Below, piece after piece: positions 1-64,000 of a stretch of DNA of 64,000 nucleotides. This DNA comes from Desulfobacterales bacterium. GTDB taxonomy: Bacteria; Desulfobacterota; Desulfobacteria; Desulfobacterales; JAAELO01. The stretch lies in assembly GCA_024226555.1 (NCBI GenBank), contig JAAELO010000628.1, positions 1-64,000 of the forward strand. The letters are read 5' to 3'. A program made the position numbers and the translations under genes. Every line of letters starts with the position of its first letter. Within the stretch, counting starts at the first letter, position 1. Below the pieces are notes generated by a model. That model was not told the origin of the DNA. It saw nothing but the letters and a program-made list of their open reading frames with translations, and made no database searches.

Positions 1-307
1 ACATAGAGTCGTTCATACGGCAAAGCCTCCGAACTCTGACCATACCCGGAGGGCATGGTTTTCTATATTAGAATAAAAGCCAGAACTCCTCATAAAAAAA
101 ATGGCATAAAAAAGACACCGAAAATTCAATGTCCTTTAAAAAAATTGCAACAAATACGAAAACAAGAGTAAGTTCAATACGCTGAGCGCTCTACTGCACG
201 CAAGGAACTTCCCACGATCCTTCTTATCGTGTTGACTATGTGTTGAAATGTCTGATATAAAACTTTTAGTCATTGGCTTAATAATCCTAATATTAAGTTA
301 GTGATAG

Positions 308-339
308 AAGGGGCGAGAGTCTCTAGCTCTTGCTCCTTT
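308..339. other. Stem-loop of unknown role
   Basis: AAGGGGCGAGAG at 308-319 faces CTCTTGCTCCTT at 327-338. They pair over 12 positions, two of them G-U, around a 7-nt loop. No T-run follows on either side, so an ordinary intrinsic terminator is unlikely. The stem is GC-richer than its surroundings. It could be part of a small RNA or a remnant of a mobile element. Confidence 0.35.
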
Positions 340-960
340 GCTATAAACTGCACTTTTGAACTTCAAAGTACCTCAGAAAATGTATTATGTCTCGTTATAA
401 AAATCAAGTCTATTATTTAATATTAAGTTATAAAATCTGATTTAACAATTTGTTTTCCCATAATTTTGTTTATAAACATGAATTAAACATTAACACTCCT
501 GAAATACGAGTATCAATTTTAAGATATATGATTATTCAATTAAATTATGAATAGTTGATAGTTGGGATAAAAGTATGTAACCTCATTATCAACAACCAAC
601 TTATTCATCAAAAATATAATTAATATTTTTTTTTGACAGGTTGAAATTATTCCGTTTTTTTATAGATCTTAAAACATGTTTAACAAAACAAAATTAAGAG
701 GAATTTAATTGCAGTTAGTAATCAACTCACCCGGTACATATCCCAAAAAGATGAATGCTTCAGATTGAAAAATGAAGAAAAATTCTTTGATATCACTGAG
801 AAAGTGGAATCCATCATTATTTCAAATTAAGCGATGTTGAGGACACAATCAATAATTTTAGCACTTCAGCATAATATCGACATCGTGTTTTTAGTCCTAT
901 GGAGATCCAACGGGTAGAGTCTGGTTTTCAAAAATGCGAAGTACGGTACGGATAAGGCGT

Positions 961-1160
961 AAGCAGCTTGAGGCTAAGAAAAGCTGCGTTGATTTTGATA
1001 TTGTGATCGATTTTATAGAAAGATAAATTACAAACCAAATATCATTCCTGAAAAAACTGATGTATTCAAGGCCGGGAAAAGAGGGGACTTCACAGAAGTC
1101 TATTATTTTAATACGATAAATAGTGGAACTAAAGATTTCATACTTAGATTTGGAAGTTAA
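961..1160 (+). pseudogene. Frameshifted coding remnant, unknown product
   Basis: Two overlapping frames look coding. Upstream, CVDFDIVIDFIER ends at a TAA near 1024. A +2 shift at about 1020 then gives an open stretch through KPNIIPEKTDVFKAG and DFILRFGS to a TAA at 1158-1160. The two parts read as one protein tail broken by a small indel. No start codon or family could be recognised. It could be chance coding potential in AT-rich DNA. Confidence 0.3.
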
Positions 1161-1182
1161 GAACTTTCCAAATCATCGATGA

Positions 1183-1434
1183 TTATTCTTCAACTATTTC
1201 AAGGTCAAAAATATAAATATCAAGCCAGATGGCAGGAATGTATATAATAGTCTGATCATTTGTGCTCCAATAGAAAAATTTAGGTTTTTCATTTACTTTT
1301 GAAACTTCTCCCCGATATTCTGATTCCGTAAGAATCTGAATTTTCTCATTCCTCCACTGGACATATGAAAAGGTGTAAATTGAGAATAATATTAATGGTA
1401 ATAGAATATATAATAGAACATTTTTTATTTTCAT
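1183..1434 (-). CDS. Small single-span membrane protein, unknown
   Basis: 83 residues. The N-terminus (MKIKNVLLYILLPLILF) is a short basic stretch followed by a strongly hydrophobic segment over about residues 6-24, consistent with a signal anchor or uncleaved signal peptide. A polar tail rich in E, K, W and Y follows. No known family was recognised. Its upstream neighbour on the same strand looks frameshifted, so the pair may be relics of a small membrane-protein locus. The frame itself is intact. Confidence 0.4.
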   Translation of the reverse strand: MKIKNVLLYILLPLILFSIYTFSYVQWRNEKIQILTESEYRGEVSKVNEKPKFFYWSTNDQTIIYIPAIWLDIYIFDLEIVEE

Positions 1435-1439
1435 AAATA

Positions 1440-1673
1440 TATTTTCCTTCTTTTGTGCTCAAAAAACAAACAAGATTCAGATCAGGAAACAAAACTCCAG
1501 ACTCTGGAATATAAAGGGCTAATTGCCTAACACCTTCTTTATAAAAACTATAGAGATAAATCAGGTCAGAAATTGCCATTGTAAGAAGATAGTGGGAATT
1601 TGTCCAATGCATTTACTAAAATGATTATTGCTCCAACTTTAAGAGCAATAACTGGTATACCTTTTGAGTTCAT
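1440..1673 (-). pseudogene. Broken small membrane protein gene
   Basis: An ATG at 1671-1673, preceded at good spacing by AGGA, opens MNSKGIPVIALKVGAIIILV and continues to a TGA at 1566-1568 after 35 residues. The N-terminus resembles small bacterial membrane proteins that begin with a short polar patch and one helix. Near the stop, another frame carries a plausible continuation (SDLIYLYSFYKEG, then YIPESGVLFPDL), suggesting one frameshift around 1570-1580. The alternative is that only the 35-residue peptide is real. The 3' limit is approximate. Confidence 0.35.
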
Positions 1674-1700
1674 GTGGTTTTCCTGTTTGTAATATTCATA

Positions 1701-2384
1701 TTATTTTATATCCCAGCTTAGTTTACTATCTCCATAAATCGAAATTTTATCACCAAGGAATTTGGGATTTGCACCAATGCAAACTTCAATTAATGCCTTA
1801 ACCCTGGCATACATCTCTCTGAATTTGTAATACCTTATGGCTGGATATCTTCTTTTGTCTGCAATATAACCAAACGCTTTAAGTCCATTTTTGCGGGCGA
1901 TAAAAATAGCTCGTGGAAGGTGAAAACGCTGGGTTACTATTACAACTTCTTTTACACCAAATACCTTTTTGGCTCTGATTACCGAGTCGTATGTATCAAA
2001 ACCAGCATGATCTAAAAAGATATCTTTTGGATCTATTTTACTGTTTTGTACATGGTATTTCATTGTATTAACTTCATCATACTCTTTTCTGCCATGATCA
2101 CCGCTTAGCAGGAATTTTGATACTTTCCCGTTTTTATATAGTTTGATACCTGAAGATACCCGATCATAGAGTATATATGAAATTCTTTTATCTCTAAAAA
2201 CCCGGGCGCCTAAAACAAGAGCGGTATGAGATTTTGGAACATCTTCCAGATTAGAAAACATATATTGATCTGCAAAATAGTTGAAATACTTGTAAACACA
2301 AAATGGAAATACAAATACAGTGATAATTGAGAGTACAAAAAGAATAATAGTGATTTTTATAAATTTTCTCTTTGTTAATTTCAT
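1701..2384 (-). CDS. SanA/YdcF-like DUF218 membrane protein
   Basis: 227 residues. One N-terminal transmembrane segment (about 10-32) precedes a DUF218 domain. The domain signatures are visible: ALVLGARV after the anchor, LLSGDHGR followed by YDEV and M, then the block around DTYDSVIRAKKVF and VTQRFHLPRAIFIA. This is the SanA (vancomycin high-temperature exclusion) arrangement. SanA-type proteins sit in the inner membrane facing the periplasm and affect envelope integrity; their biochemical reaction is not established. Length fits SanA (about 240). It is transcribed away from the acetyltransferase gene with a 100-bp AT-rich gap. Confidence 0.8.
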   Translation of the reverse strand: MKLTKRKFIKITIILFVLSIITVFVFPFCVYKYFNYFADQYMFSNLEDVPKSHTALVLGARVFRDKRISYILYDRVSSGIKLYKNGKVSKFLLSGDHGRKEYDEVNTMKYHVQNSKIDPKDIFLDHAGFDTYDSVIRAKKVFGVKEVVIVTQRFHLPRAIFIARKNGLKAFGYIADKRRYPAIRYYKFREMYARVKALIEVCIGANPKFLGDKISIYGDSKLSWDIK

Positions 2385-2484
2385 TTTCCTATAATATCCT
2401 TTTAATATTTTATATAGATACTATTATAATGTTTTATTTCTAATTTCAACAAACATCGAATTTTTAAAAGGAACCCTCTGATTT

Positions 2485-3003
2485 ATGAATGAACTTGATT
2501 CGATAACTGGTTATATACCAGGTTTAATAGGTCGTATTGCTGAATTACATGCTAAATACTATTCAAAAAACTGGAATTTTGAACAATACTTTGAAATACA
2601 GGTAGCGACTAAGCTTTCTGATTTTATTTTAAATTATGATGAAGAAAAAGAGTGTGTATTTTCACTATCTATAGAAGGAGAGATTGAAGGCTCAATTTCA
2701 ATTTGTAGGTCTGATGAAGTTAATACAGCTCAATTGCGATGGTTTATTATTTCTGACAAATTAAGAGGAACAGGAGCAGGGAATTATTTGTTGAATCAGG
2801 TCATGATATTTTTAGAAAGAAGTAATTATAACAAAGTTTTTCTATGGACATTTAAAGGTCTTACATCTGCAAGGCATCTTTATGATAAATATGGTTTTAA
2901 ATTAACAGAAGAAAGAATTGGAATACAGTGGGGGCCTGTTATTACAGAGCAACGTTTAGAAGCTGAAATCAAGACAGATATGAAGCCATCTCAAACATTT
3001 TAA
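2485..3003 (+). CDS. GNAT-family N-acetyltransferase
   Basis: 172 residues. The C-terminal two thirds form a GNAT fold: an acidic strand-helix start, the RWFIIS strand, then the acetyl-CoA pyrophosphate-binding motif in LRGTGAGNYLL (about 93-103, matching R/Q-x-x-G-x-G/A), and the late block TSARHLYDKYGFK that is typical of motif B. It should transfer acetyl from acetyl-CoA to an amine or amino group of unknown substrate. It is monocistronic and convergent with coaX, separated by a hairpin. The start ATG follows AAGGAACC, a weak ribosome-binding site. Confidence 0.8.
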   Translation: MNELDSITGYIPGLIGRIAELHAKYYSKNWNFEQYFEIQVATKLSDFILNYDEEKECVFSLSIEGEIEGSISICRSDEVNTAQLRWFIISDKLRGTGAGNYLLNQVMIFLERSNYNKVFLWTFKGLTSARHLYDKYGFKLTEERIGIQWGPVITEQRLEAEIKTDMKPSQTF

Positions 3004-3047
3004 AAAATACTTTTTTTTGCACGAAGTGCCGTCATAAAGTTTATGGT

Positions 3048-3069
3048 AAAACTTTTTACAAAAAGTTTT
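3048..3069. terminator. Bidirectional hairpin between convergent genes
   Basis: AAAACTTTTT at 3048-3057 and AAAAAGTTTT at 3060-3069 are perfect inverted repeats, flanked by T/A runs. A second small hairpin (GCAC-GAA-GTGC, 3019-3029) precedes it. The site lies between the 3' ends of the acetyltransferase and coaX genes and could end both transcripts. Confidence 0.5.
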
Positions 3070-3104
3070 GGTTTATTCGATTTTTATAGATTCAATTAAA
3101 ATCA

Positions 3105-3884
3105 TTAGCCTATAAGTTTTAAATTCTTACTAATAATTCTCAAACCCTCAAGAGTCAGTGATGATTCAACTTTTTCTATGGTTTCAGAAACATCATTAAT
3201 TAAAGGAGCTAGACCTCCGGTTGCGAGAATCTTTGGGCTTAAATCACCCTCTTTTGAGATCTTTTTTACCATGCCATCTACCATTGATGCATATCCATGT
3301 ATAATACCTGATTTGATACTATCGGCAGTATTTTTTCCTATAACAGAAGCTGGTGGCTTTAAAAGATCTACTCGTGGAAGTTTTGATGCTCTTTGAAAAA
3401 GAGCTTCGGAGGAGATCATAACACCAGGTATTATTACTCCACCTAAATATTCACCTTTCTCAGAAATAACATCAAGTGTTGTTGCGGTTCCAAAATCTAT
3501 AATGATAAGACTTTTTTTGTACTTTTCATATGCTGCAACTGAATTAACGATTCTGTCAGCACCAACTTCAAGTGGGTTATCATACAGGATTGGCATATGT
3601 TGTTTAACAGACTCATGATCTACCCAATGGGGTTTATGACCTAAATATTTGTTGCAGAATGCTTCTAAAACATTCATCATTTGTGGAACTACACTGGAGA
3701 TTATTGTATTTTTTATATCACTTAATTTAACATTCTCGTTTTTAAATAACCCACTTACAAGTATATTAAATTCATCCTCTGTGATTCTGCTTTCAGTTCG
3801 TATTCTAAAATCAAGCAGAACTTCGTCTCCATCAAATAAACCCATCACAGTGTTTGTATTTCCAACATCAATTACAAGAAGCAT
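3105..3884 (-). CDS. coaX: Type III pantothenate kinase
   Basis: 259 residues, the usual length. It phosphorylates pantothenate to 4'-phosphopantothenate, the first step of coenzyme A synthesis, in the cytosol. The ASKHA-type ATP fold shows its phosphate motifs: DVGNTNTVMGLFD (6-18), the substrate/metal block GADRIVNSVAAYE, and DFGTATTLDVI. Type III enzymes are not feedback-inhibited by CoA and use a monovalent cation. It is the last gene of the minus-strand run tilS-ftsH-folP-ybbR-coaX and starts 12 bp after the ybbR stop, so co-transcription with ybbR is likely. Confidence 0.95.
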   Translation of the reverse strand: MLLVIDVGNTNTVMGLFDGDEVLLDFRIRTESRITEDEFNILVSGLFKNENVKLSDIKNTIISSVVPQMMNVLEAFCNKYLGHKPHWVDHESVKQHMPILYDNPLEVGADRIVNSVAAYEKYKKSLIIIDFGTATTLDVISEKGEYLGGVIIPGVMISSEALFQRASKLPRVDLLKPPASVIGKNTADSIKSGIIHGYASMVDGMVKKISKEGDLSPKILATGGLAPLINDVSETIEKVESSLTLEGLRIISKNLKLIG

Positions 3885-3896
3885 TTTTTTTTCACC

Positions 3897-4799
3897 TTAG
3901 TTAATATTGACTGTAAAATTTGCAGGTTTTGCCTTTACCAAAGTTAAGTTAAGGGGGATCGATATAACTGCTCGTCGTACATAAATACCTTTTTTTAAAC
4001 CCTTCATATCTATATAAACTTTAATTTTTTCCTTGAAATTATTTAACCGAACTAAAGACTCGGGGGCTTTTATCTCAATATCTACAATATTGGGCATTAT
4101 TTTGTAGGATCTTTTTGTTCCCTTACCCTTAACCGGAATACCTTTTATTTTTTTAATTACAATTTTCTCTTTTATATCAAAAGATGCATATATTTTACCA
4201 GATCTGTTCAGCACATTTTCTGTAAGATCTAAAATAACTTCCTTTTTGAAAGAATCTTTAGCATTTGTGATGTCGATAGGTTTTGTTGATATTTTTGATA
4301 TTTTACTGATTACATTGGACGGTCCAGATAGTAGAACATGATCTGGTTCGGCTGTTTTTGCAATTAACCAATACCCGGATGCTGATTTCCCTGTAACAGC
4401 TATATTAACAGGGACTCTTTTATATGCTCTTGTTTCAAGGTGAACATTGATAAAGTCAGGAGCTATTCTTATAACATTAACTCCTTTAGGAAGCTTCAGA
4501 TTTTCTTTCCTTACAAATATCCTGTTTATACCCTTTACACCCTTTGAAAGGTTGATATTACAGCTTGAATTTTTTAATAATCCAATATTTTCTTTAGTAC
4601 CTGTAACCCTTAATTCAATTTCATGTGGATAGGGGGACACTTTTACAAGGTTTTTTGAATCTACGTAGTTTACTTTTACAAGTATATCATTTGTTTCAAT
4701 GGGTTTGGCCTTAAATAGATACAGAGTTGATGTTGCAATTAATACTAACAGACACAGGGATATTTTATATTTTAAAGGAAATTTACTCATCTTTTCCAA
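3897..4799 (-). CDS. YbbR-domain protein (CdaR-like)
   Basis: 300 residues. One N-terminal membrane anchor (about 11-29) precedes repeated extracytoplasmic YbbR domains, recognisable by recurrent units such as VNIAVTGKSASGYWL and the KIKGIPVKG boundary. In Firmicutes and many Gram-negatives, YbbR/CdaR binds and regulates the di-adenylate cyclase CdaA, normally encoded just upstream. Here the upstream neighbour is folP, and only about 107 bp separate them with no cyclase gene. So either the cyclase is elsewhere or this YbbR works without it. The coaX gene follows immediately. Confidence 0.8.
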   Translation of the reverse strand: MEKMSKFPLKYKISLCLLVLIATSTLYLFKAKPIETNDILVKVNYVDSKNLVKVSPYPHEIELRVTGTKENIGLLKNSSCNINLSKGVKGINRIFVRKENLKLPKGVNVIRIAPDFINVHLETRAYKRVPVNIAVTGKSASGYWLIAKTAEPDHVLLSGPSNVISKISKISTKPIDITNAKDSFKKEVILDLTENVLNRSGKIYASFDIKEKIVIKKIKGIPVKGKGTKRSYKIMPNIVDIEIKAPESLVRLNNFKEKIKVYIDMKGLKKGIYVRRAVISIPLNLTLVKAKPANFTVNIN

Positions 4800-4906
4800 A
4801 GCTATCCAATCTCAGTTTAAGTTTACTTACTATTAGCTTACCAGGAACAATATATCAAATATAATGGGGATAAAAAATTAGCTTTTTTATTGTTTTGTGA
4901 TCTATA

Positions 4907-5779
4907 CTAACCTACATTTCTTATGGAATCAATAATATCAATTGTTGCTTTAGTACCTTTTACATTATGAACCCTGACTATGTGAGCTCCTTTTAAAACA
5001 GCAGCAGCCACAGTTGCCTGTGTACCGGTTTCTGCAATTGAATCTTCCGGCGAATCAATACCAAGGATTTTCTGTATAAAGGATTTTCTGGAAGAACCCA
5101 GAAGTACAGGAACTCCGGTTTCAAGAAATTCATCAAATCTTTTAATTATTGCAAGATTGTGTTCAATACTTTTTCCAAATCCTATTCCCGGGTCCACAAC
5201 AATTTTTGATCTGTCTATCCCAAAGCTTACAGATCTTTCAACAGCATCCTTAAGGTAATCTTTAATTTCAGTAACAGCATCATCATATTCTGGTCTGATT
5301 TGCATGGTAGAAGGATTTCCCTTCATATGCATGAGAATAACAGGAAGTCCGGACTCTTTAATAACACCGGGCATGTCAGGATCTCGCATGGCACTTACAT
5401 CGTTTACTATTGAGGCCCCGGCTTCAATAGCTTTTTTTGCAACTGATGCTTTTGAAGTGTCTATGGATATTGGAACAGATATCTCCGCTGCAAGCTTTTC
5501 GATAACAGGAACAACTCTTTTAGCCTCATCATCAGCTGAAACAGGATCTGCAAAAGGCCGGGTTGATTCTCCTCCAATATCTATTATACCTGCACCATCT
5601 TCAATCATCTGTTTAGCATGGGATATTGCATTTTCAAAACTATCAAACTTTCCACCATCTGAAAAAGAATCCGGGGTAACATTCAAAATTCCCATAATAG
5701 ATGTCTTTTTTCCAAGCGATATCTTATATTTACCACAAACAAGTTCAAACGGTTTCATTTTTATTAGAGGTTCCCCCAT
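4907..5779 (-). CDS. folP: Dihydropteroate synthase
   Basis: 290 residues as drawn. It condenses 6-hydroxymethyl-7,8-dihydropterin diphosphate with p-aminobenzoate in folate synthesis. The TIM-barrel signatures are all present: ILNVTPDSFSDGG, DIGGESTRP, IDTSKASVAKKA with IVNDVSA, HMKG, DPGIGFGKS, LLGSSRKSFI and a final RVHNVKGT. The start is uncertain. The ATG at 5777-5779 gives MGEPLIK, which is encoded by a terminal repeat of the MITE family described here. The next ATG (5756-5758, MKPFELV) gives a more family-like N-terminus. Neither has a strong Shine-Dalgarno. A terminator hairpin separates it from ftsH, so it may need its own promoter. Confidence 0.93.
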   Translation of the reverse strand: MGEPLIKMKPFELVCGKYKISLGKKTSIMGILNVTPDSFSDGGKFDSFENAISHAKQMIEDGAGIIDIGGESTRPFADPVSADDEAKRVVPVIEKLAAEISVPISIDTSKASVAKKAIEAGASIVNDVSAMRDPDMPGVIKESGLPVILMHMKGNPSTMQIRPEYDDAVTEIKDYLKDAVERSVSFGIDRSKIVVDPGIGFGKSIEHNLAIIKRFDEFLETGVPVLLGSSRKSFIQKILGIDSPEDSIAETGTQATVAAAVLKGAHIVRVHNVKGTKATIDIIDSIRNVG

Positions 5780-5780
5780 A
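5758..5780 (-). repeat. Lone MITE terminal repeat over folP start
   Basis: On the minus strand this reads TATGGGGGAACCTCTAATAA, a close copy of the MITE end. It supplies the first ATG and the first six or seven codons of the longer folP reading frame. Confidence 0.6.
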
Positions 5781-5811
5781 AAAAAACCATACCTTTTTAA
5801 AAAAGGTATGG
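5780..5811 (-). terminator. Intrinsic terminator after ftsH
   Basis: CCATACCTTTTT (5787-5798) and AAAAAGGTATGG (5800-5811) form a perfect 12-bp inverted repeat. On the minus strand it is followed by a run of seven T. It lies between the ftsH stop and the folP start. Confidence 0.75.
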
Positions 5812-5832
5812 CTTTTATTAATTAATTTAACA

Positions 5833-7701
5833 TTAAACTGTTTCGTCTATTTCATCTGTGCTTTCTTTTTTTTCCTCATCAGGTAATCCAGCCTGGGGTA
5901 GCTCAATTCCTGGTCTTGTCTGAAGGATCAGTTCATCAAGTTCTTTACCCATAATAGTTTCTTTATCAAGAAGTAATTGAGAAAGAGCATGTAATACATC
6001 CTTATATTCATTCAAAATATCTTCAGCTCTTTTATATGAACCATTTATAAGTTGCGATATCTCTTTATCTATCTTCTGGGCAGTTTGTTCAGAATACTCT
6101 CTTGATTGAGCAATATCTCTTCCAAGGAATACCTGGTCACCACCTTCTTCAAAAGATATTGGACCTAACTCATTACTCATTCCCCAGTTTCGGATCATCT
6201 TACTTGCAAGATCTGTTGCTGTCTTAATATCGTTTGAAGCACCAGTGCTTATTCTTTCAAATATGATCTCTTCAGCAACTCGTCCACCATAAGCAACAGC
6301 AAGCTCATTTTCGAGCTGGTCCTTATATCTGAAATCTCTTTCCTCTGGCAGGAACCATGTTACACCAGCAGCTCTTCCCCTTGGAATAATAGTAATTTTA
6401 TTAACAGCATCCATCTCAGGAAGGAATCTTGCCACAAGCGCATGACCTGCCTCATGGTAAGCTGTGGTTTTTCTGTCATCTTCTCTGGTAACTTTGGATT
6501 TTCTTTCAAGACCCATATAAACTTTATCTTTAGCATCTTCAAAATCAACCATTCTAAGTTTTTCCTGATTTCTTTTGGCAGCTAAAAGAGCAGCTTCATT
6601 AACCATGTTTTCAAGATCTGCTCCTGAAAAACCGGGAGTTCCTTTTGCTAAAGATTTTACATCAACATCATCACCAAGCGGTGTTTTGTTCATATGAACC
6701 TTCAAAATCCCTTCTCTACCATTGATGTCTGGCAAATCTACAACAACCTGCCTGTCAAATCTACCAGGTCTAAGAAGAGCCGGGTCAAGGACATCTGGTC
6801 TGTTTGTTGCCGAGATAAGGATAACACCCTCATTTGATTCAAAACCATCCATCTCAACAAGAAGCTGGTTTAGAGTTTGCTCTCTCTCGTCATGACCACC
6901 ACCTAAGCCAGCACCACGCTGTCTACCAACAGCATCAATCTCATCTATAAATATAATGCAGGGAGCATTTTTCTTGGCTTGTGCAAAAAGATCTCTAACC
7001 CTTGAAGCACCAACACCAACAAACATCTCAACAAAGTCTGAACCACTTATTGTAAAGAAAGGAACTTCAGCTTCACCAGCAATTGCTCTTGCAAGAAGAG
7101 TTTTACCAGTTCCCGGTGATCCAACCAAAAGAACACCTTTTGGAATTCGTCCACCCAATCTCGTAAATTTCTGAGGTTCCCTTAAAAATTCGACAACCTC
7201 TTCAAGCTCCTCTTTCGCTTCCTCAATACCAGCTACATCTTCAAAAGTTACTTTTGTCTGGTCTTCACTTAACAGACGAGCTTTGCTTTTTCCAAAGGAC
7301 ATCGCTTTTCCACCACCACCCTGCATTTGGCGCATGAAAAAAATCCAGATACCAATCAAAATGATAACTGGAAACATATTTATAAGCGCGCTTAAAAACC
7401 ATGGCTGTTTTGCAGGAGGTACTGCAGTTATGGCAACGCCTCTAATTCTAAGTGTTTTTAAAAGGTCAATATCCTGGGGTGCATATATTTCAATCTTTTT
7501 ATCGTTAAGATCATTTGTTTGAGCTGTGATTTGTTGCCCTTGAATTTCAACACTTTTAATCTGACCACTCTCTACCATCTGTAAAAAGTCTGAATAGCTT
7601 CTTTTATCAGCAACCGGCGCCTGTGTAAAAATCTGTGTTAAAAGCGTGAAAAAAATTATAATAACTATCCACAACGATAGATTTTTATAAAATGGATTCA
7701 A
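5833..7701 (-). CDS. ftsH: ATP-dependent zinc metalloprotease FtsH
   Basis: 622 residues, normal length. This membrane-anchored AAA+ protease degrades membrane and regulatory proteins as a hexamer in the inner membrane. Two transmembrane segments (about 7-24 and 101-122) flank a small periplasmic domain. The AAA domain has Walker A GSPGTGKT (194-201), Walker [10 protein letters not shown] and the second region of homology ending RPGRFDRQV. The zinc site is HEAGH (416-420), with a downstream acidic ligand region. A very strong ribosome-binding site (GGAGGTAAC on the minus strand) precedes the ATG. It follows tilS, as in many bacteria. Confidence 0.97.
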
Positions 7702-7806
7702 ATGAAGTTACCTCCTGATCTTTATTTTGATCTTTATTTTTTTGTTTTCCTGATCTTAAATAGTCTCTATATTATTAGTATAAAATATATTAACCATCAT
7801 TAATTA

Positions 7807-9216
7807 TTAAGCAAGAGAAAGTTCTATTTTTAAGATCGCTCTGGTCTTTTTAGTTACTAAAAAGTTCGAGCCTGAACGATGACCACAAAGCCATATAATC
7901 TCATCATTATTTATTATGACTGGTGTGTTCCATCTCAGGTTTTCAGGAATATTCCCGGCATTAAAAAATTTTTTAATTTTCTGCGTTCCTCTTAAACCAT
8001 AAGGTTTAAAACAATCTCCATATTGAACTTTTCTTATTTTCAGTGGTAACTCTAATGTATCCTTATCAAAAAAAACTATGTTTTTATTTGTAACATCCAG
8101 ATCCCCATCGTTTTTGATAGTTGAAAAAATTAGTTTATGCCTATAATCTAAAACTATTTCTGTATCTGAAGATATTTCAAAATTATATGATCCTTTATTA
8201 ACCTGAGCACCTAAGGACCTTAAAGGAACCAAATATTTTCTGAATATGAGGCAATTGCTTGTTTTGCATACTCTGACCGCTGCTGGAAGATCAATTGATT
8301 TATTATCATCCTTATTGATCAGGTTTAAAATATCCTGAATATGTGTATAGGAGAATTTTTTGAGATCTCCTGTAACTGATTCTATAGCCTTTCTAATGAT
8401 ACGCATTTTAATAGAGTCATGCTCGCATGTGATCTTATCAATTAAAACTTCAACTTCATTTTCATTTATTAAGCGATGGATACATTCGTATTTATCATCT
8501 ACAATATTTGCAAGATAGTCTTCATCAACCCTTAAGATACTGCTTAACCGATTTAAAGTTCCTGAAACAGAAGGATTATAATTTTCAGATATATATGGCA
8601 GGAGATCATGTCTTATTTTGTTCCTTAAAATAGACTGATCAAAATTACTGGAATCGTTAATATACTGTTTTTTATCCAGAAAACATAGAATCTCTTTTTT
8701 GCTTAAACCTATTAATGGCCTTATTATATTACCCCGTACTGGAGGAATTCCTGTGAGTCCAAGCTGGCCACTGCCTCTAAGGAGATTCATTATAACGAGT
8801 TCAGCATTATCATCACTGTGGTGGGCTGTGGCTATTTTCTGATAATTATTATTTTGTGCAACTATCTCTAAAAAATTATATCTTAAAACTCTGGCAGCAT
8901 CTTCCAATGATAGTTTATTTCTCTTTTTATAATCCTGAACATCCTCCCTTTCAATAAAAAAGGGAATTTTAAGGTCATTAGTTAGGGTTTCTACAAATTT
9001 TTCATCTCTATCTGACTCATCACCCCTTAAGAGATGGTTGAAATGGGCAACTCCAATATTGTTTTTTCCAACTATTTCGATCAGTCCATATAAAAGAGCA
9101 ACTGAATCTGCACCTCCGGATACGGCAACAAGAACTCTGTCATCTCTTTCGACCATGGAAAATTCATCAATTTTATCAGAAATAAAGTTAAGAAATTTAT
9201 TTTTATATTTTTTCAT
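7807..9216 (-). CDS. tilS: tRNA(Ile)-lysidine synthase
   Basis: 469 residues. It ligates lysine to C34 of tRNA-Ile2 (anticodon CAU) using ATP, changing both codon and amino-acid identity; essential and cytosolic. The N-terminal PP-loop ATPase shows SGGADS (33-38), followed by AHFNHLLRG, ATAHHSDDNAELV and the NLLRGSGQLGLTGIPP block. The C-terminal part has the TilS substrate-binding and C-terminal domains, ending in the region GTQKIKKFFNAGNIPE. It is the first gene of the minus-strand housekeeping run, with ftsH 105 bp downstream. Confidence 0.94.
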   Translation of the reverse strand: MKKYKNKFLNFISDKIDEFSMVERDDRVLVAVSGGADSVALLYGLIEIVGKNNIGVAHFNHLLRGDESDRDEKFVETLTNDLKIPFFIEREDVQDYKKRNKLSLEDAARVLRYNFLEIVAQNNNYQKIATAHHSDDNAELVIMNLLRGSGQLGLTGIPPVRGNIIRPLIGLSKKEILCFLDKKQYINDSSNFDQSILRNKIRHDLLPYISENYNPSVSGTLNRLSSILRVDEDYLANIVDDKYECIHRLINENEVEVLIDKITCEHDSIKMRIIRKAIESVTGDLKKFSYTHIQDILNLINKDDNKSIDLPAAVRVCKTSNCLIFRKYLVPLRSLGAQVNKGSYNFEISSDTEIVLDYRHKLIFSTIKNDGDLDVTNKNIVFFDKDTLELPLKIRKVQYGDCFKPYGLRGTQKIKKFFNAGNIPENLRWNTPVIINNDEIIWLCGHRSGSNFLVTKKTRAILKIELSLA

Positions 9217-9351
9217 TTAATTCAACTTCAGCCAGTTTTTTTTAAGTTGTTCATTATATCATATTAAAGTTTATTATAGGTTCCCTAAAATTTTATTATT
9301 TTTTTATATCTTTACTAAAAATAAAGAATTTTTTAAATCTATATTTTTTTC

Positions 9352-9380
9352 TTGAAATTTAAGTTATCTATAGTTATAGT
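9352..9380 (+). promoter_or_regulatory. Sigma-70 promoter of SRP RNA
   Basis: TTGAAA at 9352-9357 and TATAGT at 9375-9380 are separated by exactly 17 bp. Transcription would start a few bases before the predicted 5' end of the SRP RNA. Confidence 0.7.
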
Positions 9381-9392
9381 TTCTTGTTTTTA

Positions 9393-9562
9393 ATCCTGAC
9401 TGTGATTACAGTCTGGAAGGTCGTTCTGATCGGCCGCCATGTAACAGGCACTCTCGAACCTCGTCAGGCCCGGAAGGGAGCAGCGATAAGGGATACAGTC
9501 TGTGTCGTGGATCGATCCCGGTCATGAAGCGATTTTTCCAGGCTGTAACCATGGTCAGGATT
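9393..9562 (+). ncRNA. ffs: Signal recognition particle RNA
   Basis: The domain IV core matches the bacterial SRP RNA signature: GTCAGGCCCGGAAGGGAGCAGC (9463-9484) with its GGAA tetraloop and the asymmetric internal loop that binds Ffh. The ends pair: the first 30 or so bases (from TCCTGAC through TTACAG and CTGGAA) match the last 30 (TTCCAG through CTGTAA to GTCAGGA), closing one long rod. At about 170 nt the RNA is longer than the 4.5S type and shorter than Bacillus scRNA. It pairs with Ffh and FtsY for co-translational targeting. A T-rich tract at 9561-9573 can terminate it. Confidence 0.92.
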
Positions 9563-9638
9563 TTGTTTTTTATATCCTCCCACACTAATTAAAATCTTAA
9601 AAAATTGTTTTTTTTAGAACTAACAACGGGTAATCCAC

Positions 9639-9666
9639 TTGACATCAATTTTTTCATTATTATTTT
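9639..9666 (+). promoter_or_regulatory. Possible grpE-dnaK promoter
   Basis: TTGACA at 9639-9644 and TATTTT at 9661-9666 lie 16 bp apart, about 95 bp before the grpE ATG. I saw no CIRCE inverted repeat between the SRP RNA and grpE, so HrcA control is not indicated. Confidence 0.4.
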
Positions 9667-9760
9667 TTTCTCGTATTCAACTGGTTATTCAGAGAAACAA
9701 AAAAAACGATTTTCACTGAATTTTCTTTAATTTTAATATTTAACTGAATTGTTATTTAAA

Positions 9761-10360
9761 ATGCAAAAAAAATCGACTGAGTCAAAAGAAGAAGTTATTG
9801 AAAATGAGGTTCTGGAAGAGGAGAAAGAAACTCTTACAGAAGATGAAGAAACAATAGTAGAAGTAGTAGAGGAAGAGGAGAAGGATCCAATAAAGATCCT
9901 CGAAGCAAAACTTGAAGAATCTGAAGCAAAATCCAGCGAAGCTCATGACAAATTATTAAGAGCAGCAGCTGATTTTGAAAATCAAAGAAAGAGATCTGAA
10001 AAACAGATGGAAAGCTTCAGAAAGTTTGCAAATGAATCAATTATTAAAGAACTCTTAACGGTTACTGATAACCTTGAGAGAGCTCTTGATGTATCAAATT
10101 CAGAAAATGAATGCGAAAAGGTTATTGAAGGGGTAGATTTAATTTACAAAGATATCCTGAAATTACTTGAAAATAATAATACTAAGCCAATCGATTCTTT
10201 GGAAAAACCTTTTGACCCGGCCTTTCATCAGGCTGTACTTCAGGAAGAAACAGACGAGTATCCTGAAGGAGTTGTCATTAAAGAACTTCAAAAGGGTTAT
10301 CTGCTTTATGACAGGCTTGTAAGGCCTGCAATGGTCGTAGTATCAAAAGCAAAATGCTAA
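9761..10360 (+). CDS. grpE: Nucleotide exchange factor GrpE
   Basis: 199 residues from the ATG at 9761; an in-frame TTG at 9749 would add four. GrpE releases ADP from DnaK. An acidic, low-complexity N-terminus (to about residue 50) leads into the long dimerising helix (ESEAKSSEAHDKLLRAAADFENQRKR), then a four-helix and beta-wing domain with the family block PFDPAFHQAV and a C-terminal GYLLYDRLVRPAMVVVSK. No clear Shine-Dalgarno precedes either start. dnaK follows after 51 bp. hrcA and dnaJ, often adjacent, are absent here. Confidence 0.95.
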   Translation: MQKKSTESKEEVIENEVLEEEKETLTEDEETIVEVVEEEEKDPIKILEAKLEESEAKSSEAHDKLLRAAADFENQRKRSEKQMESFRKFANESIIKELLTVTDNLERALDVSNSENECEKVIEGVDLIYKDILKLLENNNTKPIDSLEKPFDPAFHQAVLQEETDEYPEGVVIKELQKGYLLYDRLVRPAMVVVSKAKC

Positions 10361-10411
10361 AAAACATTTTAAAAATATGAAAAGACAGTTTACAGACAAG
10401 GGAGAAACAAA

Positions 10412-12325
10412 ATGGGAAAAGTAATAGGAATAGATTTAGGAACTACCAACTCTTGTGTTGCCGTAATGGAAGGCAAGGACGCAAAAGTTATAACCAATCC
10501 GGAAGGTGGTAGAACAACTCCTTCAATCGTCTCCTTAACAGAAAGTGATGAAAGATTAGTTGGTATGATTGCTAAAAGACAAGCAGTCACAAACCCTGAG
10601 AACACAGTTTTTGGAGTTAAAAGATTGATAGGAAGAAAATTTGAATCGAAACCTGTTCAGGACGATATAAAAATACTTCCCTATAAAATTGAAAAAGCAG
10701 ATAATGGTGATATTAGAATAAATCTTCGTGATAAGCAGCATAGTCCTGCAGAAATATCATCTTTTATATTAGCGAATATTAAAAAGACAGCCGAAGAGTT
10801 CCTTGGTGAAGAGGTTACTGATGCTGTTATTACAGTTCCAGCATACTTTGATGACAGCCAGAGACAGGCTACAAAAGATGCCGGTAAAATTGCTGGTCTT
10901 AATGTACTTAGAATAATCAATGAGCCAACAGCAGCATCACTTGCATATGGACTTGATAAAAATACAGAAGAAAAAATTGCTGTTTTCGATTTAGGTGGTG
11001 GTACTTTTGATGTATCAATTCTTGAAATCGGTGATGGTGTGTTCGAAGTTAAGGCAACAAATGGTGACACACACCTTGGTGGAGAAGACTTTGACCTTAG
11101 AATAATTGATTATCTTGCAACAGAGTTCCAGAAAGAGCAGGGAATCGATCTAAGAAACGACAAAATGGCACTTCAAAGATTAAAGGAAGAAGCTGAGAAA
11201 GCTAAAATGGAGCTTTCAACAGCTACTGAAACTGAAATCAACCTTCCTTTTATAACAGCTGATGCAAGTGGACCTAAGCACCTTAACATTAAACTTACAA
11301 GGGCAAAGCTTGAAGATATTATATCTGACCTGCTTAACAACCTTGCAATTCCTTGTAATACAGCAATGAAAGATGCAGGAATTGCTGCAAGTGAAATTAA
11401 AGAAGTTGTTCTTGTTGGTGGTATGACAAGAATGCCTGCTGTTCAGGAAGCTGTTAAAAAGATTTTTGGTAAAGAGGGACACAAAGGTGTGAATCCTGAT
11501 GAAGTTGTTGCTCTTGGTGCAGCAATTCAGGGTGGTGTTCTAATGGGAGATGTTAATGACATTCTTCTTTTAGATGTTACTCCTCTTTCTCTTGGAATTG
11601 AAACTCTTGGTGGTGTTATGACCAAGCTTATTGAAAAGAACACAACAATTCCTAAAACAACAAGCCAGGTATTTTCAACTGCTGCTGATAACCAGCCAGC
11701 TGTTTCTATTCACGTACTTCAGGGAGAGCGTGAAATGGCTCCTGATAATAAAACCCTGGGACGTTTTGATCTTGCAGATATTCCACCAGCTCCAAGGGGC
11801 GTTCCTCAGATCGAAGTAACATTTGATATTGATGCGAATGGTATTGTTTCTGTTGCTGCAAAAGATACTGCTACAGGAAAATCACAGTCAATAACAATCA
11901 CTGCTTCAAGTGGGCTTTCTGATGAGGATATCGAAAAACTTGTTAAAGAAGCTGAGCTTCATGCTGATGAAGATAAGAAGAAAAAAGATCTTGTTGAAGC
12001 AAAGAATACAGCTGATTCTATGATTTATCAAACTGAAAAATCCATAAAAGAGATGGGTGATAAACTTGATGCTGAAACAACTAAAGGTATTGAAGATGCT
12101 ATCACTAATCTTAAAGCTGCTATTGAAACAGAAGATGTTGAGAACATCACAAAGCTTACAGAAGAACTGACAACAGCTTCTCATAAATTAGCTGAAGAGA
12201 TGTATAAACAATCAGCTGAAGCGGGTGGACAGCCTGGAGCAGAAGGAGCACAACCTGGAGCAGAGCAGCAAACTCCTCCTGATGATGATGTTGTTGATGC
12301 TGATTTTGAAGAAGTTAAGGAATAA
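10412..12325 (+). CDS. dnaK: Molecular chaperone DnaK (Hsp70)
   Basis: 637 residues, the normal length. The nucleotide-binding domain shows [17 protein letters not shown] at the start, the phosphate-2 motif [12 protein letters not shown], the adenosine motif [14 protein letters not shown] and the interdomain linker region [17 protein letters not shown]. The substrate-binding domain, helical lid and an acidic C-terminal tail ([14 protein letters not shown]) follow. It folds and refolds client proteins with DnaJ and GrpE. A good ribosome-binding site (AGGGAG) precedes the ATG. It forms an operon with grpE and ends at a strong terminator. Confidence 0.98.
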
Positions 12326-12353
12326 ACTCCTTAAAACATAAGATAGACTCAAA

Positions 12354-12389
12354 AGCCCACTGTTTTGTAACGACTCAGTGGGTTTTTTG
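12354..12389 (+). terminator. Intrinsic terminator after dnaK
   Basis: CCCACTG and CAGTGGG pair around a 14-nt loop and are followed by TTTTTTG. It lies about 30 bp past the dnaK stop. Confidence 0.85.
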
Positions 12390-12669
12390 TTTTATTGGCA
12401 TCTAAACTATCCTTTGACCCAATCTCATTAGCGCAAAAGACATTTATAAGAAGCTACCTTTCATAAAAATTGCTAACCCTAAAAAAAGATCTTTAGTACC
12501 TGATAATATTGAAGATTCATATTGATCGTTTTTTCTTGACCTTTATTACCATGAGAATGTATTGTAGCAACTCATGTTTTTTTGGTTAATTATTGCAAAG
12601 TATACATGCATTACATAGCTATAAAACCGAATATTATTAGGTTTAAATGAAAGGTTTGTTAAAAATATA

Positions 12670-14250
12670 ATGTTTATTACAGATATTCTATCAGATAATG
12701 CTGAAAAGTTTGGGAATGATGTTGCTCTTGTGGAAAGAGATGCTGTTAGTAATCAAAGATTTGAAATTACATGGGAAGAGTTTGATAAAACTTCAAATAA
12801 ATTAGCAAATGCTCTAATATCTCAAGGTGTCTCAAAAGGAAAATCTGTAATACAACTAATGACAAACTGTATTGAATGGCTTCCAATATATTTTGGTATT
12901 TTAAGATCAGGAAGCTGGGTTGTTCCCCTTAACTTTCGATTCTCATCAATGAAAATCAATCTTTGTTCAGAAACCTCGGAAGCTGAGGTCATTATTTTTG
13001 GTGAAGAGTTTATAGATAGAATAGAAGAGATTAAAGGGGATCTGGATAGATTTGTTAAGCACTATATTTTTGTAGGAAACCCGGACAAAAAACCTGACTA
13101 TGCTACGGATATTAACGAATTCATAAAGAAATTTCCTGAAATAAACCCTGACATTCCAATGAAAAAGGAAGAAGGAGCAGCACTATATTTTACTTCAGGA
13201 ACTACAGGAACTCCAAAAGCAGTCCTTCTCTCACATGAAAGCTTAGGTTTTGCAGCCGAAGTGGAATATCAACACCATGGACAGACAAAAAATGACAATT
13301 TTTTATGTATACCACCGCTTTACCATACCGGAGCTAAAATGCACTGGTTTGGTAACTTTATGGTTGGCGCTACAACTGTAATTCTAAAAGGTGTTAATCC
13401 TAAATTAATTTTGGAGGCTGTTTCTGAAGAGAATATAACAATAGTGTGGCTGCTTGTACCATGGGCCCATGATATTCTCGTTGCAATTGAGGATAATGAA
13501 ATAAATTTAAATGATTATAAACTGGACCAGTGGCGATTGATGCACATTGGAGCGCAGCCCGTCCCACCATCACTGATTAATAAGTGGAAAAAAGTGTTTC
13601 CACACCATTCATATGATACCAATTATGGCCTGACAGAAGCATCCGGACCCGGCTGTGTGCACCTTGGAGTTGAAAACACCCACAAAGTAGGAGCCATTGG
13701 AAAAGCAGGTTATGGTTGGGAAGCAAAGGTTATAGATGGATCATTTAATGAACTTCCAGGTGGAGAAACAGGAGAGCTTGTTATAAAAGGACCTGGTGTA
13801 ATGATGGAATATTACAAAAATCCGGAAGTTACAGATGAAACAATAAAAAACGGGTGGCTTTATACAGGTGATATGGCGAGAACTGATGAAAGTGGTTTCA
13901 TCTGGCTTGTTGACAGGAAAAAAGATGTTATTATTACAGGTGGAGAAAACATATTTCCTGTTGAGATTGAAGATTACTACATGGAAAATGAAAAAATTCA
14001 TGATATAGCTGTAATTGGTATTCCAGATACAAGACTTGGTGAGATTGTTGTGGCAATCGTAAAACCCAAAAACGGCAGAACACTTACTGAAGATGATATT
14101 CTAAAGTTTGGTGAAAATCTTCCTCGTTACAAAAAGCCTAAAAAGGTTTTCTTTGATGATGTTCCAAGAAATCCCACAGGTAAAATTGAGAAGCCAAAAT
14201 TAAGAAGAAAATACTGTGGTGAACCGGATAAGAATGTGTTATTTAAGTAG
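12670..14250 (+). CDS. Acyl-CoA ligase (AMP-forming), FadD-like
   Basis: 526 residues. It belongs to the ANL superfamily, which adenylates a carboxylate with ATP and then forms the CoA thioester. The P-loop YFTSGTTGTPKAVLLSH lies near 172-188. The A5 motif is NYGLTEASGPG. The A7/A8 hinge TGDMARTDESGFIWLVDRKKD is followed by ITGGENIFPVEIED. The catalytic lysine region is RNPTGKIEKPKLR at the C-terminus. No transmembrane segment is seen. The acyl substrate cannot be read from sequence; medium- to long-chain fatty or aromatic acids are possible. The Cys-rich gene 47 bp downstream may be in the same transcript. Confidence 0.9.
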   Translation: MFITDILSDNAEKFGNDVALVERDAVSNQRFEITWEEFDKTSNKLANALISQGVSKGKSVIQLMTNCIEWLPIYFGILRSGSWVVPLNFRFSSMKINLCSETSEAEVIIFGEEFIDRIEEIKGDLDRFVKHYIFVGNPDKKPDYATDINEFIKKFPEINPDIPMKKEEGAALYFTSGTTGTPKAVLLSHESLGFAAEVEYQHHGQTKNDNFLCIPPLYHTGAKMHWFGNFMVGATTVILKGVNPKLILEAVSEENITIVWLLVPWAHDILVAIEDNEINLNDYKLDQWRLMHIGAQPVPPSLINKWKKVFPHHSYDTNYGLTEASGPGCVHLGVENTHKVGAIGKAGYGWEAKVIDGSFNELPGGETGELVIKGPGVMMEYYKNPEVTDETIKNGWLYTGDMARTDESGFIWLVDRKKDVIITGGENIFPVEIEDYYMENEKIHDIAVIGIPDTRLGEIVVAIVKPKNGRTLTEDDILKFGENLPRYKKPKKVFFDDVPRNPTGKIEKPKLRRKYCGEPDKNVLFK

Positions 14251-14296
14251 GCGAAAATTTTGTATAAAGAAATGAATTATTAGCAGAAGTTTATAT

Positions 14297-14809
14297 ATGG
14301 AAAATAGTGAATTATACCTTCAAAGATATCTTGAGATAGAGAAAATTCTTAACGATTTTTATCAATATTTTGATTATTGTCTTGAAAAGTGCATAAAGCC
14401 AGCCATTGGAATAAATAATGGTCCTGTTGCAGTATGTTGCAAAGATAAATATTACAAAAAATATGATCTTGAAGATAAAGCGTTTGATCTTTTAAGGGAC
14501 GAGCGTGAAATACGTTATGGTAAACCAGATCAAATTAATGATCATAGCGGAGTAAGCCCCTGTGAATACCATACTTCAGTTGGTTGTGCTTTAAAGACGC
14601 ACAAAAGCCCAATATGTTTAAGTTTTATGTGTAGAAAAAGTATAGATAATCTTAGGGATCGATTCAATATTTTTCAATATGATTATCTTGGTTTTAATTA
14701 TGCCCTTGAGTGGATTCTAACAGGTGATATGACTGGTATTGCTTATGCGGAATTTAAAGATAGTTGCCTTGATATGATAACGAAAATTAAAAATCCAAAA
14801 AAAAATTAA
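14297..14809 (+). CDS. Cys-rich metal-binding protein, YkgJ-like pattern
   Basis: 170 residues, unassigned. Nine or more cysteines are grouped: YCLEKC near residue 27-32, AVCC near 52, then PCEYHTSVGC, SPICLSFMC in the middle. The order (an early Cys cluster with a CC pair, then C-x7-GC and a P-x-C near the next Cys) resembles YkgJ-type proteins that are thought to bind iron-sulfur or zinc. The C-terminal part ends in a helical segment, YLGFNYALEWILTGDM. No signal peptide. Co-directional with the acyl-CoA ligase. A MITE begins 8 bp after its stop. Confidence 0.6.
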   Translation: MENSELYLQRYLEIEKILNDFYQYFDYCLEKCIKPAIGINNGPVAVCCKDKYYKKYDLEDKAFDLLRDEREIRYGKPDQINDHSGVSPCEYHTSVGCALKTHKSPICLSFMCRKSIDNLRDRFNIFQYDYLGFNYALEWILTGDMTGIAYAEFKDSCLDMITKIKNPKKN

Positions 14810-14816
14810 AGATAAC

Positions 14817-14950
14817 TATAGGACCTAATAATTAGAATTTTTGATAAAAAACAAGGCATAACAAAAAACAACGGGTTGATTTTACTACAGTTTTATTTTT
14901 GTTATATCTGTGTTTCGCAAAAAGATCAGTTATTAGAGGTTCCCCCTATA
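14817..14950 (+). mobile_element. MITE copy, short form, TATA duplication
   Basis: Body 14821-14946 with termini GGACCTAATAATTAG and TTATTAGAGGTTCCCCC, flanked by TATA on both sides (14817-14820, 14947-14950). Nearly identical to the copies at 26368 and 54928. Left-arm and right-arm sequences fold into one imperfect hairpin. No open reading frame of note. Confidence 0.85.
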
Positions 14951-14964
14951 TATTTGGTTATTTT

Positions 14965-15042
14965 TTTCTCATAAAGAAATTTTATAAAACTAAAAAGCTT
15001 TTATAAATCAGTATTTCGATCAAAATTTCAATTTTTTAGGCG
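14965..15042 (-). repeat. Truncated MITE arm
   Basis: Directly after the preceding copy, the inner palindrome of the long-form elements (TAAAACTAAAAAGCTTTTATAA) is followed by a degenerate arm ending TCGATCAAAATTTCAATT. It lacks a complete terminus. It is probably the remnant of an older, inverted insertion. Confidence 0.55.
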
Positions 15043-15121
15043 CACCCCGAGTTTACAAAAATGATAAGCTGTAATATTATATTATAAGTCTATCTTTCTT
15101 TTTATAATCCCGAGGTGAATA

Positions 15122-15820
15122 ATGACTCAAGACCTATATAAAATTAAATACGAATTTAACTTCAAAGAGATAGAACAAAAGGTTTACGAAATAATTATTA
15201 ACACCAGAGATATGAATATTGTATATCCTGAAATGAAGAATAAGCCTGACTGGACAAAGCTTGAATATGAACAATGTAAATGCTGTCCATATACACAGGA
15301 CAAAGTTCCATATTGTCCAATTGCTGTTAATATTGCGGAGCTTGTTAGTGAATTTAAAGATATCGTTTCATTTGAGGATTGTGTTGTTAAATGCACAACA
15401 AATGAGAGAACATATCTAAAAAAAGTTGATGTTCAGGATGGTCTTTACTCAATATTAGGTCTAATAAATGCAACGAGTGCATGTTCTGTAATAAATATTT
15501 TCAAACCCATGGCAAGATTTCACCTTCCTTTTTCAACTGTGGAAGAAACCATTGTTCGGGCAACATCTTTTTATCTGCTAAGACAATATTTTAAATCCAA
15601 GAAAGGTGGAAAGCCAGATTTTGATCTTAAAGATCTTGAAAATTATTATGGGAAAATTCAAATTCTAAACGAGGGGCTTCTGGCCAGGATAGACAAAATA
15701 TCAAAAACAGATGCCGATAAAAATGCAATGGTAATTCTTCATTCCCTTAGTCAGATGTTTTCTTTTTCAATAGATGACAGTCTGAGTTCTGTTGAATTCT
15801 TATTTGAAGGGAACATATAA
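15122..15820 (+). CDS. Uncharacterised protein, DUF6901-like
   Basis: 232 residues. The layout matches my recollection of a family of unknown function (DUF6901): an N-terminal beta-like stretch (YKIKYEFNF), then PDWTKLEYEQCKCCPY and PYCPIAVNI with clustered cysteines that could bind metal, then ERTYLKKVDVQDGLYSILGLI, a conserved ATSACSVINIFKPMARFHLPF block and a helical C-terminal half. No signal peptide or membrane span is present. The Shine-Dalgarno is CGAGGTG, 7 bp before the ATG. Its stop codon TAA coincides with the flank of the following MITE. No function is known. Confidence 0.6.
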   Translation: MTQDLYKIKYEFNFKEIEQKVYEIIINTRDMNIVYPEMKNKPDWTKLEYEQCKCCPYTQDKVPYCPIAVNIAELVSEFKDIVSFEDCVVKCTTNERTYLKKVDVQDGLYSILGLINATSACSVINIFKPMARFHLPFSTVEETIVRATSFYLLRQYFKSKKGGKPDFDLKDLENYYGKIQILNEGLLARIDKISKTDADKNAMVILHSLSQMFSFSIDDSLSSVEFLFEGNI

Positions 15821-16029
15821 AGGGAATCTAATAATTAGAATTTTAATTGAAACTCTTATAAAATTTTCAATTTATAAGATACAAGGATGAGAAAAAAATA
15901 AAGAGCTGATTCGTTTATAAATTTTACAACAGTTTTTTTGAAGATACTCAGTTGTTTTGTTTTTATTTTTTTAAAACAAACAAAACTAAGGCCTTTTGTT
16001 TTATAGGCAGTTCTTTGAGATTCCCTATT
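15818..16029 (+). mobile_element. MITE copy, long form
   Basis: Left terminus GGGAATCTAATAATTAG begins at 15822 and right terminus GAGATTCCC ends at 16025. An inner palindrome with KAAAACAAAACTAAGG-like sequence expands it to about 204 bp. Flanks are TAAA and TATT, so the duplication is not intact. The left flank overlaps the stop codon of the preceding gene. Confidence 0.75.
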
Positions 16030-16086
16030 ATCACTCCTTAAAAGAACTAATTTTCATAACTCAAAAGCTAATTAAATAGGAAACAA

Positions 16087-18123
16087 GTGTTTAAAAGTAA
16101 AATAAATAAAGAATTAACTGAAGATGAGCAGATAGAATTAAAACAGCTCTTTTTAACAGATAATCTACAAAAATTAAGCGAAACATGTCCCGCAATAATA
16201 GCAGCATCTCTCCTGTTTATTATATATGCATTATTCTTTCAGAAAGATATTGTTGCAATAAATAACATCTATTTTTCGGGATCAGTTATCTTCTTAATCT
16301 TAATAACAGCTAATTATTTACAATTGAAAATAAATAACACTGTAAAACAGAATAACATACCTGTCATTTTATTTATTCTTATATTATTGATATATTGTAG
16401 TGTTGTTGGGGGGAATCTTTACAAAAATACTGGAAATTTAACTCTAATTCTTGCTGGCTTATTCTTTACATCCTCTGTATTTACCCTCTCAAAAAAAACA
16501 TATATTAGCCTTTCATTATTTTGTACAATACTTTTTTTATACATTATTTATCTAAACTCAAATAGTATAAATGAAGTGATTTTTGCCCTTCAGACACTAT
16601 TACCTTACATTCTGATCTCATTTATTATTGCTTTTTATAATTTAGAGAGCAGAAGGAAGATATATAAAAAGCAGATAAAGAGAAAAAAAATCATATCATT
16701 GCCCGTTGAGACAGATTCCAAAGAGATTTTAGAAGTTCTTTACAAGATCTCAAATGCAGTTAACAATACATTTAACCTTGATGATTTACTATACAATATC
16801 CACGAAATTCTATCGTCAGTAATAAATGTTAAGAATTTTTTTGTTGTTATTAATGAAGAAGAAGGTCTTAAATGCCCGTTTTTTGTTGATACTTATGATA
16901 ACTACACAGAAGTTTTTGAAAAAGTGAGAATTAATAATAATTTTACAATTGCCGGACATATCATTGAAAAAAGAAAAACTATGCTACTCAAAAAGCATCA
17001 GATGGTACAACTTGCAATAGACCATGGAGAAAAAATTTCAGGGAAACTCAGTGAAATATATCTTGGTATCCCGCTAAAACTCAGAGATCAGGTTATTGGT
17101 GTAATGGTTACCCAGGATTATGAAAAATCAGATGCCTACTCACCAGTTGATATAAAACTTCTGATATCTGTTTCCGAGCAGATTGCTCTTGCCATCGAAA
17201 GAAAAAGAAATGATGATAAGTTAAGAGAAAGTGAAAAGATGTATAGAATGATATCTGAAAATATTAATGATGTCATTATAAAGACAGATAAGGATCTAAA
17301 CATCCTATATATAAGCCCGTCTGCTGAAACCTTCACAGGTTATCCTCTGACAGAGCTGTACAAAAGGAACTTTTCAGATATTGTTAGTGAAGAAGAGTTT
17401 GAGAAAATTAATAAAACAATTGTTGAAGATCTTGCTATAGATCCTGTTAATTCAGATTATACAAGTAATCAAAAAGTTATCGATCTTAAAATTGATTTTG
17501 GAGACTATTCAAATAAATGGATTGAGATGAGATACAAAATTATTAGAGATGATGAAAATGGTATTCAGTTGCTTTCTGTTATCAGAGATATCACTTCAAG
17601 AAAACAGTACGAAATGAATCTGATATATGAAGTAAATCATGATAATTTAACAAATTTACATAATAGAAAAGCATTTGTTGATGAACTAAAGAAAACCATA
17701 AAATATGCAAAAAGATATAAAGAGAAAAGAACGATTCTCTTCATAGACCTTGACAATTTCAAACAGGTTAACGATACATTTGGCCACGAAAAAGGTGATG
17801 TTATTCTTAAAGAGGTTGCTGAAAGACTCAGATCAACTTTGAGAACTACAGATTTTGTAGCAAGAATAGGTGGCGATGAATTCACAATTATTCTTAACAA
17901 TCCTTACTATAATAATGAAAAATCTGTCATAGAAAGAATTCAAAAAATTATATCGTCGCCATATTTCATAGATAAAATTAGTATTGATTATATCTCTGCC
18001 AGTATTGGTGTTAGTCTCTATCCCAATGATGGAGAAGACTATGAGTCTTTAATCCGTTGCGCTGATACCGCCATGTATAATATTAAGGGTGAGAAAATTA
18101 AACGACCTTTAGGAAATCTCTAA
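16087..18123 (+). CDS. Membrane GAF-PAS-GGDEF diguanylate cyclase
   Basis: 678 residues from a GTG start preceded by TAGGAAAC. About six hydrophobic helices occupy residues 38-190. A coiled linker, a GAF domain (about 225-375), a PAS domain (about 385-510, with SENINDVIIKTD) and a GGDEF domain (about 530-675) follow. The active-site motif GGDEF is intact at 595-599, so it should make c-di-GMP from two GTP. An RxxD inhibitory site is not obvious. The final residues (LGNL and the stop) are encoded by the terminal repeat of the MITE that begins at 18108, which has replaced the original C-terminal end. Confidence 0.9.
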   Translation: MFKSKINKELTEDEQIELKQLFLTDNLQKLSETCPAIIAASLLFIIYALFFQKDIVAINNIYFSGSVIFLILITANYLQLKINNTVKQNNIPVILFILILLIYCSVVGGNLYKNTGNLTLILAGLFFTSSVFTLSKKTYISLSLFCTILFLYIIYLNSNSINEVIFALQTLLPYILISFIIAFYNLESRRKIYKKQIKRKKIISLPVETDSKEILEVLYKISNAVNNTFNLDDLLYNIHEILSSVINVKNFFVVINEEEGLKCPFFVDTYDNYTEVFEKVRINNNFTIAGHIIEKRKTMLLKKHQMVQLAIDHGEKISGKLSEIYLGIPLKLRDQVIGVMVTQDYEKSDAYSPVDIKLLISVSEQIALAIERKRNDDKLRESEKMYRMISENINDVIIKTDKDLNILYISPSAETFTGYPLTELYKRNFSDIVSEEEFEKINKTIVEDLAIDPVNSDYTSNQKVIDLKIDFGDYSNKWIEMRYKIIRDDENGIQLLSVIRDITSRKQYEMNLIYEVNHDNLTNLHNRKAFVDELKKTIKYAKRYKEKRTILFIDLDNFKQVNDTFGHEKGDVILKEVAERLRSTLRTTDFVARIGGDEFTIILNNPYYNNEKSVIERIQKIISSPYFIDKISIDYISASIGVSLYPNDGEDYESLIRCADTAMYNIKGEKIKRPLGNL

Positions 18124-18317
18124 TGACCACTTATAAAACAAAAGGCTTTAGTTTTGTTTGTTTTAACTGAGCTACTTAAGTTGTTTTAAATGAAATAAAA
18201 ACAACAGAATTATTACGAATAAAAAACTGTAATAAAATCGGCTCGTTATTTTTTCTAATGCAGAGCTTTTATAATCTGAATTTCAATTAAAATTCTAATT
18301 ATTAGAGATTCCCTTTA
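18108..18317 (-). mobile_element. MITE copy, long form, TTTA duplication
   Basis: Body 18112-18313, inverted orientation, with ends GGAAATCTCTAATGA and TTATTAGAGATTCCC, flanked by TTTA on both sides (18108-18111, 18314-18317). The left end is inside the GGDEF gene and provides its last codons and stop. The interior carries an extra KTTGTTTT-type palindrome. Confidence 0.85.
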
Positions 18318-18407
18318 ATTGAAACCTGACGATAAAGTTATATATTGACATTTTTTTTTAAATTCAATAGTTTATATTTTTAAAACAATGATTAAAGGTA
18401 GGTTTCA

Positions 18408-18845
18408 ATGGAATTGCATGATTGTTTAGTTTATCTTCTGGCAAAAAGCAGCCAGGCTGGTTATCGATTTTGGACGAGTTACATTTCTTCTTACAATGTT
18501 ACTCCGGTACAAGCTATGGTTCTAATACTTCTGAACAGAGAAGATGGTGTTAGTGCAAAAAAATTAGGTGAACAGACCCAGCTTGATAGCGCAACGATCA
18601 CTGGTGTGTTAGATAGATTAGAGGGTATGGATTTGATTATTAAGAAAAAGAACCCTGCGGACAGACGTGCAATCCTTATATCGTTATCTGAAAAAGGAAG
18701 AAACGATGCCAAGGAACTGGACGAGTTGTTTGAAAAAGCTCATAACGACTTTCTCAATGAATTTACAGATGAAGAGGAAGTGCAGCTTAGAACATTGCTA
18801 AAACGTGTTTTGGAAACACATAAATATCATCTATTTTCAAAATAG
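18408..18845 (+). CDS. MarR-family transcriptional regulator
   Basis: 145 residues, typical length. Winged helix-turn-helix: a dimerisation helix at the N-terminus, YNVTPVQAMVLILL, then the recognition region GEQTQLDSATITGVLDRLEGMDLI and the wing KKKNPADRRAILISLSEKG with its characteristic DxR. It binds DNA as a dimer and usually responds to small aromatic ligands or oxidants. A TTGACA hexamer lies at 18345-18350, but the matching -10 is poor. Its target cannot be named: the nearest genes are convergent or separated by a MITE. Confidence 0.9.
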   Translation: MELHDCLVYLLAKSSQAGYRFWTSYISSYNVTPVQAMVLILLNREDGVSAKKLGEQTQLDSATITGVLDRLEGMDLIIKKKNPADRRAILISLSEKGRNDAKELDELFEKAHNDFLNEFTDEEEVQLRTLLKRVLETHKYHLFSK

Positions 18846-18871
18846 ATTTTTCATCTGATTGGTTTTCAAAA

Positions 18872-19330
18872 TTATCTTATTTGAACGCCTTTTTTCTCTG
18901 CATATTTAGTGACAGCGCTACAAATACTTAGAAATTCTGCAAAATCGAGATTCTTTTTACTGTAGAAAACCCGCCATGAACAAATTGTAATATTCAAACT
19001 TCCTGGAGCGTTATCTATCCTGTCTGCAACCGGAGCATCGGCAAAATGAACTCTATACTGTTTTCCAAGTTTTTTTGCTTCTTTAGCATTAAATCTTCCA
19101 ACCAGTTTCCAGTTTAAAATGGATCCTGTGTACGCATCAACCTCACCGTGTCTTAAAACAGCTTTATGTATTGCGTCTCTATACTCAAATCTGGATGTTC
19201 TGTCATATTCACCAACTTCCTGATCTTCATTATAAAATCTTGTAGCTTCTCTCGAAAGCCATTTCAGGTAAATATCTTCCTTACAAATCTCTTTTAAAAA
19301 AACAGGAAGTCTAAAATCCGTTTTAATCAT
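18872..19330 (-). CDS. HNH-related protein with weakened active site
   Basis: 152 residues. The pattern W-x-x-R-x-A-x-x-x, RDAIHKAVLRHGEVDAYTGSIL with NWKLVG, then FADAPVADRI and ICSWRVFYSKKNLDFAEFL resembles a widespread bacterial HNH-like family in which the corresponding segments read DPYTGE and PTVDHV. Here the DH pair of the metal site is replaced by AD, so nuclease activity is doubtful. It is cytosolic with no signal. It is convergent with the MarR gene (26 bp apart) and divergent from nothing, lying downstream of the threonine aldolase gene on the same strand. The family call is from memory of the pattern. Confidence 0.5.
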   Translation of the reverse strand: MIKTDFRLPVFLKEICKEDIYLKWLSREATRFYNEDQEVGEYDRTSRFEYRDAIHKAVLRHGEVDAYTGSILNWKLVGRFNAKEAKKLGKQYRVHFADAPVADRIDNAPGSLNITICSWRVFYSKKNLDFAEFLSICSAVTKYAEKKGVQIR

Positions 19331-19418
19331 TTTTCTATTCTACTCCAGATCATAAATATTTGATTAATGATTTCTAAAATATCATTTAGTATACTATGTA
19401 GTAATTTATGAATCAAAT

Positions 19419-20453
19419 TCATTCTAAAACTTTTATAAGCAAATTACAAAATCTGTCAATATCTTCTATGGTTGTATCAAAAGAGGTAACCCATCTAACC
19501 TCAGAGGTTTCATGATTCCATACATAAAAAGAAAAGTGTTCCTGAAGTTCCTGTATATATTTTTCAGGTATAATGGCGAACACACAATTTGATTCAACTT
19601 TCTGGGTTAATTTAACCTCTTTTATGTCACGAACTCTTTCAGCAAGAATTTTAGCCATTTCATTGGCATGTTTTGCTGATTTAAGATACAGATCATTTTC
19701 AAATATAGCATTAAACTGAGCTGAGATAAATCTCATCTTTGAAAATAATTGCATACTTTGTTTTCTTATATATTTGAAGTTTTCAGCAAGCTCTTTTTTG
19801 AAAAAAATAACCGCTTCTCCAAACATCATACCATTTTTTGTTCCACCAAAAGATAGAATATCAACACCTGTTTCTGTTATCATCTCTTTTAATGAAACAT
19901 TAAGATATGCTGCAGCATTTGAAATTCTTGCTCCATCCATATGCAAAATCATGTCATGCATGTGGGCATACTCTGCAATATTTTTTATTTCAGATACACT
20001 GTAAATGGTACCAAGTTCTGTACACTGTGTAATTGAAATAACTTTGGGTTGTGAATGATGTTCAAAACCAAACCCATGCATATGTTTTTTTATTTTTTCA
20101 ACAGTTAATTTACCATCATCTGTTTCAACTGAAAGGAGTTTACAACCACAGAATTTTTCAGGAGCACCGCATTCATCAACATTTATGTGGGCCGACCCGG
20201 CACAGATAACAGCATTAAAGGAGTTTGTCGCAGCTTTAATGCTAAGCACATTTGCAGAAGTTCCGTTAAAAACAAAAAAAACCTCTACGTCCCCAAGTAA
20301 CTCTTTAAATTTATTAACAGCTATCTCAGTATAAGGATCATCCCCATATGCAACTGTGTGTCCCTTATTAACCTCTGAGAATGCTTTTAAAACATTTGGA
20401 TGAACACCTGAATTGTTATCACTTGCAAAACCTTTTTTTATTGGATCTGTCAT
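19419..20453 (-). CDS. ltaE: Low-specificity L-threonine aldolase
   Basis: 344 residues, fold-type I PLP enzyme that cleaves L-threonine or L-allo-threonine to glycine and acetaldehyde. Visible signatures: FNGTSANVLSIKA near the N-terminus, HINVDECGAPE, the cofactor aspartate and substrate region LHMDGARISNAAAYLNV, and the Schiff-base lysine in SFGGTKNGMMFGEAVIFF. Length matches the family (about 335-350). The gene is preceded by a long MITE that separates it from the divergently encoded CoA-binding protein. Confidence 0.93.
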   Translation of the reverse strand: MTDPIKKGFASDNNSGVHPNVLKAFSEVNKGHTVAYGDDPYTEIAVNKFKELLGDVEVFFVFNGTSANVLSIKAATNSFNAVICAGSAHINVDECGAPEKFCGCKLLSVETDDGKLTVEKIKKHMHGFGFEHHSQPKVISITQCTELGTIYSVSEIKNIAEYAHMHDMILHMDGARISNAAAYLNVSLKEMITETGVDILSFGGTKNGMMFGEAVIFFKKELAENFKYIRKQSMQLFSKMRFISAQFNAIFENDLYLKSAKHANEMAKILAERVRDIKEVKLTQKVESNCVFAIIPEKYIQELQEHFSFYVWNHETSEVRWVTSFDTTIEDIDRFCNLLIKVLE

Positions 20454-20480
20454 TCAAAAATATCCTCAGAAAAATTAAAA

Positions 20481-20729
20481 TATAGGTGATCTATACTAAC
20501 TGCTTTTTGATCGAACTACAGTGATTCTCGTTTATCAATGTATTTATGGTGAATGCTTCGCATTGCACTGGATTATTCGAAAAAAAAACTGTTGTATGTT
20601 TATAAAATAAAGCATTTTTATAAACGAATCCGCTCGTTATTTTTACCTTTAGCCGAAATTCAATAAAACTAAAAGCTTTTATAAACGTTGAATTTCAATC
20701 ATAATTCTAATTATTAGAGATTCCCTATA
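20481..20729 (-). mobile_element. MITE copy, longest form, TATA duplication
   Basis: Degenerate left terminus (GGTGATCTATACTAACTGC) and good right terminus (CTAATTATTAGAGATTCCC) with TATA at 20481-20484 and 20726-20729. About 241 bp, with two inner palindromes. The right TATA is shared with another terminal-repeat-like sequence (GGAAACTCTAATGA, 20730-20743), suggesting abutting insertions. Confidence 0.75.
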
Positions 20730-20870
20730 GGAAACTCTAATGAATTTTGTAAATTTTAAATACCATATTCTAAAAATATTTCAATAAAAATGAACAGCTA
20801 TTCTAATTTGACAAACTAAAGAGCTGCATTAAATTCCTATGATATAACTTACTCTTAGAAGGGGGTTTAG

Positions 20871-21302
20871 ATGGCTAAAATAGTAACAGAAGATAGAGAT
20901 ATAAAAAAAATACTTGAAGAGACCAAATCTATAGCGATAATAGGTTTAAGCCCAAAACCAGAGCGGGATTCAAACAAGGTCGGAAAATTTTTAAAAGATA
21001 ACGATTTTAAAATAATACCTATCAGACCAGCACAGAAAGAGATTTTGGGGGAAAAAGCCTATAAAAATCTTGATGATGTTGAAAATCCAGTAGATATGGT
21101 AAATGTCTTCAGAAGCTCAGATCAGATTATGCCCCATGCTGAAGAAGCGATAAGAAATGGTGCAAAGGTCTTTTGGATGCAACTTGGAATTGAGAATAAT
21201 GAAGCGGCAAAACTTTTAACAGATGCCGGAATTAACGTAATTATGAATAGATGTACAAAGATTGAGTATGACAAATTCTTCAAAAAAAAAATCCTCGTAT
21301 AG
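20871..21302 (+). CDS. CoA-binding protein, YccU family
   Basis: 143 residues. A Rossmann CoA-binding domain: SIAIIGLSPKPERDSNKVGKF (about 22-42) is the nucleotide-binding loop, followed by IIPIRPAQKEILGEKAYKNLDDV and VDMVNVFRSSDQ, and a late NRCTKIEY. Stand-alone proteins of this type bind CoA, and some are found with acyl-CoA metabolism; a reaction is not established. A strong Shine-Dalgarno (AGAAGGGGG) precedes the ATG. The next gene overlaps its 3' end by 35 bp. Confidence 0.88.
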   Translation: MAKIVTEDRDIKKILEETKSIAIIGLSPKPERDSNKVGKFLKDNDFKIIPIRPAQKEILGEKAYKNLDDVENPVDMVNVFRSSDQIMPHAEEAIRNGAKVFWMQLGIENNEAAKLLTDAGINVIMNRCTKIEYDKFFKKKILV

Positions 21303-21495
21303 AGAAAAAAAAAGGTTACGGAAAAGTATTGCATGTCATTTGTGCAGAAATAAAGAGGAATTTAACTGGAATTGCCGTTGCGGTTTTACCATCTGCCAGG
21401 ATTGTATGTATGAAAATTTCTGGGGTATGTCATGTAATGGAATTACCTGGGATTGTCCGGATTGTGGAGCTCAGAATGGTTTAGGAAATCAATAG
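21268..21495 (+). CDS. Small zinc-ribbon protein
   Basis: 75 residues from ATG 21268; a TTG six bases earlier is an alternative. After a basic N-terminus, cysteines occur as ACHLCRNK, NWNCRCGFTICQDC and DCPDCG, i.e. several C-x2-C or C-x-C knuckles, suggesting two interleaved zinc sites. It overlaps the 3' end of the CoA-binding gene in another frame, implying translational coupling. Its stop TAG lies inside a MITE terminal repeat. No family name is offered. Confidence 0.65.
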   Translation: MTNSSKKKSSYREKKRLRKSIACHLCRNKEEFNWNCRCGFTICQDCMYENFWGMSCNGITWDCPDCGAQNGLGNQ

Positions 21496-21509
21496 AGATT
21501 CCCTATAAT
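21492..21509 (+). repeat. Lone MITE terminal repeat
   Basis: ATAGAGATTCCCTATAAT lies between the convergent zinc-ribbon and beta-barrel genes and carries the stop codon of the first. No second terminus is nearby. Confidence 0.65.
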
Positions 21510-21512
21510 TTT

Positions 21513-22070
21513 TCAAAACATAAGAATATGACAGGTAACAAGAAACGTATCTGTTGTTATATATGTATTACCCGAACTTAACTCTTTACGAACAGCAGCG
21601 AATTCAATTGCAAAGTTAGATCTCTGATAACCAATTCCGGCTTTATAAGCAATACCATGGTATTTATTAAAGCCGGTTTCTTTCAAGGCAAATTGTTGTC
21701 CATATCCATAAGATACGGTGAAATATGGACTACTATCATCTTTTAAAAAAAAATAAGTTAAGCCAATGCCAGTTAGTGTAGAGTCCCACAAAACACTATT
21801 GGTACCAATTGTCTGATAAAAGAAACCATCTTTTCTTTCAATATATAAGAAGAACTCTTCATTAAAACCATAACCTGCTCTAAAAACAGAGGTTAACCCA
21901 TTTAGATTCTCTTTTGTTGAACTTCCACTTGTTTTTGTGTTCAAATTACTGTCATTGTACCCAATTCCTAAACTAAAAACCGGACCTTTTCGCTTTCCAT
22001 CAAAAGCAGAACCTGTCTGGCATATCATTAAAATTATAATTGAAAAAATTATTTTGTATTTTATTTTCAT
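21513..22070 (-). CDS. Outer-membrane beta-barrel-like protein
   Basis: 185 residues. A clear signal peptide (MKIKYKIIFSIIILMICQTG, cleavage near SAF) precedes alternating strands rich in G, Y and F: FSLGIGYNDSNL, VFRAGYGFNEEFFLYIER, TGIGLTYFF, YFTVSYGYGQQFALKE and a final strand DTFLVTCHILMF ending in phenylalanine, as in many outer-membrane proteins. This suggests a small eight-stranded barrel of the OmpA/OmpW kind. No ligand can be named. It is transcribed toward the zinc-ribbon gene. Confidence 0.75.
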   Translation of the reverse strand: MKIKYKIIFSIIILMICQTGSAFDGKRKGPVFSLGIGYNDSNLNTKTSGSSTKENLNGLTSVFRAGYGFNEEFFLYIERKDGFFYQTIGTNSVLWDSTLTGIGLTYFFLKDDSSPYFTVSYGYGQQFALKETGFNKYHGIAYKAGIGYQRSNFAIEFAAVRKELSSGNTYITTDTFLVTCHILMF

Positions 22071-22187
22071 GAATTCAAAATTTAATCCATAACTTTTGGA
22101 AGTGGAAGATATCTTTATTCTGTGGTTATTTATGGTTGTAATACTTCTATAATCTACAAAATTTGATTAAAAAGCAAGTATCATAGT

Positions 22188-22324
22188 ATAAGGGAACCTC
22201 TAATAATTAAATTTTTGGAAGAAATACAAGGCATTTCAAAAAATAACGAGCCGATTTTATTACAGTTTTTTTTGGAAATAACAAAGTATTTCGGCAAAAG
22301 AGAGGTTATTAGAGATTCCCATAA
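22188..22324 (+). mobile_element. MITE copy, short form, ATAA duplication
   Basis: Body 22192-22320 with ends GGGAACCTCTAATAATTA and GGTTATTAGAGATTCCC, flanked by ATAA at 22188-22191 and 22321-22324. It lies between the beta-barrel gene start and the AcsE-like gene end. Confidence 0.88.
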
Positions 22325-22402
22325 ATATTAAATGGTAAGTGGGCTGTAAAAGGATAGGATTTATATCCCTAATTTGAAAAACGAAAAATTGCTCAAAGAT
22401 AA

Positions 22403-23194
22403 TTATTGGCTAACTTCCCAGGAAAATATTCCCGGATTTAGCAGCTCTTCGATTGCTTTTGCCGTTTTAACAGTTTCAGTATTAAAGATATTTAACAATA
22501 CCATAGATAATCCAGAAGCAGCTAACATTGATAAATAACTGTTTTCAATTATATTTTTCTTAAGAGATGCTGGAGCCCCTGCGGAAAGATTAGAAAGACC
22601 TACAACCGTTTTTACTTCAAATCCTAAAACATCAGGTAGAAGCCTTATGACTCCAAGTAGTTCAAAATCCTGATTTTTTCCATCATCCCATATTAATGGA
22701 ACCAGCACAGGATCAATAATGAGTCTTTCCTCAGATATATCTTCTTCAATAATTTTCGAATGGATTTCAGATGCAATCGTCAATCTTTGGGTAGCCGTTT
22801 TTGGAACCTGACCCTCTTTTGTCAGGAGATACCCCATAATATCAGTATCAAACGTTTTTGCAAGTGGAAGTATTTTTTCTATCTTTTTTGGTTCAAGCGA
22901 AAAACCGTTAATTATAGCTCTGTTTTTAGCACACTTAAGCCCCGCTTCAATTGCCACAGGGTTAGCTGTATCTATTACTATAGGAAGTTCAGTTACTTCC
23001 TGAACGGCATCAACAAAAAACTTCATCTTGTCTTCAGCATTCTTTCCGAGCGGGCCAGTATTTATATCTATAGCATCAGCGCCAGACTCTTCGCATCTAC
23101 CAACCAGATTCCTGATCGTTTTAGCATCTCTTTGAGCGAGTGCTTTTTGAACTGATTCTTTAGTTATTTGAAGATTGTCTGCGATTAGTAACAT
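22403..23194 (-). CDS. AcsE/MtrH-like methyltetrahydrofolate methyltransferase
   Basis: 263 residues, a pterin-binding TIM barrel. Methyltetrahydrofolate:corrinoid methyltransferases of this size move the methyl group between folate and a corrinoid protein in the Wood-Ljungdahl pathway or methylamine-type systems. Diagnostic parts: GADAIDINTGPLG, LPIVIDTANPVAIEAGL, NRAIINGFSLEP, IDPVLVPLIW and VVGLSNLSAGAP. The strand-end asparagine/aspartate ligands for the pterin are present. No corrinoid protein or CO-dehydrogenase gene is in the window. The Shine-Dalgarno AGAGG appears to come from a MITE terminal repeat. A MerR gene lies just upstream on the same strand. Confidence 0.82.
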   Translation of the reverse strand: MLLIADNLQITKESVQKALAQRDAKTIRNLVGRCEESGADAIDINTGPLGKNAEDKMKFFVDAVQEVTELPIVIDTANPVAIEAGLKCAKNRAIINGFSLEPKKIEKILPLAKTFDTDIMGYLLTKEGQVPKTATQRLTIASEIHSKIIEEDISEERLIIDPVLVPLIWDDGKNQDFELLGVIRLLPDVLGFEVKTVVGLSNLSAGAPASLKKNIIENSYLSMLAASGLSMVLLNIFNTETVKTAKAIEELLNPGIFSWEVSQ

Positions 23195-23196
23195 AA

Positions 23197-23216
23197 TGGA
23201 ACCTCTAATAATTTTA
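23197..23216 (-). repeat. Lone MITE terminal repeat supplying a ribosome-binding site
   Basis: On the minus strand, AATTATTAGAGGTTCCATT ends directly before the ATG of the AcsE-like gene. AGAGG is 7 bp from the start codon and is the only Shine-Dalgarno candidate. Confidence 0.6.
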
Positions 23217-23223
23217 ATAAACT

Positions 23224-23613
23224 TTATTCAAGGTTTTTAAGTCTTTCATCAAGCTTTTCTTTTAAAGACTCAAGGTCCTGTTTAAATAATATAATCTCTT
23301 CCTGATGCTTTTCTATCTCTTTAAATTTCAACTCTATATATTTAAGGCTGTTTTCTATCTGCTTAACTTCTGTAAATTCGGAGTTTTCCGCTCCAATAAT
23401 CTCTGCAATATCATCAAGGGATGCTCCAAATCTTTTCCCACGGAGTATTAGTTTTAATCTCGCCCTGTTTTTCAGAGTGTAGATCCTTTGATTACCTTTT
23501 GTACGTTTTGGTTTTATAAGGCCTTTATCTTCATAAAATCTTATACTGGAAGGGCTAATATCAAGCTGAGCTGCAAGTTCCGATATTGTGAAAATTTCTT
23601 TTTCTGTACCCAC
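23224..23613 (-). CDS. MerR-family transcriptional regulator
   Basis: 129 residues. The N-terminal winged helix-turn-helix is typical: FTISELAAQLDISPSSIRFYEDKGLIKPKRT, then QRIYTLKNRARLKLILRGKRFGASLDDI. A C-terminal coiled coil (about 80-129, rich in E, L and K) should dimerise. No cysteine-based metal site is seen in the C-terminal part, so a metal sensor is unlikely. It lies 29 bp upstream of the AcsE-like gene on the same strand, and may regulate it. Confidence 0.88.
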   Translation of the reverse strand: MGTEKEIFTISELAAQLDISPSSIRFYEDKGLIKPKRTKGNQRIYTLKNRARLKLILRGKRFGASLDDIAEIIGAENSEFTEVKQIENSLKYIELKFKEIEKHQEEIILFKQDLESLKEKLDERLKNLE

Positions 23614-23751
23614 TTTTGACTCCTTTTAGTATGAATTTTCCGGCCAAACACAATCAATGACTCTTCCTGAAAATAATGTCAAGGGTTAATGTCCTACCAG
23701 TTATATCAATTATACTTAAAGCCCATAACAAAATTGTTAATGATAAAAAGT

Positions 23752-23887
23752 TATAGGGAACCTCTAATAATTAGAATTTTGATTGAAATACAAGGCTGAG
23801 AAAAAAATAACGAGCCGATTTTACTACAGTTTTTTTATGAATAACGCAGTATTTCGGTCAAAAGGCAGTTATTAGAGATTCCCTATA
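23752..23887 (+). mobile_element. MITE copy, short form, TATA duplication
   Basis: Body 23756-23883, a good representative: GGGAACCTCTAATAATTAG at one end and CAGTTATTAGAGATTCCC at the other, TATA on both flanks. Sub-terminal TTTTGATTGAAATAC and its right-arm counterpart (reverse complement TTTTGACCGAAATAC) show that the whole element is an imperfect hairpin. Confidence 0.9.
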
Positions 23888-24028
23888 ATCAAATATAGTT
23901 TGAGTGCATGTTATCCACAATCTTTTTAATAATTCTAATATGTTAGACAATATCATTGTTTAATAGTTTGAAAATAGATGCTATAACAGACAAGTTTAAA
24001 AATATATAATTAAGATAGGGGTTATTGT

Positions 24029-25021
24029 TTGACAGATCTAAGACTTTTAACAGTATTATTCATCACATTCGGTGCAGTTGTGATGACAATCAGCATATTC
24101 AAATATCGCTCAACAATTAAAAAAGCTGAAAGCCTCATATCTATAAATAATAATAATATTTACAGGCTGTATTATATCCATCTAATCCTGATGCTTTTTT
24201 TTCTTTTCGGCTATATCGTCGTATTGTTATCACTTATTTTTGATATAATAATAATAGGCGCTGTATCCACAGGTATAATATTTTTCTTCGGTGCTATTTT
24301 TGTTTTCATAGGCATATTACTACAATCAGATATGCTCTCATCAATCAAGCTGCGGCATAAAAAATTAATCAGCAAAAATAAACAACTCCTCCAAACAGAA
24401 AATGTGACTATATTTGCATTGGCATATCAGGCAGAGATTAGAGATTATCAGACAGGTAAGCATTTGGAAAGAACCTCCATGTATGTCAAAATAATTGCTG
24501 AAGAGCTTAGGATGAATCATGGATACAGCTCATATTTAACAGACGAATATATATCAGATATTGTAAAATCAGCGCCCCTTCATGATATTGGTAAAGTCGG
24601 TATTCCAGATTCCATACTCCAGAAACCTGGAAAATTAACATCTGATGAGTTTGAAATAATAAAAAAACACTGTGAATATGGAGCAGATATACTCAAAATG
24701 GCTGATGAAAAACTTGATTTTGATTCATTTTTCAAAGTTGCTTTAAAATTAGTTACTTCGCACCATGAAAGGTGGGATGGTAAAGGTTACCCAAAAGGAT
24801 TAAAAGAAGATGAGATACCTTTATCTGCAAGAATTATGGCTTTGGCAGATGTATACGATGCCCTAAGAAGTGATCGTTGCTATAAAGAAGCTTTCACCCA
24901 TGAATTATCCTGTTCCATAATTAAGTCTGAAAGTGGAAAACAGTTTGACCCTGACATTGTTGATGTATTTATCAAAGCAGATAAGAAATTTTTAAAAATA
25001 TCTGAAAATTCTACCTCATGA
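24029..25021 (+). CDS. Membrane HD-GYP phosphodiesterase
   Basis: 330 residues from a TTG start preceded by ATAGGGG. Three hydrophobic segments occupy about residues 5-20, 46-68 and 74-96, then a linker and an HD-GYP domain. Catalytic residues are present: LHDIGKVGIPDSIL (HD near 184-185), then HHERWDGKGYPKGL (GYP near 250) and MALADVYDAL. It should hydrolyse c-di-GMP to pGpG or GMP using a bimetal site facing the cytosol. With the two GGDEF proteins in the window it belongs to the c-di-GMP network. It is monocistronic. Confidence 0.92.
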   Translation: MTDLRLLTVLFITFGAVVMTISIFKYRSTIKKAESLISINNNNIYRLYYIHLILMLFFLFGYIVVLLSLIFDIIIIGAVSTGIIFFFGAIFVFIGILLQSDMLSSIKLRHKKLISKNKQLLQTENVTIFALAYQAEIRDYQTGKHLERTSMYVKIIAEELRMNHGYSSYLTDEYISDIVKSAPLHDIGKVGIPDSILQKPGKLTSDEFEIIKKHCEYGADILKMADEKLDFDSFFKVALKLVTSHHERWDGKGYPKGLKEDEIPLSARIMALADVYDALRSDRCYKEAFTHELSCSIIKSESGKQFDPDIVDVFIKADKKFLKISENSTS

Positions 25022-25064
25022 TACATATTCTGAATGTTTTAGTGAATTAATCTTTTTTTATACT

Positions 25065-25079
25065 GGGAACCTCTATACC
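25065..25079 (+). repeat. Lone partial MITE terminus
   Basis: GGGAACCTCTATACC resembles the terminal repeat but diverges after 10 bases. It lies between the HD-GYP and ychF genes. Confidence 0.4.
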
Positions 25080-25208
25080 TTAAAACCAAAATCTTTTAGT
25101 TGGATCTTACACATTTGGATTGCAAATAATTGTAATTACTGTATAAGAACACTTTTGTTTTTATACTGGATTTATTTCCGGTTTCTTTTTAGAAAAGGTA
25201 ATAAGAAT

Positions 25209-26315
25209 ATGCTAAACTGTGGAATCGTTGGACTCCCAAATGTTGGAAAATCAACAATATTTTCATCCCTGACTTCAGCAAAAGCCGAAGCTGCAAACTA
25301 TCCATTTTGTACAATAGAACCAAATGTTGGGATTGTAAGTGTCCCCGATAAAAGACTTGGAATGATTACAGAATACATAGTACCCCAGAAAGTGATTCCC
25401 GCTGTCGTGGAATTTGTCGATATTGCAGGACTTGTAAAGGGTGCTTCAAAAGGAGAAGGGCTTGGTAACAAGTTTCTCGGTCATATCAGACAGGTTGGGG
25501 CAATAATCCATGTTGTAAGATGTTTTGATGATGATGATGTCGTTCATGTTGAGGGTAAGGTCGATCCCATTAGTGATATTGAAACCATAAGCATCGAACT
25601 TGCACTTGCTGATCTTGAAACGGTTCAAAAAAGACAGGAAAATATTGTTAAGTTTTTAAAATCGCAGGATAAGAAAATTTCAGATAATGCAAAAGCTGTT
25701 AAACCTATTCTTGAATTAGTATCAAACGCTCTTGAAAATGGGTCTCCTGCAAACAGTGTCGATCTTGATGAAAGGCAAATTGAACTTATAGCAGATCTTC
25801 ATCTGATTACAATGAAAAGCCAACTATACTGCTGCAATGTTAGTGAAGATGATATTGGTGATGATAACGAATATGTTAAAAAAGTAAGAGATTATGCTCA
25901 AAAAGATGGTTCATCCGTTGTTGTAATTTCCGGTCAGCTGGAATCTGAGATAGCAACTCTTGATACTGAAGAGGAGAAGGCTGATTTTCTGGAAGCTGCC
26001 GGACTTGAAGAGTCTGGACTGGATAAACTAATTCGGAAAGGGTATGAAATTTTAGGGCTCAAAACATATTTTACAGCCGGGGAAAAGGAAGTAAGGGCAT
26101 GGACTTTTCCAAAAGCTTCTAAAGCACCACAGGCAGCGGGTGTGATCCATTCAGATTTCGAAAAAGGTTTTATCAGAGCAGAAACATACCACTGCACAGA
26201 TCTCTTTGAGTTTAAATCAGAGCAGAAACTGAAAGAGAATGGGAAGATCAGGCTTGAAGGTAAGGATTATGAAGTTGATGATGGCGATGTACTGCACTTT
26301 AGATTCAATGTATAG
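25209..26315 (+). CDS. ychF: Ribosome-binding GTPase/ATPase YchF
   Basis: 368 residues from ATG 25209, preceded by AAAAGGT at good spacing; the frame is open 18 codons further upstream, but that extension is not family-like. G1 is GLPNVGKSTIFSSL (7-20), G2 region NYPFCTIEPNVG, G3 VDIAGLVKGASKGEGLGNKFL with the YchF-specific segment. The usual G4 NKxD is altered, as in this ATP-preferring family. The C-terminal TGS domain ends ADGDVLHFRFNV-like (VDDGDVLHFRFNV). It binds ribosomes and affects stress responses. It is an Obg-family housekeeping protein of normal length. Confidence 0.96.
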   Translation: MLNCGIVGLPNVGKSTIFSSLTSAKAEAANYPFCTIEPNVGIVSVPDKRLGMITEYIVPQKVIPAVVEFVDIAGLVKGASKGEGLGNKFLGHIRQVGAIIHVVRCFDDDDVVHVEGKVDPISDIETISIELALADLETVQKRQENIVKFLKSQDKKISDNAKAVKPILELVSNALENGSPANSVDLDERQIELIADLHLITMKSQLYCCNVSEDDIGDDNEYVKKVRDYAQKDGSSVVVISGQLESEIATLDTEEEKADFLEAAGLEESGLDKLIRKGYEILGLKTYFTAGEKEVRAWTFPKASKAPQAAGVIHSDFEKGFIRAETYHCTDLFEFKSEQKLKENGKIRLEGKDYEVDDGDVLHFRFNV

Positions 26316-26367
26316 TGAGTTTTCCTATTATTTATAATCAGGTGAGTATAAAAGCTCACCTTTTAAA

Positions 26368-26501
26368 TATAGGGAATCTAATAATTAGAATTTTTGATGA
26401 AAAACAAGGCTTAACAAAAAACAACGGGTTGATTTTACTACAGTTTTATTTTTGTTATATTTGTGTTTCGCAAAAAGATCAGTTATTAGAGATTCCCTAT
26501 A
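26368..26501 (+). mobile_element. MITE copy, short form, TATA duplication
   Basis: Body 26372-26497 flanked by TATA (26368-26371, 26498-26501). It differs from the copy at 14817 at only a handful of bases, so the two share a recent ancestor. Its right edge abuts the remnant of a GGDEF gene. Confidence 0.9.
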
Positions 26502-26580
26502 AATAGCTAAAAGAATCATTTCAACACGATTACGTCCATTCTCTTTAGCCTTATAAAATTTTATTCCCATACTATCTCTT
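26502..26580 (-). pseudogene. Tail of a disrupted GGDEF-domain gene
   Basis: On the minus strand this reads MGIKFYKAKENGRNRVEMI, matching the conserved end of GGDEF domains (A-L-Y-x-A-K-x-x-G-R-N-x-V). The frame then runs into the MITE at 26501. Upstream of the fragment no further GGDEF sequence remains before the AraC gene. So only about 20 residues of a former cyclase survive. Confidence 0.65.
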
Positions 26581-26684
26581 GCTCAAATATTTAAACATAC
26601 TGACTTCCAAACCATTTTATGGTAAAAAAACTGATTTTGAATATATAATCTGAACATAATTATTTAAAAAGACTTATCCAGGAT

Positions 26685-27725
26685 TTAAGTTAGACCTTTT
26701 TTTACACATCTCTCTCCATTTCTATAACCCTTTGGAGTTACTCCCACCCAACGTTTAAATGCTCTTGAAAAATTGCTGGAATCTGTGTAGCCAAGTTTAA
26801 AGGCAATCTCAATGATCGAATATCTGTTTTCCAAAAGATATTTTTCAGCCAGATGCTGCCTTATCTCTTTCAACATATCCCTGTATGTTACATCTTCGTT
26901 CTTAAGATAACGATTAAGAGATCTTTTACTCATACCTATTTTCTTTGCAAGAATCTCAAGGGATGGTTCTCCTATTGGCAGTAGATCAATTATTTTTTTA
27001 TGCACTTTGGAAGCGATGTTTGCCTGATCAAACTGTTCAAGATAATCAACTATAATTTTATCGTTATATCCTGCTATTTCAGTATTTGCTGCAGGGAGTG
27101 GGATCTTAAGGTTAGTTTTATCAAAAAGAAATCTGTTTTGAATGGATGAAAAGATAATATTTTCACCAAATATTTCATGATATCTTTCTATGTTTTTTGG
27201 TTCAGGCCTGATCATTTCAATTTTCATATTTTGTGTTGAGGTTTTCATCATGTCTCTTGAAAATAAAATAATCCCTGCAAAAAAGGAATCCATAGCTGGT
27301 ATTGAAGGCTTTGGACCATCTAATGGAATAAAATTTATTGATATATACTCTTTTTCCTCTATTAATTTCACCTCCACAGCATTACTTATAATTCTGTAAA
27401 AATTTTGTGCCCTTTTGAAAGCATCATAAAGATTGGTACTTGCCATTAAGGCATATCCAAGAGCGTGAAATGTTCCGTGATGAATATTTTCTGCCACACT
27501 AAGACCGAAGGATTGATCCCCGGTTTTTTTCAAGGCAAGATCCCATAAAACACTCATTTTTGTTAGCTTAATCCGCTTATCAGGATTAAGTGTAATCTTT
27601 TCATCAATTCCTGCTTCTTTGAGAATGGCTTTTGAATCGTACCCTTCTTTTTCAAGTGTTTGTGCTATTGAGCGAGCCCAGCTACTTATTGTTGTAGGAT
27701 TTTTTCTTTGAAAATTCATAGGCAT
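26685..27725 (-). CDS. AraC-family regulator with arabinose-binding-like domain
   Basis: 346 residues. The N-terminal two thirds match the Arabinose_bd-type domain of OruR/ArgR-like regulators: WARSIAQTLEKEGYD near the start, then GTFHALGYALMASTNLYDAF. The C-terminal double helix-turn-helix includes LAKKIGMSKRSLNRYLKNEDVTY, then AEKYLLENRYSIIEIAFKLGYTDSSNFSRAFKRWVGVTPKGYR. It activates transcription in response to a small molecule. It is divergent from the alkylsulfatase-like lipoprotein gene across a 148-bp gap, a common regulator-target arrangement. Confidence 0.9.
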   Translation of the reverse strand: MPMNFQRKNPTTISSWARSIAQTLEKEGYDSKAILKEAGIDEKITLNPDKRIKLTKMSVLWDLALKKTGDQSFGLSVAENIHHGTFHALGYALMASTNLYDAFKRAQNFYRIISNAVEVKLIEEKEYISINFIPLDGPKPSIPAMDSFFAGIILFSRDMMKTSTQNMKIEMIRPEPKNIERYHEIFGENIIFSSIQNRFLFDKTNLKIPLPAANTEIAGYNDKIIVDYLEQFDQANIASKVHKKIIDLLPIGEPSLEILAKKIGMSKRSLNRYLKNEDVTYRDMLKEIRQHLAEKYLLENRYSIIEIAFKLGYTDSSNFSRAFKRWVGVTPKGYRNGERCVKKGLT

Positions 27726-27873
27726 AAATTATTTTTTAACCCATTTTTTGAAATTCGGCGTAAAATGACCTGAAAATAAGTTTCTAAATATGTATTTTTT
27801 TATCATGATTTAACATTACCTGATTTTTTAAAATGATCAATAAAGAATTTATAATCGATAGCGGAGGTTTTAT

Positions 27874-29589
27874 ATGAAAAAGTTGTTTCCCTTATTTTTG
27901 TTATTCGCAATTATTAGTTTTGGATGTGGTGATTCAGAAAAGACTCATGAAGTTAAAGCTGTTAAAAATGCTTCTTATTCAGAACATGCAAAAGAGTTCA
28001 AAAAAGGTGTCGTGAAGGTAACGGATGGAGTTTGGGTTGCTATAGGATATGGAATCTCCAACTCAATTATGATTGAAGGCGATGATGGATTAATTATTGT
28101 GGACACTATGACCACAAATGAAGAAGCAAAAGAGGTATTAACTGAATTTCGAAAAATAACTAAAAAACCTGTAATAGCTGCAATTTATACACATAGTCAT
28201 CCTGACCATATTTTTGGGACAAACGGTTTTGCTGAAGGAAGGAAAATTGATGTTTATTCACATGACACTACACAATATTATATCGATCGTGTTGTAAATG
28301 TTATAAGACCAATTATCAGCAGCCGAAGTACAAGGATGTATGGAAATCCTCTTGGGAAAGGCGCTGTTGAGCACGTTGGTATTGGACCATGTGTTGGTAT
28401 TCATAAAGATACTAAACTGGAGTCGGTCAGACCTAATAAAACTTTCTCTAAAAAATTAATTACTACAATTGCAGGTATTAGACTTGAACTTTATCATGCT
28501 CCCGGAGAAACAAACGACCAGATTTTTGTCTGGATTCCTGAGAAAAAAACCCTGCTTCCAGGTGATAATTTTTATAAGGCATTTCCTAATCTGTACACAA
28601 TTCGTGGGACAAGTTACAGAGATGTTCTTGCATGGGCAAAAAGTATCGATTTTATGATGGAAAAAAATCCGGAATTTTTGGTTCCTTCACATACAAGACC
28701 CTTAACCGGAAGCAAATATATCAAATCTGTTCTCACTGATTACAGAGATGCAATCCAGTTTGTACATGACCAGACAATCAGGGGGATGAATCAGGGACTA
28801 ACACCAGGCCAACTTGTCGAAAATGTTAAACTCCCACAACACCTTAAAAATTCTCCTTTTTTACAGGAGTATTACGGAACTGTTGAATGGTCTGTTAGAA
28901 GCGTTTTTTCAGGGTATCTGGGATGGTTTGACGGTAATCCGACCACATTAAGACCTCTTTCACCAAACAACAGATCACAAAAATATATTAAACTTTCCGG
29001 TGGATCAGAAAAGGTTGTTGAAGAGGCTAAAAATGCATTCAATAATAAAGAGTATCAATGGACACTTGAGTTAACGGATCATATTTTGAGAGTTGAACCG
29101 AAAAATAATGAAGCCAGGGACCTTCGGGTAAAGGCTTTGATAAAAAGAGGAGAAGCGGAAACCAATCCAAATGCCCGTCATTACTACTTAACAAGCGCAA
29201 TGGAATTAAGAGATAATTTCACAGCTACATTTGAAGCTACTCCAACCTTAAAAGGGCTACATAGTATTCCCCTTGAAAATATTTTTACTTCAATGGCAGT
29301 AAATCTTGATTCTGAAAAAACAATAGGCCTTACACAAAAAGTTAATTTCAAATTTCCGGATACAAAGGAGTTCTTTAGTGTAAGCTTAAGGAGGGGTGTA
29401 GCTGATATAAAACCTCGTCTTGTTAAAAATGCAGATATCACCGTTACTATGGATTCTTTCATCTGGAAAGAGATCGTAGGTAAAATGAGAAGCCCAATGG
29501 CAGCTTTTGCAACTGGTAAAATTGATATTGATGGAAGTAAAACAGATCTGGTTAAATTTCTTGGATATTTCAAACCAAAGGAAAACTAA
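27874..29589 (+). CDS. Alkylsulfatase-like metallo-beta-lactamase lipoprotein
   Basis: 571 residues. A lipoprotein signal peptide ends in the lipobox SFGC (Cys about residue 18). The metallo-beta-lactamase domain carries THSHPDHIFGTNGF (zinc ligands HxHxDH-like, near 107-112), with later ligand regions in FYHAPGETNDQIFVW-like and VPSHTRPLTGS. An alkylsulfatase dimerisation domain (from GYLGWFDGNPTTL) and an SCP2-like C-terminal domain follow, as in SdsA1/BDS1. Such enzymes cleave primary or secondary alkyl sulfates; some relatives have other substrates. Location: anchored on the periplasmic side. A strong Shine-Dalgarno (GCGGAGG) precedes the ATG. Probable control by the divergent AraC regulator. 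Confidence 0.88.
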   Translation: MKKLFPLFLLFAIISFGCGDSEKTHEVKAVKNASYSEHAKEFKKGVVKVTDGVWVAIGYGISNSIMIEGDDGLIIVDTMTTNEEAKEVLTEFRKITKKPVIAAIYTHSHPDHIFGTNGFAEGRKIDVYSHDTTQYYIDRVVNVIRPIISSRSTRMYGNPLGKGAVEHVGIGPCVGIHKDTKLESVRPNKTFSKKLITTIAGIRLELYHAPGETNDQIFVWIPEKKTLLPGDNFYKAFPNLYTIRGTSYRDVLAWAKSIDFMMEKNPEFLVPSHTRPLTGSKYIKSVLTDYRDAIQFVHDQTIRGMNQGLTPGQLVENVKLPQHLKNSPFLQEYYGTVEWSVRSVFSGYLGWFDGNPTTLRPLSPNNRSQKYIKLSGGSEKVVEEAKNAFNNKEYQWTLELTDHILRVEPKNNEARDLRVKALIKRGEAETNPNARHYYLTSAMELRDNFTATFEATPTLKGLHSIPLENIFTSMAVNLDSEKTIGLTQKVNFKFPDTKEFFSVSLRRGVADIKPRLVKNADITVTMDSFIWKEIVGKMRSPMAAFATGKIDIDGSKTDLVKFLGYFKPKEN

Positions 29590-29602
29590 ATCTTAATTTT
29601 TT

Positions 29603-29631
29603 GAAGGTATGCTTTAATCAGCATGCCTTTA
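29603..29631 (+). terminator. Terminator after the alkylsulfatase-like gene
   Basis: AAGGTATGCT (29604-29613) and AGCATGCCTT (29620-29629) pair with one G-U around a 6-nt loop, followed by TTAATTATT. A MITE terminus directly adjoins it. Confidence 0.6.
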
Positions 29632-29651
29632 ATTATTAGAGGTTCTCTATA
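29631..29651 (-). repeat. Lone MITE terminal repeat at kinase C-terminus
   Basis: AATTATTAGAGGTTCTCTATA. On the minus strand it encodes the end of the hybrid kinase, IENL plus stop. A second partial copy (GAGGTTCC) follows at 29663-29670. Confidence 0.7.
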
Positions 29652-31579
29652 GGGGAGTTATTCGAGGTTCCATCAAAAATCTTTAAAAACATCTGGTTGA
29701 TAATTTTTTGTTTGATAGGCTTTGAAATATATTCATCCATTCCTGCTGCAAGGAACCTTTCCTTATCACCCTTCATAGCGTTGGCAGTTAAAGCTATTAT
29801 TGGAATTCTTTGTGATCCGTTTTCAATAGATCTAATTTCTTTTGTTGCTTCAACTCCATCCATCTCTGGCATATGGATATCCATGAGAACAATATCAAAG
29901 GATTGTTCTTTAAAAAGTTCAACTGCCTCAACTCCGTTTTCTGCAAGTACCACTTCATGGTGAAGTTTTTGAAGCATTCTCAAAGCGACTTTCTGGTTTA
30001 TTAAATTATCCTCAACTAAGAGAATCCTGTATTTTTTACTGTTTTCAGGTTGAATCCGTTTTACTTCTTCAACTTTATAACTAGTTATAAGCTGTGTTGC
30101 CGGATCATTTAACACTTGTTTTGAATAGCTTAAAACAGTTCTTATACAGTCAAAAAGTTTTACTCGCTTAATTGGTTTGGATAGAAACGCAACAAATCCG
30201 GCTTCTTTTATAAGTTTAGCATCTCCTCTGGTTGCCGATGATGATAACATAATCATGATTATTTCTTTCTTTAGATATGGTTCCTTTTGGATCATCTTTC
30301 CTAATTCAATTCCTGACATTTCCGGCATCTGCATATCAATTAATGCAACATCATATGGGTCAGAAAGGCTGTTGTTACGTAGTTCATTAAGAGCTTCTTT
30401 TGCAGAATATGTACTTTTAAAAGGGCAGTTCATAGATCTTAAATATTCACCTAAAACTTCATGGTTTGTGAAGTTATCATCAACCAACAGGATCTTTGTC
30501 TTTTCAATGTTTTTCGGAAGTCTAATTTTTTCATATATTATTTTCTGCTTCTGAAAAACAGCTGTGAACCAGAAGGTAGAACCTTTCTTAAATGTGCTTG
30601 TTACTCCAATCTCACCATCCATAAGTTCAACAAGCTGTTTGGAGATAGCAAGCCCAAGACCGGTTCCGCCATACCTCCTTGTTGTTGTTGCATCAACTTG
30701 TGTAAATGATGAAAAAAGACTATCAATCTTATCTTCAGGTATTCCAATTCCTGTATCCTTAATTTCAAAAAGAAGAGTAACACTATTATCAGTATACTCT
30801 TTTGATGAAACTTTTAAGAAAATATCACCATTATCAACAAATTTAAGTGCATTACCTACAAGGTTTGTCAATATCTGGCGAAGACGTCCTGGGTCCCCTT
30901 TTAAATGCAAGTGAACGTCATCCTGAACCAGACATGCAAACTCAATTTTTTTCTTAGATGCTTTCAGACCAAATAAATCTACAAGTGAATCTATAGTGAC
31001 ATCAAGACTAAACGATGAATTCTCCATCTCAAGTTTTCCGGCTTCAATTTTAGAGAAATCCAGAATATCATTGATTAGAAATATCAACGCATCTGCACTT
31101 TGCTGCGCAGCTTTTGCAAACTCTTTCTGGTCATTATTCAGATCGGTTGCGGTGAGTAAGTCCAACATCCCTATAACACCATTCATTGGGGTTCGAATCT
31201 CATGTGACATATTAGCAAGGAACTCAGATTTTGCATCCCCAGCTTTTTTAGCTTCAAAAAGAGCTATTTCAAGATTTTCCTTAACATCAATAAGGTCTTC
31301 AGTCTTTTCAATAATTCTTTCTTCAAGTGTGCGGTTAAAGTTATGAATCTTATCCTGACGAATACCTCCAATTCTTGCAAAAAGGCCTAAAAATAAAGGA
31401 GCTGTATCTATTATCCATAATAAATGGTTTGTTGATTGAACGGAAATTATATTTTTAAGTGTAATCCCATCCATACATACAAGGCACTCAAGTAAAGTGC
31501 CTCCTATTGGGAATAAGAAACCAAACAAGGCTCCGTACAATGTATAATTTGATGTGTCTGTTTTAAAAATGCGTTTCAT
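29636..31579 (-). CDS. Hybrid histidine kinase with two receiver domains
   Basis: 647 residues from ATG 31577-31579; a TTG at 31618 would add 13. Two hydrophobic segments near residues 14-35 and 55-75 anchor it, with no large sensor domain. A coiled linker leads to HisKA with FLANMSHEIRTPMNG (His about 126) and HATPase boxes (NLVGNALKF, DTGIGIPEDKI, GGTGLGLAISKQLV). Two receiver domains follow, with acceptor motifs ALIDMQMPEMSG and VLMDIHMPEMDG. It should pass phosphate to partners encoded elsewhere, as no output regulator is adjacent. The last residues come from a MITE terminal repeat. Confidence 0.93.
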   Translation of the reverse strand: MKRIFKTDTSNYTLYGALFGFLFPIGGTLLECLVCMDGITLKNIISVQSTNHLLWIIDTAPLFLGLFARIGGIRQDKIHNFNRTLEERIIEKTEDLIDVKENLEIALFEAKKAGDAKSEFLANMSHEIRTPMNGVIGMLDLLTATDLNNDQKEFAKAAQQSADALIFLINDILDFSKIEAGKLEMENSSFSLDVTIDSLVDLFGLKASKKKIEFACLVQDDVHLHLKGDPGRLRQILTNLVGNALKFVDNGDIFLKVSSKEYTDNSVTLLFEIKDTGIGIPEDKIDSLFSSFTQVDATTTRRYGGTGLGLAISKQLVELMDGEIGVTSTFKKGSTFWFTAVFQKQKIIYEKIRLPKNIEKTKILLVDDNFTNHEVLGEYLRSMNCPFKSTYSAKEALNELRNNSLSDPYDVALIDMQMPEMSGIELGKMIQKEPYLKKEIIMIMLSSSATRGDAKLIKEAGFVAFLSKPIKRVKLFDCIRTVLSYSKQVLNDPATQLITSYKVEEVKRIQPENSKKYRILLVEDNLINQKVALRMLQKLHHEVVLAENGVEAVELFKEQSFDIVLMDIHMPEMDGVEATKEIRSIENGSQRIPIIALTANAMKGDKERFLAAGMDEYISKPIKQKIINQMFLKIFDGTSNNSPIENL

Positions 31580-31700
31580 ATGGTTTTCAAGTTTACATTC
31601 TTTTAGGAATAATATCAATATTGTTAACTACTTATCATGATTATTGTTTTGTGTAAACAGAAACATCCTCTTGTTTTTTCTATAAATTTAGAATGATTTT

Positions 31701-33074
31701 TTATATCAATGGTGGTTTATAACCGCCTATGCTACTCTCAAAAAACTCTGCCACAGCAAGAGCTACATCTTCTCTAAAAGGTTGTGCAACAATCTGTATA
31801 CCAATAGGAAGATGCTCACTTGATTCCCCACCACGAACAACAGCAGAAGGCCATCCTGTCATGTTGTATGTCATGGAATAGCTGAATGTCGCAAGACTAT
31901 TTCCGGTTGTTCCATGTTCTTTTGCAGGATATGCATTAACTGGGCTAAGTATAACATCGTAGTCTTTGAAAAAAGATAACATGATGCTGCGAAAATGATA
32001 CCATTTCATAATAATTGCATCAAGCTTCTCTGATTCAACAGGAGGAGCTAAACCCAGCCATGGAAGAGTATGCTCAGAAGTTCCGGCCTGTTTCAATAAC
32101 CTTCGAATAGAGGTACCACCATCTGCCGATAACAGTTCAATCATAAGTTCATAGGTTTGCTCAATTCCATTGGGTAATGCCTCTTCTACTCTACACCCGG
32201 TATCTTCGAGCAACTTTGCAGCTTGTTTTATGACATTTTCTGTTTCTGTTGTGGGTTTAATAATTTTATTATCTGTATGAAATGCTACCCGAAGATTTTT
32301 TAAATCAACGTCTTTATAGTTGCCATGAGAAATTGGAACTATTGATGGATCGATCCAGTCCGGTCCTGAAATTATATTAAGTAGTACGTTTAAATCCTCA
32401 ACATACTTTGCTATGGGGCCAACTTGCTGGAATGAATCAAGATGGCCACCAAATGGGAGTATATGACCTGTCCTTGGAACTACACCTGTTGTTGGTTTAA
32501 TTGTTGTTACTCCACAACAATGTGAAGGGTACCGAAGACTACCACCGTAGTCAGTACCTATATCAAAAGCTGAGCCTCCTGCCGCAACAATAGATGCTGC
32601 ACCACCACTACTCCCTCCGGAACTGTGCTTTGTGTTATAGGGATTATTTGTTTTTCCATATATCAGATTGTCAGTTTCATAAGTAAGTGTCAGTTCAGAG
32701 GTATTTGTTTTTCCTATTAAAATCGCCCCTGCATTACGAAGTCTATTTACAACTGTTGCATCCTCTGATGGAACAAAATGCTCTCTTCCTTTTGTTCCAC
32801 CGGTTGAGATAATACCTTTTGTGTCAAATGAATCCTTGATTGTCATTGGAATTCCATGAAGAGGCCCAGGTATTTTGCCCTTTGCTAATTCCTCATCTGC
32901 TTTTATGGCTGAAAGGCGTGCTGTTTCTTCAGAGATTTGAACTACAGCATTTAGCTTAGGATTAACATCAGCGATACGTTTTAAATATGAATCCAAAACT
33001 TCCTGTGAAGAGACTTCCTTATTTCGAATAGATTTACCAAGTTCTGTTATAGACTTAAATAATACTGATTCCAT
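31701..33074 (-). CDS. Amidase-signature family amidase
   Basis: 457 residues. The amidase signature Ser-cisSer-Lys triad is visible: the lysine in GIPMTIKDSF, the glycine-serine-rich segment HSSGGSSGGAASIVAAGGSAFDIGTD and the nucleophile region YGGSLRYPSHCCGV. It hydrolyses an amide bond of unknown substrate. GatA is unlikely, because no gatB/gatC is nearby and the C-terminal region is not GatA-like. No signal peptide, so cytosolic. A good ribosome-binding site (AAAGGAG) precedes the ATG. It follows the Van-type operon on the same strand after 57 bp that contain a MITE fragment. Confidence 0.88.
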   Translation of the reverse strand: MESVLFKSITELGKSIRNKEVSSQEVLDSYLKRIADVNPKLNAVVQISEETARLSAIKADEELAKGKIPGPLHGIPMTIKDSFDTKGIISTGGTKGREHFVPSEDATVVNRLRNAGAILIGKTNTSELTLTYETDNLIYGKTNNPYNTKHSSGGSSGGAASIVAAGGSAFDIGTDYGGSLRYPSHCCGVTTIKPTTGVVPRTGHILPFGGHLDSFQQVGPIAKYVEDLNVLLNIISGPDWIDPSIVPISHGNYKDVDLKNLRVAFHTDNKIIKPTTETENVIKQAAKLLEDTGCRVEEALPNGIEQTYELMIELLSADGGTSIRRLLKQAGTSEHTLPWLGLAPPVESEKLDAIIMKWYHFRSIMLSFFKDYDVILSPVNAYPAKEHGTTGNSLATFSYSMTYNMTGWPSAVVRGGESSEHLPIGIQIVAQPFREDVALAVAEFFESSIGGYKPPLI

Positions 33075-33090
33075 AATTTCTCCTTTGTAG

Positions 33091-33138
33091 TGAATCTCTA
33101 AAAACTTTTTATAAGCGAATCGCCTCGTTATTTATTTT
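33091..33138 (-). repeat. Truncated MITE between amidase and membrane protein genes
   Basis: GTGAATCTCTAAAAAC is a degenerate terminus, followed by inner-element sequence TATAAGCGAATCGCCTCGTTATTT, which occurs in the long copies near 18240 and 53280. The stop codon of the upstream polytopic protein (33132-33134) lies inside it. Confidence 0.55.
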
Positions 33139-34688
33139 GAAGGAGGAAGTGCTGGAAATTCTCCTTCATCATCACTGTACAGCCCGGCTTTTCTGTGTTT
33201 TCTATAAAGAAACGATGGCCGCTTCTTTGAAGGGTTAAGCCAGGTTTTCCAGATACGATTATAAAGATCAATATCATCATCTATTGTAACTTTACTCCTC
33301 ATTTTTACCCAGTAATCTTCACGAATCAGGAAATAATCTGCAACTCCTGTTCCCCTAATGAACCCACCACTAAAAGCTTTCTCATCCAAATAGTAGGTAA
33401 GTTCATCATTTGAAATTTTGTATATAGCTCTCCATATTCTTTTTTTGTTCCAGTGATCTTCCGGTTCATAGAGAAATGCTTCTTTTCTTAATTTATATTT
33501 GTAATAGAAATTTAAACCTCTATGGGCAATAAGCATTGGAATATCATAATTTTTGATATTTTCTGTTACAGTATCATAATCCTTAATATTTGGATCAAGG
33601 TAATCAGGGTGAGCTATTTCCAATCTGAAAATGAAAATAAGGGGTAAAGGGATCAGAAAAATTAATACTTTGCCAATTCCAGAGTCTGCATTATCATTAT
33701 CATTTTTATAATCTCCTATTTGAGAAAGAAGAAACAGAGATGATATCAAGAAAAAAACAGGTAAAAGGATCGCAAACCGCTCTCCAATGCTGAATACTTC
33801 ATTTACTCCAAATGGGAAAAATCCAGGTAGTAAAAGCGGAAATGTGAACAGAATTTTAAAAACAGATCCCTTTGAGCGAATATAAACAATTACAGACCCC
33901 AAATATAAGGCAAGCATTAACAGCATTTCAAATTTTATAGCTACAGGTAATGATTCTCTTTGTAAAAGAACAAGAAAACCCGGGCTCATATTTTCAAAGC
34001 TAAACCGTGTAAGGTCAGGGAGATGTAAACTATCTGATACAAAAAAAAGGTAGAAGAATATTACCGAGGTAATCAGTGAGAGGATAAGAATAAATAATTT
34101 TAATTTTATAATATGGGATAAAAAGTTTCTTAAAAAGAGAGAGCATGAAAAAAGACCGGCTATTGGAATAGAAGCTTTATGGAAAAAAATCGAAAGTAGC
34201 ACCGGGACTAAAGCATAGAAACTCTTAAAACCACTAAAAGTAGAATAATAGAGCCATAAGGGTACTAAAAAGAGAAAACAAAACATCTTTGGGAACTCTA
34301 TTATTACAAAAAAAACAGATGGGGATGACACAAACAGAAGAAGAGCTGAGAAAGTTAGAATATTTCTTTTCTTTCCAATAGTAAAAAATATGCTTAATCC
34401 AAGCAGCAGGATTGATATGGACTGAAAAAGCTTTAATGAATTCTCTGTAATAAGGCCAGTTCTCTGTAATAGTCCTGTTTGTCTATGTACAAGAGATGAA
34501 TCCGGTATTTTTACATCTCCGGTTCTTGCCCAATGGTCTGCCTGAAGTGCATAATAATATGCATCTGTTCCCTTTAAAAAAGATCCGTCAAGTTCATAAA
34601 AAAATGAAATGGAAGAAGCTAATAAGCATAAAATTATTAGAAATGTCTTGTAGTCCTTAATTATATTCAAAGGTTTTAATAAACTCAT
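33132..34688 (-). CDS. Polytopic membrane protein, GT-C-like
   Basis: 518 residues with about ten hydrophobic helices between residues 15 and 355 and a soluble C-terminal third. The first periplasmic loop, FLKGTDAYYYALQADHWARTG, has the acidic, aromatic look of GT-C glycosyltransferases (an aspartate near the membrane with a following YxxxA pattern). That suggests use of a lipid-linked sugar, but the assignment is inference. Its ATG begins 1 bp after the preceding stop, so it is the last gene of the vanX-vanW-glycan-binding operon. Its C-terminal end is soluble and rich in charged residues. Confidence 0.6.
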   Translation of the reverse strand: MSLLKPLNIIKDYKTFLIILCLLASSISFFYELDGSFLKGTDAYYYALQADHWARTGDVKIPDSSLVHRQTGLLQRTGLITENSLKLFQSISILLLGLSIFFTIGKKRNILTFSALLLFVSSPSVFFVIIEFPKMFCFLFLVPLWLYYSTFSGFKSFYALVPVLLSIFFHKASIPIAGLFSCSLFLRNFLSHIIKLKLFILILSLITSVIFFYLFFVSDSLHLPDLTRFSFENMSPGFLVLLQRESLPVAIKFEMLLMLALYLGSVIVYIRSKGSVFKILFTFPLLLPGFFPFGVNEVFSIGERFAILLPVFFLISSLFLLSQIGDYKNDNDNADSGIGKVLIFLIPLPLIFIFRLEIAHPDYLDPNIKDYDTVTENIKNYDIPMLIAHRGLNFYYKYKLRKEAFLYEPEDHWNKKRIWRAIYKISNDELTYYLDEKAFSGGFIRGTGVADYFLIREDYWVKMRSKVTIDDDIDLYNRIWKTWLNPSKKRPSFLYRKHRKAGLYSDDEGEFPALPPSK

Positions 34689-34689
34689 G

Positions 34690-36255
34690 CTAAGGACAGT
34701 CTGAGAAACAGCTGTTTAGTTTATCTGTCATCAGTATGTAATCTGTAAAAACAGATGATTTAAGATAATATGGGTTATGCTTTGTTAGTAACTTGTCTAT
34801 TTTATCATAAAGATCATTTTTGTTTTCTCCTGATGTGCCCCGATCTTTATTTATTACATTGCTTATAAACAATTTTTTACCTGTTTTAATTTTTCTTGTG
34901 GATAATATGGAATCGAATATCTGTTTCTTCTCTTTTCTGCTTAAGGAATGATATCTTTTAATTGTAAGATAACTTTGGAAAATAGAAGCCGCTGGCTTTG
35001 TTTTATTAGTAAGATATTCTGAACTACGTAGTGAAGTTGTGTATCTCTTACCAAAGATTCTTAACCTTTTCCCCTTTGTTTCCCAGTTACCTTCTAAAAC
35101 TTTTGCTGTTACATCTTCACTTGTACTTACTCCATAATCAAAGTTTTTATAGATAACAAAGGTCCCGTTACTTCTCAAACGTATTCTCTTATTATTGCAA
35201 ATAAGGCCACATTCATCTGCAAAGTGGAATACCGAACTCCAGGAGCGATCTATAAATCCTTTCCAGTTTGAAGATATGTTTATCTCTGGTGATTTAACCT
35301 TTGGAAGAATTATATTCCCTTCATTATTCACAAACCTTAATTCTGAGAGTAAAACATCCTTATAACGAGTTCCTTTTCTTATTTGTAAAATTCTAAAGGA
35401 TATGTCTGATACATTAATTGATCTATCCAGTTCAATTCGCTGTGCTCCCATAACGGCCTTCAGATTTATTGTCTGTGAAAAATCGCCGCTTTTTATCAAT
35501 ACCTTTTTTATACATCCGTTTTTTGTAAAATGGGTGGATGATCTCTGATAACCATTCCAGAATATTAGTTCCTTAATATTCTGTTTTTCAGGAAAGGTAA
35601 CTAAAAAGGATTCTCCAATACCATCTGTTTTATTGCCATCTGTGGACCATGCTGAGCTATATTTTGAGTCAAAAATATTGGAAGGATGATATGCAGTTTC
35701 AGGTTTTAAAGTTGATGTTGCTGAAACTTTTGCTTTTGCTTCATCAGGAAACTGAAGCTCAACCTGATTTATTGAACTACCCTGTTTCTTATAGATCCTT
35801 ATAGCTTTTATTTTAATATTCTTGCGAGAAGTGTTTGACATAACCTTTAAAAAAAAAGATTCAGCATAAGTTTGTAAACCAATACGCCCTCTTCCACCAA
35901 AAACAATTGTCTTTTTACCCTTTTGCCAACTACCAAAAACTATTCCGGATGGACTTGTTGTTTTTCCATTCAAATATAATTGAAGCAGTAAACTATCTCT
36001 TTTATCCTCAACATCTACTTCAACGAAGTCAACTCTAACTCCATTTTTGAATTTCAGATATAACCCTTCATCAACTCCCGAATCCTTCACATCCGGTGAC
36101 CAATACGTGCCACAACCATTAAACAAACAATTTACAGAACCGGATGTAATAGAACTACTTGTTGCATTAGCTGAAATAACAAAGGTTTTTGCAGAAACAT
36201 AGCTATAACTAATAAGTAGAAAAAGAGATGAAAGCATAACTGTTTTTAGCTTCAT
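34690..36255 (-). CDS. Secreted protein with discoidin/NADase-type glycan-binding domains
   Basis: 521 residues. A signal peptide (MKLKTVMLSSLFLLISYSYV, cleavage near SAK) precedes two related beta-rich modules. The first spans about 30-160 (CLFNGCGTYWSPDV, GVDEGLYLKF). The second spans about 175-325 (AYHPSNIFDSKYSSAWSTDG, GIGESFLVTF, FWNGYQRS), where the pattern resembles F5/8-C and NADase-type glycan-binding domains. The rest is unclassified and contains CGLIC-type cysteines and a C-terminal SCFSDCP. It probably binds cell-wall or surface glycan. Its start overlaps the vanW stop by 4 bp (ATGA), which indicates translational coupling. Confidence 0.7.
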   Translation of the reverse strand: MKLKTVMLSSLFLLISYSYVSAKTFVISANATSSSITSGSVNCLFNGCGTYWSPDVKDSGVDEGLYLKFKNGVRVDFVEVDVEDKRDSLLLQLYLNGKTTSPSGIVFGSWQKGKKTIVFGGRGRIGLQTYAESFFLKVMSNTSRKNIKIKAIRIYKKQGSSINQVELQFPDEAKAKVSATSTLKPETAYHPSNIFDSKYSSAWSTDGNKTDGIGESFLVTFPEKQNIKELIFWNGYQRSSTHFTKNGCIKKVLIKSGDFSQTINLKAVMGAQRIELDRSINVSDISFRILQIRKGTRYKDVLLSELRFVNNEGNIILPKVKSPEINISSNWKGFIDRSWSSVFHFADECGLICNNKRIRLRSNGTFVIYKNFDYGVSTSEDVTAKVLEGNWETKGKRLRIFGKRYTTSLRSSEYLTNKTKPAASIFQSYLTIKRYHSLSRKEKKQIFDSILSTRKIKTGKKLFISNVINKDRGTSGENKNDLYDKIDKLLTKHNPYYLKSSVFTDYILMTDKLNSCFSDCP

Positions 36256-37046
36256 TTGTCTATCTCCTCTGGTTTATACATACATAATCGTTTATTTTTA
36301 AAAAGCTCATCCAGGCTTATTACATTATCGTTCAAGTCAGTCTTTTTACGCATTATCCTGTTTGTTCTGTAGTATTGACCATACTCCATAAGAAAACCAC
36401 AGGAGTCTTCAAAAACACTGTACTTATATGATTCTGTTTTGTCCACCCTTAGCTTTCCATAAAAAATATCATCTTTTAAATCAAAGCAAAGCTGGTAGGT
36501 TTTAGAGGTTGGATTATAAAAACAAATATCTTTATAGTTATAAACGATTGTTGCACCTGTTCCGAATGGTACTTTTCTATCATTATCGGGAAATATATCA
36601 AAACTGTGGTGATGCCTTTCAACAACTTCAAGATCAGAGTGAAGTGTTAAAAAGAAGATCATGTTTGAGAACTGACATAGTCCTCCGCCAATACCAACAG
36701 CAGGCTGTCCCTGTGAAATAGTAAGTCCGGGCAGATAACCTTTGGATTTTGATGGATTTCCAACAAGTTTCCAGAAAGAAAATTTTTGTCCCGGTTCAAT
36801 TAAGATTTTATTAACTTTTGAAGCAGCAATTTCAAGATTAGTTCTTTTATTATCAAAAAGCTTCCAGTCTACTTCAGAAAAATCTCTGAATATGGGTAAT
36901 TCATGTTTGAACACTTCATACTCAAGTTCATTATCTGAAATCTTATCAGCCCATGAGTTTTTTGATATATAATAGGAAATGCTTCTTAAAATTTTTCTTA
37001 AATTATAGGAAATAAAATATCTGACCGGGTTTTTTGGACTTAGCAT
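36252..37046 (-). CDS. VanW-family protein
   Basis: 264 residues. The VanW domain occupies about residues 70-200: NLEIAASKVNKILIEPGQKFSFW, GYLPGLTISQGQPAVGIGGGLCQFSNMIFFL, then HHHSFDIFPDNDRKVPFGTGA. VanW occurs in the vanB glycopeptide-resistance cluster and widely elsewhere; its activity is unknown. No signal peptide is apparent, and a basic amphipathic N-terminus is seen. It lies 6 bp after the VanX-type dipeptidase gene. No vanH, vanA/B ligase, vanS or vanR is present, so this is not a resistance cassette. Confidence 0.88.
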   Translation of the reverse strand: MLSPKNPVRYFISYNLRKILRSISYYISKNSWADKISDNELEYEVFKHELPIFRDFSEVDWKLFDNKRTNLEIAASKVNKILIEPGQKFSFWKLVGNPSKSKGYLPGLTISQGQPAVGIGGGLCQFSNMIFFLTLHSDLEVVERHHHSFDIFPDNDRKVPFGTGATIVYNYKDICFYNPTSKTYQLCFDLKDDIFYGKLRVDKTESYKYSVFEDSCGFLMEYGQYYRTNRIMRKKTDLNDNVISLDELFKNKRLCMYKPEEIDK

Positions 37047-37052
37047 ATGTAG

Positions 37053-37802
37053 CTATTCCACTTGAAAGTTAAAGTATCTTTTTCTGTAAGGTTCGTTCTT
37101 TAAACTAAAATGCCACCATTCTTTACTGTAATTTCTAAATCCGTGTTTCTCCATAACTTTTTTAAGGAGTAAACGGTTGTTCATCTGCTCAGTTTCTATT
37201 TTACTATTAAGAGTGTGTGAAAGTGTGTTGAAGCAATCATAACCAGTTCCCATATCCAGACTTCCATCTATATGCCGTTTATCCTGATTACAGTCACACT
37301 CCCTGTAATCAGTTCTGCTGTTTTTTTTAGCCTTAAATGGAATCTTTGTTATTGATAGATCAATGGAACTTCCCCTGCTGTGGCCGGATTTTTTTGCTAT
37401 ATAACCTAAAACAAACAGGGATTTTTTTTTGAGACCTGGATAAAATTGTTCCTGCATTTTATCATTATCCAGATCCTCAGCCCATCTTACAAAATGATCA
37501 ACAGCCTGTTGTGGTCTGTAACAATCATAAATAAGAAGGGATAAACCTTTTTTCCTCAACTCATCCTGAACTTTTTTAAGGGCATTTGCAGCTTTTTTTG
37601 AAAGCAGACACTTTGGCGCTTTGTACCCATCTATTTTTTCACCAACAAAATTGTATTCGGTAAAATACCTTATATCTAAAACCACATCCGGGATCATATC
37701 TGTAATTGACACAAATGAACTTTTATCTTGATCTGTTGCATAAACAAAACTTTGTATGAAAAGGACAAATATGATCAACAATGTGTTTTTGACATATCTC
37801 AT
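37053..37802 (-). CDS. VanX-type D-alanyl-D-alanine dipeptidase, exported
   Basis: 249 residues. A signal peptide (about 1-22) directs it to the periplasm. The M15D signatures are intact: RPQQAVDHFVRW, the zinc motif SGHSRGSSIDLS (His141, Asp148) and the catalytic KEWWHFSL (Glu228, His231). It should hydrolyse D-Ala-D-Ala or a similar cell-wall dipeptide. VanX of resistance clusters is cytosolic; an exported form resembles DdpX/PcgL-type enzymes that recycle peptidoglycan products. It is the first gene of a tight operon with vanW, a glycan-binding protein and a GT-C-like membrane protein. Confidence 0.9.
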   Translation of the reverse strand: MRYVKNTLLIIFVLFIQSFVYATDQDKSSFVSITDMIPDVVLDIRYFTEYNFVGEKIDGYKAPKCLLSKKAANALKKVQDELRKKGLSLLIYDCYRPQQAVDHFVRWAEDLDNDKMQEQFYPGLKKKSLFVLGYIAKKSGHSRGSSIDLSITKIPFKAKKNSRTDYRECDCNQDKRHIDGSLDMGTGYDCFNTLSHTLNSKIETEQMNNRLLLKKVMEKHGFRNYSKEWWHFSLKNEPYRKRYFNFQVE

Positions 37803-37870
37803 AATTATTTAATCCTCTATAAATATTTGCGTATTAAACATCTGAGCCCGGATATTCCTGTGTAAAAAAG

Positions 37871-37894
37871 AATTTTTAATTATTAGAGGTTCTC
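37871..37894 (-). repeat. Lone MITE terminal repeat at a gene 3' end
   Basis: AATTTTTAATTATTAGAGGTTCTC. On the minus strand it encodes ENL plus stop of the zinc-finger protein upstream. Confidence 0.7.
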
Positions 37895-38359
37895 TTTAGA
37901 AGGGTTTTTAATCTCTTCTATTATGAATTCTATTTTCAGTCTCATATCACGCACATTCATTTTTTTATTGTCGATCCACCACTTTGCATCCTTAGTTGCA
38001 AACCATTCAGAAAGAAAAATCTCATTGGCTTTTTCGAAAAGTTCTTTATCTTCATCACTTTGGTGAGTGACTGTTTGTTTGTAAATCTCAAATTTATTCA
38101 TCATTTCTGAGCGAAGTTTTTCAGCCCATGAGATCGATTTGTCACTACCCTCAAGCTCCAAAAAACCCTTTAATGTGTTCTTTTCCTGTAGTTCTGCAGT
38201 TTGTTTACTGAAGAAATCCTTTTTGCATTTATCGCAAAACCAATGTTTGTTATCAACCAGATACAGATTTCTATCATGGCTATCAAACATTTGAACTTTG
38301 AACTTCTGGTTACAGGTTCTGCACTTTACATCATAATCAAAAACAATATCTTCAGTCAT
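37883..38359 (-). CDS. Zinc-finger protein of unknown function
   Basis: 158 residues from ATG 38357-38359; a TTG six codons earlier is possible. An N-terminal treble-clef-like zinc finger has two C-x2-C knuckles, KCRTCNQKF and FCDKCKKDF, separated by about 27 residues. A helical remainder rich in E, K and W follows. The finger resembles the zinc-binding motif of probable zinc-ribbon domains in small bacterial regulators, but the partner is unknown. The C-terminal KENL and stop codon come from a MITE terminal repeat. Confidence 0.55.
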   Translation of the reverse strand: MTEDIVFDYDVKCRTCNQKFKVQMFDSHDRNLYLVDNKHWFCDKCKKDFFSKQTAELQEKNTLKGFLELEGSDKSISWAEKLRSEMMNKFEIYKQTVTHQSDEDKELFEKANEIFLSEWFATKDAKWWIDNKKMNVRDMRLKIEFIIEEIKNPSKENL

Positions 38360-38452
38360 AAATCTCTTAATCTCCAAAATTAATTATAAATCATTAAAAA
38401 TAAAACACTTTTTATTCATATAATTGTTTTGATGTGCCTTTTCAAGCCTAAA

Positions 38453-38505
38453 ATAAAAAAGAGAGATAAAATAGATTTTTTCTTCTTTTTTATCTCTCTT
38501 TTTTA
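38453..38505. terminator. Long hairpin with A and T runs
   Basis: AAAAAAGAGAGATAAAA (from 38454) faces TTTTTATCTCTCTTTTTT (to 38504), a nearly perfect stem of about 17 bp with T-runs on both strands. It lies upstream of the zinc-finger gene and before the tandem stem-loops. Confidence 0.65.
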
Positions 38506-38535
38506 TGTACCCCTTTGATTCTGCAATCTGTTGTC

Positions 38536-38696
38536 AACGTCTTGAATAAAAAATAAATGGTTTACTAATTTTTTATGGATGCTTCTAAAATAAAACAGGT
38601 TTTGTTTTTTGAGTTTTATGGGCCTCTTCAAATGTGTTAGACCTCCATAACGTCTTGAATAAAACTCAAGGTTTTTCGAGTTTTATGGATGCTTCT
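38536..38696 (+). repeat. Three tandem stem-loops with conserved flanks
   Basis: Unit 1: stem ATAAAAAAT (38546-38554) with ATTTTTTAT (38568-38576). Unit 2: ATAAAAC (38590-38596) with GTTTTAT (38613-38619). Unit 3: ATAAAACTC (38659-38667) with GAGTTTTAT (38678-38686). Units 1 and 3 share the left flank AACGTCTTGA and the right flank GGATGCTTCT, and all three keep GGTTT in the loop. Stems differ in sequence but remain paired, which suggests selection on structure. Not related to the MITE termini. Confidence 0.6.
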
Positions 38697-38757
38697 TAAG
38701 GGAATCCCTTCAAAGTAACAAAAAAACAAAAAGGTGTTTTTTAAGAACAATATTATT

Positions 38758-38779
38758 GGGAACCTCTAATATCTAGAAT
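38758..38779 (+). repeat. Lone MITE terminal repeat
   Basis: GGGAACCTCTAATATCTAG followed by unrelated sequence. Just upstream, AAGGGAATCCCTT (38698-38710) looks like two termini fused, possibly an excision or deletion scar. Confidence 0.55.
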
Positions 38780-38854
38780 AGATGTATTTATTTCATAGCG
38801 ATTGGCCACAGCCTCCCACGTACAATTCTGATCACAGGAATTGATTCAAGTCAT

Positions 38855-39050
38855 TAAAGGGACCCTCTAATAATTAGAATTTTTGATAAAATTCAGATTA
38901 TAAAAGCTTTTAGTTTTATAAGATCTCTGCATGACAAAAAATAATGAGCTGATTCGCTTATAAAAGTTGTTATTTTATAAGTGTTACAACAGTTTTTTTG
39001 GCAATAACGAAGTATTTCGCAAAAAGAGCAGTTATTAGGGATTCCCTAAA
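38855..39050 (+). mobile_element. MITE copy, long form, TAAA duplication
   Basis: Body 38859-39046, ends GGGACCCTCTAATAATTAG and CAGTTATTAGGGATTCCC, flanked by TAAA at 38855-38858 and 39047-39050. Two inner palindromes (around TTATAAAAGCTTTTAGTTTT and near 38960) account for the larger size. It ends 33 bp before the solute-binding protein start. Confidence 0.88.
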
Positions 39051-39082
39051 GAAAAATCTATATTTTGAGGAAAAATAAAAAT

Positions 39083-39865
39083 ATGAAAAAGACTGTTAAA
39101 GTATTGATACAAATCATAATACTGTTTTTCCTAAGCATTCCCACAATGGCAGCTGATAAAGAACAAGTAGCCATAGTGGTTGTTGAGCATTGGCCACCTT
39201 GGGAAATAGCTCACGACGCTAAAAAGAGAAATGTTACGGATGGTTTAGCGGTTGAAATTGTGAAGATATTATTTAACAGGCTCAATATCAAAGTAAAATT
39301 ATTTAACGCCCCTTGGAAGCGTGCTTTGTTAATGATAGAGAAAGGTACGTCAGATCTTATTCCAATGCTATCCAGGAATACTGAGCGAGAAGCTTATATG
39401 GTTTTTACAATTCCTGTTTATAAAGAACCAATATTGTTTGCATATTCCACAGATAAGTTTAAAGCATTTGAATGGAAGCGATGGGCTGATTTAAAGCATC
39501 TTCAGATAGGAGTAACCAGGGGATATTCTTATGGGAACTTTGATGAAGTTATAAAGAAACATAAGTTACGCACTCAAACAGTAACAACTGATAGACAGAA
39601 TGTTTTTAAATTATTGGCAGGTAGAATTGATATAACTCCCCTGCATCTTACTAATGCTGTTTCTATGTTCAACAAGATTCAGGAAAATGATAGGCTAAAG
39701 TTAAAATTTGCTAAAAAACCAATAAATGAAAATATATATTATTTTGGTATATCTAAAAAATCCTTTCTTGCAATAAGGCTTCCCGAAATTGATAAAAGTT
39801 TACAGGAAATGCAAAACGACGGAACTTTTAAGAAAATTTTGGGTGAGTTCTATAAGCCTATTTAA
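39083..39865 (+). CDS. Periplasmic amino-acid-type solute-binding protein
   Basis: 260 residues from ATG 39083; an upstream TTG is possible. A signal peptide (MKKTVKVLIQIIILFF, cleavage after TMAA) precedes an SBP_bac_3 type domain: VVEHWPPWEIAHD, GLAVEIVKILFNRLNIKVKLFNAPWKRALLMIEKG, then DLIPMLSRNTER and the C-terminal lobe IGVTRGYSYG. The motif resembles the HisJ/GlnH family. The ABC permease and ATPase genes are not adjacent, so it may serve a distant transporter or a sensor. GAGG lies 12 bp before the ATG. Confidence 0.85.
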   Translation: MKKTVKVLIQIIILFFLSIPTMAADKEQVAIVVVEHWPPWEIAHDAKKRNVTDGLAVEIVKILFNRLNIKVKLFNAPWKRALLMIEKGTSDLIPMLSRNTEREAYMVFTIPVYKEPILFAYSTDKFKAFEWKRWADLKHLQIGVTRGYSYGNFDEVIKKHKLRTQTVTTDRQNVFKLLAGRIDITPLHLTNAVSMFNKIQENDRLKLKFAKKPINENIYYFGISKKSFLAIRLPEIDKSLQEMQNDGTFKKILGEFYKPI

Positions 39866-39937
39866 TTGAGGTCTGAAAGAATTAATATTATTTATCGGAT
39901 CTTAAAACCTTTCCATAACAACAGCATTCAAACAATT

Positions 39938-39955
39938 GTTTCTATATATAGAAAC
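39938..39955. promoter_or_regulatory. Perfect 18-bp palindrome next to trp promoter
   Basis: GTTTCTATATATAGAAAC is a perfect palindrome lying 6 bp before the TTGACA box of the trp leader. Its position is suitable for a dimeric regulator. Confidence 0.45.
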
Positions 39956-39961
39956 TTTTTC

Positions 39962-39990
39962 TTGACAACACCTTTAAATACAGATAAATA
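39962..39990 (+). promoter_or_regulatory. Promoter of trp leader and trpEGDC
   Basis: Perfect TTGACA (39962-39967) and, after 17 bp, TAAATA (39985-39990). Transcription would begin near 39998, about 35 bp before the leader peptide ATG. The -10 is weak. Confidence 0.55.
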
Positions 39991-40031
39991 GCATATAAAA
40001 AATATGGACAGGATATGGACAGGATAAAAAA

Positions 40032-40100
40032 ATGAATTTCACAATTTTCACAAACAGAGAAGAATTTTGGTGGCGCATCGGAACACATATTGTGTGCTGA
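40032..40100 (+). CDS. trpL: Trp leader peptide with tandem Trp codons
   Basis: A 22-codon frame, ATG 40032 to TGA 40098-40100, reads MNFTIFTNREEFWW and continues to a final VC. Two adjacent tryptophan codons (TGG TGG, 40068-40073) sit shortly before the attenuator stems. AGGA lies 7 bp before the ATG. As in enteric bacteria, ribosome stalling at these codons when charged tRNA-Trp is scarce should favour the antiterminator and allow trpEGDC transcription. It is far too short for ordinary gene calling. Confidence 0.85.
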   Translation: MNFTIFTNREEFWWRIGTHIVC

Positions 40101-40163
40101 AACGCTTAAAAATATAGAAAAATTATTAAAAGCCGTAACAGCATAATCGTTACGGCTTTTTTG
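40074..40163 (+). promoter_or_regulatory. trp attenuator: antiterminator and terminator
   Basis: Region 2, TGTGCTGAAACGCTT (40093-40107), can pair with region 3, AAGCCGTAACAGCATA (40130-40145): 7 bp, an AA internal loop and 6 more bp with one bulge. Region 3 alternatively pairs with region 4: AAGCCGTAAC (40130-40139) with GTTACGGCTT (40149-40158), followed by TTTTTT, a classical terminator. Region 1 (ACACA, 40083-40087) can pair with region 2 (TGTGT, 40091-40095). Thus all four attenuator segments are present. Confidence 0.8.
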
Positions 40164-40198
40164 TTTCCAATAGTTAAGAAAAACAGAGGTAAGATAAT

Positions 40199-41683
40199 AT
40201 GTTAAAAGGAACATTTCCATCACAAGAAGAGTTTAATACTTTAAAAAAGAAGTTTAATGTAATACCTGTTTGCAGAGAGATCCTTGCAGATATGGAAACA
40301 CCTGTTTCTATCATATCAAAATTTTATAACCCACAAGATCCTGTTTTCCTGTTTGAAAGTGTCGAGGGGGGGGAAAGATGGGGTAGGTACAGTTTTATTG
40401 GAACATCAGCCAAAACGGATCTGAAAGTTTTTAAAAGTGATATAGAGATAACTGAAAATGGTGAAGTCAGAAGAGTTCCTCATGGAGGAGATCCTTTAAA
40501 CGAACTTCGCAATATAATGAAACAGTATAAAGCTGCTGATGTAAATGGATTACCAAGATTTTTTGGAGGCCTGGTTGGCTATTTAACCTATGAGATGGTT
40601 TCATTCTTTGAGAAAATTGAGAACAAGCTTCCGGATAACAAACCTGTTGCTCATTTCATTATTCCGGATGAACTGATAGTTTTTGATAACATAAGAAATA
40701 CACTGACAGCTATAGTGATATCTTTTACAGATGGGTCTGATGAAACTCTCTTTGAAAAAAGCCATGAAAAGCTTAATAAAATGCTTTCAGTTATAAACTC
40801 AAAAACACCTGAAAGAACTGTGCCAAATGGTAACGAGTATAAACTAACGCCAAGATATAGTGAAGATTCTTACAGGGAAAAAGTTGAGAAATCCAAGGCA
40901 TATATACATGCCGGTGACATTATACAAACAGTTGTATCCCAACCTTTTGATTGTGAAAAAACACCGGATATTATTGAACTATACAGGGCTCAGAGGTTTA
41001 TTAACCCATCACCATACCTCTATTTTATGAATCTTGCTGATACTGCACTAATAGGTTCCTCTCCGGAAACTATGGTCAGGCTTGAAAATGGAGTGGCTAA
41101 TTTGAGGCCTATCGCAGGAACAAGACCCAGGGGCGAAAATGAGAAAGAGGATAGAGAACTTGCTGATGATCTTTTAAAAGATGAGAAAGAGCGCGCTGAG
41201 CATCTAATGTTAGTTGACCTTGGTCGAAATGATCTTGGAAAGGTCGCTTTAACAGGAACAGTTCAGGTTACAGACCTTATGTTTGTTGAAAGATACTCAC
41301 ATGTTATGCACCTTGTTTCAAATATACAGTGTGACCTTAAAGAGGATATGGATGCTTTTGAACTTTTAAAATCATCGTTTCCTGCCGGGACTTTATCAGG
41401 AGCACCAAAGGTTCGGGCCATGGAGATAATAAGTGAGCTTGAAGAGGAAGCAAGGGGACCATATGGAGGAGCTGTTGGATATATATCATTTAACGGCAAT
41501 ATGGACTTTGCAATAGTAATCAGAACAGCCTGTGTTGAAGATGGAAAACTTACAGTAAGAGCAGGTGCTGGGATTGTAGCCGATTCAGATCCTGAAAAAG
41601 AGCGTATTGAAACTGAAAACAAAGCTATGGCACTTCAAAAAGCTTTAAAACTTGTAACTGATATGAATAATGGAGAGAAGTAG
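40199..41683 (+). CDS. trpE: Anthranilate synthase component I
   Basis: 494 residues. It converts chorismate and ammonia (from TrpG) to anthranilate, the first committed step of tryptophan synthesis. The C-terminal chorismate-binding domain shows PSPYLYFMNL, GSSPETMVRLENG, IAGTRPRG, LMLVDLGRNDLGKV, FPAGTLSGAPKVRAMEII and YGGAVGYISFNGNMDFAIVIRT. The N-terminal domain should carry the tryptophan feedback site, with VFLFESVEGGERWGRYSFIG. GAGGTAAG precedes the ATG. It is the first structural gene after the attenuator, and trpG begins 2 bp after its stop. Confidence 0.96.
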   Translation: MLKGTFPSQEEFNTLKKKFNVIPVCREILADMETPVSIISKFYNPQDPVFLFESVEGGERWGRYSFIGTSAKTDLKVFKSDIEITENGEVRRVPHGGDPLNELRNIMKQYKAADVNGLPRFFGGLVGYLTYEMVSFFEKIENKLPDNKPVAHFIIPDELIVFDNIRNTLTAIVISFTDGSDETLFEKSHEKLNKMLSVINSKTPERTVPNGNEYKLTPRYSEDSYREKVEKSKAYIHAGDIIQTVVSQPFDCEKTPDIIELYRAQRFINPSPYLYFMNLADTALIGSSPETMVRLENGVANLRPIAGTRPRGENEKEDRELADDLLKDEKERAEHLMLVDLGRNDLGKVALTGTVQVTDLMFVERYSHVMHLVSNIQCDLKEDMDAFELLKSSFPAGTLSGAPKVRAMEIISELEEEARGPYGGAVGYISFNGNMDFAIVIRTACVEDGKLTVRAGAGIVADSDPEKERIETENKAMALQKALKLVTDMNNGEK

Positions 41684-41685
41684 AC

Positions 41686-42264
41686 ATGATTCTCATGATA
41701 GATAATTACGATTCCTTCACATATAATATTGTTCAATATATTGAGCAAATGGGTGTTAATGTTAATGTGATAAGGAATGATAAGATTACAATTGATGAAA
41801 TCCGGGATCTTAATCCAAAAGCTATTGTGATCTCACCAGGTCCAGGCAGACCCGAAACAGCAGGTATTTCACTTGATGTGGTAAAACACTTCTCAGGCAA
41901 AATACCATTACTTGGTGTTTGTTTAGGTCACCAGACAATAGCTCAGTATTTTGGCAGTAAAATTGTATCTGCAAAAAAACTGATGCATGGAAAAACATCA
42001 CTAATTGAAGCTGATGGTGAAATGTTATATAAGGGTATTAAAAAAGCTTTCCCGGCAATGAGATACCATTCTCTGGTTGTTGATAAGGACAAAGTCCCGG
42101 ATTGCCTTAAGGTAACATCAAAATCCGATGACGGAGAAATTATGGGGCTCAGGCACATTGAACATAATACAGAAGGAATGCAGTTTCACCCTGAATCGAT
42201 AATGACAAATGTTGGCAAAAGACTGTTAAGAAATTTTCTTAAGAATGCAGATATATTAGAATAG
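41686..42264 (+). CDS. trpG: Anthranilate synthase component II (glutamine amidotransferase)
   Basis: 192 residues, a class I glutamine amidotransferase that provides ammonia to TrpE. The catalytic triad is visible: LLGVCLGHQTIAQYFG (nucleophile Cys near 78) and MQFHPESIMT (His-Glu). The oxyanion-type motif SPGPGRPETAGIS lies near 49-61, and MIDNYDSFTYNIVQYI is the usual start. It could also serve aminodeoxychorismate synthase, a known dual use. Location inside the trp operon, 2 bp after trpE, favours tryptophan synthesis. Confidence 0.95.
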   Translation: MILMIDNYDSFTYNIVQYIEQMGVNVNVIRNDKITIDEIRDLNPKAIVISPGPGRPETAGISLDVVKHFSGKIPLLGVCLGHQTIAQYFGSKIVSAKKLMHGKTSLIEADGEMLYKGIKKAFPAMRYHSLVVDKDKVPDCLKVTSKSDDGEIMGLRHIEHNTEGMQFHPESIMTNVGKRLLRNFLKNADILE

Positions 42265-42282
42265 GTACTTAGGAGATTTAAT

Positions 42283-43299
42283 ATGTTTTTAGATAATTTA
42301 AATAAAATAATCGCTGGAAATGATCTTACTGAGATGGAGATGTCAAACTCTATGATGGAGATATTCTCAGGGGAATTAAATGATGTTCAGATCGGCGCTT
42401 TTATGGCAGCCTTAGCAACAAAAGGCGAAACATTTGAAGAGCTTGCTGGTGCTGCAAAAGTTATGAGAAAAAAAGCTGTAAGAATACAGGTTAATCAGAA
42501 TAACGTTGTGGATACGTGCGGTACAGGTGGCGATGGTCTAAACACATTTAATATCTCAACCACAAATGCTTTTGTTGTTGCAGGATGTGGTGCAACAGTT
42601 GCAAAACATGGCAATCGGTCTGTTTCAAGTAAATGCGGTAGTGCTGATGTTTTAGAGAAATTAGGCGTTAATCTGGAAACACCACCGGAACTTGTTGAAG
42701 AGGTAATTGCAGAAGTAGGAATCGGTTTTTTATTTGCACCCAAGTTTCATGGTGCGATGAGATTCGCAGGGCCAGCAAGACAAAAACTTGGCATTAGAAG
42801 TATTTTTAATATGATCGGACCTTTGTCAAATCCTGCAGCAGCAGACTGTCAGCTTGTTGGTGTATACGCGCCAGATCTCACCGAGATGTTCGCAAAAGCG
42901 CTCAATCTTCTTGGAGTAAAAAGAGCTTTTGTTGTCCATGGACATGATGGACTTGATGAGATCTCAATTTGCGATACAACCAGAGTTTCAGAATTAAATA
43001 GTGGAAGTTATAAAACATATGATATAAATCCTGAAGATTATTTTGGTGAAATGGCAGATCCAAATGATATTAAGGGTGGTTCAGTTGAATTAAATGCTGA
43101 GATTGCTGAAAAAATATTAAATGGTGAAAAAGGTCCAAAGCGTAATATTACTCTAATTAATGCAGCTGCAGCCCTTGTATCATGTGGTAAAGCTGATAAT
43201 TTTAAAGATGGTATAAAACTTGCCGAAGAATCAATAGACTCAGGTGCTGCCATTGCCAAACTTAAACAGCTCGTAGAGTTTACACAGGAAAATAGTTAG
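42283..43299 (+). CDS. trpD: Anthranilate phosphoribosyltransferase
   Basis: 338 residues. It transfers phosphoribosyl from PRPP to anthranilate. Signatures: VDTCGTGGDGLNTFNIST (PRPP loop), AKHGNRSVSSKCGSADVLE, LGIRSIFNMIGPLSNPA and VHGHDGLDEIS. Length is normal. A good ribosome-binding site (TAGGAGA) precedes the ATG. The stop codon TAG lies within a MITE terminal repeat whose AGAGG apparently serves as the Shine-Dalgarno of trpC. Confidence 0.96.
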   Translation: MFLDNLNKIIAGNDLTEMEMSNSMMEIFSGELNDVQIGAFMAALATKGETFEELAGAAKVMRKKAVRIQVNQNNVVDTCGTGGDGLNTFNISTTNAFVVAGCGATVAKHGNRSVSSKCGSADVLEKLGVNLETPPELVEEVIAEVGIGFLFAPKFHGAMRFAGPARQKLGIRSIFNMIGPLSNPAAADCQLVGVYAPDLTEMFAKALNLLGVKRAFVVHGHDGLDEISICDTTRVSELNSGSYKTYDINPEDYFGEMADPNDIKGGSVELNAEIAEKILNGEKGPKRNITLINAAAALVSCGKADNFKDGIKLAEESIDSGAAIAKLKQLVEFTQENS

Positions 43300-43310
43300 A
43301 GGTTCCCTAG
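43294..43310 (+). repeat. Lone MITE terminal repeat between trpD and trpC
   Basis: AGTTAGAGGTTCCCTAG. It contains the trpD stop codon TAG (43297-43299) and AGAGG 9 bp before the trpC ATG. It is thus both the end of one gene and the apparent translation signal of the next. Confidence 0.65.
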
Positions 43311-43311
43311 A

Positions 43312-44109
43312 ATGAAAAAAGATTTTTTAAATATTATTATAGAAGAGAAGAAAAAAGAGGTAATGCTTGCGCACTGTGTTATCTCTGAATCCAAACTTAA
43401 AAAAGAGGTTAATAACTATAAAGGTAGAGAAATAAGACCTTTTTTTAAAGCCCTTGAAAAGAAAGAAAAGGGAAAGGTTAATATCATAGCAGAAGTAAAA
43501 AGAGCATCTCCATCAAAAGGTGATATAAATATAGATTTAGACCCATCAATACTTGCACTGGAGTTTGAAAATGGTGGGGCCGCAGCCATTTCAGTTTTAA
43601 CAGACACTAAGTTTTTTAAGGGTAGTTTCGAAGATTTTACAGATGTAAGAAACGTATCATCAATACCAATGCTTAGAAAAGAATTTATAATCTCCACATA
43701 TCAGATTTATGAATCATACATGCTGGGCGCAGATGCCGTTTTACTCATCGCAAAAGTACTTCCCAAGGAAAAATTGAAGGAGCTATATCAACTCTCAAAA
43801 TCCCTTGGAATGGATGTACTTATGGAAGTAAATAATATGGAAGATCTGGAAAAAGCAATGTATACAGATGCAAAACTCATTGGAATAAACAACAGAAATC
43901 TTAACAATTTTAATACAGATACTAACACTTCAATTAGACTGGGACAACTTCTAAATAAAGATCAGGTTGCTATTGCTGCAAGTGGCATAGCAAATAAACA
44001 GGATATAGAAAAAAGCCTGAAGGCAGGAATCCATAACTTCCTGATCGGTGAAAGTATCGCAAGATCCAAAGATAAAGTTAATTTCTTAAAGAATCTGGTA
44101 AATCATTAG
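43312..44109 (+). CDS. trpC: Indole-3-glycerol phosphate synthase
   Basis: 265 residues, a TIM barrel converting carboxyphenylamino-deoxyribulose phosphate to indole-3-glycerol phosphate. Visible: IIAEVKRASPSKGDI (catalytic lysine region), AISVLTDTKFFKGS, LRKEFIISTYQIYESYMLGADAVLLIAK, IGINNRNLNNFNTD and AASGIANKQDIEKSL. It is not fused to TrpF. The operon ends here: trpF, trpB and trpA are not in the window and must be elsewhere or absent. The ATG follows a MITE-derived AGAGG. Confidence 0.95.
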   Translation: MKKDFLNIIIEEKKKEVMLAHCVISESKLKKEVNNYKGREIRPFFKALEKKEKGKVNIIAEVKRASPSKGDINIDLDPSILALEFENGGAAAISVLTDTKFFKGSFEDFTDVRNVSSIPMLRKEFIISTYQIYESYMLGADAVLLIAKVLPKEKLKELYQLSKSLGMDVLMEVNNMEDLEKAMYTDAKLIGINNRNLNNFNTDTNTSIRLGQLLNKDQVAIAASGIANKQDIEKSLKAGIHNFLIGESIARSKDKVNFLKNLVNH

Positions 44110-44146
44110 ATCCCGCTTTTTACAGAAAAAAAGTTCTATAATAACA

Positions 44147-44172
44147 GGCGGGCAATAAAGCCCGCTTTTTAT
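44147..44172 (+). terminator. Intrinsic terminator after trpC
   Basis: GCGGGC (44148-44153) and GCCCGC (44160-44165) with a six-base AATAAA loop, followed by TTTTT. It ends the trpEGDC transcript. Confidence 0.88.
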
Positions 44173-44749
44173 TTAGGATGTTCATTATCAGAAGCTGAAA
44201 CAATCCCTGGAAAGATTGCTACAACCTAAAATACGCAAAAAATCCCTTCTATTTACTGAGTGATCATTTTCTTCATTATTATTTCATTTCTCATCTCCCT
44301 TTTAGATGGAACATATGAAAATAGTCAATTTTGAAGCAAAAAGAATGTATAAATGATTACTGTGCATGTTAATAGGGTTTGTGGTAATCAATAGAGGTTA
44401 CTGCTTTTATATTGAAGATATTTTTAAGATTGAAATGTGTTTCCAATAAATATTGGTTTATTTGTTATTGATGAGAGATCATGTCTGGTTTCATGATTTT
44501 AAACCTGATTAGGTCCTTTTATATTGACCACTCACCCTATCAATAGTAATATTATTATTAATCCCATTTGATTAATTATTGTTTGCTTTCAAAATGTTTT
44601 CACAATTCTCCTGTTGAGCTGGTAATGGTCACATTAATTTTTTTTATATTTAAGGGTGCCTTGCGTATACCCCATACAAAAGATCCTTTTTGAACAGATT
44701 CTGGTTGTTGGTCTTAAGAAATGATAATCCTAAAAACAGGAGTTACAAT
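44173..44749. other. Long gap with no recognised feature
   Basis: About 577 bp between the trp terminator and the next gene. No reading frame with a convincing start, no MITE terminus and no stable stem was seen. It presumably holds the promoter of the gene at 44750. Confidence 0.4.
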
Positions 44750-45457
44750 ATGGCGCATACTATTACACTTGCAAACACAAAATTGAACAGTGATATGAAA
44801 AAGATGGTGGAGGAGTTTTGTATCTCTCTTCTTAAAATTGAAACGATCGAAGTAAAATCTGTCAATGTTTATGGTAAAGATGACCTTTCACTTTTAATAA
44901 TAGTTAAGAATCTTGATATTGAAGAGCTTAAAGCTATCAAAGATATTGTTGCTGATATTAGACGGTTTGGAGTTAATACCTTTTTTATTACTGAACAGAA
45001 CCTTTTAACATCTACAGATGTTTTTCCTATTAAATTTATGATTATTAAAGAATCTTATACTCACATTGCTGGTGATGATTTTTTAAAGAATCTTGAAATC
45101 AGTGATGAATATCTTCGTCTTCGTTGTGAACAGGAGATTAAGAATCTTATACTAAAGCTTAAGCATTTCTATCTTGCAAATTATGGTATGAGATTAATGG
45201 ACATAATGAAACAGACAATAGAAAATTTCATTGAAAATCTGCGTATATTGGTATTCCTTAAGACAGGAGATAAACCATCTTTTGATGATTCCATTGAAAA
45301 AGCTGCTGCTCTTTGCAGCTTTGATACATCTATAATAACAGAAGTGAAGAACCTTGAAAATTTAAATGAGAAACCTAAAGCTGAAAAAAGGGAAGAGATT
45401 TTTGGTGGTTATATTGATGTTGTTTATCAAGTGGCACAATTTGTCGATAGAATGTAG
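44750..45457 (+). CDS. Nucleotidyltransferase-like protein, unknown function
   Basis: 235 residues from ATG 44750, which has CAGGAG at good spacing; the frame is open 20 codons further upstream, but that stretch lacks support. The N-terminal half has a strand-turn pattern (VNVYGKDDLSLLIIVKNLD) and then PIKFMIIKESYTHIAGDDFL, which resembles nucleotidyltransferase-fold proteins. A helical second half (RCEQEIKNLILKLKHFYLA onward) would be the substrate or partner domain. The usual GSxxxxD-x-D active-site signature is weak or absent, so catalysis is doubtful. It is monocistronic. Confidence 0.5.
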   Translation: MAHTITLANTKLNSDMKKMVEEFCISLLKIETIEVKSVNVYGKDDLSLLIIVKNLDIEELKAIKDIVADIRRFGVNTFFITEQNLLTSTDVFPIKFMIIKESYTHIAGDDFLKNLEISDEYLRLRCEQEIKNLILKLKHFYLANYGMRLMDIMKQTIENFIENLRILVFLKTGDKPSFDDSIEKAAALCSFDTSIITEVKNLENLNEKPKAEKREEIFGGYIDVVYQVAQFVDRM

Positions 45458-45559
45458 TATAAAATAATGGTTAAGCAATGTTACTCATAATATGATCATA
45501 ATTCTACGTTTTGATGAGCTTTTATAGTAAGCAAATGTGATCGATAAAAAGTTAAAAAG

Positions 45560-45677
45560 ATTTTATTTGTAACTATTTTAAAAACAAAAAAGAACTGTAA
45601 TAAAATCATGCTCGTTACATTTTTCTCAAGCCTTTGTAAATTAAACCAAAATTCATTTTTTTAGAGGTTCCCCTATG
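45560..45677 (-). repeat. Degenerate MITE copy with one terminus
   Basis: Inner-element sequence (GAACTGTAATAAAATC then GCTCGTTACATTTTTCTC) leads to a terminus TTTTTTAGAGGTTCCCC at 45658-45674, followed by TATG. No left terminus is recognisable, so it is an old or truncated insertion. Confidence 0.55.
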
Positions 45678-45864
45678 CTATTTTATTTGAGGATCGATTT
45701 TATAGAATACAAGGTTCTGAAAAATCACATAGAATATTAACACAATTTGGTTTAAGAATCAGACCAGATTTTTTTGTAATATTATCAATAATATGTTTCT
45801 ATTTCAGAATATGTAAAATATAATTGATTTAACCAAACAAAAAGCATTCTCAAAAACTATAGAC

Positions 45865-46060
45865 TAAAGGGAACCTCTAATAATTAGAATTTTGATTGAA
45901 ATACAAGGCATGAAAAAAAATAACGAGCTGATTCGTTTATAAAAAGGTTTACTTTATAAAGTTTTACAGTTCTTATTTTGAAATACTCTGTTTTGTTTTT
46001 ATATCTTTTAAAACAACTTAAGTAGTTCGATTAAAATGCGGTTATTAGAGATTCCCTTAA
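45865..46060 (+). mobile_element. MITE copy, long form
   Basis: Body 45869-46056 with ends GGGAACCTCTAATAATTAG and GGTTATTAGAGATTCCC. Flanks are TAAA and TTAA, a 3-of-4 match. Inner palindromes (GTTTACTTTATAAAG and the TTTTAAAACAACTTAAG region) enlarge it. It ends about 15 bp before the ridA start. Confidence 0.85.
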
Positions 46061-46074
46061 AAAAGGATTAACAA

Positions 46075-46458
46075 ATGAGCAATAAAATACAGATAAATAC
46101 AGATAAAGCACCTCTTGCAATTGGGCCATACTCCCAGGGAGTTCAAACAGGAAACCTTGTTTTTCTTTCTGGCCAGATACCAATTGATCCTGCAAAAGGA
46201 GCAATGATTGATGGAGATATTAAAGAACAGGCTCACAGGGTACTTAAAAACATAGAAATCCTTTGCAATGAAGCTGGGGGGGACCTCTCAAATATCGTTA
46301 AAATGACAGTTTTTTTAACTGACATGAAGGATTTTGCAGAAATTAATGAGGTTTATAGTAGTTATTTTAAAGGAATTTACCCAGCAAGATCTGCTGTTCA
46401 GGTAGCAGGATTACCTCTTAACGCAGATGTAGAGATGGAAGCTGTTATATCCTTATAA
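46075..46458 (+). CDS. ridA: RidA-family enamine/imine deaminase
   Basis: 127 residues, a YjgF/YER057c/UK114 protein forming trimers. It hydrolyses 2-aminoacrylate and related enamines released by PLP and dehydratase enzymes. Signatures: APLAIGPYSQGVQTGNLVFLSGQIP at the start, the catalytic-arginine region YPARSAVQVAGLPLNADVEMEAV at the end. An AAAGGA lies before the ATG. It is followed 20 bp later by an L-cysteine desulfidase/serine dehydratase-like gene, whose reaction yields 2-aminoacrylate, so the pair is functionally coherent. Confidence 0.94.
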   Translation: MSNKIQINTDKAPLAIGPYSQGVQTGNLVFLSGQIPIDPAKGAMIDGDIKEQAHRVLKNIEILCNEAGGDLSNIVKMTVFLTDMKDFAEINEVYSSYFKGIYPARSAVQVAGLPLNADVEMEAVISL

Positions 46459-46478
46459 ATTGAAGGAAGCGATTAGAG

Positions 46479-47789
46479 ATGTCATATTCAGTTAAAGATA
46501 TTCTTAGAATGGAAGTAGCCCCTGCACTTGGTTGTACAGAACCAGCAGCAATTGCATTATGTGTTGCCTCAGCAAAAAGACTTTTAAAGATTGAAGGAGA
46601 ACCTGATCTCATTGAGATATGGTTGGATCCTAATATCTACAAAAATGGCCTTGCAGTAATTATACCTGGTACTGAAGGTTTATTCGGACTTGATATGGCA
46701 GCAGCTCTTGGTTTTTTTGGAGGAGATCCCGATCAGTCTCTCGAAGTTCTTGAAACAATTGATGAAAATTCAATAAAAAAATCCAAGGAATTAATTGCTG
46801 CAAATAAAGTCAAAGTAAATCTTCTAAAAGACCAAAGAGGTATTTTCATAAGAGCCAGTATCATAAAAGGTAAAGAGATATCTGAAGCTTCAATTGAAAA
46901 AGTTCATGACAATATAACTTCACTCAAAATAAATGGTAAGGAAACAATAATCACAAATCCTGATAATGATAGTTTTATAGTAAAAAATCAGATTGAGGAC
47001 CTTGAAAAATGGTTAAAAAATTTAGCCTTTAGCAATCTGTTAAAACTTATTGATGATTTGGATCAGGAAGACCTGGATTTTATAGAAAAGGGTATTCACT
47101 ACAATATTAAACTTGCTGATTATGGATTGAAGCATGGATCAGGTATGGGTGTTGGTAAAGCACTTGACAGACTTGTAAGACAAAAATTACTTGCAAAAGA
47201 TATGATGCTTGCTTCAAGAATTCTTACATCTTCAGCAGCTGATGCAAGAATGGGTGGGATAAAACTACCAGCGATGAGTTCAGCGGGAAGTGGTAACCAT
47301 GGATTAACAGCAGTTTTACCAATATGTGCTGTTGCAGATTTTGTAGAATCAAATAAGCAAAATCTTCTCAAGGCTATTGGTTTAAGCCATTTGGTTACAG
47401 GTTTTATAAAAGCGCATACGGGTAGGCTTTCAGCCATTTGTGGGTGTTCTGTTGCAGCAGGCGCTGGAGCAACTGCGGGAATCACATATTTAATGGGTGG
47501 AGATATAAAACATATTGCCGGAGCTATTAAAAATCTCACCGTTGATCTGGCTGGGGTTATCTGTGATGGCGCAAACAAAGGGTGTGCATTAAAACTTGCT
47601 ACTGCAGCAAGTACTGCTGTGCAATCGGCTCTTTTTTCTCTACATGGTGTTAATGTAGAATCAGAGGATGGAATAACTGGACATTCAACTGAAAAAACAC
47701 TGGAAAATATCGGAATTCTAAGTACCGAGGGAATGATTGAAACAGACAGAACAATTCTTAAAATAATGTTGGAAAAAGAGTTTAAATAA
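46479..47789 (+). CDS. L-cysteine desulfidase/serine dehydratase-like (UPF0597, CyuA-type)
   Basis: 436 residues, the typical length of CyuA/YhaM. These iron-sulfur enzymes break down L-cysteine (or L-serine) to pyruvate, ammonia and sulfide, through 2-aminoacrylate. Probable cluster ligands: ALGCTEPAAI (Cys19), AICGCSVAAGAGATAG and VICDGANKGCALKLA. The active-site loop region SSAGSGNHGLTAVLP is present. It pairs with ridA upstream in one transcript. A perfect 13-bp stem overlaps its stop codon. Gene symbol not given, because the substrate (Cys or Ser) is uncertain. Confidence 0.88.
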   Translation: MSYSVKDILRMEVAPALGCTEPAAIALCVASAKRLLKIEGEPDLIEIWLDPNIYKNGLAVIIPGTEGLFGLDMAAALGFFGGDPDQSLEVLETIDENSIKKSKELIAANKVKVNLLKDQRGIFIRASIIKGKEISEASIEKVHDNITSLKINGKETIITNPDNDSFIVKNQIEDLEKWLKNLAFSNLLKLIDDLDQEDLDFIEKGIHYNIKLADYGLKHGSGMGVGKALDRLVRQKLLAKDMMLASRILTSSAADARMGGIKLPAMSSAGSGNHGLTAVLPICAVADFVESNKQNLLKAIGLSHLVTGFIKAHTGRLSAICGCSVAAGAGATAGITYLMGGDIKHIAGAIKNLTVDLAGVICDGANKGCALKLATAASTAVQSALFSLHGVNVESEDGITGHSTEKTLENIGILSTEGMIETDRTILKIMLEKEFK

Positions 47790-47808
47790 CATTTTATTTA
47801 AACTCTTT
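47775..47808 (+). terminator. Terminator overlapping the CyuA-type stop codon
   Basis: AAAGAGTTTAAAT (47775-47787) and ATTTAAACTCTTT (47796-47808) form a perfect 13-bp stem with an 8-nt loop. The stop codon TAA (47787-47789) is inside it. A short T-rich stretch follows. Confidence 0.7.
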
Positions 47809-47957
47809 ATATGTGCATCTTTGTTTTTATTTATTTTAACGTCTTAAATTAAATTATTTTTTTAATGAGAAACTTGCTTCTTTAAGTACCTTTGAGAAAA
47901 TAAGAATACAAAATGGTTTTCAATTTTTGATCAAATGCATACCATCTAACAAGAAGT

Positions 47958-48034
47958 TCTTATTTTATAAAGTTTACAGTTTTTAATCGAAATAACACTG
48001 TAGTTCGATTAACAGGCAGTTATTAGAGGTTCCC
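47958..48034 (+). repeat. Truncated MITE copy
   Basis: Only the right half is clear: TTTACAGTTTTTAATCGAAATAAC then GGCAGTTATTAGAGGTTCCC, ending at 48034. It lies beside the 3' end of the CheA-like kinase gene. Confidence 0.55.
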
Positions 48035-48087
48035 AATAGTTTTGTACTTTTACAAATTTATGAATTCTATTGCTAATACTATATATT

Positions 48088-49950
48088 TTAATCTATAGGA
48101 ATCGTAATTGTATATCTTGTCCCGGTGTCTTCACCAAATTCCAGAAGTATATCTCCTTGTAAATCACTAACAGTTTTGAAAACACTTGAAGTACCAATTC
48201 CTCTTCCTGAAATCTCTCCAACGATATTTTCTGTACTTAAGCCAGGAATAGAAATAAGTCCTGAATAGTCTTTTTTGCTTATATATTCATCTATAGCAGA
48301 TTCTGAAATATCTAACTTACCCTCCATTATCTTATCTTTAGCTTTTTTTGCAATCTTCTTAATATCAAGACCTCTTCCATCATCGGAAATAAATATTTTA
48401 ACTTTATTACCAATAAGTTCAGTTCTGAATTTTATTAAACCAGCCTCCGTTTTGCCCTTCTTTTTTCTCTCAACCGGTTTTTCTATTCCATGAAAGACTG
48501 AATTTCTAACTATATGAACAAGTACAAGTGATAATTTTTTAATCACTGATTTGTTAAGCATAATATTATCAGTATTTTCGGTGACAAATTTAATCTTTTT
48601 CTTTAGATCTTCACTTAATCTTTCAATTAATTCTTTCCAACCAAAAGTGACTTTTATAACGGGTCTTGTTTCAAGAAGATCCAGTTGTTCTTTTATTTTT
48701 GTATAATTTTTTTCATGAACAGCTCCCTTTAATGATTGTAAAATTTCATCGGGAACAATCATTCCAACTAATTTTTTTCTTAATTCAGGATCAATGTTTT
48801 CAAAATAATTATTGGCATTTATGAATTCATTATCCAGTAGTTCAATTAGAGCTGTCAGGTCTTCACTATTTTCAAAATTATCAAACAAAAGATCTTCCAG
48901 TTTATGGATTATTGTCTGTATATCGTCTAAGCAAAAAAGCCCTGCACTCCCTTTAATAGTATGGATATCACTCTTTAAGCCATCAAGATTATTCCTATAA
49001 TCCCCACCTGAACTTATTTCTTTTAATTTAATAAGCGTTTGAGTGATAAGGTCAAGGAGCTCCTTAAAAGCATCAGGAGAATCATATATTCTATCCCTTA
49101 CAATCTTCTCTTTTTTTAACCTTTCATTGTTCTTTTCAAGCATCTTTTTAATAGTTACGTCATTTATCTGCACATGTAACATGTTGAAATTTCCATTATG
49201 ATCTTCACAGGGAAGATACTTAAACTCAAGATAAACCTTTTGTTTATCGGGCCTTATATATGCAGTTTCATTTGGAAGTATATCTATTATTGGGTTTGTG
49301 GACATCTCCTGAAAAAGTAGTGGAAAAACACTTTTCCACTCTTTATTTTTCTTTTTATTTTTTTTTCCGCTAAATAACAGGTCATCAAACTTTCTTTTCT
49401 CAAGTTTTGAAAGGGGTAATCCAAGAATTTTTGAACATATCTCTGACATCTCTCCAGTAATAATACCGTCACTATCAATCCTCATTAAATGAGTATGATT
49501 TAACATTTCACTAAATCTTGTACTTGTGTAGAAAAGCCTTCTACTTATTTTATCAAAAGCTTTTTCCCAAAGTGCTGGTATTTCATGGGCAAGTTTTTTA
49601 ACTTTGTCTTTTGGGATATAAAGGGCGGAAACATTATCCACGGCAACAACTGATGCTGATGCAAGGCTGGTTGATTCAGATAAGCATGACATCTCACCAA
49701 AGCTATCCCCTTCGGGTATATTAATCCGAACAACCTGTTTATTAATAATTACGTTAACAAAACCTTTTTCAATTACATACAATCCGTCAACATTTTCTCC
49801 CTCTGTCAGAACATATTCATCCGGCTCAATAGTCATTGTTTTCATATAAGAGGCAATTTGGGCAAGACCATCCTTATCTATACCTTCAAAGAATGGAACT
49901 TTACTAATAACTTCAACCCGTTTTTCCAGCAATTTACCGGACGCAACCAT
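48088..49950 (-). CDS. CheA-like kinase with cyclic-nucleotide domain and Hpt
   Basis: 620 residues. A cNMP-binding domain (about 20-135: FFEGIDKDGLAQIA, then DGLYVIEKGFVNVII and GDSFGEMSCLSES) is followed by a PAS-like segment (150-275), an Hpt domain with phospho-acceptor His330 in HTIKGSAG, and a CheA-type HATPase (NSVFHGIE, DDGRGLD, ISGRGIGTS). The P4-type kinase domain replaces a HisKA. CheW-binding P5 is absent. It would autophosphorylate the internal Hpt and pass phosphate to a receiver. cAMP or cGMP could regulate it. It is divergent, across 415 bp, from a receiver-HATPase protein. Confidence 0.82.
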   Translation of the reverse strand: MVASGKLLEKRVEVISKVPFFEGIDKDGLAQIASYMKTMTIEPDEYVLTEGENVDGLYVIEKGFVNVIINKQVVRINIPEGDSFGEMSCLSESTSLASASVVAVDNVSALYIPKDKVKKLAHEIPALWEKAFDKISRRLFYTSTRFSEMLNHTHLMRIDSDGIITGEMSEICSKILGLPLSKLEKRKFDDLLFSGKKNKKKNKEWKSVFPLLFQEMSTNPIIDILPNETAYIRPDKQKVYLEFKYLPCEDHNGNFNMLHVQINDVTIKKMLEKNNERLKKEKIVRDRIYDSPDAFKELLDLITQTLIKLKEISSGGDYRNNLDGLKSDIHTIKGSAGLFCLDDIQTIIHKLEDLLFDNFENSEDLTALIELLDNEFINANNYFENIDPELRKKLVGMIVPDEILQSLKGAVHEKNYTKIKEQLDLLETRPVIKVTFGWKELIERLSEDLKKKIKFVTENTDNIMLNKSVIKKLSLVLVHIVRNSVFHGIEKPVERKKKGKTEAGLIKFRTELIGNKVKIFISDDGRGLDIKKIAKKAKDKIMEGKLDISESAIDEYISKKDYSGLISIPGLSTENIVGEISGRGIGTSSVFKTVSDLQGDILLEFGEDTGTRYTITIPID

Positions 49951-50365
49951 TTTATCTCCTTATATCAACAATCTGTTCAGCAATAATTAATTAAGTTTAG
50001 CATATAATAATTTCAGTTTCACCTGTTAAGTACGAAAATGCAAAGACCCATAAGAATGAACCTGCAATAGTTGACCTCTAAATAACTGTGTTTTTAACCT
50101 AACTACTCCATTGCATTTCAATCAAAGTGCTAAACACACCGGTATGCAGGACCTGCATACATAACTCTAAAAAGCAAAAAGAGTTTACTTAGACAAGGAT
50201 CCTAAATAATTAATAAAAAAGGAATTTGACCCTTTTATAACTTTATTCTATAATAACATAACAATTTATCTTCCAAAATTGAAGTAGCTTACTTTAAATT
50301 CAAACGATTTAAATAAGAATATCGGCAAATAATTGTTATTCCTTAAATAAAATAGGTGTTTAAAC
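49951..50365. other. Divergent regulatory gap
   Basis: A 415-bp gap between the CheA-like and receiver genes. It has a 9-bp inverted repeat at 50142-50160 and a very degenerate MITE-like stretch near 50085-50125 (CTCTAAATAACTGTG, then ATTTCAATCAAAG). No small gene was seen. Confidence 0.45.
50142..50160. promoter_or_regulatory. Candidate operator palindrome
   Basis: GTATGCAGG and CCTGCATAC are perfect 9-bp inverted repeats separated by a single A. The site is GC-richer than its surroundings, and lies between divergent signalling genes. Confidence 0.5.
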
Positions 50366-51265
50366 ATGGCCTCTTTACCAATAGTACTGGTAGCAGATGA
50401 TGATTCGATTAGTCGCAGATTAATTGAACATAATCTAAGAGACTCTACAGAATCTATATATACTGCTCAGGATGGGGATGAAGCCTGGGAAATGCTTAAA
50501 ACAGCACCGGAAGCTTTTGATGTTGTTATCCTTGACTGGCTAATGCCAGAAAGAGATGGAATAGAAGTATTAAGACTTATGAAGTCTCATGAAGAGCTTC
50601 AAAACATACCTGTAGTTTTTCAAACCACCAAAACAGATGAAAAAGATATTATGTATGGCCTGAAAGAAGGTGTTTCATTTTATCTTAGCAAACCCTGTGA
50701 AAGAAAAAATCTTCAATCTGTCGTAAAAACAGCTTTTGAGAATTACAAATCCTATAAAAAGATTCAGGAAGGGGTAAATGATACAGAAGATGTGATATCA
50801 ATGATGCATAGAGGAAATTTTCATTTTAAAACAATTGAGGAGGGAACCAAACTTGCCACTATGCTGGCAAAAACTACCCCAACCCCTAAAAAAGCAGTTC
50901 TTGGTCTTTGGGAGCTTTTCTTTAATGCAGTTGAACATGGAAACCTTGGAATCACATATAATGAAAAAACCAAACTTAATGAGTCAAATACCTGGAAAGG
51001 TGAGGTTAAAAGAAGATTAAACCTTGAAGAAAACAAGGTCAAATATGTTGAAATTGATTTTGAAAGAAAAAGTGATGAGATAGTTTTTCATATAAAAGAT
51101 CAGGGTAAAGGATTTGACTATAATAAATATCTTGATCTCAGTACAGAAAGGGCATTTCACAGCCATGGAAGAGGTATATCCATGGCAAGAATGATGAGCT
51201 TTAGCAAAGTGGAATATCAAGGTAATGGAAACGAGGTTATAGCAACAATATCACTTGATCAGTAA
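50366..51265 (+). CDS. Receiver domain fused to an RsbW-type HATPase
   Basis: 299 residues. The N-terminal receiver (about 5-122) has the acidic pocket VADDDSIS, acceptor Asp57 in VILDWLMPERDG, and FYLSKPCERK. The C-terminal half is a HATPase_c_2-like domain: ALGLWELFFNAVEHGN-like (GLWELFFNAVEHGNLG), FHIKDQGKGFDYNKYLDL and HGRGISMARMMSF. Such RsbW/SpoIIAB-like domains bind anti-sigma-antagonist partners or act as serine kinases. The fusion suggests control of a partner-switch module by phosphorylation. The CheA-like kinase next to it is a likely phosphate donor. Confidence 0.85.
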   Translation: MASLPIVLVADDDSISRRLIEHNLRDSTESIYTAQDGDEAWEMLKTAPEAFDVVILDWLMPERDGIEVLRLMKSHEELQNIPVVFQTTKTDEKDIMYGLKEGVSFYLSKPCERKNLQSVVKTAFENYKSYKKIQEGVNDTEDVISMMHRGNFHFKTIEEGTKLATMLAKTTPTPKKAVLGLWELFFNAVEHGNLGITYNEKTKLNESNTWKGEVKRRLNLEENKVKYVEIDFERKSDEIVFHIKDQGKGFDYNKYLDLSTERAFHSHGRGISMARMMSFSKVEYQGNGNEVIATISLDQ

Positions 51266-51313
51266 CAAAATAATTCTACTAAAAAATCATCCAACTAAAT
51301 TATGTAACCCACT

Positions 51314-51718
51314 TTAGCTAACAGTGACAACAGGACACGGTGATTTTATAACCACATATTGCGCATTTGAACTGAAAAGGAATTTTCCAACACGGGATTT
51401 AATCTTAATTCCAATAATAATCTCATCGATACCAGTATTTTTAGCAAATTGGATAAGATCTTCACCAAGGCTCATCCCCCTGAGAATAAGAACTGTTTCA
51501 CAACTTATCCCCTCATCCTCAAAAACAGATTTTGCCGATTCCAAAAGTTTATCTGTTTTTTCCTTCTCTTCATCCATCTCCGCAGGATCCCCAATAAGGG
51601 AGGATAGAATGTAAAGATCTGCATCAAACGCTTTTGCATGTTTCATTGCAATTTCTGCAGCTTTTCTCGATTCTTCAGAATCGTCATAACCAAGAAGAAT
51701 TTTCATTTTTTCAGCCAT
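51314..51718 (-). CDS. Universal stress protein UspA family
   Basis: 134 residues. The Usp domain has MKILLGYDDSEESRKAAEIA at the start, and a C-terminal ATP-type motif G-x2-(SRVGKFLFSSNAQYVV) with IKSPCPVVTV at the end. This G-2x-G-9x-S/T-like pattern suggests it is an ATP-binding member. It is convergent with the receiver-HATPase gene, 48 bp apart. The role is general stress survival; the partner is unknown. Length is typical. Confidence 0.9.
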   Translation of the reverse strand: MAEKMKILLGYDDSEESRKAAEIAMKHAKAFDADLYILSSLIGDPAEMDEEKEKTDKLLESAKSVFEDEGISCETVLILRGMSLGEDLIQFAKNTGIDEIIIGIKIKSRVGKFLFSSNAQYVVIKSPCPVVTVS

Positions 51719-52180
51719 TTCAAGAGCCTCATTTTATTTAATAAAAAGCTATTTTCCTTCTAATAAAATACATTTGCTATATAACATAATGTTTTTTGAA
51801 AAAGAACCTATTTTTACCAATGAAAAACGTTAATTTTTTGACCTTTGTAACTTGCATCTCAAAAACAGATAAGATAGTATCGTCTGAAAATTTGAATACT
51901 AACTTTACTATAAAGGTGTATAAAACATTTTTTGATAATCGGAAAATTTACATAAATCAAAATCTGCTTTTTCTTCTCTTTCAAGGAATTCAAAAAAAGG
52001 ACTTAATTAAAATACATCCATAAAAAATATAAATTTTTAAAAAAGAGCAAAAAAATAAAATATTGTTTTTTATTAGAGATATTATAAAAATTCAAAAGGC
52101 AGATTTTTTTATTTGGGACATTATAAAGATTAACTTAACAAAAGGGGTTCATAAAGAAGCAAACCTTCTTTATTCAAGAT
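51719..52180. other. AT-rich gap, no supported gene
   Basis: A 462-bp gap. A 75-residue open frame occurs but lacks a ribosome-binding site or recognisable composition. A small hairpin (AAAGAAG with CTTCTTT, 52153-52171) lies 9 bp before the GT9 ATG and could affect its translation; no Shine-Dalgarno is seen there. Confidence 0.4.
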
Positions 52181-53191
52181 ATGACTAAGAAAATAATGAT
52201 AGCAAGAACAGATAAAATCGGAGATCTGATTTTATCAATTTCAAGTTTTTACATGCTAAGGAAAATGTACCCTAAAGCTACCATTGGTATTTTAGTAAGA
52301 GAGTACAATTATGGCATAGTTAAAAACCTGCCTTACATAGATGTTATATTAAAAAAAGATGATTATTCTGAAAAAGAACTTATTGAAAAAATAAGGGATT
52401 TCAAACCGGACATATTTGTAGCTCTTTTTTCAAATTCATTTATTGCAAAGTTAGCCAGAAAATCAAAAGCCTCAATTAAGATAGGTCCATATTCAAAAAT
52501 TTCTTCATTTTTTAGTTACAATAAAGGGGTTATTCAAAAACGTTCCAATTCTCTGAAAAACGAAGCTGAATATAATCTTGATCTTGTAAAACATATAGAT
52601 CCTGAAAATTTTTCTAAAAATTATGAGATCAACACAAAACTATATTATAAGGAAAAAAATACTGAATTTGTAAAAGATTTTTTCAAGAAAAACAACATCG
52701 AAAAATATATAGTCATACACCCTTTCTGCGGAGGTTCTGCTAAAAATCTTAAGACTGATGAATATATTGATATTTTCAACTCTCTTAAAAATATTAAAAA
52801 ACTTCATATTGTAATATCAGCAGGTCCTGCAGAAATTGAAATGGCTAAAGATATGATAGATAAAACAGATATGGATAGAATATCTCTTTTTGACAGTAAC
52901 GATGAAATACTAAATCTTGTCGCCCTTATTAATCATGCAAATTGTTTTATGGGACCATCAACAGGCCCAATGCATATAGCATCAGCTCTAAAGAAAAAAA
53001 TGGTAGCAATTTTTGGTATTAAAGCAACCCAATCTCCAACAAGGTGGGGCGCATTTAACAACAGCAATGTAAAATATATATGTCCTGAAGGAAGCGTAGA
53101 AGAAGACTACGCTATACCACACTTTGAGAGCTATGATGAAAAAGACAAAGAGAATATTATTAAATATATAAAAACTTTTATTGATGAATAG
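52181..53191 (+). CDS. Glycosyltransferase family 9 (heptosyltransferase-like)
   Basis: 336 residues. It has the two-Rossmann-fold GT-B layout of ADP-heptose:LPS heptosyltransferases: MIARTDKIGDLILSISSFYML (N-terminal), VIHPFCGGSAKNLKTDEYI, then the donor-site region NHANCFMGPSTGPMHIASALKKKMVAIFG and SPTRWGAF. It probably adds a heptose or similar sugar to the lipopolysaccharide core at the inner membrane, which fits a Gram-negative envelope. The exact acceptor is unknown. The stop codon abuts a MITE, and no neighbouring LPS gene is present. No obvious Shine-Dalgarno. Confidence 0.88.
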   Translation: MTKKIMIARTDKIGDLILSISSFYMLRKMYPKATIGILVREYNYGIVKNLPYIDVILKKDDYSEKELIEKIRDFKPDIFVALFSNSFIAKLARKSKASIKIGPYSKISSFFSYNKGVIQKRSNSLKNEAEYNLDLVKHIDPENFSKNYEINTKLYYKEKNTEFVKDFFKKNNIEKYIVIHPFCGGSAKNLKTDEYIDIFNSLKNIKKLHIVISAGPAEIEMAKDMIDKTDMDRISLFDSNDEILNLVALINHANCFMGPSTGPMHIASALKKKMVAIFGIKATQSPTRWGAFNNSNVKYICPEGSVEEDYAIPHFESYDEKDKENIIKYIKTFIDE

Positions 53192-53350
53192 AGAGGGACT
53201 CTAATAACTGTCTTTTGATCGAACCACAGCGTTGTTCCAAAAAAAGTGTAAACCTTTTTAAAATAAGAGCTTTTTATATAAACGAATCAGCTCGTTATTT
53301 TTTTATCACCCTTGTATTTCAACCAAAATCATAATTATTAGGTTCCATAG
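53191..53350 (-). mobile_element. MITE copy, inverted
   Basis: Ends GGGACTCTAATAACTG (from 53195) and ATAATTATTAGGTTCC (to 53346). Flanks GAGA and ATAG do not match, so the duplication has been lost. It follows directly on the stop codon of the GT9 gene. Confidence 0.75.
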
Positions 53351-53356
53351 AAATAA

Positions 53357-53386
53357 AGGTCGATTTTTTAATTAAAAAATTGACCT
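53357..53386. terminator. Bidirectional terminator hairpin
   Basis: AGGTCGATTTTTTAA and TTAAAAAATTGACCT are inverted repeats of 15 bp with one G-U. It lies between the convergent GT9 and GGDEF genes. Confidence 0.65.
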
Positions 53387-53396
53387 CTAAATAATT

Positions 53397-54686
53397 TTAA
53401 AAACTTTGAACACAGTTTCTTCCAGCTTCTTTTGCTTTATACAGAGCCTTATCAGCTGCTTTAATCACATCATCAGGAGTTTCAAGAGAGTTTCCAACTT
53501 CAGCAATACCTATACTGATGGTAATTTGAACAACCTCTTTGTCCCCTCCTTTTTTGTTTCTGTTATTATGAGAATCGTCATCTCTTTCGGTGTTTCTGAC
53601 AACAAATGGAGTTTCAGCAACAATTTTTCTGAATTTTTCTAAAAATGGAATTGATTCCTCAACACTTTTACCAGGAAAAACTGCTGTGAATTCCTCTCCA
53701 CCATAACGGAATGTGTATGAACCGCCTGCAATTGCACTGATTTTATCAGCAATCATCTTTAAAACCTGATCTCCGGTTTCATGACCATAATTATCATTAA
53801 ATTTTTTAAAAAAATCTATATCCATCATAGCTATGGAGTATCTTTTACTTAAATCAAGCATGGTTTCATTTAAACTTCTTCGTCCAGGAAGTCCTGTTAA
53901 TTCATCAATATATGCCATATAATAAGATGTTTCCAGTGCAGACATTACAAGAATTAAACCTGATACAGAGAAATAAATAACAATAGCAACGCCTGTGTTT
54001 CTGGTTGAGACTGCTGCTGCTGCCCCCACAAGAATCCCAATATAACCTGCCATTGTAATATCTTTCTTATAAAGAAACCGCACCATAAGAAAAACAAAGA
54101 CTATTGCAAAAATTACAAATGATATTGTAGCAAACTCCTTAACCATATATTTATTGAGAGAAAGTACTAAATTTGCAGTATCTGTAGCTGACTCTTTTGA
54201 AAAAAGTCTTATAAATGCCAGCATCCTGTCATAAAAATATCCTTTTCTGTTACAAAAAAGTACTATCAACAAAATCTGTATAACTATACCTAAGAAAGTT
54301 GAAAATGTTCTGGCTGTAAAAACCTTTCTTTTCGCAAGTAATGAAAAAAAAGCTATATTAAGGGGCAAAAGAAATGTAACTGCTTCAAAAACTACAACTT
54401 TTTGATTACCATGAGCATATGAAATAAAGGCAAAATAGGAAAGAGCAAGAGTCACAGATGTTAAGGTAAGCCCGGAGTTGTTGTAACGAGCTCCCATTGC
54501 TGCTCCAACAAAGAATATTAAAAAGGGAATCATGTGGAATAATTTTAGAAATGCTTTTAGGGTTTCTCCACTGGTAACCTGAATAATTATTGGCCACATC
54601 CAAACAAGAAGTGCTGATATTAGAATTAAAATACCTGGAACAAGTAATTTTGAAAAAATCTGTTTCACTGCAAAATGCAATTTCAT
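53397..54686 (-). CDS. Polytopic GGDEF diguanylate cyclase
   Basis: 429 residues. Seven to eight hydrophobic helices (about 12-250) form a membrane sensor, with no periplasmic domain of note. The GGDEF domain begins near TGLPGRRSLNETMLDLS, with the substrate region FKKFNDNYGHETGDQVL and active site GGEEF near 330, then a DVIKAADKALYKAKEAGRN end. It should make c-di-GMP. A short insertion, ERDDDSHNNRNKKGGDKE, interrupts a surface loop after the active site. AAGGAG lies before the ATG. Confidence 0.92.
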   Translation of the reverse strand: MKLHFAVKQIFSKLLVPGILILISALLVWMWPIIIQVTSGETLKAFLKLFHMIPFLIFFVGAAMGARYNNSGLTLTSVTLALSYFAFISYAHGNQKVVVFEAVTFLLPLNIAFFSLLAKRKVFTARTFSTFLGIVIQILLIVLFCNRKGYFYDRMLAFIRLFSKESATDTANLVLSLNKYMVKEFATISFVIFAIVFVFLMVRFLYKKDITMAGYIGILVGAAAAVSTRNTGVAIVIYFSVSGLILVMSALETSYYMAYIDELTGLPGRRSLNETMLDLSKRYSIAMMDIDFFKKFNDNYGHETGDQVLKMIADKISAIAGGSYTFRYGGEEFTAVFPGKSVEESIPFLEKFRKIVAETPFVVRNTERDDDSHNNRNKKGGDKEVVQITISIGIAEVGNSLETPDDVIKAADKALYKAKEAGRNCVQSF

Positions 54687-54790
54687 TAAGCTCCTTTTTA
54701 GATGTTTTTCCCATTAAGGAATCAGAAAAAATTTCAATTTTTACAAAGTACCATATTTGAATTTTTCAGTCTTTAAAAAAATTCTGATAA

Positions 54791-54927
54791 TAGAAAATCT
54801 CTAATAACTGCATTTTGATTGAACTACAGTGGCTCTATTTAATCAAAAACATACAATGGATGCTTCGAATTACACTGGTTTATTTATAAACTAAAAGCTT
54901 TTATAAACGTTGGATTTCAATCAAAAT
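54791..54927 (-). mobile_element. MITE copy, long form, right end lost
   Basis: Left terminus GAAAATCTCTAATAACTGC at 54792 and inner palindromes (CTAAAAGCTTTTATAAACG) are clear. The expected right terminus is replaced after ATTTCAATCAAAAT by the next MITE copy. Confidence 0.7.
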
Positions 54928-55060
54928 TATAGGGAATCTCTAATAACTGATCTTTTTGCGAAACACAGATAACAAAAATAAAACTGTTGTAAAATCAACC
55001 CGTTGTTTTTTGTTATGCCGTTTTTCATCAAAAATTCTAATTATAAGAGGTTCCCTATAG
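54928..55060 (-). mobile_element. MITE copy, short form, TATA duplication
   Basis: Body 54932-55056 with TATA at 54928-54931 and 55057-55060. In inverted orientation it closely matches the copies at 14817 and 26368. It appears to have landed in, and truncated, the preceding copy. Confidence 0.88.
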
Positions 55061-55246
55061 TTAATAGACGTTTCAAATATTTAATAGACAATGTTTTTTA
55101 ACTTTAACCTTATCCATAATTAGTCTAATGTAACAGTTGCATCAAAATTATTACAAAACTTATAAGTTGAATTTTATAATATTGATAATTATAATGTAAA
55201 ATCTTTTAACCATGATTTTTGATAACAATACCAGAGTGGGGAAATT

Positions 55247-55708
55247 ATGAAGGTTATTGCTCTTAGTTCTGTCAGGAAAAAGGTTTTTTTACTGGATCTA
55301 CTTGTACTTCTTTCAAAGGTAGATGGTGATATTCATGAACAGGAGAAAGATTTAATTAGGTCTTTTTCCTATAGTATCGGTGGAAAAGAGGTTAATTTTT
55401 CAGAGAACTATTCTCTTAAAGACATTTTTAAGATGGCTCCGGAGCTTGAAAAAAGTGAAAAGTTTGTTATTTTGAAAAAATTATACGAACTTGCAGCTTC
55501 CGACTCAACAATCTCAGATGAAGAGGAATCTTTCATTTCAGAAGTTAAAGATGAACTTAATTTGTCATTGGAGGATCTATTTACTGTTAGTCAGTGGATC
55601 AGATCAAAAATGGATATTGACAAAGATCTTGAAGATTATATTAGTAAAAGGTTGATTGACGATATTGATATTGATATTGATATTGATATTGATATTGAAA
55701 AAGAGTAA
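55247..55708 (+). CDS. TerB-like acidic protein with a dipeptide repeat tail
   Basis: 153 residues. An N-terminal helical region with DLLVLLSKVDGDIHEQEKDLI and later LYELAASDSTISDEEESFI resembles TerB/DnaJ-like helical domains, in which paired acidic residues bind metal. The C-terminus is a run of isoleucine-aspartate pairs encoded by a hexanucleotide microsatellite (55661-55696). No signal peptide. TerB-like proteins often occur with tellurite-resistance or stress systems; none is next to it. AGTGGGG precedes the ATG at good spacing. Confidence 0.65.
   Translation: MKVIALSSVRKKVFLLDLLVLLSKVDGDIHEQEKDLIRSFSYSIGGKEVNFSENYSLKDIFKMAPELEKSEKFVILKKLYELAASDSTISDEEESFISEVKDELNLSLEDLFTVSQWIRSKMDIDKDLEDYISKRLIDDIDIDIDIDIDIEKE
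55661..55696 (+). repeat. Hexanucleotide microsatellite (GATATT)6
   Basis: Six perfect tandem GATATT units within the 3' end of the TerB-like gene, encoding D-I repeats. Changes by one unit keep the frame, so length variation would alter the tail without truncating the protein. Confidence 0.85.
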
Positions 55709-55734
55709 AAAAATATTATCGGTTCAAGTTAAAA

Positions 55735-56021
55735 AAGGATATTTTAAGATCTGTAAACAACATCAGTCCTGTTACCTGAAGTTTTGATGAAAGCAAGACA
55801 GATGGTTGTAAATCAGACAACAAAAAGATCCATCCACTACAATGAAAGTTTTACGACTTGCAAATTCAGCATATTATAAAAGAAGAGAATCTGTAAAAAC
55901 AGTTCATGAAGCTGCACTGGTTTTAGGAACAAAAAACCTAAGTGAAGTTCTTTTAATGTTATTTGCTGCAAAACTCTTGATTTTATTGAAGAATATGAAT
56001 TTTTATCTTTCAACCAAATAG
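55735..56021 (+). pseudogene. Degenerate HDOD-domain gene
   Basis: Fragments in different frames line up with the HDOD consensus. LPEVLMKARQMV follows an initial DILRSVNNIS, then, after a gap and frameshift, KVLRLANSAYYKRRESVKTVHEAALVLGTKNLSEVLL and a terminal TAG at 56019-56021. The LRLANSAYY and AALVLG segments are diagnostic. A region of roughly 30 residues in between has been lost, and at least two frameshifts are present. The 3' end overlaps the tcdA gene on the other strand. Confidence 0.75.
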
Positions 56022-56710
56022 TTTATTACTTCACCCGCTATTTTCATACCAAAAATTGCTGGTATGTAGGATATACTTCCTAATCCTTTGATTTCATTTT
56101 CATATTTTTTGTCTGAAAGAGGTATCTCTTTTTTTTCAGGTGAAAAAACACATTTTATCCCTTTATTGATTCCCTTTTTTCGAAGTCTGGTCCGGATAAC
56201 TCTTGCAAGAGAGCAGGAGTATGTTTTAGAAATATCACAAACCTCAATGTTCTCTGTATTCAATCTTTCAGCAGCCCCCATACTTGCAACTGTATAGATT
56301 TCTTTTTTAAAAGAGCTTTCAAGAAGATCTACTTTTGATTTAATTGTATCAATAGCATCAATAATACAGTCTGTTTTCATAGATAGAATTTCAGGAATAG
56401 TTTCATCATCAAGAAAAACTTTTCGAACGATAACATTACAATCAGGGTTTATATCTTTAATTCTTTTTTCTGCAACATCTGCTTTAAACAATCCTATTGT
56501 TGATGAGAGAGCATAGAGCTGTCTATTCATATTGGATTCATCAACTCTATCAAAATCAACTATTGTGATATTGCCAATAGAAGTTCTTGCGAGCGCCTCT
56601 GCTACATACGACCCCACACCACCTAAACCACATATTGTAACATATGAAGAGTTTAGTTTTTTAACCTTCTCTTTACCTAAGAGTTTTATAGTTCTTGAAT
56701 CTCTTTCCAA
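56003..56710 (-). CDS. tcdA: tRNA threonylcarbamoyladenosine dehydratase
   Basis: 235 residues. An E1-like ThiF-family enzyme that cyclises t6A37 in tRNA to ct6A, using ATP. Signatures: SRTIKLLGKEKVKKL, the nucleotide loop CGLGGVGSYVAEALARTSIG, IVDFDRVDESNMNRQLYAL, ADVAEKRIKDINPD, and DCIIDAIDTIKSKVDLL. The late ASMGAAERLN segment is the TcdA adenylate-site region. The gene is monocistronic on the minus strand between the HDOD remnant and a MITE. Confidence 0.9.
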   Translation of the reverse strand: MERDSRTIKLLGKEKVKKLNSSYVTICGLGGVGSYVAEALARTSIGNITIVDFDRVDESNMNRQLYALSSTIGLFKADVAEKRIKDINPDCNVIVRKVFLDDETIPEILSMKTDCIIDAIDTIKSKVDLLESSFKKEIYTVASMGAAERLNTENIEVCDISKTYSCSLARVIRTRLRKKGINKGIKCVFSPEKKEIPLSDKKYENEIKGLGSISYIPAIFGMKIAGEVINYLVER

Positions 56711-56734
56711 TGAAATATCCTTTTTTAGGGAATC

Positions 56735-56871
56735 TTTAGGGAACCTCTAATAATTAGAATTTTTTGATGAAATACAAGGCATGACCAAAAATAACGAACC
56801 GATTTACAACAGTTTTTTTTGGTAATAACGAAGTATTTCGCAAAAAGAGCAGTTATTAGAGATTCCCTTTA
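56735..56871 (+). mobile_element. MITE copy, short form, TTTA duplication
   Basis: Body 56739-56867 with ends GGGAACCTCTAATAATTAG and CAGTTATTAGAGATTCCC, flanked by TTTA at 56735-56738 and 56868-56871. The right copy of the duplication contains the stop codon of the tatD-like gene on the minus strand. A partial extra terminus (TAGGGAATC) precedes it at 56726-56734. Confidence 0.9.
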
Positions 56872-57633
56872 ATCAAATAGCCTTAAACTGTTTTCAAAAG
56901 TAATGCTCGCTATCTCTTCCATACTCTTTCCTCTTAATTCAGCTATTGTTTCAAGGTTTTTTAAAATATATTTGGGTTCATTTAAACCCGTAATCCCCTC
57001 CGGGTTGATATCCGGGCTGTCAGTTTCAATTAAAAGCATTTTATCAGAAACAGACAACACAGCTTTTCTTGCTTTCTTATTATTTATTTTAGTAACAGAT
57101 CCTGAAAAAGATATCATTAACCCTCTTTTTTCAAGAACTTTAACCATTTCATGACTCCCTGAATACGAATGTACCAAACCACCTCTATCCGGCAATCCTG
57201 TATTATCGATAATTTCTATTAATTTTCCCCAGGCATTTCGACAATGTATGTTAACCGGTCTGTTAAGCTTCTTTGCAAGTTTCAACTGTTCCGTGAAAAC
57301 CATTTCCTGAGTATTTTCTTCCTTTTTACTATTTAAAACAACTTTATCAATACCTATTTCACCCACACTTGCGGTAGTTGCTAAAAGTTTTTCTTCAAGT
57401 ATATCCAACCAATTAGAGGATCGATCTTCAACGAACCATGGATGTATTCCAAATGCTGGATAGATCTCAGGAGCTTCATTTGTTATATCAAGTACCTGAT
57501 CCCAATCATATTCATGAAGACCACAACACATCATTTTAACAACAGAATTCTTAACAGCCCTTTTTAAAACTGAATCATATCCCTTGATATATCTTTTGTC
57601 CTGCATGTGTGTATGTACATCAAATATCTGCAT
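56869..57633 (-). CDS. TatD-family metal-dependent hydrolase
   Basis: 254 residues. A TIM-barrel amidohydrolase with metal ligands in FDVHTHMQD (start), GEIGIDKVV, VNIHCRNAWG, LVHSYSGS and LIETDSPDINPEG. TatD enzymes act as DNases or RNases and are thought to work in DNA repair or nucleic acid turnover. The sequence is a divergent member (the usual HxH-D/E set is complete). Its stop codon lies in the MITE target duplication. The start ATG has an A-rich upstream region without a clear Shine-Dalgarno. Confidence 0.9.
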   Translation of the reverse strand: MQIFDVHTHMQDKRYIKGYDSVLKRAVKNSVVKMMCCGLHEYDWDQVLDITNEAPEIYPAFGIHPWFVEDRSSNWLDILEEKLLATTASVGEIGIDKVVLNSKKEENTQEMVFTEQLKLAKKLNRPVNIHCRNAWGKLIEIIDNTGLPDRGGLVHSYSGSHEMVKVLEKRGLMISFSGSVTKINNKKARKAVLSVSDKMLLIETDSPDINPEGITGLNEPKYILKNLETIAELRGKSMEEIASITFENSLRLFD

Positions 57634-57869
57634 TATCTTCCAAAAAAAATGCTGAGCATTTTTTTTACTCCTTCATATTTTTACGTTACATAAACCCTTT
57701 TTTATACTAACAAAATCAAATAATTATCATTGTAAACAATCATTTTTCAATATATAATAATAAATTATGTCTTGCCTTAGCAATAGAGTATAAGATTTCT
57801 TTTCATAGTTGGAAAATTTAATCTTACGAATATCTGGATATTACACAACATACTTAATAATTGAATTAT

Positions 57870-57896
57870 TATAGGGAACCTCTAATTAGATTTTTT
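57870..57896 (+). repeat. Lone MITE terminal repeat before hybrid sensor gene
   Basis: TATAGGGAACCTCTAATTAG, then a T-run. It lies 35 bp upstream of the hybrid sensor start. Confidence 0.6.
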
Positions 57897-57930
57897 CCTT
57901 AAAAAACATAAAAAAGTAAATTATCTCAAA

Positions 57931-60900
57931 ATGAAAATTATTTTCGCAAAAATAGTCTTTTTCATTTTTATTATTCTATACCCATTAAACCTTATTGGTG
58001 AAAATAGTAATCTTAACCATATTAAAGTTAAGGGTAAAGTTCATTCCATTGCAAGGGGAAAAAAGGGCTTTATATGGTTTGGAACAGATAGAGGTTTAAA
58101 GCGCTATGATGGGTATAACCTTCAAAGCTATTCCTTCGATAAAATTAGATCTCTGAATGTGGACAGATCCGGTGAAATATTAATTTCATCTTTAAATGGT
58201 TTGACAATATTTAACCCAACCACAATAGAATTCAACAGCTTACACAAATCTTTATCTAACAGGCAAATTATAAGAGTATATAAAAAGAATGATCATCATC
58301 TATGGATTGCCACAAAAAAAGAGTTGTTCAAATTTAATACCCAAAACGATGATATCCAAAAATACGAAAAGGAAAATGTTAAAGCTATCACAAGTCTAAA
58401 TGAGTTTGAGTTGTTAATTGCAGTGAAAAAAAATCTATATAAATTAAACATAGAAACAGGTGGGTTCACAAAACTATCGATAAAAAATGCTCTGATTGTT
58501 GATATGTTATACACTGGTCCTTCCGGGAAAATCTGGGTTGGGTCAAATAATGGTATATACATTTACAAACCAATCAATAAAAAATTTACTTTTGTTAGTA
58601 ATATTATACCAAAAGCTTTTTGTGAAGATCCTAAGGGAAATCTCTGGATAGCCTCTAAAAAAGGCCTGTATAAATATTCAATCTACAAAAACAGAATATC
58701 TAAACTAACAGATATCCCAAAGCAGGTTGAGATTTCATCCATCCAAAACTATTCAGATTTATTATGGGTTGGTACTGATAATGGTGTTTATACATATGTT
58801 TTAATGCCTAAAAAGTTTAATCATATAAAAAATGCGAAAGAAACAAACAATATATTGAGCATTATTGAAGATAAGGATCACTACATCTGGCTTGGTACCC
58901 AAAAAAGTGGTTTATATAGATTTAACAGAATCAGTAAAGAGTTCAAGCGAATATCAACGAATAAAGGAAAGGGAGCATTAAGCTCAAGTAAAATTTTTGA
59001 TATTTTTATAGATTCATTTGGAACTATAAATTTTGCAACGGATCTTGGACTTGGATTATATGACAAAAAGACAGGTAACTTTTTCAGTATTGAAAAACAA
59101 TCTGCTAAATCCAGTTTTTTTTATGATGAAATCCAAAGTATTTATGAAGATTCCAAAGGAATATATTGGATCGGAACACATAAATCGGGTTTGAACTCAT
59201 ACAACCCTAAAAATGGTGATATAAAAAATTACAAAAAAATTGATAAAAATAACGGCATAAGTAGTAATAACAGAATTACTGTATTTGAAGACAGGGATAA
59301 TGTTCTATGGATAGGAACTGAAAATGGATTAAACCGTTTTGATAGAAAAGCTGGTACTTTTAAACAGTTTCTAAATAACTCAAACAACCCTGAAAGTATA
59401 AGCAATTCTTTGATTACCACTATTAATCAGGATAAAAAAGGATATTTATGGGTTGGTACTGTAAACGGTCTTAACAGGTTCGATATAAAAAAAGAAAAAT
59501 TTAAACGTTTTTACAGAAAAGATGGACTTGCAGACAATTTTATCTGTGGCGTTCTGGAAGATAGCACTGAAAATCTCTGGATTAGTACAAAAAACGGTCT
59601 ATCCATGTTCAATACCCAAAATATGCAATCAAGAAATTACTACAAAGAAGATGGTTTACAATCAGATATATTTAATGAAGGTGCATGTTTTAAAAATAAT
59701 AAAGGTGAAATGTTCTTTGGGGGAATAAATGGATTTAACAGATTTTTCCCTAAAAATATCAATAGAAAAAGTATTCCTAATATAGTTATCACAGATTTCA
59801 GAATCTGGAACAAAAGTGTTGAAAGATATAATGAAATAGTTGAAAAAAGTAAAATTGTAATTCTTCACAACCAGAACTCTTTCTCACTCTCTTTTTCAGC
59901 ACTGGATTATACAAAACCGGAATATAACAATTATGCTTATAAACTTGAAGGTTTTGATAAAGGGTGGATAAAAACAAGTAGTGATAACAGAGATGCAACT
60001 TATACAAATCTTTCAGGGGGTGTTTACAACTTTAGAATAAAAGGGTCAAACAGCGATAATATTTGGAATGAAAAAGGATTATCCATAAAAATTGTTGTTG
60101 TTCCTCCATTCTGGAAGACGATTTCTGCCTATTTCTTTTATATTATTCTTGTGTCCCTCTTTCTTATAAGATTTTATATTATTCTCAGAAAAAAGGATAA
60201 AAAGAGAATCTGGAAACAAAAAATAGCTCTTGAAAAAGAGAAAGAAAAAAATACAGCTCTTAATATCAAAGAAAATCTCTTAATATCAGGCAATGATTTA
60301 CAACGAAGTGAGGAGAGATACAGAAGTATTTTAGAAAATATTGAAGATGGTTATTATGAACTTAACCTGGAATGGGAAATAACATACTTTAATAACTCTC
60401 TCTGCAAAATAACCGGTTTTTCAGAAGAAGAGATTCTTGGAAGAAGTATGAGAAAAAATATTAAAAAAGAATCTTTCAAAAACATTGTTAAAGTATACAG
60501 TGACGTTCTGAAAACAAAAAAACCTGTTCAGGGATTTACTATTGAGGTTATCAATAAAGAGGGGAAAATAGTTTATGTGGAAGTTTCCATTTCATTAATT
60601 GTTGATGCCTTCGGAAAACCAGAGGGCTTTAGGGGTGTAGTCCGGGATATTTCAAAACAACGCAAAGTTGAAAAAGTACTAAAAAAAGCAAAAGACACTG
60701 CAGAAAGAGCTAATGAATCAAAAGATCAGTTTATTGCAAATATAAGTCATGAAATCAGAACTCCAATGAATGGTATCATCGGGATGTCACATCTTCTATT
60801 AGATACTAATCTTGATAATGAACAAAAAGAGTATACAAAAGTCATTCTTTCCTCTGCAGATTTTCAAATGGCTGTTATTAATGATCTACTTGATTTTTCT

Positions 60901-61842
60901 AAAATTGATGCGGAACAACTTCTTCTTGAAAGATTTGATTTTAGTGTTAGAGAGACTATCAATCAGGTAGTAAGAATTACAAATGTTTTAGCTAAACAGA
61001 GATCTATAAAGCTTGAATGCACCATAGGTGAAAGAGTTCCTGAGATACTTTGTGGAGACTCTTCAAGATTAAAACAGATTCTGATTAATCTTGTAGGAAA
61101 TGCAATAAAATTTACAAAAAAAGGAACTATTAGTATAGACGTTAAATGTTTGGAACTCCATGAAAAATCTTTTGATATACGATTTTCAGTTAAAGATGAG
61201 GGAATAGGTATTCCTGAAAAAGCAATTAAAAATCTTTTTAAGCCTTTCTCACAAGTTGATGAGTCTATGAACAGAAGACATGGAGGAACGGGTTTAGGCT
61301 TAGCAATATCAAAACAACTTGTTAAACTTATGTCAGGGGAGATAGGAGTTAACAGCAAAATAAATGAAGGATCGGAATTCTGGTTCAAAATTAAATTAGA
61401 CCATCCCAAAGGTATTTTTAAGGATGATTCAAATGGTGGTTTTAATATGAACAGAGATAACAGTAACTACAAAATACTTGTAGTTGAAGATAATCCTGTT
61501 AACCAGCAACTGGTTATAAAATTTCTGGATAAATTTGGTTATAACTCTTTTGTTGCCGCTAATGGAGAAATTGCTGTTAACATGTTAAAGCTGGACTTTT
61601 TTGATATGATTTTAATGGATATTCAAATGCCGGTTATGGATGGTTACGAAGCTACTAAAAAAATTAGAAGTGGTCAGGTTTCAGATGAAAATAAAAATAT
61701 TCCAATAATAGCCATGACAGCACATGCTATGAAGCAGGATAAGGAAAAATGTTTGTTAGAGGGGATGAGCGATTATATCTCCAAACCTTTCAAACCTGAT
61801 AAACTTAAAGAGGTTATAGCAAAACATTTGCAAATACATTAA
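57931..61842 (+). CDS. Two-component hybrid sensor with beta-propeller periplasmic domain
   Basis: 1303 residues. A signal peptide (about 1-22) is followed by a series of Reg_prop units, for example GFIWFGTDRGLKRYDGY and LWIGTENGLNRFD, spanning to about residue 620, which fold as seven-bladed propellers. A Y_Y_Y domain (about 640-725), one transmembrane helix (about 731-753), a PAS domain (about 790-905), a HisKA with His940 in NISHEIRTPMNG, a HATPase (NLVGNAIKF, GGTGLGLAIS) and a receiver (Asp1230 in LMDIQMPVMDG) follow. Unlike Bacteroidetes hybrid systems, it has no AraC domain, so output must pass through another protein. The sensed ligand is probably a carbohydrate. Confidence 0.93.
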   Translation: MKIIFAKIVFFIFIILYPLNLIGENSNLNHIKVKGKVHSIARGKKGFIWFGTDRGLKRYDGYNLQSYSFDKIRSLNVDRSGEILISSLNGLTIFNPTTIEFNSLHKSLSNRQIIRVYKKNDHHLWIATKKELFKFNTQNDDIQKYEKENVKAITSLNEFELLIAVKKNLYKLNIETGGFTKLSIKNALIVDMLYTGPSGKIWVGSNNGIYIYKPINKKFTFVSNIIPKAFCEDPKGNLWIASKKGLYKYSIYKNRISKLTDIPKQVEISSIQNYSDLLWVGTDNGVYTYVLMPKKFNHIKNAKETNNILSIIEDKDHYIWLGTQKSGLYRFNRISKEFKRISTNKGKGALSSSKIFDIFIDSFGTINFATDLGLGLYDKKTGNFFSIEKQSAKSSFFYDEIQSIYEDSKGIYWIGTHKSGLNSYNPKNGDIKNYKKIDKNNGISSNNRITVFEDRDNVLWIGTENGLNRFDRKAGTFKQFLNNSNNPESISNSLITTINQDKKGYLWVGTVNGLNRFDIKKEKFKRFYRKDGLADNFICGVLEDSTENLWISTKNGLSMFNTQNMQSRNYYKEDGLQSDIFNEGACFKNNKGEMFFGGINGFNRFFPKNINRKSIPNIVITDFRIWNKSVERYNEIVEKSKIVILHNQNSFSLSFSALDYTKPEYNNYAYKLEGFDKGWIKTSSDNRDATYTNLSGGVYNFRIKGSNSDNIWNEKGLSIKIVVVPPFWKTISAYFFYIILVSLFLIRFYIILRKKDKKRIWKQKIALEKEKEKNTALNIKENLLISGNDLQRSEERYRSILENIEDGYYELNLEWEITYFNNSLCKITGFSEEEILGRSMRKNIKKESFKNIVKVYSDVLKTKKPVQGFTIEVINKEGKIVYVEVSISLIVDAFGKPEGFRGVVRDISKQRKVEKVLKKAKDTAERANESKDQFIANISHEIRTPMNGIIGMSHLLLDTNLDNEQKEYTKVILSSADFQMAVINDLLDFSKIDAEQLLLERFDFSVRETINQVVRITNVLAKQRSIKLECTIGERVPEILCGDSSRLKQILINLVGNAIKFTKKGTISIDVKCLELHEKSFDIRFSVKDEGIGIPEKAIKNLFKPFSQVDESMNRRHGGTGLGLAISKQLVKLMSGEIGVNSKINEGSEFWFKIKLDHPKGIFKDDSNGGFNMNRDNSNYKILVVEDNPVNQQLVIKFLDKFGYNSFVAANGEIAVNMLKLDFFDMILMDIQMPVMDGYEATKKIRSGQVSDENKNIPIIAMTAHAMKQDKEKCLLEGMSDYISKPFKPDKLKEVIAKHLQIH

Positions 61843-61867
61843 GGAAAGTGCGTTGACAAGACGTTTG

Positions 61868-62806
61868 TTAAGCTAAAATAAATGAAACAAATATATACAA
61901 AAAGAAACAACCAACGTAGATCAAACCATGTTTCTGTGTAATAATTTTCCGCTTTAATCCTAAATAATAAAGAGAAAAAGCCATAATAATCATTAGAGGT
62001 GATTCGAAGAAATTAACTTTGTTATCCACATCTATAGGGCTAAAGAAACCGACAAACCCCATTACAAGACAGATATTAAATATATTACTACCAACCACAT
62101 TCCCAATTGAAAGATCACTTTTATCTTTAATAATCGCAACACCTGAAGTCGCAAGCTCTGGAAGTGAAGTACCAAAAGCAACTATAGATAAACCAATAAA
62201 AACTTCACTCAACCCAAACTCTTTAGCAATAAAAACAGCGGCTTTAACAACAATATGAGCACCATATCCAAGAGCTAAAAGACCTACAATTATTAAAAGG
62301 CCAAGTCTGAAAAATTCTTTACGTTCACTAATTTTACCCTCGACAGTTACAGCATTTTTATCTTTTGAAGTAAAAATACCATAAATTATAAAAAGAAACT
62401 GTAAAACTAAAAGTATAAACCCATCAACCCTTCCCATTCTGCCATCTAATGTCATCAATAGAAAAAGGACTGACACAAAACACATAAAGAGAAGCTCTCT
62501 ATTCACAATCTGACTGTTAATATCAATGGGTTTAATTATGGAGCACAAACCAAGTACCAGGGCTATATTAATAACATTGCTTCCGATAACATTACCAATG
62601 GATATACCACCAGACCCCTTTATTGAAGCAGTTATACTAACCAGAAGTTCTGGAGCAGATGTGGCAAAAGCAACAATAGTTAATCCGACGATCACAGGTC
62701 TTACAGCAAGAGACAATGCAAGGGATGAAGCTCCCCGAACCAGCCATTCAGAACCTAAAAACAGAAGAACCATTCCAATTACAAGTAAAAGTATATTTAG
62801 AGGCAT
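61868..62806 (-). CDS. Calcium/sodium antiporter, YrbG-type
   Basis: 312 residues with about ten transmembrane helices, two homologous halves. The alpha-repeats are clear: AFATSAPELLVS with GNVIGSNVINIALVLG near the N-terminus, and AFGTSLPELATS with GNVVGSNIFNICLVMG in the second half. The GNxxGSN motifs and the acidic residues of the repeats form the ion path. The CaCA family exchanges Ca2+ (or K+) for Na+ or H+ across the inner membrane. It is convergent with the hybrid sensor, 25 bp apart. Confidence 0.94.
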   Translation of the reverse strand: MPLNILLLVIGMVLLFLGSEWLVRGASSLALSLAVRPVIVGLTIVAFATSAPELLVSITASIKGSGGISIGNVIGSNVINIALVLGLCSIIKPIDINSQIVNRELLFMCFVSVLFLLMTLDGRMGRVDGFILLVLQFLFIIYGIFTSKDKNAVTVEGKISERKEFFRLGLLIIVGLLALGYGAHIVVKAAVFIAKEFGLSEVFIGLSIVAFGTSLPELATSGVAIIKDKSDLSIGNVVGSNIFNICLVMGFVGFFSPIDVDNKVNFFESPLMIIMAFSLYYLGLKRKIITQKHGLIYVGCFFLYIFVSFILA

Positions 62807-62996
62807 ATTTAGACATTAACCTTTATTCACAATTAAAAAATATTAATCCAGAATACCCTTAAATGGGATAAACTGTAAAGCAAATACCGGTACCATTTGA
62901 ACAAAAAGAAAACAACTTTTTAATTCTAACTATTTTAGATTTTGTACAATCGTTTCTTGCAAAATCTCCCTAAAAAACATTATAGTCTTTAACTAT

Positions 62997-63165
62997 TGGA
63001 AACAGAATTTTGATTTAAATACAAGGCATGACGTTTATAAAAGCTTTTAGTTTTATAAAATCTACAAAAAAATAACAAACCGGTTTTACAGTTCTTTTTT
63101 TGAATAATTCTGTTTTTTTGCTTTTTTAAAACAACTTTAATAGTTCGATCAAAAGGCAATTATTT
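62997..63165 (+). repeat. Degenerate MITE copy upstream of fabH
   Basis: GAATTTTGATTTAAATACAAGGC, the inner palindrome TTTATAAAAGCTTTTAGTTT and the right arm TTCGATCAAAAGGCAATTATT match the long form. Both termini have mutated beyond recognition, so this is an older copy. Confidence 0.55.
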
Positions 63166-63202
63166 GTATTCATAATAAAGCTGAATAGGAAAGGAACGTT
63201 CG

Positions 63203-64000
63203 ATGAAAAAATCTATAATAAAAGGAACAGGACGTTATGTGCCTGAAAGAGTTGTAACCAATGATGATTTGACTAAATTTATGGATACGTCTGATGAGTG
63301 GATTCAGCAAAGAACAGGAATAAAACAGAGACACTGGATAGATGAGGGTGCTATTGTTGGAGCTTCAGACCTTGGTCTCAAAGCTGCAAATATTGCTCTT
63401 GAACGAGCAGGGTGGAAAGCAGAAGACCTTGACCTGATTATTTTTGGTACACTTAGTCCGGATATTTTCTTTCCAGGTTCTGGTTGTTTACTTGCCAGTA
63501 AGCTGGGACTTTCATCAACACCAACATTAGATATCAGACAACAATGCACAGGTTTTCTATATGGATTAACAACTGCTGATGCATATCTAAAATCCGGTCA
63601 TGCTAATAAAATTCTTGTTGTTGGAGGGGAAATTCATAGCACAGGCCTTGATAAAAGTACCAGAGGAAGAGATGTTACCGTAATATTTGGTGATGGTGCT
63701 GCTGCTGTGTGTGTTGAAGGAGTTGAAACAGATAAAGAGGTTGGTATATTGGCATCAGATCTCCATACTGACGGTAATTTCGCAGAATCTCTTGCTCTGA
63801 TTTTGCCTGCATCAAGAGAACCTGAAAGGGGCCTGTTTCCTGAAATGTTTGATGATGCAAGATATTATCCTATTATGGATGGGACCAGAATTTTCAAGTT
63901 AGCGCTGAAACTTCTCCCACAAACAGCTGTTACTGCTTTAAAACAAGCTGGTTTGACATTTGATGATATCGATCTTGTAATACCCCATCAGGCCAATTTG
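63203..64000 (+). CDS. fabH: 3-oxoacyl-ACP synthase III (partial)
   Basis: 266 residues from ATG 63203 to the window edge, 3' end missing. KAS III condenses acetyl-CoA (or another acyl-CoA) with malonyl-ACP to start fatty acid synthesis. Seen: the N-terminal IIKGTGRYVPERVVTNDDL, SDEWIQQRTGIKQRHW, the nucleophile Cys115 in RQQCTGFLYG, VVGGEIHSTGLD, and a GAAAV block. The catalytic His262 in IPHQAN is reached just before the edge; the final Asn is outside. AAGGAA precedes the ATG. A divergent KAS III-like enzyme of secondary metabolism cannot be excluded. Confidence 0.88.
   Translation, partial: MKKSIIKGTGRYVPERVVTNDDLTKFMDTSDEWIQQRTGIKQRHWIDEGAIVGASDLGLKAANIALERAGWKAEDLDLIIFGTLSPDIFFPGSGCLLASKLGLSSTPTLDIRQQCTGFLYGLTTADAYLKSGHANKILVVGGEIHSTGLDKSTRGRDVTVIFGDGAAAVCVEGVETDKEVGILASDLHTDGNFAESLALILPASREPERGLFPEMFDDARYYPIMDGTRIFKLALKLLPQTAVTALKQAGLTFDDIDLVIPHQANL

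Follow-up and report, generated by a model that had tools for sequence, protein, structure and literature searches.

A putative MITE-end remnant as the predicted Shine-Dalgarno sequence of trpC in a Desulfobacterales bacterium

The 14 bp at the trpD-trpC junction in the 64,000-nt stretch of Desulfobacterales DNA analyzed here (the window) are probably a remnant of a MITE end, and the AGAGGT within them would now serve as the Shine-Dalgarno (SD) sequence of trpC, replacing a distant AGGA in trpD; we put the probability of this reading at roughly three in four. A preliminary description of this DNA had proposed that an element end acts as an SD, and this proposal is supported by position, spacing, the lack of another site, and genome-wide statistics. 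Sequence comparisons likewise support the co-option of element ends as SDs across the genome, in most cases through a whole element lying directly next to the ATG. A dozen or so genes, trpC included, appear to start translation from an element end rather than from a native signal.

The trpD-trpC junction and its likely history

The junction comprises the following features, all on the plus strand:

42283..43299, +, trpD (anthranilate phosphoribosyltransferase; TIGR01245, E 1.9e-125; PF00591/PF02885)
43284..43289, +, ACAGGA in the last trpD codons, the probable ancestral trpC SD
43296..43309, +, lone MITE-end core TTAGAGGTTCCCTA (12-bp terminal-repeat core plus TA), from identity to the end consensus
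43297-43299, +, trpD stop codon TAG
43298..43303, +, AGAGGT, the predicted trpC SD (8-9 nt spacer), from host SD statistics
43312..44109, +, trpC (indole-3-glycerol phosphate synthase; NF001377, E 5.5e-83; M1 invariant in a ten-family alignment)

The motif AGTTAGAGGTTCCCTAG spans 43294-43310, so that the end first placed at 43294-43312 keeps its sequence and features but stops 2 nt earlier. The match to element ends is limited to the 14-mer TTAGAGGTTCCCTA (43296-43309), which contains both the trpD stop and the candidate trpC SD. It is preceded by TAG where the consensus has TTA (2 of 15 positions mismatched) and has no partner end within 600 bp; the lack of these inner terminal-repeat bases in the match weakens the case for an insertion origin at trpC. 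AGAGG (43298-43302) is separated from the trpC ATG at 43312 by 9 nt (TTCCCTAGA), and GAGGT/AGAGG is the only SD before this ATG at normal spacing, both as originally noted. GAGGT, with its 8-nt spacer, is complementary to the canonical anti-SD (the host anti-SD is unread, the assembled 16S gene being truncated). The start at 43312 is secure: M1 is aligned and invariant across ten families, and the reading frame offers no alternative start further upstream.

In same-order relatives, all of which belong to other families, trpD ends mostly at the same place (FTQENG*, compared with FTQENS* in the window), and hence the position of the stop is inherited. The earlier claim that the element end carries the trpD stop is thus correct in that TAG lies inside the TTAG of element-like sequence, but a new stop made by the element was rejected, as the stop sits at its ancestral position. 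The trpD-trpC gap in these relatives is mostly -4 to +17 nt, with a few far longer, and their SDs vary; those with overlapping or near-zero gaps have AGGA a short way ahead of trpC, within the final trpD codons. The window's junction sequence was found in no same-order relative with a readable trpD end, which is a weak test given that every genome in this sample is from outside the window's family. Together with the conserved trpC start, this outcome means that neither of the two findings named in the preliminary description as refuting its proposal was observed. There was no same-family genome among the 40 genomes searched, and a protein scan of genome contigs was also empty.

The likeliest course is insertion of an element into the trpD-trpC gap, followed by a deletion that spared only the outer end of that element. 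Had the deletion joined the TTAG at the trpD stop to that of the element end, it would have produced the exact junction sequence, kept the trpD stop in place, and supplied GAGGT 8 nt before the trpC ATG. As suggested by sequence statistics, the AGAGGT in the remnant would bind the ribosome and start trpC 9 nt downstream. Termination of trpD at TAG and initiation of trpC at the ATG 12 nt later are probably coupled, considering that the stop, unmoved from its ancestral position, has bases in common with the remnant.

The same 12-nt gap would also permit re-initiation, and ACAGGA persists at 43284-43289. The lone end could therefore be element-derived but a neutral passenger, with trpC translation depending on ACAGGA or on coupling to, or re-initiation after, trpD. 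We consider this rather improbable, as ACAGGA is now 22 nt from the trpC ATG, a distance at which the host has no SD enrichment.

The repeat family and its possible parent

Allowing at most one mismatch, TTAGAGGTTCCCTA has 962 matches in the 7.69-Mb genome, compared with 5 for the reversed control, while the window holds four element-end matches at ≤3 mismatches against 0.12 expected. Element ends number ~1,630 genome-wide and correspond to the inverted terminal repeat, GGGAAYCTCTAATAA, of a MITE-like element (~130 bp). Complete elements 60-300 bp in length numbered 165 in 1.19 Mb, most of them measuring 120-139 or ~160 bp. Identical 4-bp flanks (mostly TTAA/TATA/TTTA) occur in 84 of the 165, and identical 5-bp flanks in 2. 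The element is thus a MITE by its short length, lack of coding sequence, terminal inverted repeats, high copy number, and fixed-length target duplication (4-bp TWWA). Lone ends, defined by no partner within 450 bp, make up 48 of 284 exact-core ends in the 1.19 Mb, a sequence in which the reversed core has zero occurrences. Five of the 48, the trpC-junction end among them, are core-only matches. Other partnerless ends lie away from called gene starts, at 45661 (+) and 57885 (-) in the window and, outside it, at 70402 (+) of contig C627.

The preliminary description had paired the trpC junction with a second lone end, which had AGAGG 7 nt before an AcsE-like ATG. This holds on the minus strand, where 23197-23216 reads AAAATTATTAGAGGTTCCATTATG and the ATG is at 23194. 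The surrounding features are:

22403..23194, -, AcsE-like methyltetrahydrofolate:corrinoid methyltransferase gene (NF005719, E 1.2e-50, under the curated cut-off)
23197..23216, -, second lone element end TTATTAGAGGTTCC, AGAGG 7 nt before the methyltransferase ATG
23224..23613, -, gene of a MerR-family regulator, co-oriented and lying upstream, its end 29 nt from the AcsE-like ATG
23756..23881, no strand assigned, complete MITE copy (limits approximate), with ends GGGAACCTCTAATAA ... TTATTAGAGATTCCC

The family is practically absent from the 39 same-order genomes searched. Its terminal repeat flanks 75-160-bp elements in several other phyla, and is common to Syntrophaceae, Planctomycetes, Nitrospirae, and Ruminococcaceae. 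None of 52 terminal-repeat loci from other phyla had an ATG gene start adjoining an end. Among the loci covered, those from other phyla giving three TTG candidates only, the ATG-start pattern is seen in the window's genome alone.

In the window's own genome, repeat pairs 0.7-3 kb apart enclose ordinary-looking genes in which no transposase was recognized by eye, and the DDE transposase loci have no matching ends. The best candidate for the parent kind of the MITE, judging by its ends, is a 1.23-kb IS5-family insertion sequence (IS) of Ruminococcaceae bacterium P7 (L302:1019-2249), which carries an NF033581 transposase and has a TAAA target duplication. Its ends (GGTCACCTCTAAAAA/TTTTTAGAGGTTGCC) differ from the MITE ends at 2-3 of 15 positions, and the ends and TAAA duplication resemble the ends and TWWA duplication of the MITE, although its transposase has no detected relative in the window's genome.

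Gene starts on element ends

The pattern formed by the two lone ends extends to a wider set of 13 gene starts, mostly beside complete elements. Genome-wide, 13 gene starts follow TTAGAGGTTCC, compared with ~0.009 expected from composition, so that coincidence, which had been allowed for because the motif is short, is unlikely. AGAGG lies 6-10 nt before the ATG in all 13 of these starts at G-type (AGAGG) ends. They include genes for a dihydrouridine synthase, a PhzF-like protein, an MFS transporter, a sigma-54 activator, and an AraC-type regulator, and the majority have a complete element immediately adjoining the ATG. Only trpC and the AcsE-like gene lie in tight operon gaps. The starts come from a simple gene caller, and a few of the 13 (e.g., loci L173 and L214) have plausible alternative starts. 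Examples with a complete element abutting the ATG are:

L208:1529-1546, strand not given, dihydrouridine synthase gene
L215:2383-2400, strand not given, AraC-type gene
L253:1559-1573, strand not given, PhzF-like gene
L265 around 8594, -, sigma-54 activator-like gene

At these four loci, the terminal repeat is the sole SD-like sequence at normal spacing, because the element directly adjoins the ATG.

The same counts bear on whether ordinary point mutation made the trpC junction, in which case AGAGGT would be a normal SD that resembles an element end by chance. The match is only 14 bp long and begins exactly at the trpD stop, and the varied SDs and short intergenic gaps of the relatives indicate that such features are gained repeatedly. 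However, C makes up only 7.7% of the 12 nt preceding starts, and the probability of TTCCC following an AGAGG SD is ~3e-5 in upstream composition; even with the TT ahead of the SD left free, ~0.01 such starts would be expected genome-wide. Among 47 AGAGG-type starts in the 1.19 Mb, the TTCC continuation occurs in the two window cases only (0.019 expected). Based on composition, the reversed-motif control, and the conditional SD statistics, a chance origin was judged unlikely, and we regard point mutation as an unlikely source of the junction.

Host SD usage was assessed from 889 genes in the 1.19 Mb, with starts assigned by a simple coding-score caller written for the analysis. An SD of at least 4 nt was present in 67% of genes at 4-12 nt spacing, compared with 9% at 16-24 nt. 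AGAGG was enriched at SD spacing (50/889 starts at 4-12 nt vs 12 at 13-21 nt), while AGAGA was not (12 vs 16 of the 889 starts). The host therefore uses AGAGG, and not AGAGA, as an SD.

Across the genome, an ATG lies 1-9 nt after 108 G-type ends and 92 A-type (AGAGA) ends. Among the ends fetched, this ATG opened a coding gene at 13 of 102 G-type and 3 of 93 A-type ends (Fisher P = 0.018). Close gene starts were 13G:2A, whereas ends lying 12-40 nt upstream were 13G:31A (P = 0.0002). The G/A contrast is partly confounded with which end faces the gene, since most left ends are AGAGG and most right ends AGAGA, and it looks weak within left ends alone (8G:4A at 12-40 nt). Right (A-type) ends prevail 12-40 nt upstream of genes, and left (G-type) ends directly at the ATG. 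Apart from the close starts, gene-facing ends avoid the SD zone: three fell at 0-5 nt and two at 6-11 nt, compared with 9, 14, and 9 across the three 6-nt bins that follow. They peak 12-30 nt upstream, usually leaving the native SD between end and ATG. Although confounded with end type, the genome-wide AGAGG-type bias at SD spacing argues for function and against a neutral passenger at trpC.

Taken more broadly, a MITE-end SD at trpC may be one case of an element whose terminal repeat carries a ribosome-binding site along as it spreads, such that insertion right before a start codon replaces the native SD rather than destroying it, with a dozen genes, tryptophan and one-carbon genes in operons among them, now dependent on its ends. 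From the sequence patterns, we consider the odds of this general reading to be about even. If true, repeated donation of a ribosome-binding site, also inside biosynthetic operons, would account for the survival of elements that land between an SD and its start codon.

Comparison with other mobile-element ends

Mobile-element ends are a known source of promoters, terminators, and stop codons; for example, Correia elements and IS ends carry outward promoters. As in those cases, the MITE end would give a neighboring gene an expression signal, but their signal is transcriptional, whereas that of the MITE end would be translational. The titles, abstracts, and passages covered by our literature search (subscription papers were outside its scope) described no SD supplied by a MITE end.

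MITEAba12 of Acinetobacter (113 bp) has start and stop codons near its ends that are able to fuse with neighboring genes; in contrast to the role proposed here, its translational effects are described as still to be examined, and no SD role is reported (PMC6382973). BOX elements of Streptococcus pneumoniae are similar by description, being small non-coding repeats at gene borders that can contain a stop codon, as at trpD. In pneumococcus, BOX-encoded stops terminate 36 annotated genes that show no clear truncation relative to orthologues (PMC3049150). BOX-derived open reading frames are described as lacking good SD sequences (PMC3049150), whereas the MITE end described here supplies the predicted SD of conserved genes.
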